A stretch of DNA of 52,492 nt from an uncultured Flammeovirgaceae bacterium. GTDB lineage: Bacteria; Bacteroidota; Bacteroidia; Cytophagales; MED-G16. This document shows positions 1 to 52,492 of the stretch, piece after piece (position 1 is the first letter of the stretch; the number at the start of each line of letters is the position of its first letter). The stretch covers positions 1 to 52,492 of the forward strand of contig CAJXDN010000008.1 in NCBI GenBank assembly GCA_913052485.1, read 5' to 3'. The position numbers were made by a program, and so were the translations under genes. The notes under the pieces are model-generated. The model ran no database searches, was not told the DNA's origin, and saw only the letters and a list, made by a program, of their open reading frames with translations.

Positions 1-55
1 GAACCCCTGTTTCCAGGATGAAAACCTGGCGTCCTAACCCCTAGACGAAGGGACC
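1..55 (-). tRNA. tRNA-Glu (anticodon TTC), 3' part cut by window edge
   Basis: Read on the minus strand, the sequence starts GGTCCCT (55 to 49) and continues with a D-arm (GTCTAGGGGTTAGGAC). The anticodon stem is CCAGG/CCTGG around the loop TTTTCAT, giving anticodon TTC. The variable region and the beginning of the T arm follow, and the window edge cuts the gene inside the T loop. The acceptor 3' strand and CCA status cannot be seen. It is divergent from gapA. A TATATTTG box at 66-73 sits just upstream on the same strand. Confidence 0.93.
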
Positions 56-65
56 TATACGGATG

Positions 66-73
66 CAAATATA
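66..73 (-). promoter_or_regulatory. Candidate -7 promoter box for tRNA-Glu
   Basis: On the minus strand 73 to 66 reads TATATTTG, an exact match to the Bacteroidota -7 consensus TAnnTTTG. It lies about 10 bases upstream of the tRNA-Glu 5' end, the spacing expected for a short tRNA leader. I see no good TTTG -33 partner at 17-23 bases (only TTTA-like), so support is the box plus its position. Confidence 0.45.
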
Positions 74-151
74 AACTAGTACTCAAAAAATCATAAAAGT
101 TTTAATAAAAATAATTTGATAACATTAATTTATTTGTTTTAAAAAGAATGA

Positions 152-1189
<1,038 letters not shown>

Positions 1190-1192
1190 TAG

Positions 1193-1783
1193 CTAGATCA
1201 TTATCACTTTATTATTTCTCATTTCCTCAACAGCATCTCTTGTATCGTTTTTATTTATACCTTTAGTACATTTCAGAATTACTCGAGTATCTATTCCCTC
1301 TCTAATAGAATCAATTGCAGTAAACTTCACACAATACTCAGTAGTTAAACCAACACAATCAATTTTTTGAATTCCTTTACTTTTTAAATAATCTCTTAAC
1401 TCTGTAGGTGCATTCTTTGAATTATCATAGAAGCCGCTGTAGCTGTCTATATCTTTATCGGATCCCTTATAAATAATTTTATCAATTTTTTTTTGATTTA
1501 ATTCTTTTGGAAACTCTGAGCCAAAAGTATTTTGAATACAGTGGTCTGGCCACAAGATTTGGCTTAAACCATTAATTTCTAGAATTTGACCTACTTCCAA
1601 ACCCTGATGATTAGATGCAAAACTTATATGATTTTTTGGGTGCCAGTCTTTAGTAGCTATTATGTGATCATAACTTTCCATTAATTCATTTATTGGATTA
1701 ACAATTTTATCACCATCTCTAACTTCCAGAGATCCGCCTGGTAAAAAATCATTTTGAAGATCTATAATTAATAATGTCTTCAT
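1193..1783 (-). CDS. pncA: Nicotinamidase / pyrazinamidase
   Basis: Hydrolyses nicotinamide to nicotinate, the first step of NAD salvage. The isochorismatase-fold protein has 196 residues. Active-site Asp8 is in IIDLQNDF, the predicted metal ligands are Asp46 and His48 (KDWHPKNH) plus His81 (PDHCIQNT), catalytic Lys is at about 106, and nucleophile Cys151 is in GLTTEYCVK. All catalytic positions are intact. The ATG overlaps the end of pncB by 4 bases, so the enzyme making nicotinate is translationally coupled to the one using it. It is the last gene of a minus-strand run of four that starts at 4707. Confidence 0.95.
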   Translation of the reverse strand: MKTLLIIDLQNDFLPGGSLEVRDGDKIVNPINELMESYDHIIATKDWHPKNHISFASNHQGLEVGQILEINGLSQILWPDHCIQNTFGSEFPKELNQKKIDKIIYKGSDKDIDSYSGFYDNSKNAPTELRDYLKSKGIQKIDCVGLTTEYCVKFTAIDSIREGIDTRVILKCTKGINKNDTRDAVEEMRNNKVIMI

Positions 1784-3234
1784 CCCCTTAACTTAAGTAT
1801 CATTTTCTTTTTTTCCAGAAATAGGTTTTCCTCAATGCCAACTGGATAATAGTGAGGATTTTTCAGTCTTTTATGTGAATCATCTAACATCATTAAGTCT
1901 TTACTCAATTTCGACTTTATTTTATCTAGGCTGGGAACTTTATACCTAAGTTTTCCTTTGTTAAAAATTTTAGTTAGTAGCTTTTCTTTAGAAAATGAAT
2001 CATTAAATAATTTTGATCTAGTAGAATCATTTGGGTCAATCATTTTAAATCTTTTTAAAATATTATTTTTTTCATATATCATATCACCTCTAAATAATCC
2101 ATTTTTAGAATATCTGATGATTTGATTTATTCCAGGATTATTAATTTTTATTTTCTGCTCGGACAACTTAATCTTTCTCTGCCATTTACCCTTTGAGTTT
2201 TTCATTGAAGTAATTTTATAAACTGCTCCAAGAGATGGGTTATCATATGCAGTTACTAATTTAGTTCCAATACCCCAAACACTAATTTTAGATTTTTGAC
2301 TTTTTAAACTTTCAATTAAAAATTCATCTAAATCATTACTTGCAACAATTTTCACATACTGCAAACCACTTTCGTCAAGTTTTGATCTAGTTATTTTACT
2401 CAGGTAGGCTAAATCACCTGAATCAATTCTGATACCAAGTAATTTTTTACCTCTTTCCTCCATCTCTTTAGCAACTAATATTGCATTTTCAACACCATGT
2501 AATGTGTCAAAAGTATCAACCAATAAAATACAGTTATTAGGCATAATTTCTGCATACTCCTTAAATGATTCTAATTCATTATCAAATGCGAGAACCCAGC
2601 TATGGGAGTGAGTACCACTTACTGGTATATTAAAAAGTTTCCCCGCGAGAACATTTGAAGTTTTAGATGATCCACCTACATAGGATGCTCTACTTGCTGA
2701 TAACGACCCATCGACTCCTTGGGCTCTCCTAAGACCAAACTCCAATATTGAGTCATTTTTTGCACTATATCTCATCCTTGAGGCCTTGGTCGCAATCAAG
2801 GTATTAAAGTTAAAAATATTAATAATAGCAGACTCTACGAGTTGACATTGATATATAGGACCTCTAACATTAAGTATCGGTTCATTAGCAAAGATTACTC
2901 TACCCTCTTCGACGGCTTCAACATCACAAGAAAACTTAAAAGTTTTTAAAAATTTTAAAAATTTTTCTTCAAATAATTTTTTACCATTATCGGCTCTTAA
3001 TGTTTTTAAATATTTGATATCTGATTCACTAAATTTTAAATTATTCAAATAATCAATAATCAACTCTAATCCACAACAGACAGCATAACCAGAATCAAAT
3101 GGATTTTTTCTAAAGAAAACAGAAAAATTTGCTTCTCTCAAGTGTATATTCTTCTTCCAGTACCCATAACTCATTGTTATTTGATATAAATCTGTCAGAA
3201 GAGACAAAGATGTATTATATATTTTGCTTATCAC
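1780..3234 (-). CDS. pncB: Nicotinate phosphoribosyltransferase
   Basis: Joins nicotinate to PRPP, with ATP hydrolysis, to give nicotinate mononucleotide (Preiss-Handler pathway). The 484 residues are typical of the longer bacterial type. Recognisable parts are the N-terminal SLLTDLYQITMSYGYW, the GTHSHSW segment carrying the regulatory/phospho-acceptor histidine region, and RIDSGDL of the phosphate-binding barrel. The start is GTG at 3234, because the family's SLLTDLYQ block begins only ten residues in and no ATG lies closer. The start lies 20 bases inside the upstream permease gene, and the end overlaps pncA by 4. NadE later in the window would complete the route to NAD. Confidence 0.95.
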   Translation of the reverse strand: MISKIYNTSLSLLTDLYQITMSYGYWKKNIHLREANFSVFFRKNPFDSGYAVCCGLELIIDYLNNLKFSESDIKYLKTLRADNGKKLFEEKFLKFLKTFKFSCDVEAVEEGRVIFANEPILNVRGPIYQCQLVESAIINIFNFNTLIATKASRMRYSAKNDSILEFGLRRAQGVDGSLSASRASYVGGSSKTSNVLAGKLFNIPVSGTHSHSWVLAFDNELESFKEYAEIMPNNCILLVDTFDTLHGVENAILVAKEMEERGKKLLGIRIDSGDLAYLSKITRSKLDESGLQYVKIVASNDLDEFLIESLKSQKSKISVWGIGTKLVTAYDNPSLGAVYKITSMKNSKGKWQRKIKLSEQKIKINNPGINQIIRYSKNGLFRGDMIYEKNNILKRFKMIDPNDSTRSKLFNDSFSKEKLLTKIFNKGKLRYKVPSLDKIKSKLSKDLMMLDDSHKRLKNPHYYPVGIEENLFLEKKKMILKLRG

Positions 3235-4060
3235 TTCTAAAAAATACTACATTAAATAAAACACCAATTGTTACCATAAACATGCCCACGTAAACTAAAA
3301 AATTAAAATTTTCATTAAAATAAATGCTTCCAATTGCTATAACAAATAATATCTCAATATAACTAACAATTGATACCTTTGAAACCTCAGATGACTGGTA
3401 AGATTTTGTCATAAAATACTGAGCGAACTGAGTGAATATACCAATAGATATTAAAATTATATAATCGTTAAATGATGGAGTTACCCAATTAAAAAAACTA
3501 ATTAACCCACCTATGGGGAAAGCAATCATAGGAAAATAAATCATCAATACTAGAGAATGCTCTCTATCCTTCAAATATCTTATAATGCTGTAAGCAAAGG
3601 AAGCACACAAGCTTCCAAGTCCACCTAAAATTATATAATAAATTGTTACCCTATCATCAAAACCTTGAATTAATAAAATTCCCAAAAAAGCTATGAGAAG
3701 TAAAATCCATTGTATCATAGACATCTTCTCTTTTAATATCGTGACACCAACTAGAGACGTGAAGAAGGGAGTTAAATATATTAAAGTAGATGCAGTTGCT
3801 AAGGGAATTTCTTGAAGAATTATAAAATATAGATAAAGACCAACAGTACCAAATATCCCTCTCATTAGCAATAATATTTTATTATTTCCCAGAATACTGT
3901 GGCCTTTTCTTTTTAATAATGAATAAGTAATAACAAACGAAATTAAACACCTAAAAAAAACTATCTCCATAGGTGGAATATGTGGCAAGAGTTTAACTCC
4001 AATTTTTACAATCATAAAAAAAATTGTAGCAAAAAACATAAAATAGACCCCCCTACTCAA
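3215..4060 (-). CDS. EamA/DMT-family permease
   Basis: A hydrophobic inner-membrane protein of 281 residues with about ten predicted transmembrane segments and the two-repeat EamA (drug/metabolite transporter) architecture. The first repeat includes PPMEIVFFRCLISF, typical of the family's helix 2. The likely start is TTG at 4060, forming a TTGA overlap with the lolD-type stop codon; the next candidate is an ATG at 4039, seven codons in. The 3' end overlaps pncB by 20 bases. EamA substrates cannot be predicted from sequence. The tight link to pncB and pncA makes an NAD precursor or related metabolite a candidate, but that is inference only. Confidence 0.85.
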   Translation of the reverse strand: MSRGVYFMFFATIFFMIVKIGVKLLPHIPPMEIVFFRCLISFVITYSLLKRKGHSILGNNKILLLMRGIFGTVGLYLYFIILQEIPLATASTLIYLTPFFTSLVGVTILKEKMSMIQWILLLIAFLGILLIQGFDDRVTIYYIILGGLGSLCASFAYSIIRYLKDREHSLVLMIYFPMIAFPIGGLISFFNWVTPSFNDYIILISIGIFTQFAQYFMTKSYQSSEVSKVSIVSYIEILFVIAIGSIYFNENFNFLVYVGMFMVTIGVLFNVVFFRSDKQNI

Positions 4061-4707
4061 CTTATTTTTCCATTATTTATCGTGTAACTCTGATCTGAAA
4101 TTTTTATGAAGTTTTTGTTATGAGTTACAATTATAAAGGTTTGACTTAGTTCCTTATTTAAATTTCTTATGATATCTATAAAATTTTGAGAATTCTTTGA
4201 GTCTAAATTTCCGGTGGGTTCATCGGCAAAAATAATATCAGGGGAATTAATCAATGACCTTGCAATAGCTACTCTTTGCTGTTCCCCACCTGACAAATGA
4301 TTTGGTTTATGGTTTAACCTATCACCTAGACCCAAAGTAACTAATAGCTCACTAGCCTTATTATAAACCTCTCTATCATCTTTCGAAGAGACATAACCTG
4401 GAAGACAGACATTTTCGATCACATTAAACTCATCAAGAAGATTATGAAACTGAAATATAAATCCAATATTTAAATTCCTAAAATTAGATAAATCGTTACC
4501 TTTCAGGGTATTGATTGGTAATTTATTGAAATAGACCGTACCTGAATCAGGCAAATCTAATGTACTCAGAATATATAATAAAGTTGATTTTCCAGCACCT
4601 GAGTTTCCGTAAATGGAAACTATACTACCCTTAGATATTTCTAAATTAATATTTTTTAAAACTTTTATATCACCAAATGACTTAGAAATATTGTTTGCCT
4701 TCAGCAT
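4057..4707 (-). CDS. lolD: LolD-type ABC transporter ATP-binding protein
   Basis: ATPase of the LolCDE/MacB class, normally paired with FtsX-fold permeases that extract lipoproteins or act on envelope substrates. The 216 residues have Walker A GNSGAGKS at 34-41, Q-loop FIFQFHNL near 84-91, signature LSGGE at 138-142 followed by QQRVAIARSL, Walker B IIFADE at 158-163 and the H-loop in VTHNK. It is the first gene of the lolD-EamA-pncB-pncA run. No FtsX-type permease is adjacent; the only one in the window is at 12098-13300. The lolD symbol rests on family resemblance, not on proven function. Confidence 0.85.
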   Translation of the reverse strand: MLKANNISKSFGDIKVLKNINLEISKGSIVSIYGNSGAGKSTLLYILSTLDLPDSGTVYFNKLPINTLKGNDLSNFRNLNIGFIFQFHNLLDEFNVIENVCLPGYVSSKDDREVYNKASELLVTLGLGDRLNHKPNHLSGGEQQRVAIARSLINSPDIIFADEPTGNLDSKNSQNFIDIIRNLNKELSQTFIIVTHNKNFIKISDQSYTINNGKIS

Positions 4708-4711
4708 AAAA

Positions 4712-4719
4712 CAAAGCTA
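4712..4719 (-). promoter_or_regulatory. Candidate -7 box for the lolD-EamA-pncBA operon
   Basis: Minus strand 4719 to 4712 reads TAGCTTTG, matching TAnnTTTG exactly. Its last base is only 5 bases from the A of the lolD ATG at 4707. If the box is used, transcription would start at or beside the start codon, giving a leaderless or nearly leaderless mRNA. No clear -33 TTTG is visible upstream. Confidence 0.45.
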
Positions 4720-4795
4720 ACTAATTAAAATTTTAAGGTTAAAAAATATTGTAAGATTTGATATATAATTTAATATAACTTAGTTTCGTAAAATC

Positions 4796-6013
4796 ATGAA
4801 TATACACGAATACCAAGCTAAAGAAATTTTAAAAAACCATAATGTAAAAATTCAAAATGGACACATAGCCTCCAGTCCTGAAGAAGCTGTAAAAGTTGCT
4901 AATAAATTATCTAAAGAGAGAAATACTGATATATTTGTTATCAAAGCTCAAATCCATGCAGGAGGAAGGGGTAAAGGAAAAATAATAGAAAGTGAATCAA
5001 ATGGTGTAGTTATTGCCAAGGATTTAGGTGAAGTGAAAGAAAAATCTTCAAAAATTATTGGGGGTACACTTGTCACTCATCAGACAGGGTCAGAAGGAAA
5101 AAAAGTAAATAAAATTCTTATTGCTGAAGATGTCTATTACCCAGGAGAAGATGAATTGAAAGAATTTTATCTTGGAATTTTACTTGACAGGTCAAATGGA
5201 AAAAATGTCATAATGGCTTCTACTGAAGGTGGGGTTGAAATTGAGAAAGTTGCAGAAGAGACTCCTGAAAAAATAATTAAGGAATGGGTTGATCCAAATC
5301 TAGGACTCCAAGGTTATCAAGTTAGAAAGATAGCATTTGCCTTAGGTTTGTCTGGAAATGCATTTAAGGAAATGATAAAGTTTATCTACTCTTTATATAA
5401 TGCCTATGATAAAATAGATGCCTCCCTATTTGAAATTAATCCAGTTTTAAAGACTTCAGATAATCAAATTCTTGCTGTAGATGCTAAAGTTAATATTGAT
5501 GACAATGCACTGTTCAGACAAAAAAATATCGAGAGTCTTAGAGATCTCTCAGAAGAAGACCCCTCTGAGATAGAGGCAAATAAATCTAACCTAAGCTATG
5601 TGAAACTTGAAGGTAATGTAGGATGTATGGTAAATGGAGCTGGTTTAGCCATGGCTACTATGGATATAATTAAATTATCTGGTGGTGATCCAGCTAATTT
5701 TTTAGATGTAGGTGGTACAGCAAGTGCTGAAACTGTAGAGGCAGGATTTAGAATAATATTAAAAGATTCAAATGTAAAGGCAATTTTATTAAATATTTTT
5801 GGTGGGATTGTGAGATGTGATAGGGTTGCAAATGGTGTCGTTCAAGCATATAAAAATATTGGAGAAATTAGTGTTCCTATTGTTGTCAGACTCCAAGGGA
5901 CTAATTCAGAGGAAGGTGCAAAAATCATTAGAGAGTCAGGATTAGAAGTTTTCTCAACAGATACATTACAGGATTCCGCAAATAAGATTAATGAAATATT
6001 AAAAGATAACTGA
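4796..6013 (+). CDS. sucC: Succinyl-CoA ligase (ADP-forming) beta subunit
   Basis: Beta subunit of the TCA-cycle enzyme that couples succinyl-CoA cleavage to nucleoside triphosphate formation. The 405 residues begin with the family hallmark MNIHEYQAKEIL and carry an N-terminal ATP-grasp domain (KAQIHAGGRGKG). The C-terminal CoA-ligase domain has GNVGCMVNGAGLAMATMD and the glycine-rich NIFGGIVRCD segment. The alpha subunit gene (sucD) is not adjacent, so the subunits are encoded apart. tRNA-Arg starts 3 bases after the stop codon, so the two may share a transcript. Confidence 0.96.
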   Translation: MNIHEYQAKEILKNHNVKIQNGHIASSPEEAVKVANKLSKERNTDIFVIKAQIHAGGRGKGKIIESESNGVVIAKDLGEVKEKSSKIIGGTLVTHQTGSEGKKVNKILIAEDVYYPGEDELKEFYLGILLDRSNGKNVIMASTEGGVEIEKVAEETPEKIIKEWVDPNLGLQGYQVRKIAFALGLSGNAFKEMIKFIYSLYNAYDKIDASLFEINPVLKTSDNQILAVDAKVNIDDNALFRQKNIESLRDLSEEDPSEIEANKSNLSYVKLEGNVGCMVNGAGLAMATMDIIKLSGGDPANFLDVGGTASAETVEAGFRIILKDSNVKAILLNIFGGIVRCDRVANGVVQAYKNIGEISVPIVVRLQGTNSEEGAKIIRESGLEVFSTDTLQDSANKINEILKDN

Positions 6014-6016
6014 ATT

Positions 6017-6090
6017 GCGTTAGTAGTTCAACTGGATAGAACATCAGATTTCGGCTCTGACGGTTGAGGGTTCGAATCCTTCCTAACGCA
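6017..6090 (+). tRNA. tRNA-Arg (anticodon TCG)
   Basis: A complete cloverleaf of 74 bases. The acceptor GCGTTAG pairs with CTAACGC before discriminator A6090. The D stem is GTTC/GAAC, and the anticodon stem TCAGA/TCTGA surrounds loop TTTCGGC, giving anticodon TCG (CGA codons). The T arm is GAGGG-TTCGAAT-CCTTC. No encoded CCA follows (the next bases are CAA). It begins 3 bases after the sucC stop and ends 12 bases before the acylase start. Confidence 0.95.
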
Positions 6091-6102
6091 CAAAGAGCAA
6101 AG

Positions 6103-8532
6103 ATGAAAAAAAAAATACTATTTGGTTTCCTGTTAATTCTTACCGGAACCCTAACCTATTTTCTAAATAATCAATTTAAAAATATTCCCCCACTTGGAAA
6201 ATTATTGAACCCATATAATGGATTTTGGAAGAATGCAGAATCCGATAAAATTAATTTTTTGAAAAATATCAATCTTAGTAACCTAAATGAAACTATAACA
6301 ATACAGTATGATAGTATGCTAATACCACACATTTATGCTAATAATGACGAAGATTTATTTTACGCTCAGGGTTATTTAACCGCAATGCATAGACTATGGC
6401 AAATGGAGTTTCAGATTAGAGCTGCCTCAGGTCAACTTTCGGAAATTATTGGAATAGGCGCTCTTAACAGAGATAGAGAGCAGAGGAGAAAAGGGATATT
6501 ACATGCCGCTAAAAGAACACTTAAAAAATCTAAAACAGATTTAGAAACAAATAAATTATTAGAAGCCTATGTCAGAGGAATAAATGAATATATCGATAAT
6601 TTAAACTATTCAAACTACCCCATTGAATATAAATTATTAGATTATAAACCTGAGAAATGGACTTTATTAAAAACGTTTATTTTAATGGAGTCTATGTCTG
6701 ATATGTTATCTAGCAGAGATACAGATATTGAAGATACTTACTTGCTAAATATTTTAGGGAAAGAAAAATATGACCAACTATTTCCAGAATTTGATGAGAG
6801 AATAGATCCTATAATTCCGAAGGGAACAAAATTTAATTTTAAAAATATGAACTTGGAGGTACCTAAAATAAAAAATTTTAATCTTCTTCCAAAAAAGACC
6901 TTAACAAAAGCCCACCAAGATAATGGAAGTAATAATTTTGCAATATCACCAGATAAAACAAAAAATGGAAATGTCTATGTTGCAAGCCAACCGGATCTAT
7001 CATTAAACTTACCTTCAATCTGGTATTTAATACATTTAAATTCTCCAACATATAATACAATGGGGGCTTCTTTACCAGGAGCACCTGGAGTTATTATTGG
7101 TTTTAATGATTATGTGGCCTGGGGAGAAACAAACGCAACAAGAGATGTTGTTGACTGGTATAAAATTAATTTTAGAGATAATTCAAGGAGTGAGTATAGA
7201 TACGGAAATAAATGGCTAAAAACTGAGAAAGTAATTGAAGAAATTAAAGTTAAAAATTCAGAAGTATTTTATGATACAGTAATATATACACACTACGGAC
7301 CTGTATCTTATGACCATAACTTCAGTAGAGATTCCCTAAAAACTAATTTTGCAATGAGATGGATTGCACACGACGAATCTGTTGAATATAAAACCTTCTT
7401 ATTATTAAATAAAGCTAGGAATATTTATGATATTGAGGAGGCACTCAAATATTTTCATGGCCCAGCTCAAAATTTTGCCTACGGAACAAAGTACGGTGAC
7501 ATTGGATTGACAATAGCCGGTAAGTTCCCAATTAAGTGGAAAGAACAGGGAAAATTTGTTTTAGATGGCTCTGACCCAAATCACGAGTGGCAAGACTACA
7601 TACCCTATGAGCATGCATTAAAAATTATAAATCCAAAAAGAGGTTTTGTGAGCTCCGCAAACCAACATCCATCAGAAAAAACATACCCTTATTATTATTA
7701 TAGTCATAATTATGAAATGTATAGAGGGAGAAGATTAAATGATAGACTTAAATCAATAAATTTTGTTGGATTAGAAGATATTATGAAAATTCAAAATGAT
7801 AATTTTAGTTACAAAGCATATGAAACTTTACCAGTCATATTAAATAAAATCGATACTGTAAGTTTAAGTAAAAAGGAACTCAAATATCGAAATCAGATTT
7901 TAGATTGGGACTATTTCTCTAACTCAAATAATACAAGTGCTCCAATATTTAATTTATGGTGGAGTAACATTAGAAAAAATCTTTGGGAAGAATTTGATAC
8001 TATGACATACTCGTACAGAAAACCAAATTCATTCACTACATCAAAGATATTAGAGGAATATGATGACTTTGATTTTTACGATGACATAACAACAAAAAAC
8101 AAAGAATCTATCAGTGATATTGTTAGTAAATCATTTATTGAGACAGTAGACTCTCTAGATAACTGGAAAGAAAGAAATAATAAATCTAAAATTTTATGGA
8201 AAGACTTTAAGAATACGAGAGTAAGGCATTTACTGGGAATTGAAAGCTTCAGTAAATATAATATAGATATTGGTGGCTATAGAAACACTGTAAATGCTGC
8301 AAGTCAGGGACACGGCCCATCATGGAGAATGATCGTAAAATTAAGCCAGTACGAAGAAACTGAGGCATGGGGAATTTATCCCGGTGGACAGTCTGGAAAT
8401 CCTGGTAGTCCAAATTATTTTGAAGGAATATATGATTGGGGTAAGGGTAACTATAAGAAACTACTTTTTAATAAAGAACCACTGACAAATAATTCAAAAA
8501 TTATTTATGAGAAAAAAATAATAATAAAATGA
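6103..8532 (+). CDS. Penicillin acylase family (Ntn-hydrolase) amidase
   Basis: A self-processing N-terminal-nucleophile hydrolase of the penicillin G acylase / acyl-homoserine-lactone acylase family. The ATG at 6103 gives 809 residues. The frame stays open 13 codons further upstream, but those codons lie inside tRNA-Arg, so I reject that start. A hydrophobic N-terminus (residues 5-20) marks export or membrane anchoring. The alpha-chain region ends near DNGSNNFAIS, where Ser276 is the expected nucleophile freed by autocleavage. The beta chain carries the late motif GGQSGNPGSPNY. The substrate is unknown; candidates are N-acyl amides, including quorum signals or envelope amides. It overlaps the next gene by 4 bases. 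Confidence 0.9.
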   Translation: MKKKILFGFLLILTGTLTYFLNNQFKNIPPLGKLLNPYNGFWKNAESDKINFLKNINLSNLNETITIQYDSMLIPHIYANNDEDLFYAQGYLTAMHRLWQMEFQIRAASGQLSEIIGIGALNRDREQRRKGILHAAKRTLKKSKTDLETNKLLEAYVRGINEYIDNLNYSNYPIEYKLLDYKPEKWTLLKTFILMESMSDMLSSRDTDIEDTYLLNILGKEKYDQLFPEFDERIDPIIPKGTKFNFKNMNLEVPKIKNFNLLPKKTLTKAHQDNGSNNFAISPDKTKNGNVYVASQPDLSLNLPSIWYLIHLNSPTYNTMGASLPGAPGVIIGFNDYVAWGETNATRDVVDWYKINFRDNSRSEYRYGNKWLKTEKVIEEIKVKNSEVFYDTVIYTHYGPVSYDHNFSRDSLKTNFAMRWIAHDESVEYKTFLLLNKARNIYDIEEALKYFHGPAQNFAYGTKYGDIGLTIAGKFPIKWKEQGKFVLDGSDPNHEWQDYIPYEHALKIINPKRGFVSSANQHPSEKTYPYYYYSHNYEMYRGRRLNDRLKSINFVGLEDIMKIQNDNFSYKAYETLPVILNKIDTVSLSKKELKYRNQILDWDYFSNSNNTSAPIFNLWWSNIRKNLWEEFDTMTYSYRKPNSFTTSKILEEYDDFDFYDDITTKNKESISDIVSKSFIETVDSLDNWKERNNKSKILWKDFKNTRVRHLLGIESFSKYNIDIGGYRNTVNAASQGHGPSWRMIVKLSQYEETEAWGIYPGGQSGNPGSPNYFEGIYDWGKGNYKKLLFNKEPLTNNSKIIYEKKIIIK

Positions 8533-8906
8533 ACTTTATATTAAGAATACTTATTGTAGGAATATCCTCATATTATATACCTAGTATACTTCCCTGGTGG
8601 ACAATTATTATTATTCCATTTATTCTCGGATGCTTATTTGACGATAATTACCTTTCACATTTTTTAAGTGGATTTATAGGCACAGGAGTGGCATGGATAT
8701 TTATAATTTTAAGCATTGATTTTAATACTCAATCGATCTTATCTGAAAAAATTATAAAAATTTTAGAAGTTGATTCAGTTAATTATATTATTATTTTAAT
8801 ATCAGTTGTAGGAGGAATAGTTTCAGGACTAGGTATGATCACGGGATATACTCTTAGGAGAATATTTATAAATGAAAAAGATAATAGAGATTTTAAGTTT
8901 AATTGA
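8529..8906 (+). CDS. Small membrane protein, unknown function
   Basis: 125 residues with three to four hydrophobic segments (about 5-20, 24-40, 44-66 and 85-108) and a charged C-terminal tail. I recognise no family motif. It overlaps the acylase stop by 4 bases (ATGA), which suggests translational coupling and possibly a role at the same membrane, such as supporting or anchoring the acylase. Its end overlaps the convergent glutathione peroxidase gene by 8 bases. Confidence 0.7.
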   Translation: MNFILRILIVGISSYYIPSILPWWTIIIIPFILGCLFDDNYLSHFLSGFIGTGVAWIFIILSIDFNTQSILSEKIIKILEVDSVNYIIILISVVGGIVSGLGMITGYTLRRIFINEKDNRDFKFN

Positions 8907-9492
8907 TTAAAAAGTCTACAATCTCCTTGTCCAGAGGGTTTACGTTTGAAGAAAGAACAGACTTCAGCATGCCTCTTTCGTCAATTAAATACTTGAAGAA
9001 ATTCCATCTTGGTGCTTTGTCATTCCAGCCATTACTATCAACTGATGACAACCACTTATACACATTATTACTATTTTTTCCTCTTACATTAGATTTCTCA
9101 AATAATTGAAAATCAATACCATAGTTTGTTTCACAAAATTCCTCAATTTGGTCATTTGAACCGGGCTCTTGGAAACCGAAGTTATTAGATGGGAATGCTA
9201 AAATCGTTAATTTATCATTATACTTTCTATGTAGCTCCTGTAAATCTTTGTACTGATTAGTATATCCACATTTAGATGCAACATTAACAATTAATACCTT
9301 CTTCCCTTTGTATTTTGAAAAGTTTATAGTCTTTCCATCAATATCATTTGCTTCAAGAGAGTAGAAACTTTTATCATTAACTAAATCACCATCTGGTGCC
9401 TGATCATTTACTTTGAAAACTTTTTCCCTAAGCACGTAAATACCACTTACAGAAATTAATGTTGATAATGCTAAAATTAATACAACTTTCAT
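8899..9492 (-). CDS. Glutathione-peroxidase-family thiol peroxidase, membrane-anchored or exported
   Basis: Reduces hydroperoxides; most bacterial members use thioredoxin rather than glutathione. The 197 residues include an N-terminal hydrophobic segment (3-20), suggesting export or anchoring. Peroxidatic Cys75 lies in VASKCGYT. The usual FPCNQFG motif reads FPSNNFG, so the catalytic-tetrad Gln is Asn104 and the neighbouring Cys is Ser102. Trp163-Asn164 (RWNFFKYLID) is kept, and Cys120 (EEFCETNYG) is a possible resolving cysteine. The ATG overlaps the argS stop by one base (TAATG). I recall the Asn variant from other Bacteroidota, so it may be lineage-typical. Confidence 0.88.
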   Translation of the reverse strand: MKVVLILALSTLISVSGIYVLREKVFKVNDQAPDGDLVNDKSFYSLEANDIDGKTINFSKYKGKKVLIVNVASKCGYTNQYKDLQELHRKYNDKLTILAFPSNNFGFQEPGSNDQIEEFCETNYGIDFQLFEKSNVRGKNSNNVYKWLSSVDSNGWNDKAPRWNFFKYLIDERGMLKSVLSSNVNPLDKEIVDFLIN

Positions 9493-11288
9493 TACATTTT
9501 TTCAGTTACATCAATACCCAGTAAACTGAGGCCATTGTATAATGTATTTGATGTCAAGTTAGATAACGCAATCTTGAAGGAAGTTGTTTCATTTTTGATA
9601 TTATCGATAATTTTTTCATCCTGATAAAAACTATTAAATAATTTTGATAGGTCGTGAAGAAACTGACAAATAAGTGCAGGAGAATAATTTTCTACTGCCT
9701 GATTTAAAACTGATGGGTATGTATAAATATGGTTAATTAACTTTTTATGGCGGACTGTTAACTTTACTGAGTTTTCAATATCAATATCTTTATATTTTAG
9801 ACCTAAAGAATCTGCTCTTCTTATTATTGATTTAATCCTTGCATAAGTGTACTGGATAAAGGGACCTGTATTACCATGAAAATCAATTGATTCTTGTGGG
9901 TTAAATAATATTTTTTTCTTTGGATCGACTCTTAATAAATAATACTTAAGTGCACCTAAAGCTATTTTCTTGTATAAACCTTCTAGATCAGATGAATCAA
10001 AGTCATCAATTTTGCCTAATTGTTCAGTTCTTTCCTTGGCCGTATCAATCATATGATCGATTAAATCATCTGCATCAACAACCTTCCCCTCTCTCGATTT
10101 CATTTTACCGTCAGGAAGATCTATCATCCCATAAGAGAGGTGGTAGCACTCTTTAGCCCATTTATAATCCAACTTTTCAAGTATTTTAAATAATACTTTA
10201 AAGTGATAATCTTGTTCGTTACCCACAGTATAAACTTGTTTTTTAATATTTGGATAATCCTCAAATCTTTTAATTGCTGTACCAATATCTTGTGTCATGT
10301 AAACAGAAGTCCCATCACTTCTCAATAAAATTTTATTATCTAAGCCTTCTTTCTGTAAGTTAACCCACACTGAACCATCATCTTCTCTATAAAATATTTT
10401 CTTAGATACTCCTTCCTCAATATTTTTTTTCCCAAGAAGATATGTATCAGATTCATAGTAATTTTTATCAAATGATACCCCGAGTATGTTGTATGTCTTA
10501 TCAAAACCATCATAAACCCAATTATTCATCTTCCTCCATAATTCAATTGTTGATTTATCCTTATTTTCCCATTTCTTTAATAAATCAATAGCCTCCTTCA
10601 TTATAGGAGTATTATTTTCTGCATTATCTTTATCGAATCCACCCTCAACTAATTTTTTAACTTGCTTTTTCTGCTCCTTTTCAAACATGACATAATAATC
10701 ACCAACAAATTTGTCACCTTTGATTGAATTTGTATCCGGGGAGGAATTTTTACCAAAATTCTTCCAGGCGACCATTGACTTACAAATATGTATCCCTCTA
10801 TCATTTATAATTTGTACTTTATGAGTTTTATAGCCACAAGAATTATATATTCTAGATATAGAATCACCTAAAAATATATTTCTTAAATGGCCTAAGTGCA
10901 AAGGTTTATTTGTATTCGGAGATGAGAATTCAACCATTACCTCTTTATCTTGGGTTGAATTAATTCCCCAATTTTTTGACTTTATTATTGTATTAAATAA
11001 TGTAATAATATATTTTTCAGATAAATCTAAATTTAAAAATCCTTTTATAATGTTATAATTTGATACTATAGAGGTGTTTTCAATTAAATATTTACCGATA
11101 GAATTTCCAACTTCATCAGGCGAAGAATTTAATTTCTTTAGGTGTGGGAAAATTATTAAAGTATAAAAACCCTCAAAATTTTTTGGAGTATCATCTATAG
11201 AAATTGAATCTAATGAACAGCTATAATTATAAAGTTTTTTAAATGCCTTTCTAATCTCGTGTTTAATTTCTATCCGTATATCAATCAT
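9492..11288 (-). CDS. argS: Arginyl-tRNA synthetase
   Basis: Charges tRNA-Arg with arginine. The 598-residue class I synthetase has an N-terminal Arg-S additional domain (about 1-90), a HIGH-type motif HLGH at 131-134 (PNTNKPLHLGHLRN) and the MKSREGK stretch in the place of KMSKS. It ends with the C-terminal anticodon-binding DALR-type helices, which include a GPFIQYTYARI segment near their start. Length and domain order are normal. The stop overlaps the peroxidase start by one base. The divergent glycosyltransferase gene begins 75 bases upstream. Confidence 0.97.
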   Translation of the reverse strand: MIDIRIEIKHEIRKAFKKLYNYSCSLDSISIDDTPKNFEGFYTLIIFPHLKKLNSSPDEVGNSIGKYLIENTSIVSNYNIIKGFLNLDLSEKYIITLFNTIIKSKNWGINSTQDKEVMVEFSSPNTNKPLHLGHLRNIFLGDSISRIYNSCGYKTHKVQIINDRGIHICKSMVAWKNFGKNSSPDTNSIKGDKFVGDYYVMFEKEQKKQVKKLVEGGFDKDNAENNTPIMKEAIDLLKKWENKDKSTIELWRKMNNWVYDGFDKTYNILGVSFDKNYYESDTYLLGKKNIEEGVSKKIFYREDDGSVWVNLQKEGLDNKILLRSDGTSVYMTQDIGTAIKRFEDYPNIKKQVYTVGNEQDYHFKVLFKILEKLDYKWAKECYHLSYGMIDLPDGKMKSREGKVVDADDLIDHMIDTAKERTEQLGKIDDFDSSDLEGLYKKIALGALKYYLLRVDPKKKILFNPQESIDFHGNTGPFIQYTYARIKSIIRRADSLGLKYKDIDIENSVKLTVRHKKLINHIYTYPSVLNQAVENYSPALICQFLHDLSKLFNSFYQDEKIIDNIKNETTSFKIALSNLTSNTLYNGLSLLGIDVTEKM

Positions 11289-11311
11289 CTTACAAAAATT
11301 AAATTAAAAGG

Positions 11312-11344
11312 TTTATATTCATAATATTTAATAGACTAAGTTTG
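11312..11344 (+). promoter_or_regulatory. Candidate promoter for the DPM1-like glycosyltransferase
   Basis: TAAGTTTG at 11337-11344 matches the Bacteroidota -7 box exactly. A weak -33 element, TTTA at 11312-11315, lies 21 bases upstream. The predicted transcript start near 11349 would leave about 15 bases before the ATG at 11364. Confidence 0.45.
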
Positions 11345-11363
11345 AAAAATTTTTTTAAAATAT

Positions 11364-12101
11364 ATGAGTAAAAGTGTTATAATAATTCCTACATACAATG
11401 AAATTGGGAATATTGATATTACTTTAAAAAAAATTATAGAGCTAGAAGAGAAATTTGATGTCATTGTTGTGGATGATAACTCACCAGATGGGACTGGGGA
11501 TTTTGTCAAAGAAGCTATTAAGAAAAAAAAGTATAAACTAAATATCTCTCTTATTGAGAGAAAAAACAAAGATGGATTAGGTACTGCATATATAGCAGGA
11601 TTCAAAAAGTCTATTGAAATGAGATATGACTTTATATTTCAATTAGATTGCGACGGATCTCATAACCCAGAACAACTTATTGAATTACATAAAGAACTTA
11701 AGTTCAGTAATTGTGATATAGTAGTAGGTTCAAGATATATAAAAGGAATTACAGTAATAAATTGGCCATTACCAAGACTACTCCTATCTATTTTTGCAAA
11801 TTATTATGTCAAAATTGTGACTGGCCTAAAAATTAATGACTCAACAGGAGGATTTAATGGTTACAACTCAAAAGCATTAAAAAGTATTATGAAAAATCAC
11901 ATATACTTTAAGGGGTATGCATTCCAAATTCAATTGAAATTTATAGGTAGTACTTTAGGATATAGATTAAAAGAGATACCTATAATATTTAAAGATAGAG
12001 AGATAGGTGAATCGAAAATGTCACTTCAGATTCCAGGAGAAGCATTTTTTGGAATAATTTATATGAAGTTTATAAGTTTTTTTACTAAGTTCAAAGGTTA
12101 G
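11364..12101 (+). CDS. Polyprenyl-phosphate mannosyl/glucosyl transferase (DPM1-like, GT2)
   Basis: A family 2 glycosyltransferase resembling dolichol-phosphate mannose synthase, which loads a sugar from a nucleotide donor onto a polyprenyl-phosphate carrier at the inner membrane. The 245 residues have the nucleotide-binding DDNSPDGT at 37-44 and the metal-binding DCDGSH at 95-100. Further motifs are VVGSRY and STGGFNGY, both typical of the DPM1 group, plus a late EIPIIFKDR block. No C-terminal GtrA-like membrane domain is present. The ATG is supported by a -7 box 20 bases upstream. It converges with the LolC/E-like gene with a 4-base overlap. Confidence 0.9.
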   Translation: MSKSVIIIPTYNEIGNIDITLKKIIELEEKFDVIVVDDNSPDGTGDFVKEAIKKKKYKLNISLIERKNKDGLGTAYIAGFKKSIEMRYDFIFQLDCDGSHNPEQLIELHKELKFSNCDIVVGSRYIKGITVINWPLPRLLLSIFANYYVKIVTGLKINDSTGGFNGYNSKALKSIMKNHIYFKGYAFQIQLKFIGSTLGYRLKEIPIIFKDREIGESKMSLQIPGEAFFGIIYMKFISFFTKFKG

Positions 12102-13300
12102 CTTAATCTAATTGAATTGATTACCCTAATTCTATCTATGAATAATATGGGCAGATAAACTGAGAGTAAAATCATTAGAAATAATATTAAATTTATTAAA
12201 AGCACCCCATATAAATCATAGGCTACAGGGACAAAGTCAATATAATAGTTTTCTCTATCAAGTTTAATCAACTTGAACTTACTTTGTAGGTAATAGAATA
12301 TTAAGGAAAGAATATTACCAATAATAATTCCACTAATTGAAATCTTAAATCCCATCTTAAAAAAAATTGAGTAAATAGTTTTTTTTGAGGTACCAAAAGA
12401 CTTCAATGTACCAATTAATTTTATTCTATCCATTATAATTATAAGAACTATTGATATCATATTGAAACACGCTACTATTAAAATAATTACAAAAAATATA
12501 ATTACATTTTGATCTAATAATTTTAACCAGTCAAAAATTTGAATATATTTTGATTGTGTCGACTCAACATATTCATCATATGATGACAAACTATTTAATT
12601 TTTCTGTATTTATTTCATCCTCATTAAAATTCTTTATGAATACATTTATCCCTGACGCCATATTATTTTCCCATCCATAAATTTTTCTTGATAATGATAT
12701 ATCTCCAAAGACTATGGATTTGTCTATTTCCTCCAAACCTGTAGAGAAGATTGCCTGTATTTCAATTCTTCTGAAAACTGGAGGATCATTTGGAAAAAAT
12801 AGAGTGGCTGTATCTCCTAGAAATAAGCTTAATTTATTAGATAAATCAGCACTTATTATTAAGCCTTTTGAAAAGTTTATTGATTCTTTTGAGCTATCAA
12901 AATGGGATGTAAAATTGTTGATATAATTTTTATCAACTCCCTTAAAAATAACACCTTCAATAGATCCATCATTCCCTTGTATCAATGCCGAATTTAATAT
13001 GTATGGGAAAACATTATCGATGAAATTTAGTTTAGAGTAATTACTATTAAAACCTTCATCAATTCTCAAAGGTGAATTCTTAAAGCTTATTCCGTTACTG
13101 TAACTTGAAATATTATAGTGACCTGAAAAATCATAAATTTTATTTTTAATTTCTTTTTTGAATCCTACAAGAATAAAAGAAGAGATCAGAATTGAGAAAA
13201 GACCTAAAGAAATACTTATCAGTGAAATTTTTCTGAGAAGTTTAGAAAAATGAGATGAATTCTTGTTATTTAATTCATAAATTCTACTTAATAATTTCAT
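12098..13300 (-). CDS. LolC/LolE-like ABC transporter permease (FtsX family)
   Basis: An inner-membrane permease of 400 residues with the MacB/LolCE topology. There is one N-terminal helix (about 24-48), a large periplasmic domain (about 50-260) and three C-terminal helices (about 265-295, 315-340 and 365-390) forming the FtsX domain. It probably works with a LolD-type ATPase in lipoprotein release or envelope transport; the only such ATPase here is at 4057-4707, in a different operon. It is divergent from the CotH gene, and the two promoters share a 35-base gap. Confidence 0.85.
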   Translation of the reverse strand: MKLLSRIYELNNKNSSHFSKLLRKISLISISLGLFSILISSFILVGFKKEIKNKIYDFSGHYNISSYSNGISFKNSPLRIDEGFNSNYSKLNFIDNVFPYILNSALIQGNDGSIEGVIFKGVDKNYINNFTSHFDSSKESINFSKGLIISADLSNKLSLFLGDTATLFFPNDPPVFRRIEIQAIFSTGLEEIDKSIVFGDISLSRKIYGWENNMASGINVFIKNFNEDEINTEKLNSLSSYDEYVESTQSKYIQIFDWLKLLDQNVIIFFVIILIVACFNMISIVLIIIMDRIKLIGTLKSFGTSKKTIYSIFFKMGFKISISGIIIGNILSLIFYYLQSKFKLIKLDRENYYIDFVPVAYDLYGVLLINLILFLMILLSVYLPILFIDRIRVINSIRLS

Positions 13301-13304
13301 TTAC

Positions 13305-13312
13305 TAAATTTG
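13305..13312 (+). promoter_or_regulatory. Candidate -7 box for CotH-GH3 operon
   Basis: TAAATTTG matches TAnnTTTG exactly. A start near 13317 would give a leader of about 19 bases before the ATG at 13336. No clear -33 TTTG is visible; the upstream sequence is inside the divergent permease gene. Confidence 0.45.
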
Positions 13313-13319
13313 CTTGTTT

Positions 13320-13327
13320 CAAACTTA
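13320..13327 (-). promoter_or_regulatory. Candidate -7 box for the LolC/E-like permease gene
   Basis: Minus strand 13327 to 13320 reads TAAGTTTG, an exact TAnnTTTG match. It would start transcription near 13315, about 15 bases before the permease ATG at 13300. It sits only 8 bases from the opposing box at 13305-13312, so the two polymerase sites must overlap. Confidence 0.45.
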
Positions 13328-13335
13328 AATAATCT

Positions 13336-14745
13336 ATGAGGATTGATATAATTTTTTATTTAATATTTATTCTGACAATTATTTCATGTAATAAATTAGA
13401 TGAAAATTACAATACAAATGATAATAATGATACCTCAGATGATACAAATAAGAACTTAGAATGTGATAGTTGTATATTTTCATATGAATTTGAAGTAATT
13501 ACGCTTGGAGTCGGCCCAGAGGGAGAAATAGTTGACGAACCAAAAGTTCCTGCTGCACTCACAGTTAGAAAGAAAGATTCAATACACTTTTCGGGAATAA
13601 TTGGAATTGAGATAAGAGGGGAAACATCTCAATATTTTGATAAAAAATCATACGGCCTGGAAACCTGGGATAGAGAATATAATGATATTGATGTTTCAAT
13701 CATCGGATTCCCAGATGAAGAGGATTGGATTTTATACGGACCATTTAGTGACAAGTCATTGATTAGAAATAAATTAATATATGATCTATCAAATAAGATA
13801 GGTAGATATGCGTCAAGAACTGAATTTATTGAATTATATATTAATTATGATTATAAGGGACTCTACATATTTATGGAAAAATTAAAAAGAGATAAAAATA
13901 GAATTAATGTACAAAAACTTGATCAAGGTGATATTGATGAAAATCTAATTTCTGGGGGATATATTATAAAAATTGATAAAAGTGATATGGATGACGGGAG
14001 TTACACGGATTATAACTCATTTCAATCAAATTTTGATATAAATGGGAATTTGGATGGAGAAAAAAAAATTTATTTTAATTATGAGTATCCAAAACCAGGA
14101 ATTATTCATGCAGATCAAAAAAATTATATTAAAAATTATTTTCATGAGTTCGAGTCAGCTCTAGCATCCGATCAATTTGTAGATCCTGAAAACGGTTTTA
14201 GAAAATATATTGATGAAGATTCTTTTATTGATTTCTTTATATTGAATGAGCTATCAAATAATGTTGATGGATTTAGGTTAAGTACATATCTACATAAAGA
14301 CAGAGATGAAAAGCTTATGATTGGTCCTATTTGGGATTTTAATTTATCATTTGGAAATGCAAACTATTGTGGTGGTGAGAGGTATGATGTTTGGCTACAT
14401 AAATTCAATGAGAGGTGTCCAGAGGATTTTTGGAATGTTCCATTCTGGTGGAATAGATTATTAGAAGATCAAAAATTCGTTGATAAATTAAAGTTAAGAT
14501 GGAATGAGTTAAGGTCAAATACATTATCAAATATTAATATAATACAGATGATAAATAACTATTACACCTTCCTAAATAATGAAACAGATATTGTTGAGAA
14601 AAATTTTGATAAGTGGAGAATTTTAGGGATTTATATTTGGCCTAATAGTTTTATAGGTGGCAATTACGATCAAGAAATAAATTTTTTAAAAATTTGGACC
14701 GAGAATAGATTAAATTGGTTGGATGATTCAATTAATAACTTATGA
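13336..14745 (+). CDS. CotH-family protein, lipoprotein
   Basis: CotH proteins are secreted or spore-coat atypical protein kinases. The N-terminus is a lipoprotein signal (LTIISC, lipid-accepting Cys18) followed by an acidic Asn/Asp-rich spacer, so the mature protein is probably surface- or membrane-bound. The CotH domain spans about 60-460. Conserved pieces are FDKKSYGLETWD, LYGPFSDKSLIRNKL, ELYINYDYKGLYIFMEKLKRD, GGYIIKIDKSD, NELSNNVDGFR and GPIWDFNLSFGNANY. The last two carry the Asp residues expected in catalysis or metal binding. It overlaps the GH3 gene by 4 bases. The kinase activity and target are not established by sequence. Confidence 0.88.
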   Translation: MRIDIIFYLIFILTIISCNKLDENYNTNDNNDTSDDTNKNLECDSCIFSYEFEVITLGVGPEGEIVDEPKVPAALTVRKKDSIHFSGIIGIEIRGETSQYFDKKSYGLETWDREYNDIDVSIIGFPDEEDWILYGPFSDKSLIRNKLIYDLSNKIGRYASRTEFIELYINYDYKGLYIFMEKLKRDKNRINVQKLDQGDIDENLISGGYIIKIDKSDMDDGSYTDYNSFQSNFDINGNLDGEKKIYFNYEYPKPGIIHADQKNYIKNYFHEFESALASDQFVDPENGFRKYIDEDSFIDFFILNELSNNVDGFRLSTYLHKDRDEKLMIGPIWDFNLSFGNANYCGGERYDVWLHKFNERCPEDFWNVPFWWNRLLEDQKFVDKLKLRWNELRSNTLSNINIIQMINNYYTFLNNETDIVEKNFDKWRILGIYIWPNSFIGGNYDQEINFLKIWTENRLNWLDDSINNL

Positions 14746-16985
14746 GAATTCTTAGATACTTAAAAATATTATTCGTTTTCTTTTTCATACTAACTATTTC
14801 AATAATCTCAGTAGTACTTTTTAACCTAGATTATGATATGTATGATCTTGAAGCAGATAGAAAATATTATGGAAATAATTTATGGGAAATAGATACTGAC
14901 AGCCTGTCCCGAGAGCTAGTTTCATTGATGACTTTTGAGGAGAAAATTGATCAAATGTATGGCGAGAAATTGTATAAGTCAGTTCCTAAATTTTTTGGTA
15001 GCTATATCTTCAAGGAAAAATTTCCTCATATATATGTTGGTAGAAACGATAGGTTAAATATTCCTCCTTGGGTACTATCAGATGGTCCCAGAGGAGCAAG
15101 AGTTCTTGATAAAAATATTAGTGCTGTAACTACATTTCCAGTTGCAATGGCAAGAGCTGCGTCATGGAATACATCACTTGAATACCAAGTTCATGATGTT
15201 ATCTCAAAGGAAATGAGGGCAAATAAGACAAATTACGCAGCAACTCCATGTATTAATCTTCTCAGGCATCCCGGATGGGGTAGAGCTCAAGAGACTTATG
15301 GTGAAGATCCGTGGTTACTTGGAGAATTTGGTGTTGCCGCTGTAAAAGGAATAGAAAAAAATAACGTAATGGCATGTCCAAAACATTTTGCCCTAAATAG
15401 TATTGAAAACTCGAGGTGGGTTATAGATGTCTCCATTGACGAACGGGCACTAAGAGAAGTTTATTTACCTCATTTCAAAAAAGTAATACAAAAAGGTAAA
15501 CCCGCATCAATAATGTCTGCATATAATAAGGTAAGAGGTACATATAGTGGAAGTAATCGAGAACTTCTTACAGATATATTAAGAAATGACTGGGGGTTTG
15601 ATGGATTTGTATCAACTGATTGGATGTATGGAATATATGATGGCATAGAAGCTATAAATGCAGGTTTAAATGTTGAGATGCCATGGCAAGATGAATACAG
15701 TTATGATATTATTGAGGAGGGAATAAATGAGGGAATAATTAAAATTGAGCAAATTGATAATTTAGTTTATAATAGCTTAAGAACTAGATTAAAGTATGCA
15801 TTTTCCTATGATAGTATTGAATATAATCAAAAATTAATTCTAAAATCGGACCATATTGAATTAGCAAGAATAGCTGCAGAAGAAAGTATGGTACTAATAA
15901 AAAATGAAAAAATATTACCATTTGAAATAATGGATAAAATGAGAGTTGGTGTTTTTGGAAATTTAGCTGATCTTAACAATACAGGTGACATGGGAAGCAG
16001 TAACTCCAGTTCTCCATACGTGATAACACCCTACCAGGGTATTAAAAATTATTTTAAAAACACTGATACTGAAGTCATATATGATGACGGAAATAATTTA
16101 GAACAAACAGTCAAAATCGCAGAAAACCTTGATCAAATTATTATAGTTGTTGGTTATACATTCAAAGACGAAGGTGAGTACATTATGAGCAGAGGCCAAA
16201 TGTTAAAATCCGCAGAAGCAAAGGAACTTGTAGGTGTAGAAGGTATTGGTGGTGACCGTGAAAATCTCGAGTTAAGTATAAAAGATTATGAGCTAATTAC
16301 TGAAATTAGTAAAGTAAATGATAATGTTGTTGTTGTCTATGTGGGAGGAAGTGCAATAAATATGAATAAATGGGTTGATAAAATACCAGCAATTTTATTT
16401 TCTTGGTACTCAGGTATGGAGGGTGGTAATGCTCTAGCCAAGATACTTTACGGAGATGTAAATCCAAGTGGTAAGTTACCTTTCACAATAGCAAAAAATG
16501 ATAAGGACTATCCATATTTTAATCCATTTACCGATACTATTACTTATGAATATTATCATGGATACACTTTATTCGAAAAATATAATAAGGAAATTGCTTA
16601 TCATTTCGGACACGGATTAAGCTATAGTAATTTTTTAATAGATAATTTCAGAATAATAGATAGTAACACTGAAAAAATTGTATTCAGTACCGACATTAAA
16701 AATAATAGTAAAATTAAGGGGAAAGAGGTATTACAGTTATATGTTGGATTTGAAAATTCTAAAATAAACAGGCCTCTAAAACTACTTAGGGATTTTAAAA
16801 AATTAGAACTCGAACCAGGAGAAAAGAAAACCGTATTTTTGTCAGTTGATATTAAGGATTTATCTTACTACAATGATGAAATGAACAGATGGGAAGTAGA
16901 AGATATAAACCATAATTTTTACGTAGGAAACTCATCAGATGATAAAAAACTTATCAAAATTGAAAAGGACTTAAAATCAATATAG
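14742..16985 (+). CDS. Glycoside hydrolase family 3, beta-glucosidase-like
   Basis: A 747-residue GH3 enzyme expected to release terminal beta-linked glucose or xylose from oligosaccharides in the periplasm. The hydrophobic segment at about 7-28 is a signal or membrane anchor. The (alpha/beta)8 domain shows LSDGPRGAR, GRAQETYGEDPW at 180-191, CPKHFALNS at 212-220 and VSTDW, where Asp293 is the expected nucleophile. The alpha/beta sandwich domain (about 380-600) and C-terminal fibronectin-III-like domain (LQLYVGFENSKINRP, LEPGEKKTV) follow. It is coupled to the CotH gene by a 4-base overlap. No SusC/SusD genes are nearby, so this is not a standard utilisation locus. Confidence 0.92.
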   Translation: MRILRYLKILFVFFFILTISIISVVLFNLDYDMYDLEADRKYYGNNLWEIDTDSLSRELVSLMTFEEKIDQMYGEKLYKSVPKFFGSYIFKEKFPHIYVGRNDRLNIPPWVLSDGPRGARVLDKNISAVTTFPVAMARAASWNTSLEYQVHDVISKEMRANKTNYAATPCINLLRHPGWGRAQETYGEDPWLLGEFGVAAVKGIEKNNVMACPKHFALNSIENSRWVIDVSIDERALREVYLPHFKKVIQKGKPASIMSAYNKVRGTYSGSNRELLTDILRNDWGFDGFVSTDWMYGIYDGIEAINAGLNVEMPWQDEYSYDIIEEGINEGIIKIEQIDNLVYNSLRTRLKYAFSYDSIEYNQKLILKSDHIELARIAAEESMVLIKNEKILPFEIMDKMRVGVFGNLADLNNTGDMGSSNSSSPYVITPYQGIKNYFKNTDTEVIYDDGNNLEQTVKIAENLDQIIIVVGYTFKDEGEYIMSRGQMLKSAEAKELVGVEGIGGDRENLELSIKDYELITEISKVNDNVVVVYVGGSAINMNKWVDKIPAILFSWYSGMEGGNALAKILYGDVNPSGKLPFTIAKNDKDYPYFNPFTDTITYEYYHGYTLFEKYNKEIAYHFGHGLSYSNFLIDNFRIIDSNTEKIVFSTDIKNNSKIKGKEVLQLYVGFENSKINRPLKLLRDFKKLELEPGEKKTVFLSVDIKDLSYYNDEMNRWEVEDINHNFYVGNSSDDKKLIKIEKDLKSI

Positions 16986-16991
16986 ATGAAA

Positions 16992-17498
16992 CTACCTCTC
17001 AGCATAAACAGCATAGTACCTGTATGTAAACATCCTAAGAATAGGTCTTAACCCAATTTTTTTTGTAGGATTTGTCCAATACTCTCTTTTTTTGATTTTC
17101 CAACCAGACTTTTTAAGTAACCAGTCAAATTGCCAATCTTCGAATTCATGAAAATGACAATCTCGGATGTCTTTACGATTTCGGTATGCATTTGAGAACC
17201 ATAGTTTAAGTGGGACCGTCACAAAAAGTTTATCGGATTTTAAATTTTTAAGTAAAGGGTATGGAGATACAAGGTGCTCCAATATTTCAAATCCAGTAAC
17301 TAAATCAATATTTTTTGAAATACTTAAATTATAATCATCGTCTAGATCCTGTCCATGAGTATTATAAACTTCATGACCTTCTTCTCTCATAAGTGTAGAT
17401 AAAGGATTGTCAACACCAAGATCATAAATTATGCCTTTGTTTGGCATAATTAATTTAAGCATGTCAAGTGTTTTTCTATATCTTCTTTTATTTACCAC
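16992..17498 (-). CDS. Class I SAM-dependent methyltransferase-like protein
   Basis: 168 residues with the Rossmann-like layout of small methyltransferases. The motif I region is IIYDLGVDNPLS (an unusual variant lacking the second and third glycine), an acidic strand end follows in QDLDDDY, and the motif IV-like segment IDLVTGFEILEHL has the common EHL. The C-terminal HEFEDWQFDWLLKKSGW resembles the end of Methyltransf_11-type proteins. The start is GTG at 17498; no upstream ATG is in frame before a stop. The substrate is unknown. It is divergent from NamZ and converges with GH3. Confidence 0.75.
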   Translation of the reverse strand: MVNKRRYRKTLDMLKLIMPNKGIIYDLGVDNPLSTLMREEGHEVYNTHGQDLDDDYNLSISKNIDLVTGFEILEHLVSPYPLLKNLKSDKLFVTVPLKLWFSNAYRNRKDIRDCHFHEFEDWQFDWLLKKSGWKIKKREYWTNPTKKIGLRPILRMFTYRYYAVYAER

Positions 17499-17553
17499 TA
17501 TAATTTTATGTTAACTTTATAATTATTACCAAAAAATCTAATTTACAGCTAAA

Positions 17554-18720
17554 ATGATAAAAATATTAGCTCTTTTAGTTTCTCTTAATATAAATCTATC
17601 AATAATAAATAATAATGATAAAATTATAGTTGGTGCCGAGAGAATTAATGCTTATAAAAATAAGATAAAAAATAAATCTATTGGTTTATTAGTAAATCAC
17701 ACATCAACTGTTGGAGGTACTCATTTAATTGACACTCTGGTCTCGTTAGAATATGATGTAAAAAAAATATTTATACCTGAACATGGATTTTCAGGGATGA
17801 TAGAAAGGGGGGTGATTGTTGATGATGATACAATTACAATTAATGGAATAAAGATTCCTATAATCTCCATGTACGGTAAAGAAAGAACACCCTCTAAAAA
17901 AAACATGGAGGGGTTAGATGTTATGATTTTTGATATTCAAGATGTTGGAGCTAGATTCTACACGTACATATCTGCAATGCATAATATGATGAAAATATGT
18001 GCAGAATTGGGTATAGAATTTATAATACTTGACAGACCAAACCCAAATGGTAATTATGTTGATGGACCCGTCCTTGAGAAAGAATTTAAATCATATGTAG
18101 GTATGCACGAAATACCCATAGTGCATGGATTAACAGTTGGGGAGTTGGCTAAAATGATAATTGGTGAAAGGTGGGTTGAAAATAGTCAGAGACTAAAACT
18201 GACAATAATTAAAACCAATAATTGGGACCACAAGAAAGAATATATTTTACCAATAAGACCTTCACCAAACCTACCAAATCAAAAATCTATATTACTTTAT
18301 CCCTCTTTATGTCTTTTTGAGCAGACAATAGTTAGTATAGGAAGGGGAACTAAATTTCCTTTTCAAGTTATCGGGCATCCAGACTATAAAAAAACTCAAT
18401 TTAATTTTAAACCAATAAGTGTTAATGAGGAGAGTAAACCAAAACTAGAAGGAAGAATATCTTATGGTATTGACTTAAGATATAAAGACGTAGAAAAAAA
18501 ATTAAAAATAGACTATCTAATAGATTTTTATAATGAACTAAAAAATAGAAATCATAACTTCTTCAATAAATATTTCTACAGAATTGCTGGAACAAAAAAG
18601 TTAGAGAATCAAATAAAAAGTGGTTTGACAGAGAGTGAGATAAGATCATCCTGGCAAGAAGACTTAGATAATTATAAAATGAAAAGGAAAAAATATTTAT
18701 TATACCAAGACTTTGAATAG
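17554..18720 (+). CDS. namZ: NamZ-like exo-beta-N-acetylmuramidase (DUF1343, GH171)
   Basis: The DUF1343/GH171 family includes NamZ, which removes terminal N-acetylmuramic acid from peptidoglycan fragments during cell-wall recycling. The 388 residues begin with a likely signal sequence (1-16). Family blocks are GLLVNHTSTVGG, PEHGFSG, SMYGKERTPSKKNM, FDIQDVGARFYTYISAMHNMM, LDRPNPNG and RPSPNLPNQKS, followed by SIGRGTKFPFQVIGHP. Length is normal. It is the first gene of a tight run; fmt starts at the base after its stop codon. The family is certain. The exact substrate is inferred from the characterised member. Confidence 0.9.
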   Translation: MIKILALLVSLNINLSIINNNDKIIVGAERINAYKNKIKNKSIGLLVNHTSTVGGTHLIDTLVSLEYDVKKIFIPEHGFSGMIERGVIVDDDTITINGIKIPIISMYGKERTPSKKNMEGLDVMIFDIQDVGARFYTYISAMHNMMKICAELGIEFIILDRPNPNGNYVDGPVLEKEFKSYVGMHEIPIVHGLTVGELAKMIIGERWVENSQRLKLTIIKTNNWDHKKEYILPIRPSPNLPNQKSILLYPSLCLFEQTIVSIGRGTKFPFQVIGHPDYKKTQFNFKPISVNEESKPKLEGRISYGIDLRYKDVEKKLKIDYLIDFYNELKNRNHNFFNKYFYRIAGTKKLENQIKSGLTESEIRSSWQEDLDNYKMKRKKYLLYQDFE

Positions 18721-19635
18721 ATGGATAGAAAATCAATAATTTTTATGGGCACACCTGAATTTGCTGTTTCCTCTCTAGAGAAACTAATACAAAAAAATTA
18801 TAATGTTATTGGAGTTATAACCGCAATCGACAAGGAGAGAGGAAGAGGTAGAAAAATAAAATATTCTCCCATAAAAGAGTATGCTATAAAAAATAAAATA
18901 CCTCTATTTCAACCTGATAACCTAAAAGATGATGATTTCATCAAAAAAATAAAATTGTTAAAGCCTGATTTATTTGTTGTAGTTGCCTTTAGAATGCTTC
19001 CTGAAATATTAATTTCGATTCCAAACTATGGCTGTATTAATCTCCATTCATCAATTCTTCCAAATTATAGAGGCGCTGCACCAATAAATTGGGTTATTAT
19101 TAATGGTGAAAAAGAAACAGGTGTAACAACATTTTTTATCAATAAAAATATTGATGAGGGAGACATTATTGAAATAAATAAGATAAAAATTACTGAAGAT
19201 GAAACTGCAGGATCACTTCATGATAAACTAAAAATCTTAGGAAGTAATTTAGTAGAAAAAACAGTAAAACATATCTTTAAAAATAATTTTAAGCGCCAGA
19301 AGCAAATTATATCATCAGATGACCCTGTTGCTCCAAAAATAAATAAGGATCTATGTAGAATTGATGTAAACAAAGATAGAAATAGTTTAATAAGACTGGT
19401 AAGAGGACTCAGCCCCTACCCTGGTGCAAAACTAAATTTTAATAATAAGGTTTATAAAATTTTAAATTGTAAAAAATCGAATATTAACTTTAAATCTAAA
19501 AGTGTCATGTTTGTTGAAAATAATAAATTATATTTCAATAATTATGTCGGTGAAAGCATAGAAATTATAGAGATTCAAGCTGAAGGAAAAAAAATAATGA
19601 GTTCTTCAGATTTCCTCAGAGGTAATAAATTATGA
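18721..19635 (+). CDS. fmt: Methionyl-tRNA formyltransferase
   Basis: Formylates initiator Met-tRNA using 10-formyl-tetrahydrofolate. The 304 residues include the N-terminal formyltransferase domain with MGTPEFAV at 9-16, the folate/catalytic block INLHSSILPNYRGAAPINW at about 106-124 and the catalytic Asp in NIDEGDI. The C-terminal OB-like domain begins with RLVRGLSPYPGA. It starts directly after the NamZ stop with no gap and overlaps folA by 4 bases. Peptide deformylase is not in the window. Pairing with dihydrofolate reductase links it to one-carbon metabolism. Confidence 0.97.
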   Translation: MDRKSIIFMGTPEFAVSSLEKLIQKNYNVIGVITAIDKERGRGRKIKYSPIKEYAIKNKIPLFQPDNLKDDDFIKKIKLLKPDLFVVVAFRMLPEILISIPNYGCINLHSSILPNYRGAAPINWVIINGEKETGVTTFFINKNIDEGDIIEINKIKITEDETAGSLHDKLKILGSNLVEKTVKHIFKNNFKRQKQIISSDDPVAPKINKDLCRIDVNKDRNSLIRLVRGLSPYPGAKLNFNNKVYKILNCKKSNINFKSKSVMFVENNKLYFNNYVGESIEIIEIQAEGKKIMSSSDFLRGNKL

Positions 19636-20138
19636 AAAACATATCACTAATTGTAGCTGTATCTCAAAATGGAGTTATCGGAAAAGATAATCAATTAGCT
19701 TGGCACCTTCCTGACGATATGAAATATTTTAGTAATATGACTAAGGGACACTCAATAATAATGGGAAGAAAAAATTGGGAGTCAATACCAACAAAGTACA
19801 GACCATTACCAGAAAGAAAAAATATTGTTATTACTAGAAGTAAAAATTTTAAAAGTAAAGAGGCATTTGTTGTCAATTCAATTGAACAAGCAATTGATAT
19901 ATCTAGAACTGATGAAGATGAGGAAGTATTTATAATTGGAGGAGGAGAAATTTATAAGTTAGGGCTTAGATACGTTGACAAGATATATATAACAGAAATT
20001 TATGCTGAAATTGAAGGCAATACTTTCTTTCCAAAATGGAAAAAAGATGACTGGATTGAAATAAGCAGGATATCTCACCCTAAAGATGAAAGACATAAGT
20101 ATAGTTTTGATTATATAATTTATAAAAAAAATGTCTGA
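19632..20138 (+). CDS. folA: Dihydrofolate reductase
   Basis: Reduces dihydrofolate to tetrahydrofolate with NADPH, supplying the cofactor needed by the upstream fmt product. The 168 residues match the family: SLIVAVSQNGVIGKDNQLAWHLPDDMKYF contains the Trp and the catalytic acidic residue, followed by IIMGRKNWESIP, the NADPH-binding VFIIGGGEIY and the ITEI strand. The ATG overlaps the fmt stop by 4 bases, and the end overlaps cinA by 8. Nothing unusual is visible. Confidence 0.97.
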   Translation: MKNISLIVAVSQNGVIGKDNQLAWHLPDDMKYFSNMTKGHSIIMGRKNWESIPTKYRPLPERKNIVITRSKNFKSKEAFVVNSIEQAIDISRTDEDEEVFIIGGGEIYKLGLRYVDKIYITEIYAEIEGNTFFPKWKKDDWIEISRISHPKDERHKYSFDYIIYKKNV

Positions 20139-21387
20139 AATCTCTTGTCATATTATCACAATTGGAGATGAAATTCTTTACGGACATATTTTAGATACAA
20201 ACTCAAAGTGGTTAAGTGAAAATATAAGTTTATTAGGTTTAAAAATATCCAAGAAGTCAACAATTAGTGATAACTACAAGGAGATCACTACTTCCGTTAA
20301 TGACTCCATAGCAAAATATAATTTAACAATTCTTACCGGAGGATTGGGACCAACTAATGACGACGTAACCAAAAATTGTCTTAACGAATATTTTGGATGT
20401 GAACTTGTTTACGATAACAAAACATTAGACCATATTAAAAAAATCTTCAAGAAAAGAAATCTTGATTTTACACCTAAAAATAAACAACAGGCATTGGTGC
20501 CAGATAAATGTCAAGTTCTACACAATAAGTATGGAACAGCACCTGGCATGTCTTTTATTAAAAATAAAATGGTATTAATCTCTCTACCAGGTGTCCCTTT
20601 CGAAATGAAAAGTTTATTCAATGATGAGTGCATTAATCTAATAAAAAGTAAGTTTAAGCTACCTGTAATACACCATAGAATAATTAAAACTGTAGGGATT
20701 GGTGAATCGTGGCTATCTGATATCATCTCAGATTGGGAAAATAATCTTGATAAATCTATAAAATTAGCATACTTACCTAGCTTAGGGAGAGTAAAATTAA
20801 GGTTGACAGGACATGGAAAAGATTTAAAAAAAGTAAAATCAAAAATAAAGAAGGAGGAGATGTCTCTGATTCCTTTAATAAAAAAATATGTCTTTGGCTT
20901 TGACTCTGATGAACTTGAGAATGTTGTTGGCAAACAATTAATAAAAGAAAATAAGGATATTTCCGTAGCCGAGAGCTGTACGGGTGGTAATGTATCAAGT
21001 CTATTAACTTCTGTACCTGGCTCCTCAAAATATTTTAAAGGAGGTATGATTGCCTACAGTAATGAAATTAAAATTAATTCGTTAGAAGTACCAAAAGATA
21101 AGATAGAAAAATTTGGAGCTGTCTCAAGAGAAGTAGTTGAGGAGATGGCTAAAAAAATAAGAATTAAGTTTAAAACCTCTCTAGGAATCGCATCTTCAGG
21201 AATAGCAGGACCCGGAGGTGGTACAAAAGACAAACCGGTTGGAACAGTTTGGATCGCTATTGCTGATAAAAATAATGTATTGAGCAAAAAATTAAGTTTA
21301 ACTGACAGAAGGGATGTCAATATAACTCTATCATCTATTAGCCTATTAAATATTATAAGAATTTTTTTAGAAAAATACAGAGAATGA
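20131..21387 (+). CDS. cinA: CinA-family protein: MoaB-like domain plus PncC NMN amidohydrolase domain
   Basis: A two-domain protein of 418 residues. The N-terminal MoaB/MogA-like domain (about 5-170: ITIGDEILYGHILDTNSKWL, LTGGLGPTNDD, ALVPDKCQVLHNKYGTAPG, LISLPGVPFEM) has ADP-ribose pyrophosphatase activity in related proteins. The C-terminal PncC domain (about 260-418: VAESCTGGNVSSLLTSVPGSS, IASSGIAGPGGGTKDKPVGTVW) deamidates nicotinamide mononucleotide, feeding NAD recycling. The catalytic Ser/Thr cluster ESCTGG is intact. It overlaps folA by 8 bases and converges with a beta-barrel-like gene over 21 bases, where a hairpin lies. Confidence 0.93.
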   Translation: MSEISCHIITIGDEILYGHILDTNSKWLSENISLLGLKISKKSTISDNYKEITTSVNDSIAKYNLTILTGGLGPTNDDVTKNCLNEYFGCELVYDNKTLDHIKKIFKKRNLDFTPKNKQQALVPDKCQVLHNKYGTAPGMSFIKNKMVLISLPGVPFEMKSLFNDECINLIKSKFKLPVIHHRIIKTVGIGESWLSDIISDWENNLDKSIKLAYLPSLGRVKLRLTGHGKDLKKVKSKIKKEEMSLIPLIKKYVFGFDSDELENVVGKQLIKENKDISVAESCTGGNVSSLLTSVPGSSKYFKGGMIAYSNEIKINSLEVPKDKIEKFGAVSREVVEEMAKKIRIKFKTSLGIASSGIAGPGGGTKDKPVGTVWIAIADKNNVLSKKLSLTDRRDVNITLSSISLLNIIRIFLEKYRE

Positions 21388-22131
21388 TAATGTCATTCTC
21401 TTAAATGAACCATCCCTACTAATTATATCATCGACTATACTCTGTCCAGGAAAAGATATATCAACAGGACTCCACCAACCCCACCAAATATTATTATGGC
21501 TAGAGGAATATCTTTGAAGTAAATAACCAATTTTTAAGGAAATATGTTTCCTTCCAGATGATTTTTTTATTCCTATCGATGGGTTGAAGAAAAAACCTCC
21601 TTCCGCAGATATATAATCTTGGTTACCTAAATCCTCTCCAAAGGAATATCCTATATTATTTTCTATAAAAGGTTTAAATAAAGACCTACCTATAATAGGA
21701 AAATCATAAAAATTTTTAAAATAAAATGGAATGAAATTAATTCTATCAAGGTTAAAAATACCTGTTCCAATTCCAACATTGTAGAATTTCTCATTTACTA
21801 ATCCCTTCGCAAAAAATAATCCAACATTTGTGTAGGAGTCGATTCCCATACTAAATCCCAATTCGATATTGTTCCATGTTTTTTTTTTGAAGTCAAAGTA
21901 GTTCTTATCCTTTCTAATTTTCAATCTAAAATTTCTACCTGATTTAATTTCAAGTGTATCTTCCCACTTATTTATATAAAAAATTACATTTCCAGAATTT
22001 TTGTCTCTAATATCATAATTAGAATATTCAATCAACCTTCCATGATACCTGATACCATCTAGTACCAGTAAATCTTTTTGTGCTATTGATGAAAATGATA
22101 TTAAAAATAATATTACTAATAGTTCTCTCAC
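21367..22131 (-). CDS. Predicted outer-membrane beta-barrel-like protein, unknown function
   Basis: 254 residues starting at GTG 22131, with a cleavable-looking signal (hydrophobic 3-15, then SIAQKD). The body has many alternating, aromatic-rich short strands (ELGFSMGIDSY, NVGLFFAKGL, FNVGIGTG-like turns, ISLKIGYLLQRY). It ends TLSFSVFF, with the terminal Phe typical of outer-membrane barrel proteins. The early segment DGIRYHGRLIEYSNYDI resembles a small beta domain preceding the barrel. It starts 2 bases after the downstream LVIVD gene, so the three minus-strand genes from 23449 probably form one transcript. No specific family is recognised. Confidence 0.65.
   Translation of the reverse strand: MRELLVILFLISFSSIAQKDLLVLDGIRYHGRLIEYSNYDIRDKNSGNVIFYINKWEDTLEIKSGRNFRLKIRKDKNYFDFKKKTWNNIELGFSMGIDSYTNVGLFFAKGLVNEKFYNVGIGTGIFNLDRINFIPFYFKNFYDFPIIGRSLFKPFIENNIGYSFGEDLGNQDYISAEGGFFFNPSIGIKKSSGRKHISLKIGYLLQRYSSSHNNIWWGWWSPVDISFPGQSIVDDIISRDGSFKRMTLSFSVFF
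21379..21401. terminator. Bidirectional hairpin in the cinA convergent overlap
   Basis: AGAGAATGA (21379-21387) pairs perfectly with TCATTCTCT (21393-21401) around the 5-base loop TAATG. The stem includes the cinA stop codon and the last codons of the opposing gene. On the minus strand the stem is followed by GTATTTTTC, a U-rich tail typical of intrinsic termination; on the plus strand the tail is weak. Confidence 0.65.
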
Positions 22132-22133
22132 TT

Positions 22134-22919
22134 TTACAAACTATTAATTGGTATGGTGCTAATATATTCGATTTCTCCCAATTCACAGTCGTAATTATAT
22201 TGGTGAAAGCCATCCGAACCAATTACCATTAGCACATCCATGAACGGAATAACATCAACGGAGTTTATATCTTCAAAATGTTTTATTAGTTCAATATTGT
22301 TGAGGTTAGAAATATCATACATCTTCAAACCAAATTCGCCTTCAGTAATAAATAAACAATTCTCATCAACACCTAAACCGTGAGGATTAATCATAGGATA
22401 TGTCTTTAAAAGTAGGGGATTTCTAAGTTCTGAAATATCAATGATATCAAGCTGATTACTGAAACCTTGGCACTCTGTTCCTCCTCTTAACGTAACGAAT
22501 GCATAGTCTCCCTGGACAACCACTGGATCACAACTTGTCATGTGCTCGTAAGTTGATATCCATCGAGGAGTCTCTTTCACTTCTAGGTCATATATGTGCA
22601 TTCCACTCTGAGCTCCAATAAATAAATTGCCGTTATATGGAAAAATAGTTTCTATTCCCCACCCCAAATGTATGTCATCCCTATGAACTGGATTTACTTG
22701 ATCTGATATATCATATGACTTGAGTGTCCACGATTCAACAGTATATAGATAGTCGTCAACAATCGTAAATCTAGCCATAGATCCTCCAATACCTGTAGAG
22801 GATTCATTTCCAGATGAAAAATCAGAACTAAAGCCATTACTAGATGACAGGTTAATAGAATCATTAGAGGATTCACAACCTATAATAAATAATAAAACAA
22901 ATAATAAATTTTTCTTCAT
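22134..22919 (-). CDS. LVIVD-repeat lipoprotein, C-terminal-half type
   Basis: 261 residues with its own lipoprotein signal (LLFIIGC, Cys15), then a Ser/Asn-rich linker (about 17-45). After that come GIGGSMARFTIVDDYLYTV, LGWGIETIFPYNGNLFIG, CDPVVVQGDYAFVTLRGG, NQLDIIDIS, PMINPHGLGVDENCLFITEG and DVIPFMDVLMVIGSDGFHQYNYD. These are LVIVD-repeat blades. From memory, in other Bacteroidota this block is the second half of one protein of about 400-450 residues, with the GGSMARF segment lying mid-protein. Here it follows the first-half gene after 2 bases and in a different frame. The likely setting is the outer membrane or cell surface; the ligand is unknown. Confidence 0.82.
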   Translation of the reverse strand: MKKNLLFVLLFIIGCESSNDSINLSSSNGFSSDFSSGNESSTGIGGSMARFTIVDDYLYTVESWTLKSYDISDQVNPVHRDDIHLGWGIETIFPYNGNLFIGAQSGMHIYDLEVKETPRWISTYEHMTSCDPVVVQGDYAFVTLRGGTECQGFSNQLDIIDISELRNPLLLKTYPMINPHGLGVDENCLFITEGEFGLKMYDISNLNNIELIKHFEDINSVDVIPFMDVLMVIGSDGFHQYNYDCELGEIEYISTIPINSL

Positions 22920-22921
22920 AA

Positions 22922-23449
22922 CTAATCAAATGCAGAATTACAATCGTGATCTTCTATAAACTCCTCAACTATTTCTTCCTCATAACCAATCACAACTCCA
23001 CGTTCTTCAATGTACAAACCCTGACTTAAATAATAATTCTCAAAATTATTTTCTAACCTATTTACCTCTTTCACTGAACTAATATCGGAGATATCAAAAA
23101 CAACTAAATCAAGGTAACTATCAGCATATAAATAATCACCTTTAGTTGCTATATCGTAGTTTCCAGGCAAAACTATAAAGCCAATATTAACTGGGTTATT
23201 AATATTCCTATTATCGATAATATGAATACCTTTTTCTGTCTCACTTATATAAAGAAATCCATCTTTATAATTTAGTTTACCTGGGTTATTAATCTCCCTT
23301 GAGTCAGTATATTTTACAGAATCTCTCATAGATTCCATCGAATTATAAATTGGATCGTATACAGTATATGTTCTATAATAATCACAAGTATCTTGGCATG
23401 AAAGAAGAAGGAAAGAAAATGAAAAAAATATGTATCTTGTGAGTTTCAT
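22922..23449 (-). CDS. LVIVD-repeat lipoprotein, N-terminal-half type
   Basis: 175 residues with a lipoprotein signal (FLLLSC, Cys18) and a conserved beginning (CQDTCDYY, then SREINNPGKLNYKDGFLYISE). Two to three LVIVD-type repeats follow: GIHIIDNRNINNPVNIGFI, GNYDIATKGDYLYADSYLDLVVFDISD and KEVNRLENNF. It stops at CNSAFD, just where full-length homologues, as I recall them, would enter the linker to their second half. That second half is the next gene, 2 bases downstream. Together the two products would add up to one normal LVIVD protein. Start at ATG 23449. Confidence 0.82.
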   Translation of the reverse strand: MKLTRYIFFSFSFLLLSCQDTCDYYRTYTVYDPIYNSMESMRDSVKYTDSREINNPGKLNYKDGFLYISETEKGIHIIDNRNINNPVNIGFIVLPGNYDIATKGDYLYADSYLDLVVFDISDISSVKEVNRLENNFENYYLSQGLYIEERGVVIGYEEEIVEEFIEDHDCNSAFD

Positions 23450-23452
23450 TTA

Positions 23453-23460
23453 TAACTTTG
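23453..23460 (+). promoter_or_regulatory. Candidate -7 box upstream of the E2 gene
   Basis: TAACTTTG matches TAnnTTTG exactly in the 56-base divergent gap. A start near 23465 would give a leader of about 40 bases before the ATG at 23506. The -33 region has no good TTTG at the right distance; a TTG at 23437-23439 is too close (13 bases). Confidence 0.4.
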
Positions 23461-23505
23461 AACGCTTGGGGTAAAGATATATTATTATTAATTAAATATT
23501 AATAA

Positions 23506-24795
23506 ATGAATAAGATTGAAATGATAATGCCTAAAATGGGAGAGAGTATAATGGAGGGAACCATATTAAAATGGTTAAAAAAAGAGGGGGATTATATCAA
23601 AGAAGATGAATCTGTTCTAGAAGTTGCTACTGACAAAGTCGATACTGAAATTCCATCAACTTGTTCAGGTAAGATCTCACAACTTTTAGTAAAGGAGGGA
23701 GATATTGTAAATGTTGGTGCTCCTATAGCTTTAATTGAGTCTGATGAAGTTAATAATGAAGTTAGTCAAGAGAATAGTTTTGCCGATACATTAGAAAATA
23801 ATATTGAGAATTTAAAAGAAGACCTTAAACCAGATCCAACTCCAACTCCAACTCCAGAAAATAAGATTAAAGAAAATTTAAAATCAAATAATTTTTTTTC
23901 TCCACTAGTTCTGAATATTGCAAGTAGAGAAAATATAAGTATTAGTGATTTAGAAAAAATTATAGGAACTGGTGAAAATAACAGAATAACAAAATATGAT
24001 CTACTTAAATATTTAGAAGATAAAAATCTTGAGGTACCAACTAATACCCAATCTTTACCAGAGGAAATAATCTTAAAAGAGGGAGAAGAAATTATTGAGA
24101 CTGACAGAGTTAGAAAAATAATTTCTGAGAGGATGGTTGAGTCCAAGAGAATATCAGCTCACGTCACATCATTTGTTGAGGCAGATATAACTGATGTATT
24201 CAATGCCAGGAAAAAAATTAAAGATAAATTTCTTGAAAAAAATAGATTTCCGTTATCATTTAATCCTGTTTTTATAAGTTGTGTATCTAAAGCTCTTCAG
24301 GAATATCCACTCATGAATATTTCATTTAAAAATAATAAAATCATTAAAAAGAATTATATAAATATAGGTATTGCCGTTGCTTTAGAAGACGATAATTTAA
24401 TAGTACCAGTTCTAAAAGACTGTGACAAACTATCTTTCATGGAAATGGCAGAAAAATCTAATGTTCTAATAAATAATGCTAGAAATAATAATTTGTCGCC
24501 TGATGACCTTGACGGTGGAACATTCACCATCTCGAATGTTGGTTCTTTCGGAAATATAATGGGCACACCAATTATTCTACAGCCACAGGTTGGTATTTTA
24601 GCGATTGGAAGTATTCGTAAAACTCCATCGGTCATTGAGACATCTAAAGGCGATGAGATAGGAATAAGAAATAAATTATATTTATCCCATTCCTATGACC
24701 ACAGGATAATTGACGGAGCTATTGGAGGAAAATTCGCGCAAAAAGTTGCGGAAAATATTGAAAATTTCGATTTATTATCTGATATTGAATTGTAA
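23506..24795 (+). CDS. 2-oxo acid dehydrogenase E2 (lipoyl acyltransferase)
   Basis: The E2 core subunit that moves acyl groups from E1 via a lipoyl arm to CoA. The 429 residues hold one N-terminal lipoyl domain (1-76) with the lipoylated Lys44 in EVATDKVDTEI. A Thr/Pro linker (PDPTPTPTPE, encoded by a short CCAACT repeat) follows. The peripheral-subunit-binding domain is at about 130-170, and the catalytic domain at about 195-429 has TISNVGSFG and SYDHRIIDG (His399, Asp403). I cannot tell whether it belongs to a branched-chain, 2-oxoglutarate or pyruvate complex; the PKMGESIMEG start favours a branched-chain-type E2. No E1 or E3 gene is adjacent. Confidence 0.9.
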   Translation: MNKIEMIMPKMGESIMEGTILKWLKKEGDYIKEDESVLEVATDKVDTEIPSTCSGKISQLLVKEGDIVNVGAPIALIESDEVNNEVSQENSFADTLENNIENLKEDLKPDPTPTPTPENKIKENLKSNNFFSPLVLNIASRENISISDLEKIIGTGENNRITKYDLLKYLEDKNLEVPTNTQSLPEEIILKEGEEIIETDRVRKIISERMVESKRISAHVTSFVEADITDVFNARKKIKDKFLEKNRFPLSFNPVFISCVSKALQEYPLMNISFKNNKIIKKNYINIGIAVALEDDNLIVPVLKDCDKLSFMEMAEKSNVLINNARNNNLSPDDLDGGTFTISNVGSFGNIMGTPIILQPQVGILAIGSIRKTPSVIETSKGDEIGIRNKLYLSHSYDHRIIDGAIGGKFAQKVAENIENFDLLSDIEL

Positions 24796-24806
24796 AAATA
24801 TCTACT

Positions 24807-25220
24807 GTGTCTGTAAAGAAAACATTTCAAAGAAGTCTTTATAAAACCCTAACCTGGAGGATAGCCGCCTCATTAGATACTGCTCTACTTACCTGGTTAT
24901 TTTCAGGGGATGTCATCATTGGCTTAAAAGTTGGTGGAATGGAAATATTAACTAAAATAGTTATTTACTTTTTACACGAAAGAGCATGGAGAATTGGTTG
25001 GAAAAAACAGACCGACAAATTCCATCATTCTAAGAGAAGGAGTCTTTACAAGGCAATGACTTACAGGACAATAGGCACCCTTGACACCTTCATATTAGCA
25101 TGGATTTTTACTGGAGACGCATTAACAGGTGGATACGTAGCTATTGCCGAAGTTTTTACAAAAATATTTATTTATTATGTCCACGAAAGAATTTGGGACA
25201 GGCAAAAACTTGGAAACTAA
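24807..25220 (+). CDS. Tandem DUF2061 membrane protein
   Basis: 137 residues made of two similar copies of a DUF2061 unit. Copy one (about 7-60) runs RSLYKTLTWRIAASLDTALLTW to YFLHERAWRIGW. Copy two (about 73-130) runs RSLYKAMTYRTIGTLDTFILAW to YYVHERIWDR. Each has two hydrophobic segments and a conserved HER.W end, giving about four transmembrane helices. GTG start at 24807. The function of DUF2061 is not established. It sits 11 bases after the E2 gene and overlaps folK by 44 bases if folK starts at its ATG. Confidence 0.82.
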   Translation: MSVKKTFQRSLYKTLTWRIAASLDTALLTWLFSGDVIIGLKVGGMEILTKIVIYFLHERAWRIGWKKQTDKFHHSKRRSLYKAMTYRTIGTLDTFILAWIFTGDALTGGYVAIAEVFTKIFIYYVHERIWDRQKLGN

Positions 25221-25701
25221 AATATGTTACCTAGGTATTGGATCAAATATTGGAGATAGATTTCTTAATCTTCAAAACTCAATAAAATTTTTAACTTCTG
25301 ACGTTGGTGGCATTACTAAAACCTCCAGGGTTTATGAGACTGAGCCATGGGGCGAGAAAGATCAAAACTATTTTTTAAATCAGGTTATTGAAATTGAAAC
25401 GATATTTAATCCTGTTGATCTTTTAAAAATTTGCAAAAAGATTGAAAAGAATATGGGAAGAAAAAAAATAAAGAAGTGGGGAGAGAGGATAATTGATATA
25501 GACATACTTTATTACTCTCGAGATATAATAAATAAAAAAGAATTAAAAATTCCACATCCCTTAATTCATCAGAGAAGGTTTGTTCTTTTACCCCTTAATG
25601 AATTGAATAAAGATTTTGTTCATCCCACCCTTAAAATAAATAATCAGCAGCTCCTAAATAATTGTATCGATAAGTCAAAAATAGCCCAATATGGATATTA
25701 G
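25177..25701 (+). CDS. folK: 2-amino-4-hydroxy-6-hydroxymethyldihydropteridine diphosphokinase
   Basis: Transfers pyrophosphate from ATP to the pterin in folate synthesis. Family motifs are YLGIGSNIGDR, SRVYETEPWG, NQVIEIET, GRKKIKKWGERIIDIDILYY (metal and ATP site) and HPLIHQRRFVLLPLNEL. The start is uncertain. ATG 25177 gives 174 residues but a 19-residue leader and a 44-base overlap. TTG 25210 gives a protein beginning close to the conserved strand, with only an 11-base overlap, and fits family length better. The open frame continues upstream to 25144 without support. It overlaps the TauE/SafE gene by 11 bases. Confidence 0.93.
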   Translation: MSTKEFGTGKNLETKICYLGIGSNIGDRFLNLQNSIKFLTSDVGGITKTSRVYETEPWGEKDQNYFLNQVIEIETIFNPVDLLKICKKIEKNMGRKKIKKWGERIIDIDILYYSRDIINKKELKIPHPLIHQRRFVLLPLNELNKDFVHPTLKINNQQLLNNCIDKSKIAQYGY

Positions 25702-26431
25702 TGAAATATTTATTTTAATTATTTGTGGCCTATTTTCAGGTGCTGTTAATACATTAGCAGGAGGCGGCTCTCTACTGACATTACCTCTAATGATTTTTCT
25801 AGGATTACCGCCATCTGTTGCAAACGGCACCAACAGAATTCAATTAATTTTTCAAAATTTCTTTGCTGTCTACGGTTTTAAATCTAAAGGAATTTCAAAC
25901 TTTAAATTCTCATCTTATTTATCTATATCTTCTGCTTTTGGAGCAATTCTTGGAGCTTTTATTGCAGTAGACTTCCCTGAGGATCTATTTAAAAAAGTAC
26001 TATCTGTAATTATGATATTAGTTATGTTGTCTATTCTATTTAAAAATAAAAATGATTCACAAAATTTATATGATATCAAAAATAAATGGTTGTCAATATT
26101 ATTTTTCTTTATAATTGGGATATATGGAGGATTTATTCATGCAGGAGTAGGTTTTATAATGATAATGGTTTTAACAAATGTGAATCATATACCCATTGCT
26201 CATAGTAACAGTATCAAAGTTTTTGTAGCGCTTATTTTTTCTATTGCTGCATTTATAATATTTCTTTATGAAGATAAAATAAATTGGATTTATGGAATAA
26301 ATATAGGATTTGGCAGTGCACTTGGAGCCTGGACTGCAAGTAGATGGTCATACAATAAATCAGATAAAATTTTAAAATACATATTATCAATAATATTATT
26401 AGTAATGTCGGTAAAACTTTGGTTTTTTTAG
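25691..26431 (+). CDS. TauE/SafE-family anion exporter
   Basis: A 246-residue inner-membrane protein with about eight hydrophobic segments. The family signature is at the start (SGAVNTLAGGGSLLTLPLM, then GLPPSVANGTNR) and is echoed in the second half (GIYGGFIHAGVGFIMIMVL, HSNSIKVF). Members move sulfite, sulfoacetate or other small organosulfur or anionic compounds, and the substrate cannot be assigned here. It overlaps folK by 11 bases and is followed after one base by a glycosyltransferase, so it is co-transcribed with unrelated functions. Confidence 0.88.
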   Translation: MDISEIFILIICGLFSGAVNTLAGGGSLLTLPLMIFLGLPPSVANGTNRIQLIFQNFFAVYGFKSKGISNFKFSSYLSISSAFGAILGAFIAVDFPEDLFKKVLSVIMILVMLSILFKNKNDSQNLYDIKNKWLSILFFFIIGIYGGFIHAGVGFIMIMVLTNVNHIPIAHSNSIKVFVALIFSIAAFIIFLYEDKINWIYGINIGFGSALGAWTASRWSYNKSDKILKYILSIILLVMSVKLWFF

Positions 26432-26432
26432 G

Positions 26433-27299
26433 ATGAAAATATTGATAATTATACCTGTATTTAACGAAGAAAAAAATTTAGAGAGATGTTTAAAATCGTT
26501 CTTAAAACAAACATATCCCATTACTCAGATTACTGTTGTTAATGACGGCTCAACAGATGGAACAGAAAATATTTTAAATAATTATTCAAAAAAATATAAC
26601 ACTATTAATTATTTATCTAAAATTGATTCTGACCCATATCCAAAGCCTGGATCAAAAATTATTAAAGCATTTAATTACGGTCTAGAAAGATCCATAAAAG
26701 ATTATGACTTAATTGGAAAATTCGATGGTGATATTGAATTACCAAAAAGTTATTTTGAAAATATGGTTAAAATTTTTGTTAATAATAAAAAAATAGGGTT
26801 GGCATCTGGGTTATTATCAACCTATAAAAATAATTCGTGGGAGATCGAAAATTTATATGAAAAAATACATGTAAGAGGTGGATTAAAACTATATAATAAG
26901 TCAACATTTAAAAAAATTAAAGGACTTACTGAGTCAATGGGTTGGGATAGTCTTGATGAATTAAAAATTCATTTTTTTAATATTGATCTATACATTGATG
27001 AATCGTTAGTTTGTAAACAACTTAGAAAAACAGGTGAAAGATATAGTGATAAGATGTTCTATAAGCAAGGGAGGGTTATGTATCTATTAGGGTATGATTT
27101 TATTTTATGTTTTTTAGGTTCAGTAAAATTTTCATTTAAACATCTGTCTATTCTACCATTTTTTCAGTCGACATATGGTTATTTAAAATGCTTAACAAAT
27201 AGTGAAAAAAAAATTGTAAGTAATAAATTTTCTAAGTTTGTAAAAAGGTACAGGTATCAAATGATCCTAAAAAAAATATATAAATGGGGAAAATTTTAA
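26433..27299 (+). CDS. Family 2 glycosyltransferase
   Basis: 288 residues with a GT-A fold start (IIIPVFNEEKNLERCLKSFLKQTYP), nucleotide-sugar site VVNDGSTDGT and a DGD metal site in KFDGDIELPKSYF. After about residue 200 the sequence is less conserved and partly hydrophobic, so it may associate with the membrane. It overlaps the flippase gene by 16 bases, which fits assembly of a surface glycan or glycolipid. Donor and acceptor are unknown. Confidence 0.87.
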   Translation: MKILIIIPVFNEEKNLERCLKSFLKQTYPITQITVVNDGSTDGTENILNNYSKKYNTINYLSKIDSDPYPKPGSKIIKAFNYGLERSIKDYDLIGKFDGDIELPKSYFENMVKIFVNNKKIGLASGLLSTYKNNSWEIENLYEKIHVRGGLKLYNKSTFKKIKGLTESMGWDSLDELKIHFFNIDLYIDESLVCKQLRKTGERYSDKMFYKQGRVMYLLGYDFILCFLGSVKFSFKHLSILPFFQSTYGYLKCLTNSEKKIVSNKFSKFVKRYRYQMILKKIYKWGKF

Positions 27300-28759
27300 G
27301 GCAGAGCTTTTGGTCTACCATTATAATTTATTCTGGAGTTGTTCTTGGGTTCATTAATTCAATTATACTCTTTCCAAAATATTTAAGTACGGAGCAAATC
27401 GGACTTTTCAGACAGATAATAAGTGCATCGTCATTACTTGTTCCACTGACTACATTTGGTGTGAGTGCAGCATACGTAAAATTTTATCCTCTCTTTAAAG
27501 AGAATATAGATAAAAAAAATCAATTTTTTTCATATAATTTATTAGTAGTATTTTCATCCTACCTCCTAACAACGTTTTTAATCGTAATTTTTTTTGATAG
27601 TCTTAGTATATACTTCAGTCAAAACTCACAACTTTTTTTAGACTATTTTTATTTAGTCTATTTCATATTATTTTTAATGAGCTTAAGTGCATTATTTGAA
27701 TCTTACCTAAGGGCAAGGTATGATATAGTACTATCAAATATAATCAACGGTGTCTCAAATAGATTTTTTACCGCTATATCAATAATTCTACTTGCATTAT
27801 CTGTATTAACCTTTGAAGAGGTCATTAATCTTCAGATTCTTATTTATGGAATTGGTTTAATAATTATAATATCATATGCATACAGAAAAGAAAAATTTAA
27901 ATTTCAACTTAAATATGATAAAATAAGTTCAGAAATAAAGAACATCCTAAATTTTAGCTCTTTCTCATTTTTAGGGTCATTCTCCAATATTTTAGTTTTA
28001 AATGTTGATATCCTAATGGTTACTAGTTTACTTGGTTTATCTCAGACAGGAATCTATACAACTGCATTTTATATAGGAATGATAATTGAAATACCTAGAA
28101 GGGCAATATCTCAAATTTCTATTCCTTTCATCTCTGAAAATATAAAAAATGATAATATAAAAAATTTAGAAAAAAACTATACTGAAGTGAGTCTTTATCA
28201 GACAATCATAGGAGTGCTTTTTTACCTTTTGATAATAATTAATTTAGACAGTTTATTTAGTCTTATTCCAAATTCTGAAAACTTTATATCTGGTAAAGAT
28301 GTTGTATATGTTGTTGGGCTGAGCAAATTAATTATTATGGTCTTTGGTTACAGTTCTGAACTAATTTCACTTTCAAAATTCTATAAATTTAATGTTGTTA
28401 CAATATTAATATTGGCTGTAGTAGGAATAATTTTAAATATCATTTTAATACCTGTCTATGGATTAATAGGGGCTGCTGTGGCATCCTTAATATCAATTAT
28501 TATTTTTAATATTATTAAATTTATATTTATAAAAATAAGATTTGGAATATCACCTTTTACAAGTAAAACCTTAAAAGTAATTTCTTTAGGGTCTATATTA
28601 TTTTTAATTTTTACCTACTACCCCATTGACTTTGATAATAAAATATTAGAAATTTTAGTGAAGTCTATACTTATAATTCTATTATTTTCTATTTGTATTT
28701 TTTATATGAAAATCTCAAAAAAAGTAAATGAGATCATAAAGGAAAAAATTAATCTTTAA
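27284..28759 (+). CDS. Polysaccharide flippase (Wzx/MATE-like)
   Basis: 491 residues with about 14 hydrophobic segments spread along the whole protein and a start (LRQSFWSTIIIYSGVVLGFINSIILFP) typical of the polysaccharide-biosynthesis MOP superfamily. It should flip lipid-linked oligosaccharides across the inner membrane. It overlaps the upstream GT2 gene by 16 bases and converges with a GT4 gene over 11 bases. This makes a minimal glycan cluster without a visible polymerase or priming transferase. Confidence 0.88.
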   Translation: MGKILRQSFWSTIIIYSGVVLGFINSIILFPKYLSTEQIGLFRQIISASSLLVPLTTFGVSAAYVKFYPLFKENIDKKNQFFSYNLLVVFSSYLLTTFLIVIFFDSLSIYFSQNSQLFLDYFYLVYFILFLMSLSALFESYLRARYDIVLSNIINGVSNRFFTAISIILLALSVLTFEEVINLQILIYGIGLIIIISYAYRKEKFKFQLKYDKISSEIKNILNFSSFSFLGSFSNILVLNVDILMVTSLLGLSQTGIYTTAFYIGMIIEIPRRAISQISIPFISENIKNDNIKNLEKNYTEVSLYQTIIGVLFYLLIIINLDSLFSLIPNSENFISGKDVVYVVGLSKLIIMVFGYSSELISLSKFYKFNVVTILILAVVGIILNIILIPVYGLIGAAVASLISIIIFNIIKFIFIKIRFGISPFTSKTLKVISLGSILFLIFTYYPIDFDNKILEILVKSILIILLFSICIFYMKISKKVNEIIKEKINL

Positions 28760-29990
28760 TAACTTTTATCAGTTTAAATATTAGTGAACTATATCTCAAA
28801 TCAGAATAATTAATATTAATGTTTTTTAACTTTTTAGAGTCATATAACATAAATGACTTTTTGATAAATGATCTTATTTTACTCACATCGTCATATCTGA
28901 TTCTATTATTTCTCTTATAGTCTTTAAGGAAACGATCCACATCTATATTCTCATAATCTCCAAGAGTTAGAATTAATTTTTCTGAAACTAAATACTCATA
29001 AAGTTTATAGGGAGTCGTATTCTGTATTGGCAAATTATCTAAGAGTAATAGGAGGATAGATGAGGAGCTCATCTTACTAATTAACTCTTTTTCAGAATTA
29101 ATCATATCAAATCTTGTAAGTGGGTATAAATTCTTTTTTTTACTTATATAATTTACAGTTGATTTCTGAATATTTCCAAAAAGATGAAATTCAAATTTAC
29201 TCCTAAAATTACTGTCTTCTTCTAGCATAATATCAAGAGTATCGATTAGCTTTTCTGGATTCCTAAACATGTTCAATAGACCAAAATAGGAGAGTATAAA
29301 CTTGTTATTATTGTATTTTTCTGGTTTAATATTTGATCCGTTATTTATTAGATTTATTTTATCAATTGTAGAAATTTTTAAAAACTCTTTTCTTAATTCA
29401 CTATTAGTGACTATTACCTTATCTGAGGCTTTTATAAACTTTTTTTGATAAAAGTTATGTATCATCTTTGAAATAAAAATAGGTTTCATACTAAGCATAA
29501 TATTCCAGTTCAGATAAGGATCTCTAAAGTCTGATATCCAGTTAACCCCAGTCCTCTTTTTTATCCTCATTCCCAACTTTTGTATGCTATGAGGTGGAGA
29601 GGTAGTTATTAATGTATCAATACTATTTTCAGTTATATATTTTACAGCAAAATTTTCTATTTTTTTGAAATACAGGATTCTACCATCAGGAATAAAAAAG
29701 TTAACACGTATCCAAGATAGTATAGATAGAAATATGTTACTTGAAGAGTCGATTACACCTCTCGAATAATTTTTCACTATTTTGTTTGAGAAAAATTTAT
29801 TTGCTGAATTTATATTTCTCTCAATAAGGGTATAATTATTTTCTTTTTTAATAAAATCTCTACCACCAAATGTTAAAACGGATATATCAAAATTTGATTT
29901 TCCTAACTCAGAGATAAAATTTACCCAACGTTTTTTACCAACAGATTCACTATTTTTCCAATAATATGTTATTAATAATATTTTTTTCAA
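28749..29990 (-). CDS. GT4-type glycosyltransferase
   Basis: 413 residues resembling family 4 glycosyltransferases (GT-B fold). The N-terminal acceptor domain starts ILLITYYWKNSESVGKKRWVNF, followed by IDTLITTSPPHSIQKLG and a linker WISDFRDPYLNW. The C-terminal donor domain holds LSYFGLLNMFRNPEKLIDTL and PYKLYEYL, equivalent to the usual K.xEYxA segment. The start must be TTG at 29990; an upstream ATG runs into a stop after two codons. It converges with the flippase gene and probably serves the same glycan pathway. Confidence 0.82.
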   Translation of the reverse strand: MKKILLITYYWKNSESVGKKRWVNFISELGKSNFDISVLTFGGRDFIKKENNYTLIERNINSANKFFSNKIVKNYSRGVIDSSSNIFLSILSWIRVNFFIPDGRILYFKKIENFAVKYITENSIDTLITTSPPHSIQKLGMRIKKRTGVNWISDFRDPYLNWNIMLSMKPIFISKMIHNFYQKKFIKASDKVIVTNSELRKEFLKISTIDKINLINNGSNIKPEKYNNNKFILSYFGLLNMFRNPEKLIDTLDIMLEEDSNFRSKFEFHLFGNIQKSTVNYISKKKNLYPLTRFDMINSEKELISKMSSSSILLLLLDNLPIQNTTPYKLYEYLVSEKLILTLGDYENIDVDRFLKDYKRNNRIRYDDVSKIRSFIKKSFMLYDSKKLKNININYSDLRYSSLIFKLIKVIKD

Positions 29991-30050
29991 TTTATTATTT
30001 TAATAATCTTAAATATACATTTAATAAGTTTATTAAGTATTTTTATAAGG

Positions 30051-31022
30051 ATGAAAAATATAGCTGTCTTAACATCTGGAGGGGATGCACCTGGAATGAA
30101 CGCGTGTATTCGTTCAATTGTCAGAACTGCATCTTATAAAAATATTGAAGTTTACGGGATCCAATACGGATACCAGGGATTAATAGAAAATAATTTAAAA
30201 ATTATCACAAATAAAGATGTCGGAAATACCATTCATATTGGTGGTACAATTTTAAAAACAGCTAGATCTGATGAATTTAGATTAAAAAAAGGTAGAGATA
30301 AGGCTTATCAAAATTTAAAAAAAAATAACATTGATGGACTAATTGTTTTAGGTGGAGATGGATCTCTGACAGGCGCAAAAATATTTGGAGATGAAAATAA
30401 ATTTCCGGTTATTGGTATTCCTTGTACCATAGATAATGATTTATATGGTAGTGATTATAGCATTGGATTTGCTTCAGCTAGAGAAACTGTAGTAGATGCA
30501 GTCGATAAGATAAGAGATACAGCTGCATCTCATGAGAGAATATTTATAGTTGAGGTTATGGGAAGGGAGTCTGGGTATCTGGCACTTGAATCAGGTATAG
30601 CTTCTGGAGCTGAAATGATATTAATACCTGAAAATAAAAAAGAAATAAAAGATGTTATTACTGATATCAAAAAAATTAATGAAGAAAAAAAATCTATTAT
30701 TATTATATACGCAGAAGGCTGTAAACTCGGTAGACTAGATAAAATATCAAAAAAAATATCAAAAAGTATACCTGGTAGTAATGTTAGATATTCAATCCTT
30801 GGACATATACAAAGAGGTGGTACAGCTGTCCCTTCAGATAGAATTCTCGGAACAATTTTAGGTTATAAATCAGTAGATTCAATATTAAATGGTGAAAAAA
30901 ATATGATGGTAGGTTTAGTTGAAAATAAATGTCTACTCACTCCTTTAAAAGAAATTATAAATAAAGAGAGGGGAATTAATAAAGAGATAATGAATATCTC
31001 AAAAATAATTTCAAATTATTGA
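30051..31022 (+). CDS. pfkA: ATP-dependent 6-phosphofructokinase
   Basis: Phosphorylates fructose-6-phosphate, the committed step of glycolysis. The 323 residues match the short bacterial ATP-dependent type: LTSGGDAPGMNA at 8-19, GGDGSLTGA at 101-109 (Gly after GGD, as in ATP enzymes rather than pyrophosphate enzymes) and PCTIDND with the catalytic Asp at 128. MGRESGYLALESG and GHIQRGG complete the active site. It stands alone between a divergent GT4 gene and convergent miaA. Confidence 0.96.
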   Translation: MKNIAVLTSGGDAPGMNACIRSIVRTASYKNIEVYGIQYGYQGLIENNLKIITNKDVGNTIHIGGTILKTARSDEFRLKKGRDKAYQNLKKNNIDGLIVLGGDGSLTGAKIFGDENKFPVIGIPCTIDNDLYGSDYSIGFASARETVVDAVDKIRDTAASHERIFIVEVMGRESGYLALESGIASGAEMILIPENKKEIKDVITDIKKINEEKKSIIIIYAEGCKLGRLDKISKKISKSIPGSNVRYSILGHIQRGGTAVPSDRILGTILGYKSVDSILNGEKNMMVGLVENKCLLTPLKEIINKERGINKEIMNISKIISNY

Positions 31023-31027
31023 CAGAA

Positions 31028-31945
31028 TCAGTATTTTATTTTATCAATAATATTATTACTTTCAAACCACTTTATTTCTTTATTGCTTCTAAACCAAGTC
31101 ATCTGTCTTTTTGAATACTTTCTCGTATTAGTTTTAATTAGATTAATTGACTCAAAAAGTGTCGTTTTATCCTCTAAATATGAAAATAACTCTGTGTACC
31201 CTACTGTCTTTAAAGGCAGCAAACTTTTATGTTTAAATAATGTTTTAGCTTCTTCAAGTAAGCCATTCTCCATCATCAAATCTACTCTTGAATTAATTCT
31301 ATCTATTAATAGATCTCTTTCGGGACTTATGCCAAAAAAATTAATATTAATATCGTCTCGGTATTTATTTTTTTGATTTGTGAAAGAAGAATAAGGTTTA
31401 TTTGATGCACAATAGACCTCCAGAGCTCTAATTACTCTTCGAGGATTTTTCAAATCAGTTTTATAGTAATAATTTGGATCTACCCTCTTGAGCAATTTTG
31501 TAAGATATCCAAGCCCCTTTAATTCTAAATCCTGATTAAGTTTAGATCTTATCTTACCGGAGACCCTAGGAAAAGAATCTAAACCTTTCAAGGCAGCATC
31601 AATAAATAAACCCGAGCCACCGACCATCACTAAATTATCATTTTGCTTGAAGTATTTTAGAAAAAATTCATTTACTTCAGTAGCATATTTTCCTGCAGAA
31701 TAAGTATCAAAAATTGATAAATTATCAATAAAGAAATGAGGTACGGATTTTAATTCAGATTGAGAAGGTTTAGCTGTACCGATATTCATTTCTCTGTAAA
31801 ACTGTCTTGAATCACATGAAATTATTGAGCATTTATTTTTTTTTGCAAGCTTGATACTTAAACTAGTTTTTCCACTTGCAGTTGGGCCAGTAATTACTAT
31901 TAAGTTTTTTTTATTTATCTTCAATATTATAATTAATATGGACAT
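31028..31945 (-). CDS. miaA: tRNA dimethylallyltransferase
   Basis: Adds a dimethylallyl group to A37 of tRNAs that read codons starting with U. P-loop GPTASGKTSLSIKLAKK is near the N-terminus, then SCDSRQFYREMNIGTAKPS, PHFFIDN, VMVGGSGLFIDAAL, NPRRVIRALEVY and a C-terminal TNTRKYSKRQMTWFR. Start choice: ATG 31945 gives an extra hydrophobic stretch (SILIIILK), while TTG 31924 starts right before INKKNLIVITG, as in most homologues. The ATG start would overlap the divergent 88-residue gene by 8 bases. Confidence 0.95.
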   Translation of the reverse strand: MSILIIILKINKKNLIVITGPTASGKTSLSIKLAKKNKCSIISCDSRQFYREMNIGTAKPSQSELKSVPHFFIDNLSIFDTYSAGKYATEVNEFFLKYFKQNDNLVMVGGSGLFIDAALKGLDSFPRVSGKIRSKLNQDLELKGLGYLTKLLKRVDPNYYYKTDLKNPRRVIRALEVYCASNKPYSSFTNQKNKYRDDININFFGISPERDLLIDRINSRVDLMMENGLLEEAKTLFKHKSLLPLKTVGYTELFSYLEDKTTLFESINLIKTNTRKYSKRQMTWFRSNKEIKWFESNNIIDKIKY

Positions 31946-32201
31946 CAAATTAACAAAACAATTCCAAAAAAAATTAGAATTATTATTAGAATCTTTTGAC
32001 TTTAAAGTAAGATTTGAAAAGGGAAATTTTAAATCAGGTTATTGTGTATTAATAGATAATAAAATAATTATAATAAATAAATATTTTACAACAGAGGGTA
32101 AAATTTATGCTCTAATTGAGATAATTGAATCTATCAATATAAATAAAGACAATTGTCCTAAAGAACATAAGAAAACACTAAACCTAATTTTTAAAAATTG
32201 A
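31938..32201 (+). CDS. Conserved small protein of unknown function
   Basis: 88 residues from ATG 31938; the frame is open further upstream but that part only mirrors miaA. The mixed sequence contains FDFKVRFEKGNFKSGYCVLIDNKIIIINKYF, a compact beta-rich block that I recall from Bacteroidota proteins of similar size, and no membrane segment. Its stop forms a TTGA overlap with the metallo-hydrolase start, implying coupled translation and a possible link with that enzyme. No function can be given. Confidence 0.75.
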   Translation: MDIKLTKQFQKKLELLLESFDFKVRFEKGNFKSGYCVLIDNKIIIINKYFTTEGKIYALIEIIESININKDNCPKEHKKTLNLIFKN

Positions 32202-32956
32202 AATTGACTTTTTTAGGGACTGGAACATCTCAAGGCATACCAGTAATTGGATGTAAATGTCCAGTTTGTAATTCTAGTGACTCAAAAGATAAAAGATTAA
32301 GATCTTCGGTTTTAATAGAGTATCAGGGTAAAAATATTTTAATTGATACTGGTCCAGATTTAAGACAACAGTCACTAAAAAATAATATTTGCAGAATTGA
32401 TTTAATATTATATACACATGCTCACAGAGACCACGTATCTGGAATAGATGAAATAAGATCTTTTAATTTTATTCAGAAATCAGAAATTAAAGGATTTGGT
32501 AATAGTGAACTTGTTAATCAAATAAAAAAAGACTACTCATATATATTCCAGAAACATAATTATCCTGGCTTACCAAGGATTAACCTTGAGGTAGCAGAAA
32601 AAAAATTTAATTATTTGGACATCGATATCTATCCTATTGAAGTTTACCATTACAGATTAAGAATTTTAGGGTATAGAATTGGAGAATTAACATATATCAC
32701 AGATGCAAAAACAATATCAAATGAAGAACTTAAAAAAATAAATGGTTCAAAAATATTAGTAATTAATTGTTTGCAAATTAATGAACACCTTTCACATTTA
32801 AATCTAAATGAAGCACTAGATATAATTGAAAAGGTTAAGGTTAAAAAGGTTTTTTTCACTCATATTTCTCATAATCTTGGTCTTCATAAGGAAATAAATA
32901 AAAGATTACCTAAGAATGTACAACTAGCTTATGATAATTTAGTGATAGAACTATGA
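32198..32956 (+). CDS. MBL-fold metallo-hydrolase (PhnP-like)
   Basis: A metallo-beta-lactamase-fold phosphodiesterase-like protein of 252 residues. It starts with LTFLGTGTSQGIPVIGCKCPVC, whose CKCPVC cysteines are typical of the PhnP-like branch and may bind a structural metal. The metal site THAHRDH is at about 71-77, with later ligands in ITDAKTIS and THISHN. Characterised relatives cleave cyclic phosphodiesters. The start is TTG at 32198; there is no ATG and the family begins exactly here. It converges with pyk over 6 bases. Confidence 0.9.
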   Translation: MKLTFLGTGTSQGIPVIGCKCPVCNSSDSKDKRLRSSVLIEYQGKNILIDTGPDLRQQSLKNNICRIDLILYTHAHRDHVSGIDEIRSFNFIQKSEIKGFGNSELVNQIKKDYSYIFQKHNYPGLPRINLEVAEKKFNYLDIDIYPIEVYHYRLRILGYRIGELTYITDAKTISNEELKKINGSKILVINCLQINEHLSHLNLNEALDIIEKVKVKKVFFTHISHNLGLHKEINKRLPKNVQLAYDNLVIEL

Positions 32957-34381
32957 GTTAACTACATTTAGCTTCATCATATTAGTATGTCCTTTCCAAT
33001 GTGTAGGCATTGATGAAGTTATTATATACTTATCTCCCTTATCAAGATGATTATTATCCAGTAAAATTTTTTCAATATTTTCTAGAGTAGAATCAATATT
33101 TTCAGTTTTATTATAATAAATAGATCTTATACCCCAAACTAAATTAACTTCATTACCTATTTTCTTCTCATTAGTCACTATATAGATTCTTGCTTTTGGT
33201 CTACTTCCTGAAACTCTATAAGCTGAATATCCACTTTTAGTCATTGTTATAATTGCCTTTGCATTAATTTGTTTACTTAACCTACAAGCTGTTGTTATCA
33301 AGCTTTCACTTAACTTATTTCTTAGTTTTTTAAATTTTTCAAATTTATAATAAATCACATTAGAGGTTTTTTCTACAGAATTTATAATTCTGCTCATACT
33401 TTCAACGGCGAGTAAGGGGTATTTTCCAGTAGCTGACTCTGCTGATAACATTACAGCATCAGTTCCATCAAGGACAGCGTTGGCTACATCATTAGTTTCC
33501 GCTCTGGTAGGTGTTTTTGATGTTATCATACTCTCTAACATTTGAGTAGCGATAATTACTGGTTTACATGCTAAATTACATTTATCTACAATTTTCTTTT
33601 GAATAATAGGAACAGTCTCCATTGGCACTTCAACTCCCAAATCACCTCTAGCTACCATCAATCCATCTGATTCTGTAATGATATCATCAATATTTTTAAT
33701 AGCTTGTGGCTTTTCAATTTTTGCAATTACTTTTGTTGAATATCCATTATCTTTAATTAGATTCTTTAGTTCTAAGATATCTTTCGCACTTCTTACAAAA
33801 GATAATGCAATCCAGTCAACATCATTTTTAAGACCAAAGTTTAAATCTTTAATGTCCTTATCTGTTACAGATGATAATTTAATATTACTCTCTGGCAGAT
33901 TTACACCTTTTCTCTCTAAAAGTATTCCTCCCCTTACTACGGTTGCCTCTAACTGTTTATCCGCCTTACTTACTACTCTTAATTCAATCTTACCGTCATT
34001 AATTAATATTTTCTCACCAATTTTAATATCTCCAATAACATTATTATCTATACATATAGAATGTTGGTTACCTATTATATTTTGAGAAGTTACAGTGAGG
34101 TTATTACCATCCTTTAAAACTATTTGCTCCTTCTCTAATTTTCCAACCCGAATTTTTGGACCTTGTAGGTCCTGTAATATGGTAATAGGAACTCCTAATT
34201 CATCACTAATTTTTCTAACATTCGATATAACTTTCCTGTGATCTTTGTGGCTACCATGTGAAAAATTTAACCTGACAACATCAACACCTTTAATTACCAT
34301 CTCTTTTAAAGTTAGATAATCAGATGAAGATGGGCCAATAGTAGCAATAATTTTAGTTCTATTATTTACAACTTGCTTCAT
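32951..34381 (-). CDS. pyk: Pyruvate kinase
   Basis: Makes pyruvate and ATP from phosphoenolpyruvate. The 476 residues start RTKIIATIGPSSSDY and include VVRLNFSHGSH, the B-domain start ILQDLQGPKIRVG, and the catalytic Lys/metal block AKIEKPQAI with DGLMVARGDLGVEVP. TQMLESMI, PTRAETNDVANAVLDGTDAVMLSAE and a C-terminal regulatory domain follow. Coupled to the upstream IPExxxVDY gene by a 4-base overlap, a pairing known from other Bacteroidota. Confidence 0.97.
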   Translation of the reverse strand: MKQVVNNRTKIIATIGPSSSDYLTLKEMVIKGVDVVRLNFSHGSHKDHRKVISNVRKISDELGVPITILQDLQGPKIRVGKLEKEQIVLKDGNNLTVTSQNIIGNQHSICIDNNVIGDIKIGEKILINDGKIELRVVSKADKQLEATVVRGGILLERKGVNLPESNIKLSSVTDKDIKDLNFGLKNDVDWIALSFVRSAKDILELKNLIKDNGYSTKVIAKIEKPQAIKNIDDIITESDGLMVARGDLGVEVPMETVPIIQKKIVDKCNLACKPVIIATQMLESMITSKTPTRAETNDVANAVLDGTDAVMLSAESATGKYPLLAVESMSRIINSVEKTSNVIYYKFEKFKKLRNKLSESLITTACRLSKQINAKAIITMTKSGYSAYRVSGSRPKARIYIVTNEKKIGNEVNLVWGIRSIYYNKTENIDSTLENIEKILLDNNHLDKGDKYIITSSMPTHWKGHTNMMKLNVVNS

Positions 34382-34803
34382 ATATACAATAAGTATTTTT
34401 CTTTAATCAGATTAATATTAACAAAATTAGCAAATTGAATTACATTATTAGATTTTAACTTATTTAATATGATTTGTGGGTTATCATCAAAAAAACTCTT
34501 AGAGAACTGGATCAGGTAGTCAAAATTTGGGAGAGAGGGTATAAAGTGAGATTTTGCCTGTCTTTTCTTCAGTTTATTAGAAATTAATCTTATATACTTT
34601 TTATTATTCTTATAAATCAAATAAGACATTTCAATATTCTGATCTTTTACTAACTTAATTATCTCATTTTTTTTTTTAATCATAGATATATTAAAAATTT
34701 TATTAATATACCAAGCAAGTTTATATTCCTTATAGGATGACACAACACCTATTAAATAGTATTCGTCCTTATCTTTAATAAAATTATAATCTAAGTTTTT
34801 CAA
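34378..34803 (-). CDS. IPExxxVDY-family protein, variant motif
   Basis: A Bacteroidota-specific small protein of 141 residues, named for a short conserved motif and usually encoded just before pyk. Here the motif reads IPSLPNFDY at 88-96, so the Glu and Val are replaced while Ile-Pro and Asp-Tyr remain. The start is TTG at 34803; no ATG is in frame upstream or nearby. It overlaps pyk by 4 bases and is divergent from acpP. The function is unknown; the link to pyk suggests a metabolic or regulatory role. Confidence 0.78.
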   Translation of the reverse strand: MKNLDYNFIKDKDEYYLIGVVSSYKEYKLAWYINKIFNISMIKKKNEIIKLVKDQNIEMSYLIYKNNKKYIRLISNKLKKRQAKSHFIPSLPNFDYLIQFSKSFFDDNPQIILNKLKSNNVIQFANFVNINLIKEKYLLYI

Positions 34804-34838
34804 TAAATTTTATTTAATAAAGTATAGTAATTTAATAG

Positions 34839-34868
34839 TTTGAGAATCGAAAAAAAAAATTATTTTTG
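34839..34868 (+). promoter_or_regulatory. Bacteroidota-type promoter of the acpP operon
   Basis: TTTG at 34839-34842 (-33) and TATTTTTG at 34861-34868 (-7, exact TAnnTTTG) are 18 bases apart, within the 17-23 range known for this phylum. Transcription starting near 34873 gives a leader of about 20 bases before the acpP ATG at 34893. The spacer is almost pure A (11 in a row). This is the best promoter match in the window. Confidence 0.75.
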
Positions 34869-34892
34869 CATCATATTTAAAACATAACTTAT

Positions 34893-35129
34893 ATGGAAAA
34901 TTTAGAAAACAAAATCAAGGAAATCATTGTTGACAAGTTAGGTATTGAAGAGTCTGAAATAACCGACAGTGCTAGCTTCACAAATGATCTCGGAGCTGAC
35001 TCACTCGATACTGTAGAGTTAATAATGGAGTTTGAGAAAGAATTTAATGTATCAATTCCTGACGAAGAAGCAGAAAAAATACAAACAGTGGGTGATGCAG
35101 TAGCATACCTAAAAGAAAATGTAAAGTAG
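34893..35129 (+). CDS. acpP: Acyl carrier protein
   Basis: Carries growing acyl chains on a phosphopantetheine arm during fatty-acid synthesis. It is a small acidic protein of 78 residues with the attachment site GADSLDTVE (Ser37) and the usual four-helix pattern ([31 protein letters not shown]-like helix 2-3, [12 protein letters not shown]). It is the first gene of acpP-fabF-rnc-nadE and has the clearest promoter in the window directly upstream. Confidence 0.97.
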
Positions 35130-35143
35130 TTTTCTCCCTAAAT

Positions 35144-36400
35144 ATGGGTTCCAAAAGAGTAGTAATCACAGGGATGGGGGCTATAACCTCCATAGGAAAA
35201 ACACTGAATTTGTTCAAAGAATCTCTCTACAAAGGAGTAAGTGGTTGTGATCTTATTAAGTCATTCGACACCTCAAAATTTAAAACAAAATTTGCTTGTG
35301 AAGTAAAGGATTATGATCCTTTAGAATATTTTGAAAGGAAAGAATCCAGAAAGATGGACAATTATGCACAGTTTGGTATGATTGCTGCAGATGAAGCTAT
35401 CAAAAATTCAAATGTTAATTTTGATAAAATAGATTTGTCAAGAGTAGGTGTAATTTGGGGTTCCGGAGTTGGTGGCATTGAAACATTCCAGAATGAATTA
35501 ATTAGTTTTAGTGAAAATGATAAAAATCCAAGATTTAACCCTTTCTTCATTCCTAAACTTATTCCAGACATATGTCCCGGCTTAATTGCAATTAAATATG
35601 GCTTCAAAGGGCCAAATTTTGCAACAGTATCTGCTTGCGCATCTGCTTCAAATGCTATAATTGATTCTTATAACTACATTAGGTCTGGAACTTCAGATAT
35701 TATAATTACTGGTGGTTCAGAGTCAGCAGTAAATGAGACAGGAGTGGGAGGTTTTAATGCATTAAAAGCATTATCTGAGAGGAATGATGATCCAAAAACA
35801 GCCTCTCGACCTTTTGATAAAGAGAGGGATGGTTTTGTTCTTGGTGAGGGAGGTGGAGCATTGATACTTGAGGACTACGATCATGCAGTAAAGAGAAACG
35901 CAAAAATTTATGCTGAAGTCATCGGTTTTGGCATGTCCTGTGACGCTTACCATATAACTGCACCACACCCAGAAGGTGAAGGAGCAAAACTTGTTATGGA
36001 GAATGCAATTAAAAGTGCAAATATAGAAAAGGACTCTGTTGACTATATTAACGTACATGGAACATCAACCCCCCTTGGTGATAAAAGTGAAATTAATGCA
36101 ATCGAAAAAGTATTTGGTGAATATTCTTATAATTTAAATATCAGTTCAACTAAATCAATGACTGGCCATCTTCTTGGTGCTGCAGGGGCTATTGAATCTA
36201 TAGCATCAATTTTTACTCTAAATGAAAATAAAATTCCACCCACAATTAATCATCAAACATTTGATGAAGAAATAAATAAAAATTTAAATCTGACTCTAAA
36301 TAAACTTCAGGAGAGAAATTCAGAAATTGTTATGAACAATACCTTTGGTTTTGGAGGTCATAATACCTCAGTAATATTCAAAAAATATCATAATCAATGA
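35144..36400 (+). CDS. fabF: Beta-ketoacyl-ACP synthase II
   Basis: Elongates acyl-ACP by condensation with malonyl-ACP. The 418 residues begin KRVVITGMGAITSIG. The nucleophile Cys165 is in TVSACASASNAI, and the catalytic histidines are in NVHGTSTPLGD and STKSMTGHLLGAAGA. NNTFGFGGHN closes the active site. It lies 14 bases after acpP and overlaps rnc by 4 bases, the conserved order in Bacteroidota and many other phyla. Confidence 0.97.
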   Translation: MGSKRVVITGMGAITSIGKTLNLFKESLYKGVSGCDLIKSFDTSKFKTKFACEVKDYDPLEYFERKESRKMDNYAQFGMIAADEAIKNSNVNFDKIDLSRVGVIWGSGVGGIETFQNELISFSENDKNPRFNPFFIPKLIPDICPGLIAIKYGFKGPNFATVSACASASNAIIDSYNYIRSGTSDIIITGGSESAVNETGVGGFNALKALSERNDDPKTASRPFDKERDGFVLGEGGGALILEDYDHAVKRNAKIYAEVIGFGMSCDAYHITAPHPEGEGAKLVMENAIKSANIEKDSVDYINVHGTSTPLGDKSEINAIEKVFGEYSYNLNISSTKSMTGHLLGAAGAIESIASIFTLNENKIPPTINHQTFDEEINKNLNLTLNKLQERNSEIVMNNTFGFGGHNTSVIFKKYHNQ

Positions 36401-37089
36401 TATTTTTTTTCCAAAATAAAGAAGATAAGGAATTAATTAGGGCAATTGATTTTATACTAGGATACAAAACAAACAAACCTGAACTATATAAGCTTGCACT
36501 ACTTCATAAATCGATAAAATCTGATGAGTCAAATGAAAGACTTGAGTTTTTGGGAGATGCAATTCTTGGGCTGATTGTTGCAAAATACCTTTTTAAACTT
36601 TATCCATTCAAAGACGAGGGATTTCTCACAAAAATAAGATCAAAAATTGTTAATAGAGAATCTCTCAATAATATTGGTAGGAAAATGGGTCTAAAAAGAA
36701 TAATTAATATTAAAAAAATTAAATCTAAATCATATGATTCAATATATGGAGATGCTCTTGAAGCAATAATTGGAGCTTGCTATCTTGAAAAAGGGTTTGA
36801 TTTCTGTGAAAAAAAAGTTGTGAAAAATATAATTGTACCTTATTTTGATCTTGATGATCTTACAACTCAAACACATAACTTTAAAAGTAAGGTATTAGAA
36901 TGGGCTCAAAAAGAAAGAATGAAAATTAATTTTATTGTTGAAAAGACATCAACCTCAAGTAGATTCTCTCAGTTTAAATCGATACTAAAACTGAACGGAA
37001 AGAAAATTTCTGTTGGTTATGGAAAAAGTAAAAAAAATGCTGAGAAAGATGCATCAAGGGTTGCGTGCGAAATTTTAAAACTAAGCTGA
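36397..37089 (+). CDS. rnc: Ribonuclease III
   Basis: Double-strand-specific endoribonuclease for rRNA and mRNA processing. The 230 residues carry the signature NERLEFLGDAILGLI at about 48-62, further catalytic acidic residues in YGDALEAIIGACYLEKG, and a C-terminal dsRNA-binding domain (about 160-230: FKSKVLEWAQKE, GYGKSKKNAEKDASRVA). It overlaps fabF by 4 bases. nadE follows after 5 bases, which is not the neighbour I would expect. Confidence 0.96.
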   Translation: MIFFFQNKEDKELIRAIDFILGYKTNKPELYKLALLHKSIKSDESNERLEFLGDAILGLIVAKYLFKLYPFKDEGFLTKIRSKIVNRESLNNIGRKMGLKRIINIKKIKSKSYDSIYGDALEAIIGACYLEKGFDFCEKKVVKNIIVPYFDLDDLTTQTHNFKSKVLEWAQKERMKINFIVEKTSTSSRFSQFKSILKLNGKKISVGYGKSKKNAEKDASRVACEILKLS

Positions 37090-37094
37090 TATAA

Positions 37095-38936
37095 ATGTCT
37101 ATTAGAATTGCAAGCTCTAACCTGAATCAAACACCACTTGATTGGGACCGGAATCTTAAGAATATTAAAAAAAGTATAGAACTAGCAAAGAAAAATAAAG
37201 TTGAAATCTTATGTCTTCCAGAACTCTCAATAACAGGATATGGATGCCAAGATTTATTTTATCATCAATGGTTTATTAAAAAATCCTATGAGATCCTGGA
37301 TGAGATTATTGAGTACACTAAAACAATAACCTTAATAATTGGAAACCCAGTAATTCATAAAGAAAAATTATATAATGGATGCTGTATAATAAAAGATAAA
37401 AAAATATTAGGGTTTTTTATAAAAAGTAATCTTCCAAATGACGGGATTCATTATGAGAAGAGGTGGTTTGACTCCTGGGAATGGGGGAAAATTGATCAAA
37501 CTAAATACAAGAGTAAAAAATATCCAATCGGAAATATTCAGATAGAGCATAATAAAGATATAACCTTAGGATTTGAAATATGCAGGGATATGTGGGATGA
37601 GGAGAGACCAGCAAATTTTATTAAAACAAAAAAAAACTTGATAATATTTAATCCTTTAGCAAGTCATTATGCATTTAAAAAATTTGATTTTAGAAAAAAA
37701 TTAGTATTAGAAAGTTCAAAGAAATATAACTGTTCATACCTCTCTATCAACTTATTAGGAAATGAGTCAGGAAAAGTGATTTTTGAAGGCGATACGATTC
37801 TAGCATCTAAAGGAAAACTTTTATCAATTAATAATCGATTTTCATTTGATAAGATTTCTTATTCCCATTATGATATTGATTTTAGCAATCAACTTAAAGA
37901 GATAACCTATGAATCTCCAATTATTTATGAGGAATTTCTTGACGCTTTTTCTCTTGGCCTATCAGATTATCTATTAAAATCAAAAGTTAAAGGGTTTGCA
38001 TTGTCTCTAAGTGGGGGATTGGACTCATCATCAATAGCAATTTTAATTTACGAGATGGTCAAAAGGATTTTAGAGAGAAAAGGCACCGAAATTTTTAATA
38101 AAGAGATAGGTTTAAAGATAAACTTTACCGATAAAATCGATTTAAATGTAAAAAAGGTTATCAAAAAAATATTATTCACAGCATATCAAGAGACTCAAAA
38201 TTCAAGCAAGGAAACAAAAAAATCAGCTAAAATTTTATCAGAATTTATTGGATCGAATCATTACGAGTGGTCTATCGACTCTGAGGTAAAAAGCATAACT
38301 GGTAAAATTTCTAACGAAACCACAAAAACCTATTCATGGGAGAAAGATGATATAACATTGCAAAATGTACAGGCAAGAGTTAGGTCACCATTCATCTGGT
38401 TTATTGCAAATGCTAATAATTTATTATTATTATCAACCTCAAATAGAAGTGAATCAAGTGTAGGGTACTCTACAATGGATGGTGATTCAAGTGGATCAAT
38501 TTCACCTATTGCTGGTGTTGATAAGGTCTTTATAAAGAAGCTTTTAATATATCTTAAAGAAAATTATAACTATACGTGTCTAGATAATGTACTTAACTTG
38601 AAACCAAGTGCAGAGCTCAAACCTTCAAATAAAAAGCAATTCGATGAAGACGACTTAATGCCATACAATATTCTATCTAAAATTGAGAGAAAATTCGTTA
38701 AAGACCGAAAAAGCCCTAAAGAAATATTTCATATTCTGAAAAGAAAAGAATTGACTGATGATAAGACACTTAAGAAACATATAAAAGATTTCTTTCAATT
38801 ACTAGGAAGAAACCAATGGAAAAGGGAGAGGACAGCTCCATCTTTTCACTTTGACGATTACAGTCTTGATTCATCTTCCTGGTTTAGATTTCCAATTTTA
38901 TCTAATAATTTTGAGGAAGAGATAAAAAACCTCTAA
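37095..38936 (+). CDS. nadE: Glutamine-dependent NAD+ synthetase
   Basis: Makes NAD from deamido-NAD, drawing ammonia from glutamine. The 613 residues have an N-terminal nitrilase-type glutaminase domain (about 1-270) with the triad Glu43 (LPELSITGYG), Lys110 (FFIKSNLPNDG) and Cys163 (GFEICRDMW). The C-terminal synthetase domain has P-loop SLSGGLDSSS at 303-312, STSNRSESSVGY and the late KDRKSPKEI region. Both domains look complete. It closes the acpP-fabF-rnc run and converges with yidD, where a short hairpin lies. Confidence 0.96.
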   Translation: MSIRIASSNLNQTPLDWDRNLKNIKKSIELAKKNKVEILCLPELSITGYGCQDLFYHQWFIKKSYEILDEIIEYTKTITLIIGNPVIHKEKLYNGCCIIKDKKILGFFIKSNLPNDGIHYEKRWFDSWEWGKIDQTKYKSKKYPIGNIQIEHNKDITLGFEICRDMWDEERPANFIKTKKNLIIFNPLASHYAFKKFDFRKKLVLESSKKYNCSYLSINLLGNESGKVIFEGDTILASKGKLLSINNRFSFDKISYSHYDIDFSNQLKEITYESPIIYEEFLDAFSLGLSDYLLKSKVKGFALSLSGGLDSSSIAILIYEMVKRILERKGTEIFNKEIGLKINFTDKIDLNVKKVIKKILFTAYQETQNSSKETKKSAKILSEFIGSNHYEWSIDSEVKSITGKISNETTKTYSWEKDDITLQNVQARVRSPFIWFIANANNLLLLSTSNRSESSVGYSTMDGDSSGSISPIAGVDKVFIKKLLIYLKENYNYTCLDNVLNLKPSAELKPSNKKQFDEDDLMPYNILSKIERKFVKDRKSPKEIFHILKRKELTDDKTLKKHIKDFFQLLGRNQWKRERTAPSFHFDDYSLDSSSWFRFPILSNNFEEEIKNL

Positions 38937-38948
38937 TTAATCAAGAGG
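38930..38948 (-). terminator. Intrinsic terminator of yidD at the nadE/yidD junction
   Basis: On the minus strand CCTCT (38948-38944) pairs with AGAGG (38934-38930) across a 9-base loop and is followed at once by TTTTTT (38929-38924). The stem is short but GC-rich for this genome. It contains the last codons and stop of nadE and the end of yidD. Confidence 0.5.
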
Positions 38949-39152
38949 ATCATACCCTGATTTTCCCCAAGGATGACATTTTAAAATTCTTTTAACTCCA
39001 AGATATGAACCTTTAAATAAACCATATTTTAAGATAGACTGTTTTGAATACTCAGAACAAGTTGGAGTAAATCTACATGAACTTGGAAAAAATGGAGATA
39101 ATGTTTTTTGATATAGTATTATTGGTAAAATAAATAATTTCCTGATATTCAT
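38937..39152 (-). CDS. yidD: YidD membrane protein insertion efficiency factor
   Basis: A small membrane-associated protein of 71 residues that assists YidC/Sec insertion. Family features are a hydrophobic start, LYQKTLSP (about 17-24), the cysteine block SSCRFTPTCSEYSKQSI, and the basic GVKRILKCHPWGKSGYDPLD end. It is divergent from the Omp85-like gene, 34 bases away, and separate from yidC or rnpA. Confidence 0.93.
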   Translation of the reverse strand: MNIRKLFILPIILYQKTLSPFFPSSCRFTPTCSEYSKQSILKYGLFKGSYLGVKRILKCHPWGKSGYDPLD

Positions 39153-39162
39153 CTATTAATAA

Positions 39163-39170
39163 TATATTTG
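39163..39170 (+). promoter_or_regulatory. Candidate -7 box for the 39187-47618 operon
   Basis: TATATTTG matches TAnnTTTG exactly. A start near 39175 leaves about 12 bases to the ATG at 39187. The -33 partner is weak (TTTC at 39138-39141, 21 bases away). It would drive the nine co-directional genes that follow. Confidence 0.45.
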
Positions 39171-39186
39171 CAATCACAATTCTTTA

Positions 39187-40614
39187 ATGATAAAATTAAA
39201 TCTTTTTTCTTTATTTATACTAGCCTTATTTTATAATCCAGTTACTATTTTTTCTCAAAATGATATAGTGTCTGCCGATATTAATAAATATGATTTTTTA
39301 GAAAGCAATAGGTATAAGATTAAAACCATAGAAATAAAGGGAAACAAAAGAACAAAAAAGGATATTATTCTAAGAGAGCTGTCTATAAAAGAAGATGAAA
39401 CAATTGATAAAAATACCTTAGTTAATATTATTGAAGAAGATAAGAGGAAGCTAATAAATACTAATCTTTTTAATGAAGTAGATATCAACATTATCTTGGT
39501 AGATAATTCTAATTTATCTATTGAAATTATTTTATTAGAATCATTTTACTTACTCCCATCAATAATATTTGAATTATCAGATAGAAATTTCAATGATTGG
39601 TGGGTAAATTTTGATCATGATTTCAGTAGAATAAATTATGGTGGAGGTTTCTTACAATATAATTTAACTGGAAGAGCAGATATTCTTGAATTTACTTTTA
39701 GAAGAGGATTTATTAGAGAGCTTTTCACCTCATATTTTATCCCCTATTTATCCAAAAAACAAAAAGGAGGTTTAGAAGCTTATTTTAATTTAATAGAATT
39801 TGATCATTTGTTTTACAATACCAATGATTATGTTCCTATTTTTTATAAGTCAGATAACTTTTTAAAAAAACATTTGAAATCATCATTAGAATATTCACAC
39901 AGAGAATCTTTCTACAATTATCATTATTTCAGTTTAGAATATAATAATATTAAACTGAATGATACCCTAAATTTTTTGAATGAAAATTATTTCAAAAACC
40001 ACAAAAACATAAACGGAATATCATTAGGGTATGAGTTTAATAGAGATTTCAGAGATATTAAAAATTATCCTCTAAATGGTTTTCGGCTAAATTTTAGAGT
40101 TAGAAAGGATGGTATTGGCATATTTAAAAATCTAGATAAATGGAGTACAAAGCTATATTACTCAAACTATATTCCATTAAAAAGAAATTTTAATTACTCA
40201 TTTAATTTCTCAACATTATATAGTAGTAAGAATCTACCTTTTTTATTTTATGAATCTAGCGATAAAATCAGGGGATATGAAAAATATTTAATTCATGGTC
40301 ATTCTTATTTTATTCAAAAAAATTCTTTGAAAAAGAATATTCTATCAACTAGCTTCAATAGAGATAATGAAAAGCTAATTAAGAGAATAAAAAATATTCC
40401 TTTGGATATTTATATTAAAATATTTTTTGACAATGGAATTATTTGGAAATACAATAATCAACCTAAAAATAGCTATTTGAATAATAAATATCAATACAGT
40501 TTTGGTGTTGGTATAGATTTAGTAACCCTTAAAAATATTTCTTTATCATCAGAATTATCTAGGAATTCATTAAATGAAAATAATTTATCATTTAAATTAG
40601 GGGCTGATTTTTAA
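39187..40614 (+). CDS. Omp85-superfamily (BamA/TamA-like) protein with a single POTRA domain
   Basis: An outer-membrane protein of 475 residues. A signal sequence (about 1-23, ending near IFSQND) precedes one POTRA domain (about 42-120: YKIKTIEIKGNKRTKKDIILREL, then DKRKLINTNLFNEVDINI). A 16-strand-type barrel follows at about 125-475. The IRGYEKY segment near 365 matches the conserved lid-loop RGY motif, and the protein ends in Phe. Real BamA has about five POTRAs and over 750 residues, so this is an accessory member. Candidate roles are protein insertion or secretion; partners are unknown. Confidence 0.83.
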   Translation: MIKLNLFSLFILALFYNPVTIFSQNDIVSADINKYDFLESNRYKIKTIEIKGNKRTKKDIILRELSIKEDETIDKNTLVNIIEEDKRKLINTNLFNEVDINIILVDNSNLSIEIILLESFYLLPSIIFELSDRNFNDWWVNFDHDFSRINYGGGFLQYNLTGRADILEFTFRRGFIRELFTSYFIPYLSKKQKGGLEAYFNLIEFDHLFYNTNDYVPIFYKSDNFLKKHLKSSLEYSHRESFYNYHYFSLEYNNIKLNDTLNFLNENYFKNHKNINGISLGYEFNRDFRDIKNYPLNGFRLNFRVRKDGIGIFKNLDKWSTKLYYSNYIPLKRNFNYSFNFSTLYSSKNLPFLFYESSDKIRGYEKYLIHGHSYFIQKNSLKKNILSTSFNRDNEKLIKRIKNIPLDIYIKIFFDNGIIWKYNNQPKNSYLNNKYQYSFGVGIDLVTLKNISLSSELSRNSLNENNLSFKLGADF

Positions 40615-40617
40615 AAA

Positions 40618-41898
40618 ATGAAGACTGTAGGATTTCATACTTTTGGATGTAAGTTAAATTTTTCTGAGACATCCTCAATTTCAAGAGAGTTTTCTGATAA
40701 TGGATTCAAGAAAAAATCCATTTATGATAACCCAAATAAGGTAATTATAAATACATGTTCTGTTACTGATAACGCAGATAAAAAATGTCAAGATTTAATT
40801 AGAAAAATTAAAAGAAAGTCCCCCGATTCAGAAATTACCGTTGTTGGTTGTTTTGCTCAACTAAAACCCAAGGAAATTATTAATATTGAGGGTGTCGATA
40901 AGGTAATAGGTGCGAAAAACAAATTTAAGTTTGAATCTTACCTAAGCGATAGTTCAGTAATTCATTCTAAAATAAATGAGTCTAAAAAATTTAAATCTTC
41001 ATTTTCTATTGATGATAGGACAAGATCTTTCCTAAAAATTCAAGATGGATGTAATTACGGTTGCTCTTTTTGTACCATTCCATTGGCAAGAGGAAGGAGT
41101 AGGTCGGCAGCTCCAGAAGAAGTATTATCTAACTTAAAAGAGCTTATCAAGAAGGGATCGAAGGAGATTGTTCTGAGTGGAATAAATATTGGAGACTACG
41201 GAATAATAGAAGGAAAAAGATCTAACGACTTTTATAACCTTCTTCAAGTAATCGATGATCAAATAAAAGATATAAGGATAAGAATTTCATCTATCGAACC
41301 AAATCTTTTAAGTAATGAAATAATTGAATTAATTAGTAAGTCAAAAATATTTGTTCATCATTTTCATATTCCTCTTCAGTCAGGATCAAATAAAATATTA
41401 AATGGAATGTCAAGGAGGTATACAAGTGAATTGTATGAGGATAGAGTAAAATATATCAAATTTTTAATGCCTAATGCATGTATAGGGGGTGATGTCATTG
41501 TTGGTTTTCCAGGAGAAGACAATAGTGAATTTGATAAAACACTAAAATTTATCAAAGATTTGGATATATCTTATCTACATGTGTTCCCGTACTCAGAAAG
41601 AGAAAATACAAGAGCTTTATCATTAAATGAAAGTGTGCCTATTGAGATTAGAAACAAAAGATCAAAAGTTTTAAGATTGTTATCCGATAAAAAAAAGAGA
41701 GATTTTTATGAGTCCAACATAAAAAATGTAAGGAATGTACTATTTGAGAATAAAGTAAAAGGGGATTTTATTTACGGTTTCACTGATAATTATGTAAAGA
41801 CAAAAATCAAGTTCAATAGAAAGCTAGTTGGTAAACAGTGTAATGTTTTACTTAAAAAGATTGATAATGACCTTTCGGTAATAGGAGAAATAATATGA
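40618..41898 (+). CDS. mtaB: tRNA t6A37 methylthiotransferase
   Basis: A radical-SAM methylthiotransferase that makes ms2t6A37 in ANN-decoding tRNAs. The 426 residues have an N-terminal UPF0004 domain with cluster cysteines 11, 47 and 78 (TFGCKLN, NTCSVTD, VGCFAQ). The radical-SAM motif has Cys145, Cys149 and Cys152 (DGCNYGCSFCTIP), and the C-terminal TRAM-like region is at about 365-426. The CSVTDNADKK spelling favours MtaB over MiaB or RimO. It lies 3 bases after the Omp85 gene and overlaps the next by 4. Confidence 0.92.
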   Translation: MKTVGFHTFGCKLNFSETSSISREFSDNGFKKKSIYDNPNKVIINTCSVTDNADKKCQDLIRKIKRKSPDSEITVVGCFAQLKPKEIINIEGVDKVIGAKNKFKFESYLSDSSVIHSKINESKKFKSSFSIDDRTRSFLKIQDGCNYGCSFCTIPLARGRSRSAAPEEVLSNLKELIKKGSKEIVLSGINIGDYGIIEGKRSNDFYNLLQVIDDQIKDIRIRISSIEPNLLSNEIIELISKSKIFVHHFHIPLQSGSNKILNGMSRRYTSELYEDRVKYIKFLMPNACIGGDVIVGFPGEDNSEFDKTLKFIKDLDISYLHVFPYSERENTRALSLNESVPIEIRNKRSKVLRLLSDKKKRDFYESNIKNVRNVLFENKVKGDFIYGFTDNYVKTKIKFNRKLVGKQCNVLLKKIDNDLSVIGEII

Positions 41899-42503
41899 AG
41901 ATAATTTGCATAGGTAGAAACTACGTGGATCACATTGATGAGCTCAAAAATGATATGCCAAAAAATCCAATAATATTTTTTAAACCATCTATCTGTAAAC
42001 TTGAAGGATCAGATTTTGAAATGCCAAATTTCTCATCAGATGTTCATCATGAAATTGAAATTATTTATAAAATTTCAAAAAGTGGAAAGAATATACCAAT
42101 GTCAGATTCAATTAACTTCATTTCAGGAATAGGTTTAGGTATAGATTTTACTGCAAGGGATATTCAACTTGAATTTAAGGATAAGGGTTTACCTTGGAGC
42201 GTCTCAAAAAGTTTTGATAATTCCGCTGCTATATCAGAATTCAAATCCTTGAGTGACTTTATGGATATAGAAAATATTAAATTTTCTTTAAATAAAAATT
42301 TAAAAGAAGTTCAATCAGGAAATTCTAAATTAATGATTTTTAATATTAAATTTCTAATACACTACATATCTCAATTTATTTCACTCGAAAAAAATGATAT
42401 TATTTTTTCTGGAACTCCAAAAGGAGTAAATCAAATAAAAAGAGGAGATAAACTAGAAGGATTCATAGAAAATGAGAAGATTCTTAATATTAATATTATT
42501 TAA
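41895..42503 (+). CDS. Fumarylacetoacetate hydrolase family protein
   Basis: A 202-residue single-domain FAH-fold enzyme. Metal-binding acids are in HHEIEIIYKI and GIDFTARDIQLEFKDKGLPW, followed by KSFDNSA. The end GTPKGVNQIKRGDKLEG is typical of acylpyruvate hydrolases and oxaloacetate decarboxylases. The likely substrate is an acylpyruvate or oxaloacetate. It overlaps mtaB by 4 bases and the M23 peptidase gene by 32. Confidence 0.9.
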   Translation: MKIICIGRNYVDHIDELKNDMPKNPIIFFKPSICKLEGSDFEMPNFSSDVHHEIEIIYKISKSGKNIPMSDSINFISGIGLGIDFTARDIQLEFKDKGLPWSVSKSFDNSAAISEFKSLSDFMDIENIKFSLNKNLKEVQSGNSKLMIFNIKFLIHYISQFISLEKNDIIFSGTPKGVNQIKRGDKLEGFIENEKILNINII

Positions 42504-44292
42504 TTTAATTCACTTCATATCAGGTTCCCAAGATTTGTTATTTCCAATTAATCCTGGATCTCAAAATTATTTATCAGGAAACTTAGGAGAACTTAGGAGC
42601 GACCACTTCCATATGGGTCTAGATATTAAAACTTACGGTAGAATTAATGTCCCGGTATATGCATCTGATGATGGTTACATTGTTAGAGTTAGAGTGTCTG
42701 GAACTGGATATGGTAAAGCATTGTACCTTAAGCATAATAATGGATTTAAATCTGTATATGCTCACTTAAATAGCTTTCATAAAGAGATAGAAAAATATGT
42801 GACTGATTACCAGTACAGAAACGAAAAATTTATTGTTAATCTATATCCTGGGAAAAAATTTTATTTTAAAAAAGGAGAAATTATTGGATATTCAGGTAAC
42901 TCTGGATCATCAGTAGGTCCTCATCTTCATTACGAGATTAGAGATAGAGAAGAAAATGTAATGAATCCACTAAATTTTTCTTTTAAGGAGATAAAAGATA
43001 ATATCAAACCAACAATAAAATCTGTTTCTCTTAAAACATTAAGTTTTGACTCTCGAATAAATGGAATGTATGGATTACTTGATATTCCAATTCAGGGTGG
43101 TAATAAAATAAATTTAAACCTTGAAGGTGATATTGGTATTTCAGTATCTGCATTTGATATGCTAGACGGATATTTACATAAGGTAGGAATTTCTAGATTT
43201 CAACTTTTTCTTGATAATAAACTTTTAGTTGATAATAAAATTGATACCCTTAGTTATTCAGAAACAAATTTTGTGAGTTGGTTTATTGACCAAGATATTT
43301 TTAAAAAATTTAGGAAGCAGTACGTAAAATTATATCAGGACGATGGAAATAAATTAAGTTTTCACAAGAATAGTGAAAATGGCATTATAAACTTCAATAA
43401 ACAAAAGAGTTACAACATAAATATTATTGTTTTTGACTTTTTCAATAATAAATCAAGTATAGAAATTAATGTAAATAGTGATAAAATAAAAAAATATAAT
43501 TTCATTGATTTGTTTGATGACAACTATTATGTATTAGGAAATACTTTAGCAATTAGATCAAAAATAGAAAATAGAGAATTTATAGAGGTCAAGTTTTCAA
43601 ATAGGTTAGATATATCTAGATCTATATTTAGTGATGAGCTATACAATTATTATATAATAGATTTAAGAAATGATCTACCAGAAAAAGCCTTTCTACAAGA
43701 TAAAGAAATAGAGTTCAATTTTATCGAAATTGAAAACGACAAAATTTATGATTTTGATAATAAAAATTTGAAACTTGAAATTGCAAATAATAATATTTTT
43801 GATACAATGTATGTAGAGTTTGAAAAAAAAATTGATACAATTGAAAAATTTATTTTTAAAAATTCTCTTCCATTAAAAAAAGTAGTATCAGTGACACTTA
43901 AACCAAAAAATACATATGATAAAGAGAAATCATTTATCTATGATATATCAAATAAGCCCTCTTTCATAGGAGGCGTCTGGGAAGAAAATAATATTGTATT
44001 CAAGACTAGTGAATTATCAGAATATTCAATACTTGAGGATAAGGATCCTCCAGTTATTGAGAGGGTAAAGTTTAATAATGACCTAATGGTATTTAGAATA
44101 TATGATGAATTATCAGGTATAAAGTCCTATGAGGGCAGAATAAATAATAACTGGATATTATTTGAGTATGATAATAAAAACGATATCATTATTTCTAAAA
44201 AAAAGAACTCAATTCAATCATTTAAAGGTAAATTTGTACTTGAAGTTATTGATAATTCTAATAACAGAAAAACTTTAAATTTAAATTTATAA
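42472..44292 (+). CDS. M23-family metallopeptidase, exported
   Basis: A LytM-type peptidoglycan endopeptidase of 606 residues. The signal sequence (1-18) is followed almost at once by the peptidase domain (about 25-165): RSDHFHMGLDIKTYG gives the zinc His and Asp, YAHLNSF the catalytic His, and GPHLHYEIRD the final HxH. The remaining 440 residues are beta-rich and poorly conserved, probably substrate- or wall-binding modules. All zinc residues are present, so it should be active. The start lies 32 bases inside the FAH-family gene; the signal peptide supports this ATG. Confidence 0.9.
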   Translation: MRRFLILILFNLIHFISGSQDLLFPINPGSQNYLSGNLGELRSDHFHMGLDIKTYGRINVPVYASDDGYIVRVRVSGTGYGKALYLKHNNGFKSVYAHLNSFHKEIEKYVTDYQYRNEKFIVNLYPGKKFYFKKGEIIGYSGNSGSSVGPHLHYEIRDREENVMNPLNFSFKEIKDNIKPTIKSVSLKTLSFDSRINGMYGLLDIPIQGGNKINLNLEGDIGISVSAFDMLDGYLHKVGISRFQLFLDNKLLVDNKIDTLSYSETNFVSWFIDQDIFKKFRKQYVKLYQDDGNKLSFHKNSENGIINFNKQKSYNINIIVFDFFNNKSSIEINVNSDKIKKYNFIDLFDDNYYVLGNTLAIRSKIENREFIEVKFSNRLDISRSIFSDELYNYYIIDLRNDLPEKAFLQDKEIEFNFIEIENDKIYDFDNKNLKLEIANNNIFDTMYVEFEKKIDTIEKFIFKNSLPLKKVVSVTLKPKNTYDKEKSFIYDISNKPSFIGGVWEENNIVFKTSELSEYSILEDKDPPVIERVKFNNDLMVFRIYDELSGIKSYEGRINNNWILFEYDNKNDIIISKKKNSIQSFKGKFVLEVIDNSNNRKTLNLNL

Positions 44293-44293
44293 T

Positions 44294-44746
44294 ATGTCAT
44301 TAAATATAGGAGACAAAGCACCAAACTTTAAGTCTATTAATCAGAAAGGAGATGATATTGAACTTAAAAACTATCTTGGTAAAAAAGTTATTTTATATTT
44401 CTACCCTAGAGATAACACACCAGGTTGTACAGCCCAGGCTTGTAATCTTAATGATAATCAAGAAAGTTTAAATGATGAAAACTATGTGGTTCTAGGTGTT
44501 AGTAAAGACTCTGTGAAATCACATCAAAAATTCATTGATAAGTATGATTTAAACTTTGATTTAATTTCAGATGAGGATAAATCTGTACATAAGTTGTATG
44601 GGACATGGGTTGAGAAAAAAATGTATGGAAAAACATATATGGGTACAGCCAGGCAGACCTTTATTATTGATGAAAATGGTATTATTTCTGACATAATAAC
44701 TAAAGTCAAAACAAAAGAACACACAAATCAAATTCTTGGTGAGTAA
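44294..44746 (+). CDS. bcp: Peroxiredoxin, BCP/PrxQ type
   Basis: A thioredoxin-dependent thiol peroxidase of 150 residues. The motif YPRDNTPGCTAQACNL carries peroxidatic Cys45 and resolving Cys50 five residues later, which marks the atypical 2-Cys PrxQ/BCP group. It starts one base after the M23 stop. The end overlaps the transketolase gene, whose GTG start lies within its last codons. It is the second thiol peroxidase in the window. Confidence 0.95.
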   Translation: MSLNIGDKAPNFKSINQKGDDIELKNYLGKKVILYFYPRDNTPGCTAQACNLNDNQESLNDENYVVLGVSKDSVKSHQKFIDKYDLNFDLISDEDKSVHKLYGTWVEKKMYGKTYMGTARQTFIIDENGIISDIITKVKTKEHTNQILGE

Positions 44747-45584
44747 AAATATTGATGAATTAAAAAATATTTCCTCTCAGGTAAGAAGAGATATAGTTAG
44801 GATGGTCCATCAGGTCCAATCTGGACATCCGGGTGGGTCTCTTGGTTGTACAGACTTTCTTGTATATCTATTCTTTAATTTGATGAAAAGAAATGATTCA
44901 TTTGATATGAATGGATTTAATGAAGATTTATTTTTTCTATCTAATGGTCATATTTCACCCGTTTTTTATAGTGTTCTCTCAAGAGCTGGATATTTTGACA
45001 AAAGTGAGCTAAGTACCTTTAGAAAATTAAACTCAAGGCTTCAAGGTCACCCTGCAACTCACGAGGGATTACCTGGAATCAGAGTTGCTTCCGGATCTCT
45101 TGGCCAGGGACTTTCAGTGGCGGTTGGCTCTGCCCTAGCAAAAAAATTAAATAAGGAAGAGAATATTATATATATCCTCATGGGAGATGGAGAACTGCAA
45201 GAGGGGCAAGTTTGGGAAGCGATGATGTATGCTGCACACAATAAAGTAGATAACATAATTGCTACAATCGATTTGAATGGTCAGCAGATCGATGGACCGG
45301 TTAATGAAATTAACTCACTCCTTAATCTAAAGGATAAACTTGAATCTTTTGGTTGGAAAGTATACGAAAGTGATGGCAATGATTTCGAAAGCCTATCCTC
45401 TACCCTAGAGGATGCAAAAAAAAGTTTATTTAGTGGCTACCCAATTGTAAATATCATGAAAACAGTTATGGGAAAGGGAGTTGACTTTATGGAAAACTCT
45501 CATAAGTGGCACGGGATACCACCAAATGATGAACAATTAAATGATGCTTTAAAGCATATAAAGGAAACTTTAGGTGATTACTGA
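44739..45584 (+). CDS. Transketolase, N-terminal subunit
   Basis: The thiamine-diphosphate-binding half of a split transketolase (281 residues). Motifs are VHQVQSGHPGGSLGCTDFL, GHPATHEGLPGIRVASGSLGQGLS and the ThDP/metal signature GDGELQEGQVWEAMMYAAHNK with IDLNGQQIDG. The start is GTG 44739, which gives SKNIDELKN directly before the conserved block; a TTG three bases upstream is possible but unnecessary. It overlaps bcp by 8 bases and the C-terminal subunit by 1 (TGATG), as expected for an equimolar complex. Confidence 0.95.
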   Translation: MSKNIDELKNISSQVRRDIVRMVHQVQSGHPGGSLGCTDFLVYLFFNLMKRNDSFDMNGFNEDLFFLSNGHISPVFYSVLSRAGYFDKSELSTFRKLNSRLQGHPATHEGLPGIRVASGSLGQGLSVAVGSALAKKLNKEENIIYILMGDGELQEGQVWEAMMYAAHNKVDNIIATIDLNGQQIDGPVNEINSLLNLKDKLESFGWKVYESDGNDFESLSSTLEDAKKSLFSGYPIVNIMKTVMGKGVDFMENSHKWHGIPPNDEQLNDALKHIKETLGDY

Positions 45585-46543
45585 TGGAAAGAAAAGAATA
45601 TACCTACACTGAAAAGAAAGATACTAGATCTGGGTTTGGTGACGGCCTAACAGAACTAGGAAAATCTAATAAAAATATAGTAGCGCTTTGTGCAGATCTG
45701 ACAGGGTCACTAAAAATGAATGATTTTAAAAATAATCATCCTGAGAGATTTTTTCAAGTTGGAATCGCTGAAGCTAACATGATGGGTTTAGCTGCAGGGC
45801 TAACTATTGGAGGTAAAATTCCATTTACAGGTACTTTTGCAAATTTCTCGACAGGAAGAGTATATGATCAGATAAGACAATCAATAGCTTATTCTAATAA
45901 AAATGTTAAGATATGTGCATCTCATGCCGGTCTAACACTTGGTGAAGATGGTGCAACACATCAAATCCTAGAAGACATCGGTATGATGAAAATGTTGCCT
46001 GGCATGACGGTAATTAACCCATGTGACTACAACCAGACAAAGTTAGCTACCATAGCCCTTGGAGATCATATTGGCCCTGCATATTTAAGATTTGGAAGAC
46101 CTAAATGGCCGATATTTACTCCTGAAAATATTAAATTCCAGATAGGAAAAGGTATTAAATTTTTAGATGGTAATGATATTTCAATTTTTGCGACAGGACA
46201 CATGCTATGGCAAGCTCTTGAAGCAGAAAAAATCTTATTTTCTTTAGGTGTTAGCTGTGAGATAATTAATATTCATACAATTAAACCTCTCGACGAAGAA
46301 ATTATTTTAGAAAGCATCAAAAAGACAAAGTGTGCAATATCATGCGAGGAACATAATGTAATTGGGGGTTTAGGAGAAAGTATTTCTAGATTAATATCAG
46401 AGAAGAGTCCAGTCCCCTTTAAAGTTATAGGCGTAAATGATTCATTTGGTGAAAGTGGAAAACCATTAGATCTACTGGAAAAATATAACCTTAATCCTGA
46501 GTCGATAAAAGAGGCAGCTTTACAGATTATTGATAAAAAATGA
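45584..46543 (+). CDS. Transketolase, C-terminal subunit
   Basis: The pyrimidine-binding and C-terminal half of transketolase (319 residues). It contains TRSGFGDGLTELG, the catalytic Glu in QVGIAEANMMGLAAGL, the THQILEDIGMM loop and a C-terminal domain with EEHNVIGGLGES. It works with the preceding gene product in the pentose-phosphate pathway. It overlaps the N-subunit gene by 1 base and queC by 4. Confidence 0.95.
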   Translation: MERKEYTYTEKKDTRSGFGDGLTELGKSNKNIVALCADLTGSLKMNDFKNNHPERFFQVGIAEANMMGLAAGLTIGGKIPFTGTFANFSTGRVYDQIRQSIAYSNKNVKICASHAGLTLGEDGATHQILEDIGMMKMLPGMTVINPCDYNQTKLATIALGDHIGPAYLRFGRPKWPIFTPENIKFQIGKGIKFLDGNDISIFATGHMLWQALEAEKILFSLGVSCEIINIHTIKPLDEEIILESIKKTKCAISCEEHNVIGGLGESISRLISEKSPVPFKVIGVNDSFGESGKPLDLLEKYNLNPESIKEAALQIIDKK

Positions 46544-47205
46544 ATAAAGCTCTAATTTTATTATCTGGAGGACAAGATTCAACTACTTGCTTATACTGGG
46601 CTAAAGAAAAATTTGATTCAATTCAAGCTATAGGTTTTAACTATGGCCAAAGACACTTGGTAGAACTGGATTTTGCTAAAAAGATATGTGATAAAGAAGA
46701 TATCTCATTTGATATTATTTCATTGAAGGATATTTTATCAAACTCAGCTCTTATTAATCCTCACTTGGATTTAAATGATAATCATCCATCAAATGAAAAT
46801 TTACCAAATTCATTTGTTCCCGGAAGGAATCTACTTTTTCTATCAATAGCATCTTCAATTGCATATAATAGAGAAATAGAAAATATCGTCATCGGTGTCT
46901 GTGAGACTGATTTTAGTGGATATCCTGATTGCAGAAATGAATTCATAAAATCAATGAAAAAAACCATTCATTTAGCCACAGAAAAATTAATAGAAATACA
47001 CACTCCCCTAATGAATCTAGATAAAGCACAAACTTGGAAATTAGCAAATGATCTCGGATGTATAGAGACTATAATTAATTCTACCATGACAGATTATAAT
47101 GGATCTCAAAATGAAAATGATTGGGGACTTGGAAATCTTGACAATCCTGCAAGTATTCTAAGACATAAAGGTTATCTTAAAGCAAAAAAAAATAAATGGA
47201 TTTAA
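46540..47205 (+). CDS. queC: 7-cyano-7-deazaguanine synthase lacking the zinc cysteines
   Basis: Converts 7-carboxy-7-deazaguanine to preQ0 in queuosine synthesis. The 221 residues have P-loop SGGQDSTT at 9-16, FNYGQRH, VPGRNLLFLS and the family hallmark ETDFSGYPDCR at 122-132. In canonical QueC the end binds zinc through four cysteines (TCYNG, then WGxGCGxCPAC). Here the equivalents are Asp185 (TDYNG), Asn199, Asn202 and Ser205 (WGLGNLDNPAS), so all four are gone while the frame of the motif is preserved. It overlaps the transketolase gene by 4 bases and queF by 10. Confidence 0.93.
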   Translation: MNKALILLSGGQDSTTCLYWAKEKFDSIQAIGFNYGQRHLVELDFAKKICDKEDISFDIISLKDILSNSALINPHLDLNDNHPSNENLPNSFVPGRNLLFLSIASSIAYNREIENIVIGVCETDFSGYPDCRNEFIKSMKKTIHLATEKLIEIHTPLMNLDKAQTWKLANDLGCIETIINSTMTDYNGSQNENDWGLGNLDNPASILRHKGYLKAKKNKWI

Positions 47206-47618
47206 AATCAAATATAGTAGACCCTTATATTGGTCAAACTGCAGAAGGAAAAAGAATTGAGTTTGAGTCAACAGATTCCATAGAGAAAGGAGAATTAAAA
47301 GTTTTTAAATTCAATAGCATTAATCAATATATAAAAATTCATACAAAAGAATTTATTGCAGTTTGTCCATTTAGTGGACTTCCTGATGTAGCTAAGATTA
47401 AAATTGAGTATTATCCTATAGGTAAGGTTGCTCTTGAACTTAAATCTTTAAAATATTACCTAATAAGCTTTAAAAATGTTGGAATTTATCAGGAAGAAGT
47501 AACAAAAAGAATTTATAATGATTTGAAAGAGGTTCTTAAAACAAATAAAATTAAAATAACAAGCAAGTATAATGTAAGGGGTGGTTTATATACAACCTGT
47601 ACAGAGGGAAAGTTATAA
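47196..47618 (+). CDS. queF: NADPH-dependent 7-cyano-7-deazaguanine reductase
   Basis: Reduces the nitrile of preQ0 to preQ1, the step after QueC. This is the short unimodular QueF, 140 residues. Thioimide-forming Cys57 and proton-donor Asp64 lie in VCPFSGLPDVAKI. The NADPH motif is ELKSLK at 81-86, and Glu100 falls in GIYQE, where Bacillus QueF has FHE, so the usual His is Gln99. The protein ends GGLYTTCTEGKL. It overlaps queC by 10 bases and converges with an amidohydrolase gene. Confidence 0.94.
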   Translation: MDLKSNIVDPYIGQTAEGKRIEFESTDSIEKGELKVFKFNSINQYIKIHTKEFIAVCPFSGLPDVAKIKIEYYPIGKVALELKSLKYYLISFKNVGIYQEEVTKRIYNDLKEVLKTNKIKITSKYNVRGGLYTTCTEGKL

Positions 47619-47640
47619 ACTATTCAGAATACTTTCTTTT
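47608..47640 (+). terminator. Candidate terminator after queF
   Basis: GAAAGT (47608-47613) pairs with ACTTTC (47631-47636), with two more pairs possible past a bulge. TTTT follows at 47637-47640. The stem includes the last queF codons and overlaps the end of the opposing amidohydrolase gene. The stem is weak and the loop long, so this is only a candidate. Confidence 0.4.
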
Positions 47641-48918
47641 AAACCTATCATATAGGATTTGCTGTTTTCCATCTAAATTAATTTCTCTACCTGTTATAAA
47701 TGCATGAACAATCTGACTTGTCCTCATATCTAAAATATCCCCTTTTGATACAACTATGTTAGCATCCTTACCAACTTCTAAAGATCCCGTCACATCATCA
47801 ATTCCAAGTATTTTAGCTGTGTTATAAGATATCATTTTCAAAGCTTCTTCCTTGGGAACTCCGTATGCCACTGAAGTTCCAGCTAAAAAAGGTAAATTTC
47901 TTTGTGAATGAAGGGAACCAGAAGCAGTCAATCCAACTAAAACACCTTCCTTATATAAAAGATAAGGAAGCTTGTAAGGTAAATCAATATCTTCATGATT
48001 TCTTGAAGGTGTTCTGTGTATATTATTTAATAATATTGGTAAATTATTTTCCTTGATAAAATCAATTGTATAATATGCATCATTAGCTCCAACAATAACT
48101 AAATCATTTATTCCATGTCTTTTAAAGGTTTGAACTGATTCAATTATTTGTTCTCTAGAATTTGCATGAATATAAACTTTCTTTTTACCAGAAAAAACAT
48201 CGGACATCGCCTCCAACTTTAAATTATTTTCATCAATACTACCCCTTCTATTATAATACGATCTTGAGTCAATAAGAAATTTATGTATTTTATCTACTGT
48301 ACTTTTATAATTAGAATTTACTCTAAACTCTGTTGATCCTGACCATCTACTGGGTGGATATGTTTTTCTAGGCCACTTAACATGAATACCATTGTCAACC
48401 TTATATGCCGCATCTTCCCAATTCCATCCCTCCATCATCATTACAGACGAATTCCCTGTAATTAAGTCACCGTCAGGTGCAACTTGAGAAAGAAGTATCC
48501 CATTATATCTAAAGGTTGGTATCATTTCCGAGTCAGTATTATAAGATGTAAGAGTTCTAATATTTGAATTGATATCACCAATCTCAGTATGATCCAAAGT
48601 TGCTCTTATCGCAGATATCTCTTCAAGTCCAACCTTTGAAATAGGTAATATAAGACCCGGATAAATAAGTTTTTTATTTAAATCAATCTGTAAATGATCT
48701 TGAAAATCACTTAGAATTAAGTCATCAAAATCACCAACATGAGTAATTTTCCCTGAGTCAAAACATACATATCCATTTTTAAAAATAGTTCCATCACCAA
48801 CATGTACTTCAGCATTGTATAATATTATAGCCTTATCCTGTTCACTAACAGGTTCAGGGACCTGTGAAAATATAATTTGAGATATAAAAAAGAAAATTAA
48901 AAAATATATTTTATTCAT
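47620..48918 (-). CDS. Exported amidohydrolase-like protein with degenerate metal site
   Basis: 432 residues with a signal peptide (1-19, IIFSQ), then the amidohydrolase composite fold: a beta-sandwich start (YNAEVHVGDGTIFKNG), TIM-barrel and a C-terminal SLEVGKDANIVVSKGD return. The expected PGxxDxHxH reads PGLILPISK at 87-95, so both metal histidines are missing. KVYIHANS keeps one His, but the next strand is VIVGAND without His, and the usual catalytic Asp strand reads LTASGS. It is therefore probably not a normal metal hydrolase; it may be a non-catalytic partner of the next gene. Nine bases separate the two. Confidence 0.83.
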   Translation of the reverse strand: MNKIYFLIFFFISQIIFSQVPEPVSEQDKAIILYNAEVHVGDGTIFKNGYVCFDSGKITHVGDFDDLILSDFQDHLQIDLNKKLIYPGLILPISKVGLEEISAIRATLDHTEIGDINSNIRTLTSYNTDSEMIPTFRYNGILLSQVAPDGDLITGNSSVMMMEGWNWEDAAYKVDNGIHVKWPRKTYPPSRWSGSTEFRVNSNYKSTVDKIHKFLIDSRSYYNRRGSIDENNLKLEAMSDVFSGKKKVYIHANSREQIIESVQTFKRHGINDLVIVGANDAYYTIDFIKENNLPILLNNIHRTPSRNHEDIDLPYKLPYLLYKEGVLVGLTASGSLHSQRNLPFLAGTSVAYGVPKEEALKMISYNTAKILGIDDVTGSLEVGKDANIVVSKGDILDMRTSQIVHAFITGREINLDGKQQILYDRFKRKYSE

Positions 48919-48927
48919 AATCGTAAA

Positions 48928-51900
48928 TTAATTTTCACTTGTTGATTGATAATCATATTCATCTTCACAATGAAGTTCAAAATGTGCTGTCTTAATTGGT
49001 TTTCTTCTGCCTCCCATTGGTGTATTTGAATTTTTCATTTTTGAAATTATTCTAGCTCTCTCTCTTTTAATTTCTTCTCTTAAGATTTCATCTTCTTCTA
49101 TATCATAATAGATCTTACCATCTACCAAAGTTTTTAAAGGTTTTGAATATATTGATAGTGGATTATCATTCCACAACACTAAATCAGCATCTTTTCCAAT
49201 TTTAATACTTCCAATTCTATGATCTAAGTTTAATAATTTAGCAGGATTGAGTGTTACTAACTTCATTGCCTCAACTTCAGACATATTACCATATTTTATA
49301 GATTTACCTGCTTCCTGATTTAATCTTCTTGCCATTTCTCTGCTATCAGAGTTAATTGATGTTACAACACCTGCTTGTGACATAAGGGCTGCATTATAAG
49401 GAATTGCTTCTTTTACCTCATTTTTATAAGCCCACCAATCTGAAAAAGAACCAGCTCCAGCTCCATGTCTAGCCATAATATCTGCAACCTTATATCCTTC
49501 AAGAATGTGAGTAAATGTGTTTACTTTAAAATCAAACTTTTCAGCAACTTTCATTAACATATTTATTTCAGATTGAACATATGAATGACATGTGATATGC
49601 ATTTTACCATTTAAAATCTGAGATAAAGCATCTAATTCAATATCTTTTCTAGGAATAATAGCACTAAGCTTCTCTTTTTTTGTTAATGAATTGTATTTTT
49701 TCCATTTATTCTCATAAATTCTAGCTCTATTAAAAGCATCAATATATACTTGTTCAACCCCCATTCTTGTATCTGGAAATCTTGTACTAGAAGGGGCTCT
49801 AGATCTCTTAACATTTTCTCCAAGTGCAAATTTTATATATTCATCAGCTTCTTCTATAATCATATCTTCAGGTGATGAGCCCCACCTAAACTTAACTATT
49901 GCAGATTGACCTCCAATTGCATTTGCTGATCCATGAAGAAGTTGCGAGGTTGTTACTCCTCCCGCCAACTGTCTATAAATATTTACATCCTCAGAATTCA
50001 CTACATCCTTTATTCTTACTTCAGCAGTATTAGACTGTGAACCCTCATTTACACCAAAAAGAGCTATGTGAGAGTGTTCATCAATAATCCCAGGAGTTAG
50101 ATGCATTCCATTTCCATCAATTATCTTTATATTTTTTTCATTAATGGATATTTCTTCTCCAACATCAACAATTTTACCATTTTCAATTAAAACATCACCT
50201 TTCTCAATTATTCCATCACCCTCAAGAGTCCAAAGTTTTGCTCCTCTAATAAGTATTTTTTGTTGGCTTTTCAAAGTTTCCGTTCCATATTCAACAAAAG
50301 GATAAATAACTTTACCGATTCCTATATCTTTTTTAATATTTTGTTTTTTATTGGTATCTTGATCCATTAATTGAGAATCATTTTTTGTAGCAACCCAATC
50401 AATCCAATCAAAATTATTTAGAGTTCCCTTTCCAAGAAAACGATCTTTTGAAAAATAACCAGATAATTTATACTCACCTGATGTGATTCCTGATTTACCC
50501 TTTGGAATATTAAACGAGATATTAATATTTTCATCATCAACAATAATTTTTGTTTTTATTCTTAAAGAATCTGATTTACTGACACTTAAAATACTTGCAC
50601 TTGGATTATCCTTACTTCCAGTTACATTTAATATCAAACTGGCAATTTTTTTATTATCTTCAGTATCAAAAACTAATGAGTAATTACCTTCATAATCATT
50701 GATATTAGAATCTGCAACTCTATGCCATTTACCTTGTGCCCAATTACTTAGAATCTTTGTTTCTCTTGAAAAAATATCTCCATCAGAAATAAAAAAATTT
50801 GCTATAAAAGATTCTTTAAGAGATCCTATTTTATGATCCATATTAATGAACTTTGATGGATTATATGTTAATGCTTTCAATAACGTAGACTTAGATGCTC
50901 CTCTTTCATGTGATTTTATTAAATTTTTTCTAAAGTCAGATAAATTTTTAATTCCATGAGATGTGATTGAAAAATTAATTCCATTCTTCTCTAAAAAATA
51001 TGGATTAGAAGGAGCCATTTCCCAATGTTTTAACTGAGAAAGTAAAATATCTTTATTTTTAAATGGATCATCAACATTATATGGCTTTGGATAATTTATT
51101 GGTATAATCAGATCTGAATTCCCCTCTTTAATCTCGATAATTCTTTGATATTCATCTCCTTGTCCTTTAATTAAGAATTTTACACCAACCTCTTTTTCAA
51201 TTTTTTGAGCTAGAAGTACTCTAAGTTTATCACTAACTTCAATTATTTTAGGTAAACCTTTGTTATCATTTATACTTGAAAGTGAAAGATTAGTTTGGGA
51301 TAACTTACCTGAATTAGCTTTATACCATTCAGCATCAAAAAAAGATTGCTTCATTAAAGCAACTGCTCCCATAAGAGAACTTGGATACCTCTGCCTTGAG
51401 GAACCCTTCATAAAAGAGAAATGGTTTGATGCCTTTTCTCTTAAAATTATGTTTTGCTCAACATCATTAGCAAGAGATACAAATGTACCTGTACCCCTCA
51501 TAATACCATCCATATTATGAGATACTACAGATCCGAAACCCTCTTTCCTTAAATCATTTGATTTCTTTTGATCAAATTTTATATTTTCTACACTATTATA
51601 CTCAGGCCTTATTGACTCATTCCAAGAAAATGCCCCATCTTTATTTGAAAGCATTTGGGGATTATTGTAGCTTGACATCCAACCAGATGATGAGCTCCTA
51701 GATTTATTTTCAACAATTGCATAATTTGTATAAAGATCAATGAAAGATGGGTATATATAATTACCACTCAAATCAAATTTTCTAATGCCTTCAGGTATTG
51801 TAATATCTTTACCAACATTAGTTATTATTCCGTTTTTTATAATTAGGGTACCATTTTCAATTTTTGTATTATAATCTACAATAATATTAGCATTAGTAAA

Positions 51901-52008
51901 CGCATAATGATTATCTCTTACATCTTCCACACCATTGAGGGGAAAACCTTCCTGAGAAAAAGTTAAAAAAGGAGAAATAAATAAAAGTAATGAAAGAATA
52001 TATCTCAT
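48928..52008 (-). CDS. Double amidohydrolase-domain exported protein
   Basis: 1026 residues with a signal peptide (1-19). The N-terminal amidohydrolase-like unit (about 35-420) is degenerate: YPSFIDLYTNY replaces PGxxDxHxH. A beta-rich insert follows (about 430-560, including GNYSLVFDT). The C-terminal unit (about 585-1000) is complete: DEHSHI (His645, His647), CHSYVQSE (His808), FTHILEG (His834), NSDSRE (Asp888) and IGKDADLVLWNDNPL. This half resembles periplasmic imidazolonepropionase/dipeptidase-like enzymes; the substrate is unknown. It lies 9 bases upstream of the 432-residue homologue, so they form an operon. Confidence 0.88.
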   Translation of the reverse strand: MRYILSLLLFISPFLTFSQEGFPLNGVEDVRDNHYAFTNANIIVDYNTKIENGTLIIKNGIITNVGKDITIPEGIRKFDLSGNYIYPSFIDLYTNYAIVENKSRSSSSGWMSSYNNPQMLSNKDGAFSWNESIRPEYNSVENIKFDQKKSNDLRKEGFGSVVSHNMDGIMRGTGTFVSLANDVEQNIILREKASNHFSFMKGSSRQRYPSSLMGAVALMKQSFFDAEWYKANSGKLSQTNLSLSSINDNKGLPKIIEVSDKLRVLLAQKIEKEVGVKFLIKGQGDEYQRIIEIKEGNSDLIIPINYPKPYNVDDPFKNKDILLSQLKHWEMAPSNPYFLEKNGINFSITSHGIKNLSDFRKNLIKSHERGASKSTLLKALTYNPSKFINMDHKIGSLKESFIANFFISDGDIFSRETKILSNWAQGKWHRVADSNINDYEGNYSLVFDTEDNKKIASLILNVTGSKDNPSASILSVSKSDSLRIKTKIIVDDENINISFNIPKGKSGITSGEYKLSGYFSKDRFLGKGTLNNFDWIDWVATKNDSQLMDQDTNKKQNIKKDIGIGKVIYPFVEYGTETLKSQQKILIRGAKLWTLEGDGIIEKGDVLIENGKIVDVGEEISINEKNIKIIDGNGMHLTPGIIDEHSHIALFGVNEGSQSNTAEVRIKDVVNSEDVNIYRQLAGGVTTSQLLHGSANAIGGQSAIVKFRWGSSPEDMIIEEADEYIKFALGENVKRSRAPSSTRFPDTRMGVEQVYIDAFNRARIYENKWKKYNSLTKKEKLSAIIPRKDIELDALSQILNGKMHITCHSYVQSEINMLMKVAEKFDFKVNTFTHILEGYKVADIMARHGAGAGSFSDWWAYKNEVKEAIPYNAALMSQAGVVTSINSDSREMARRLNQEAGKSIKYGNMSEVEAMKLVTLNPAKLLNLDHRIGSIKIGKDADLVLWNDNPLSIYSKPLKTLVDGKIYYDIEEDEILREEIKRERARIISKMKNSNTPMGGRRKPIKTAHFELHCEDEYDYQSTSEN

Positions 52009-52064
52009 TGTTTAGTATTGTTGTTCAATTCAATATATGAAAAAAAAATATTAAAGGAAAAAAA

Positions 52065-52433
52065 TTAATTTATTACTTTCCCTTTAATAAAAATTAAAGA
52101 CCTTTTATTATCACTAGTTATAACAGACAATGATTTTCTAAAAACACCGGGCCTACCCTTGGGGTTATATTCAGCAATTACATACCCATCTTTACCAGGT
52201 TTTATTTCATTTTTAGACCAATCAGGGGTGGTACATCCACATGATGGTTTAACAGAAAGAATTTTTAATGCATTTTGACCATTATTGGTAAACATAAATT
52301 TATATGAGACCTTTCCATCATTTTCTTTAACATCACCAAAATTATGTTCATTAACTTCAAAACTTATATTTGGTTTCTGAATAAATGATGAAAGTAAAAA
52401 AAATAGTGCTATATATAATGTTGTTTTTTTCAT
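52065..52433 (-). CDS. DUF1573 protein, exported
   Basis: 122 residues from ATG 52433, with a signal sequence (1-18). The body is a single Ig-like DUF1573 domain (FEVNEHNFGDVKENDG, FTNNGQNALKILSVKPSCGCTTPDW, EIKPGKDGYVIAEYNPKGRPG), the classic Bacteroidota version with the SCGCT motif. A TTG three codons upstream is in frame, but it coincides with the end of a -7 promoter box, so I reject it. The role is unknown, probably an envelope adhesion or assembly module. Confidence 0.88.
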   Translation of the reverse strand: MKKTTLYIALFFLLSSFIQKPNISFEVNEHNFGDVKENDGKVSYKFMFTNNGQNALKILSVKPSCGCTTPDWSKNEIKPGKDGYVIAEYNPKGRPGVFRKSLSVITSDNKRSLIFIKGKVIN

Positions 52434-52439
52434 ATTAAT

Positions 52440-52470
52440 CAAAAATATATAAATAATTATAGTTCATCAA
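52440..52470 (-). promoter_or_regulatory. Candidate promoter of the DUF1573 gene
   Basis: Minus strand TATTTTTG (52447 to 52440) matches the -7 consensus exactly, and TTG at 52470-52468 lies 20 bases upstream, within the known spacing. The last base of the box is only 7 bases from the A of the ATG at 52433, so the predicted mRNA has almost no leader. Confidence 0.55.
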
Positions 52471-52492
52471 TTAAACAATTCAATTAATTTTA

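Follow-up and report, generated by a model that had tools for sequence, protein, structure and literature searches.

The LVIVD repeat is a 42-amino-acid (aa) unit classified in Pfam as PF08309 (PMC2447325). BtuG is a seven-bladed propeller lipoprotein of the cell surface that is bound to the BtuB barrel in the vitamin B12 complex (PMC10404256), and the surface-lipoprotein export signal of Bacteroidota consists of polar and then acidic residues past the Cys (PMC5080379). The only sequence relative with a solved structure that was found for the LVIVD proteins studied here is a haloalkylphosphorus hydrolase (PDB 5hrm), a weak match with an E value of 4e-6 over about 75 positions; going by its title, as cited in PMC11656708, the paper on this structure describes a seven-bladed beta-propeller. 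Single-chain (fused) relatives are about 410 to 500 aa long and have one N-terminal signal and a linker of 35 to 60 aa between repeats 2 and 3. Searches of the open-licence literature turned up neither split LVIVD proteins nor a propeller assembled from two lipoproteins.

The locus described here lies in a 52,492-nucleotide stretch (the window) of contig CAJXDN010000008.1 from an uncultured Flammeovirgaceae bacterium. As an earlier note on this DNA had claimed, the open reading frame (ORF) coordinates give two adjoining LVIVD genes, termed N and C, which encode products of 175 and 261 aa, lie 2 bases apart in different frames and each carry a lipoprotein signal, with the lipobox at Cys18 of N and Cys15 of C. 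The features of the locus are as follows.

22922..23449, minus strand: first gene (N), 175-aa predicted lipoprotein, repeats 1 and 2 of 7 (ORF; Pfam LVIVD, 24.3 bits; repeat profile)
22134..22919, minus strand: second gene (C), 261-aa predicted lipoprotein, repeats 3 to 7 (ORF; Pfam LVIVD, 25.8 bits; repeat profile)
22920..22921, minus strand: 2-bp gap from the N stop to the C start
23396..23449, minus strand: predicted signal peptide and lipobox of N, Cys18 (MKLTRYIFFSFSFLLLSC followed by QDTC; sequence, lipobox scan)
22875..22919, minus strand: predicted new signal peptide and lipobox of C, Cys15 (MKKNLLFVLLFIIGC followed by ESSND; sequence, lipobox scan)
22794..22874, minus strand: Ser-rich tether of C, counterpart of the end of the fused linker (alignment with fused relatives)
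23153..23266, minus strand: repeat (blade) 1, N residues 62 to 99 (repeat profile)
23048..23152, minus strand: repeat (blade) 2, N residues 100 to 134 (repeat profile)
22146..22772, minus strand: repeats (blades) 3 to 7 of C overall (repeat profile)
22772-22650, 22649-22527, 22523-22377, 22376-22254 and 22247-22146, minus strand: blades 3 to 7 singly (repeat profile)
21367..22131, minus strand: downstream partner (type A), 254 aa, predicted to be exported and barrel-like (homologue downstream in relatives)

Both products exceed the curated Pfam LVIVD cut-off of 20.2 bits, and no other LVIVD match was found in the source genome (1.19 Mb, about 78% complete). The choice-of-anchor B family (TIGR04312) scored 16.8 bits, below the NCBIfam threshold of 100 bits. 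The partner gene starts 2 bp past the C stop, and a divergent neighbour begins at 23506. A scan for sigma-70-type promoters returned sites no more numerous than in shuffled sequences.

Lipidation is predicted for both products from their lipoboxes. The residues that follow, CQDTCD in N and CESSND in C, are acidic and polar, with no clear match to the consensus motifs published for surface-exposed lipoproteins (PMC5080379). In C, the lipobox is followed by the Ser-rich tether and then by a TGIGGSMARF block, and alignment places the Ser-rich stretch and GGSMARF in the middle of the single-chain relatives, just as the earlier note had stated; the relatives belong to the order Cytophagales and not, as it had supposed, to Flavobacteriales. 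A comparison by eye of the C and N signal peptides, with a tandem-duplication origin in mind, revealed no clear similarity.

When scanned with a repeat profile, 114 of the 116 fused proteins showed seven LVIVD-type repeats, 64 of the 68 N genes had two and 59 of the 68 C genes had five; the split therefore falls between blades 2 and 3. A profile made from repeats 3 to 7 alone still recovers both repeats of the window N product. The N gene of the window's family ends 4 to 5 residues beyond the conserved Cys at which the linker of the fused proteins begins. The first product thus does stop near the start of the linker as suggested earlier, but it holds two sevenths of the repeats rather than an N-terminal half. 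The intact protein is probably a seven-bladed propeller, judging from the repeat count. One-chain and two-chain forms are both common across Cytophagales and the phylum Bacteroidota, and two-gene versions are not rare, with 56 other split loci collected across the phylum; the relatives' genomes were sampled out of larger groups, and these counts are not frequencies. In six genomes, a fused LVIVD gene occurs alongside a separate pair of split LVIVD genes (loci L094, L087, L090, L095, L098, and L103 with L093, L086, L091, L096, L097, and L102), so the fused and split lineages coexist rather than being simple alternatives. In a fused subgroup (L101, L102, L104, L105, and L174), the N-terminal lipobox and a short segment before blade 1 seem to be lost, and the proteins start with an apparent ordinary signal peptide.

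The same split, which the earlier note had proposed to look for in related genomes, is present in all 12 genomes of the window's own family that hold the locus, the window's included (two are cut by contig ends). These genomes are separate single-cell or metagenome assemblies, whose named records are uncultured Marinoscillum, Flammeovirgaceae or MED-G19, and the surrounding gene order is alike in most of them. Across the wider survey of relatives, every genome with a C gene also has an N gene. In all family members the N stop and the C start are either set apart by a small gap or overlap slightly, but not to the same extent (2 bp, 4 bp, or an overlap of 8 to 10 bp), which means that the relative frame of the two genes is not conserved. 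All 12 family C genes carry a lipobox, compared with 4 of 6,431 internal segments of fused proteins to which an artificial MKK start had been added, so the C lipobox is more than a product of chance. Among the 12 family N genes, a lipobox was scored in 9, two others have FYSC and one is cut. The dN/dS ratios range from 0.03 to 0.13 in both genes, although in the more distant pairs, where dS is saturated, they are rough, and dN is similar in N and C in each comparison. Both genes are under strong purifying selection, and since both are kept in this way, the two pieces are probably still parts of one protein.

Outside its own family, the nearest relatives of the window C gene are all fused. In a tree of 183 rows, the family pairs (100*) are nested in a clade of 112 fused genes (95*), and most other split pairs lie outside this clade. 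In IQ-TREE analyses of subsets, the starred set (96 to 97) comprised nine fused genes and the family. Separate trees of the first and second parts agree with nesting in the fused lineage, the first-part tree resting on few columns. One clade for all split pairs was rejected (p-AU of 0.032), a modest value for a group that was chosen after inspection of the tree. Support at the deep nodes is weak, and the LVIVD family as a whole has no fixed root. A chimera of a first gene from the fused lineage and a second gene from the split lineage was considered and found no support, as both parts are placed with the same fused relatives. These results support the window pair as a derived fission within a single-gene lineage.

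The downstream genes give an independent view of the lineages. The 254-aa partner had no significant match in Pfam or NCBIfam and may be a barrel-like protein, as read from its signal peptide, alternating strands and aromatic C-terminus. Across the phylum, most fused LVIVD genes have a homologue of it next downstream, often beginning only a few bases from the LVIVD stop. This type A partner immediately follows all 10 of the family pairs that could be tested and 83 of the 116 distinct fused loci, compared with none of the 56 other split loci, of which 38 are followed instead by a different barrel-like gene (type B), one example of which matches DUF3575. In 32 of the 116 fused loci, and in 16 of the 56 split loci outside the family, no recognised partner lies downstream. 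The tree of 183 rows places the single-chain gene L107:4942-6240 (G057) within the split lineage, and this gene carries the type B (DUF3575-type) partner. Partner type hence tracks lineage and not gene state, which points to fission in the window's family and probably to fusion in G057; L107 is likely a gene fusion and the mirror image of the window's fission. The gene fission put forward in the earlier note is therefore supported by nesting inside the fused clade, by retention of the fused lineage's partner and by nearest relatives that are single genes.

Taken together, we have good confidence in a derived fission within a conserved envelope operon, whose lipidated pieces would supply two and five blades of one propeller beside a barrel. 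The ancestor would have been a single lipoprotein with seven LVIVD-type repeats, the second and third of them joined by a flexible linker, its gene already followed by one for a small barrel-like outer-membrane protein. The break may have occurred in the linker, in the ancestor of this family of marine Cytophagales, and the downstream part would have acquired a start codon, signal peptide and lipobox of its own. N and C would now be made from one short operon, exported and lipidated, and may assemble in the envelope as the two-blade and five-blade pieces of one seven-bladed beta-propeller that works beside its barrel-like outer-membrane partner. The 2 + 5 = 7 repeat count, the constant adjacency of the genes and their similar constraint are the grounds on which we infer this assembly, and N and C probably still form one protein.

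An apparent case of plain frameshift in a fused gene does exist among the relatives: L143:1573-2999 (G177), whose sister L165 (G293) is fused and whose downstream piece, unlike that of the window, lacks a signal peptide. For the window, the probability of a sequencing or assembly frameshift or of a decaying pseudogene is negligible: the identical split in every family genome with the locus, from separate assemblies, led us to reject an assembly or sequencing frameshift, and a new lipobox in every family C gene and the low dN/dS of both genes also argue against this rival. Programmed frameshifting or stop bypass that still yields one fused chain would suit genes just 2 bp apart, yet it is very improbable given that the spacing, and with it the relative frame, is not kept in the family and that the fused product would bear a hydrophobic signal peptide in mid-protein.

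The two-gene state could instead be ancestral and have been kept in the window's family, with the fused relatives a product of fusion. Two-gene lineages with their own signals are widespread in the phylum, at least one fusion has probably occurred (L107 in G057, inside the split lineage) and the overall root is not fixed, but we regard this as unlikely because the family nests among fused genes in all trees, a single split clade is disfavoured by the AU test and the family carries the partner of the fused lineage and not that of the split lineage. An ancestral two-gene state, which the earlier note had named as refuting a fission, does not hold for the window's lineage, although a separate two-gene lineage exists elsewhere. 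Another reading is that both products are exported but act independently, so that no propeller is rebuilt. Each has a predicted anchor of its own, and the contact proposed between them is read from sequence features; nevertheless, independence appears rather doubtful when N and C together hold the same seven repeats as 114 of 116 fused proteins, their genes are always together and adjacent, and the constraint on them is similar. The fission, with the two products probably associated as 2 + 5 blades, is thus the preferred reading.

This locus would provide a natural case of fission in which the freed part could remain in the compartment of its partner only by acquiring an export and lipidation signal of its own. 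Fused, split and apparently re-fused forms occur in one protein family with lineage-specific partner genes, and it is therefore directly testable how an exported repeat protein comes to be split and at what cost. The locus also suggests that an as yet unnamed lipoprotein-barrel gene pair is widespread in Bacteroidota. More generally, we lean slightly towards the idea that envelope complexes of Bacteroidota include a propeller of two separately exported, lipid-anchored chains (2 + 5) by a small barrel, and that the family switches between one and two chains in both directions while the barrel type stays with the lineage.

Among known systems, the single-chain Bacteroidota LVIVD lipoproteins resemble the window most closely in having seven repeats in the same order, an N-terminal lipobox and, in most loci, the type A downstream partner, but they are one chain with one signal, in which a linker takes the place of the gene boundary and second signal of the window. 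The two-gene pairs of the other Bacteroidota lineage (L087, L095, L133, and others) share the 2 + 5 repeats on adjacent genes, most with a lipobox on each gene, but differ in their position in the tree and in the DUF3575-type gene downstream in 38 of 56 loci. There is no sign that the window proteins share the metal centre or activity of the haloalkylphosphorus hydrolase 5hrm. The BtuG-BtuB complex may be likened to the proposed system in its way of working only, as a propeller lipoprotein at the outer membrane with a barrel; BtuG is one chain, and its barrel is a TonB-dependent transporter, whereas the window would combine a two-chain propeller with a small barrel-like partner.
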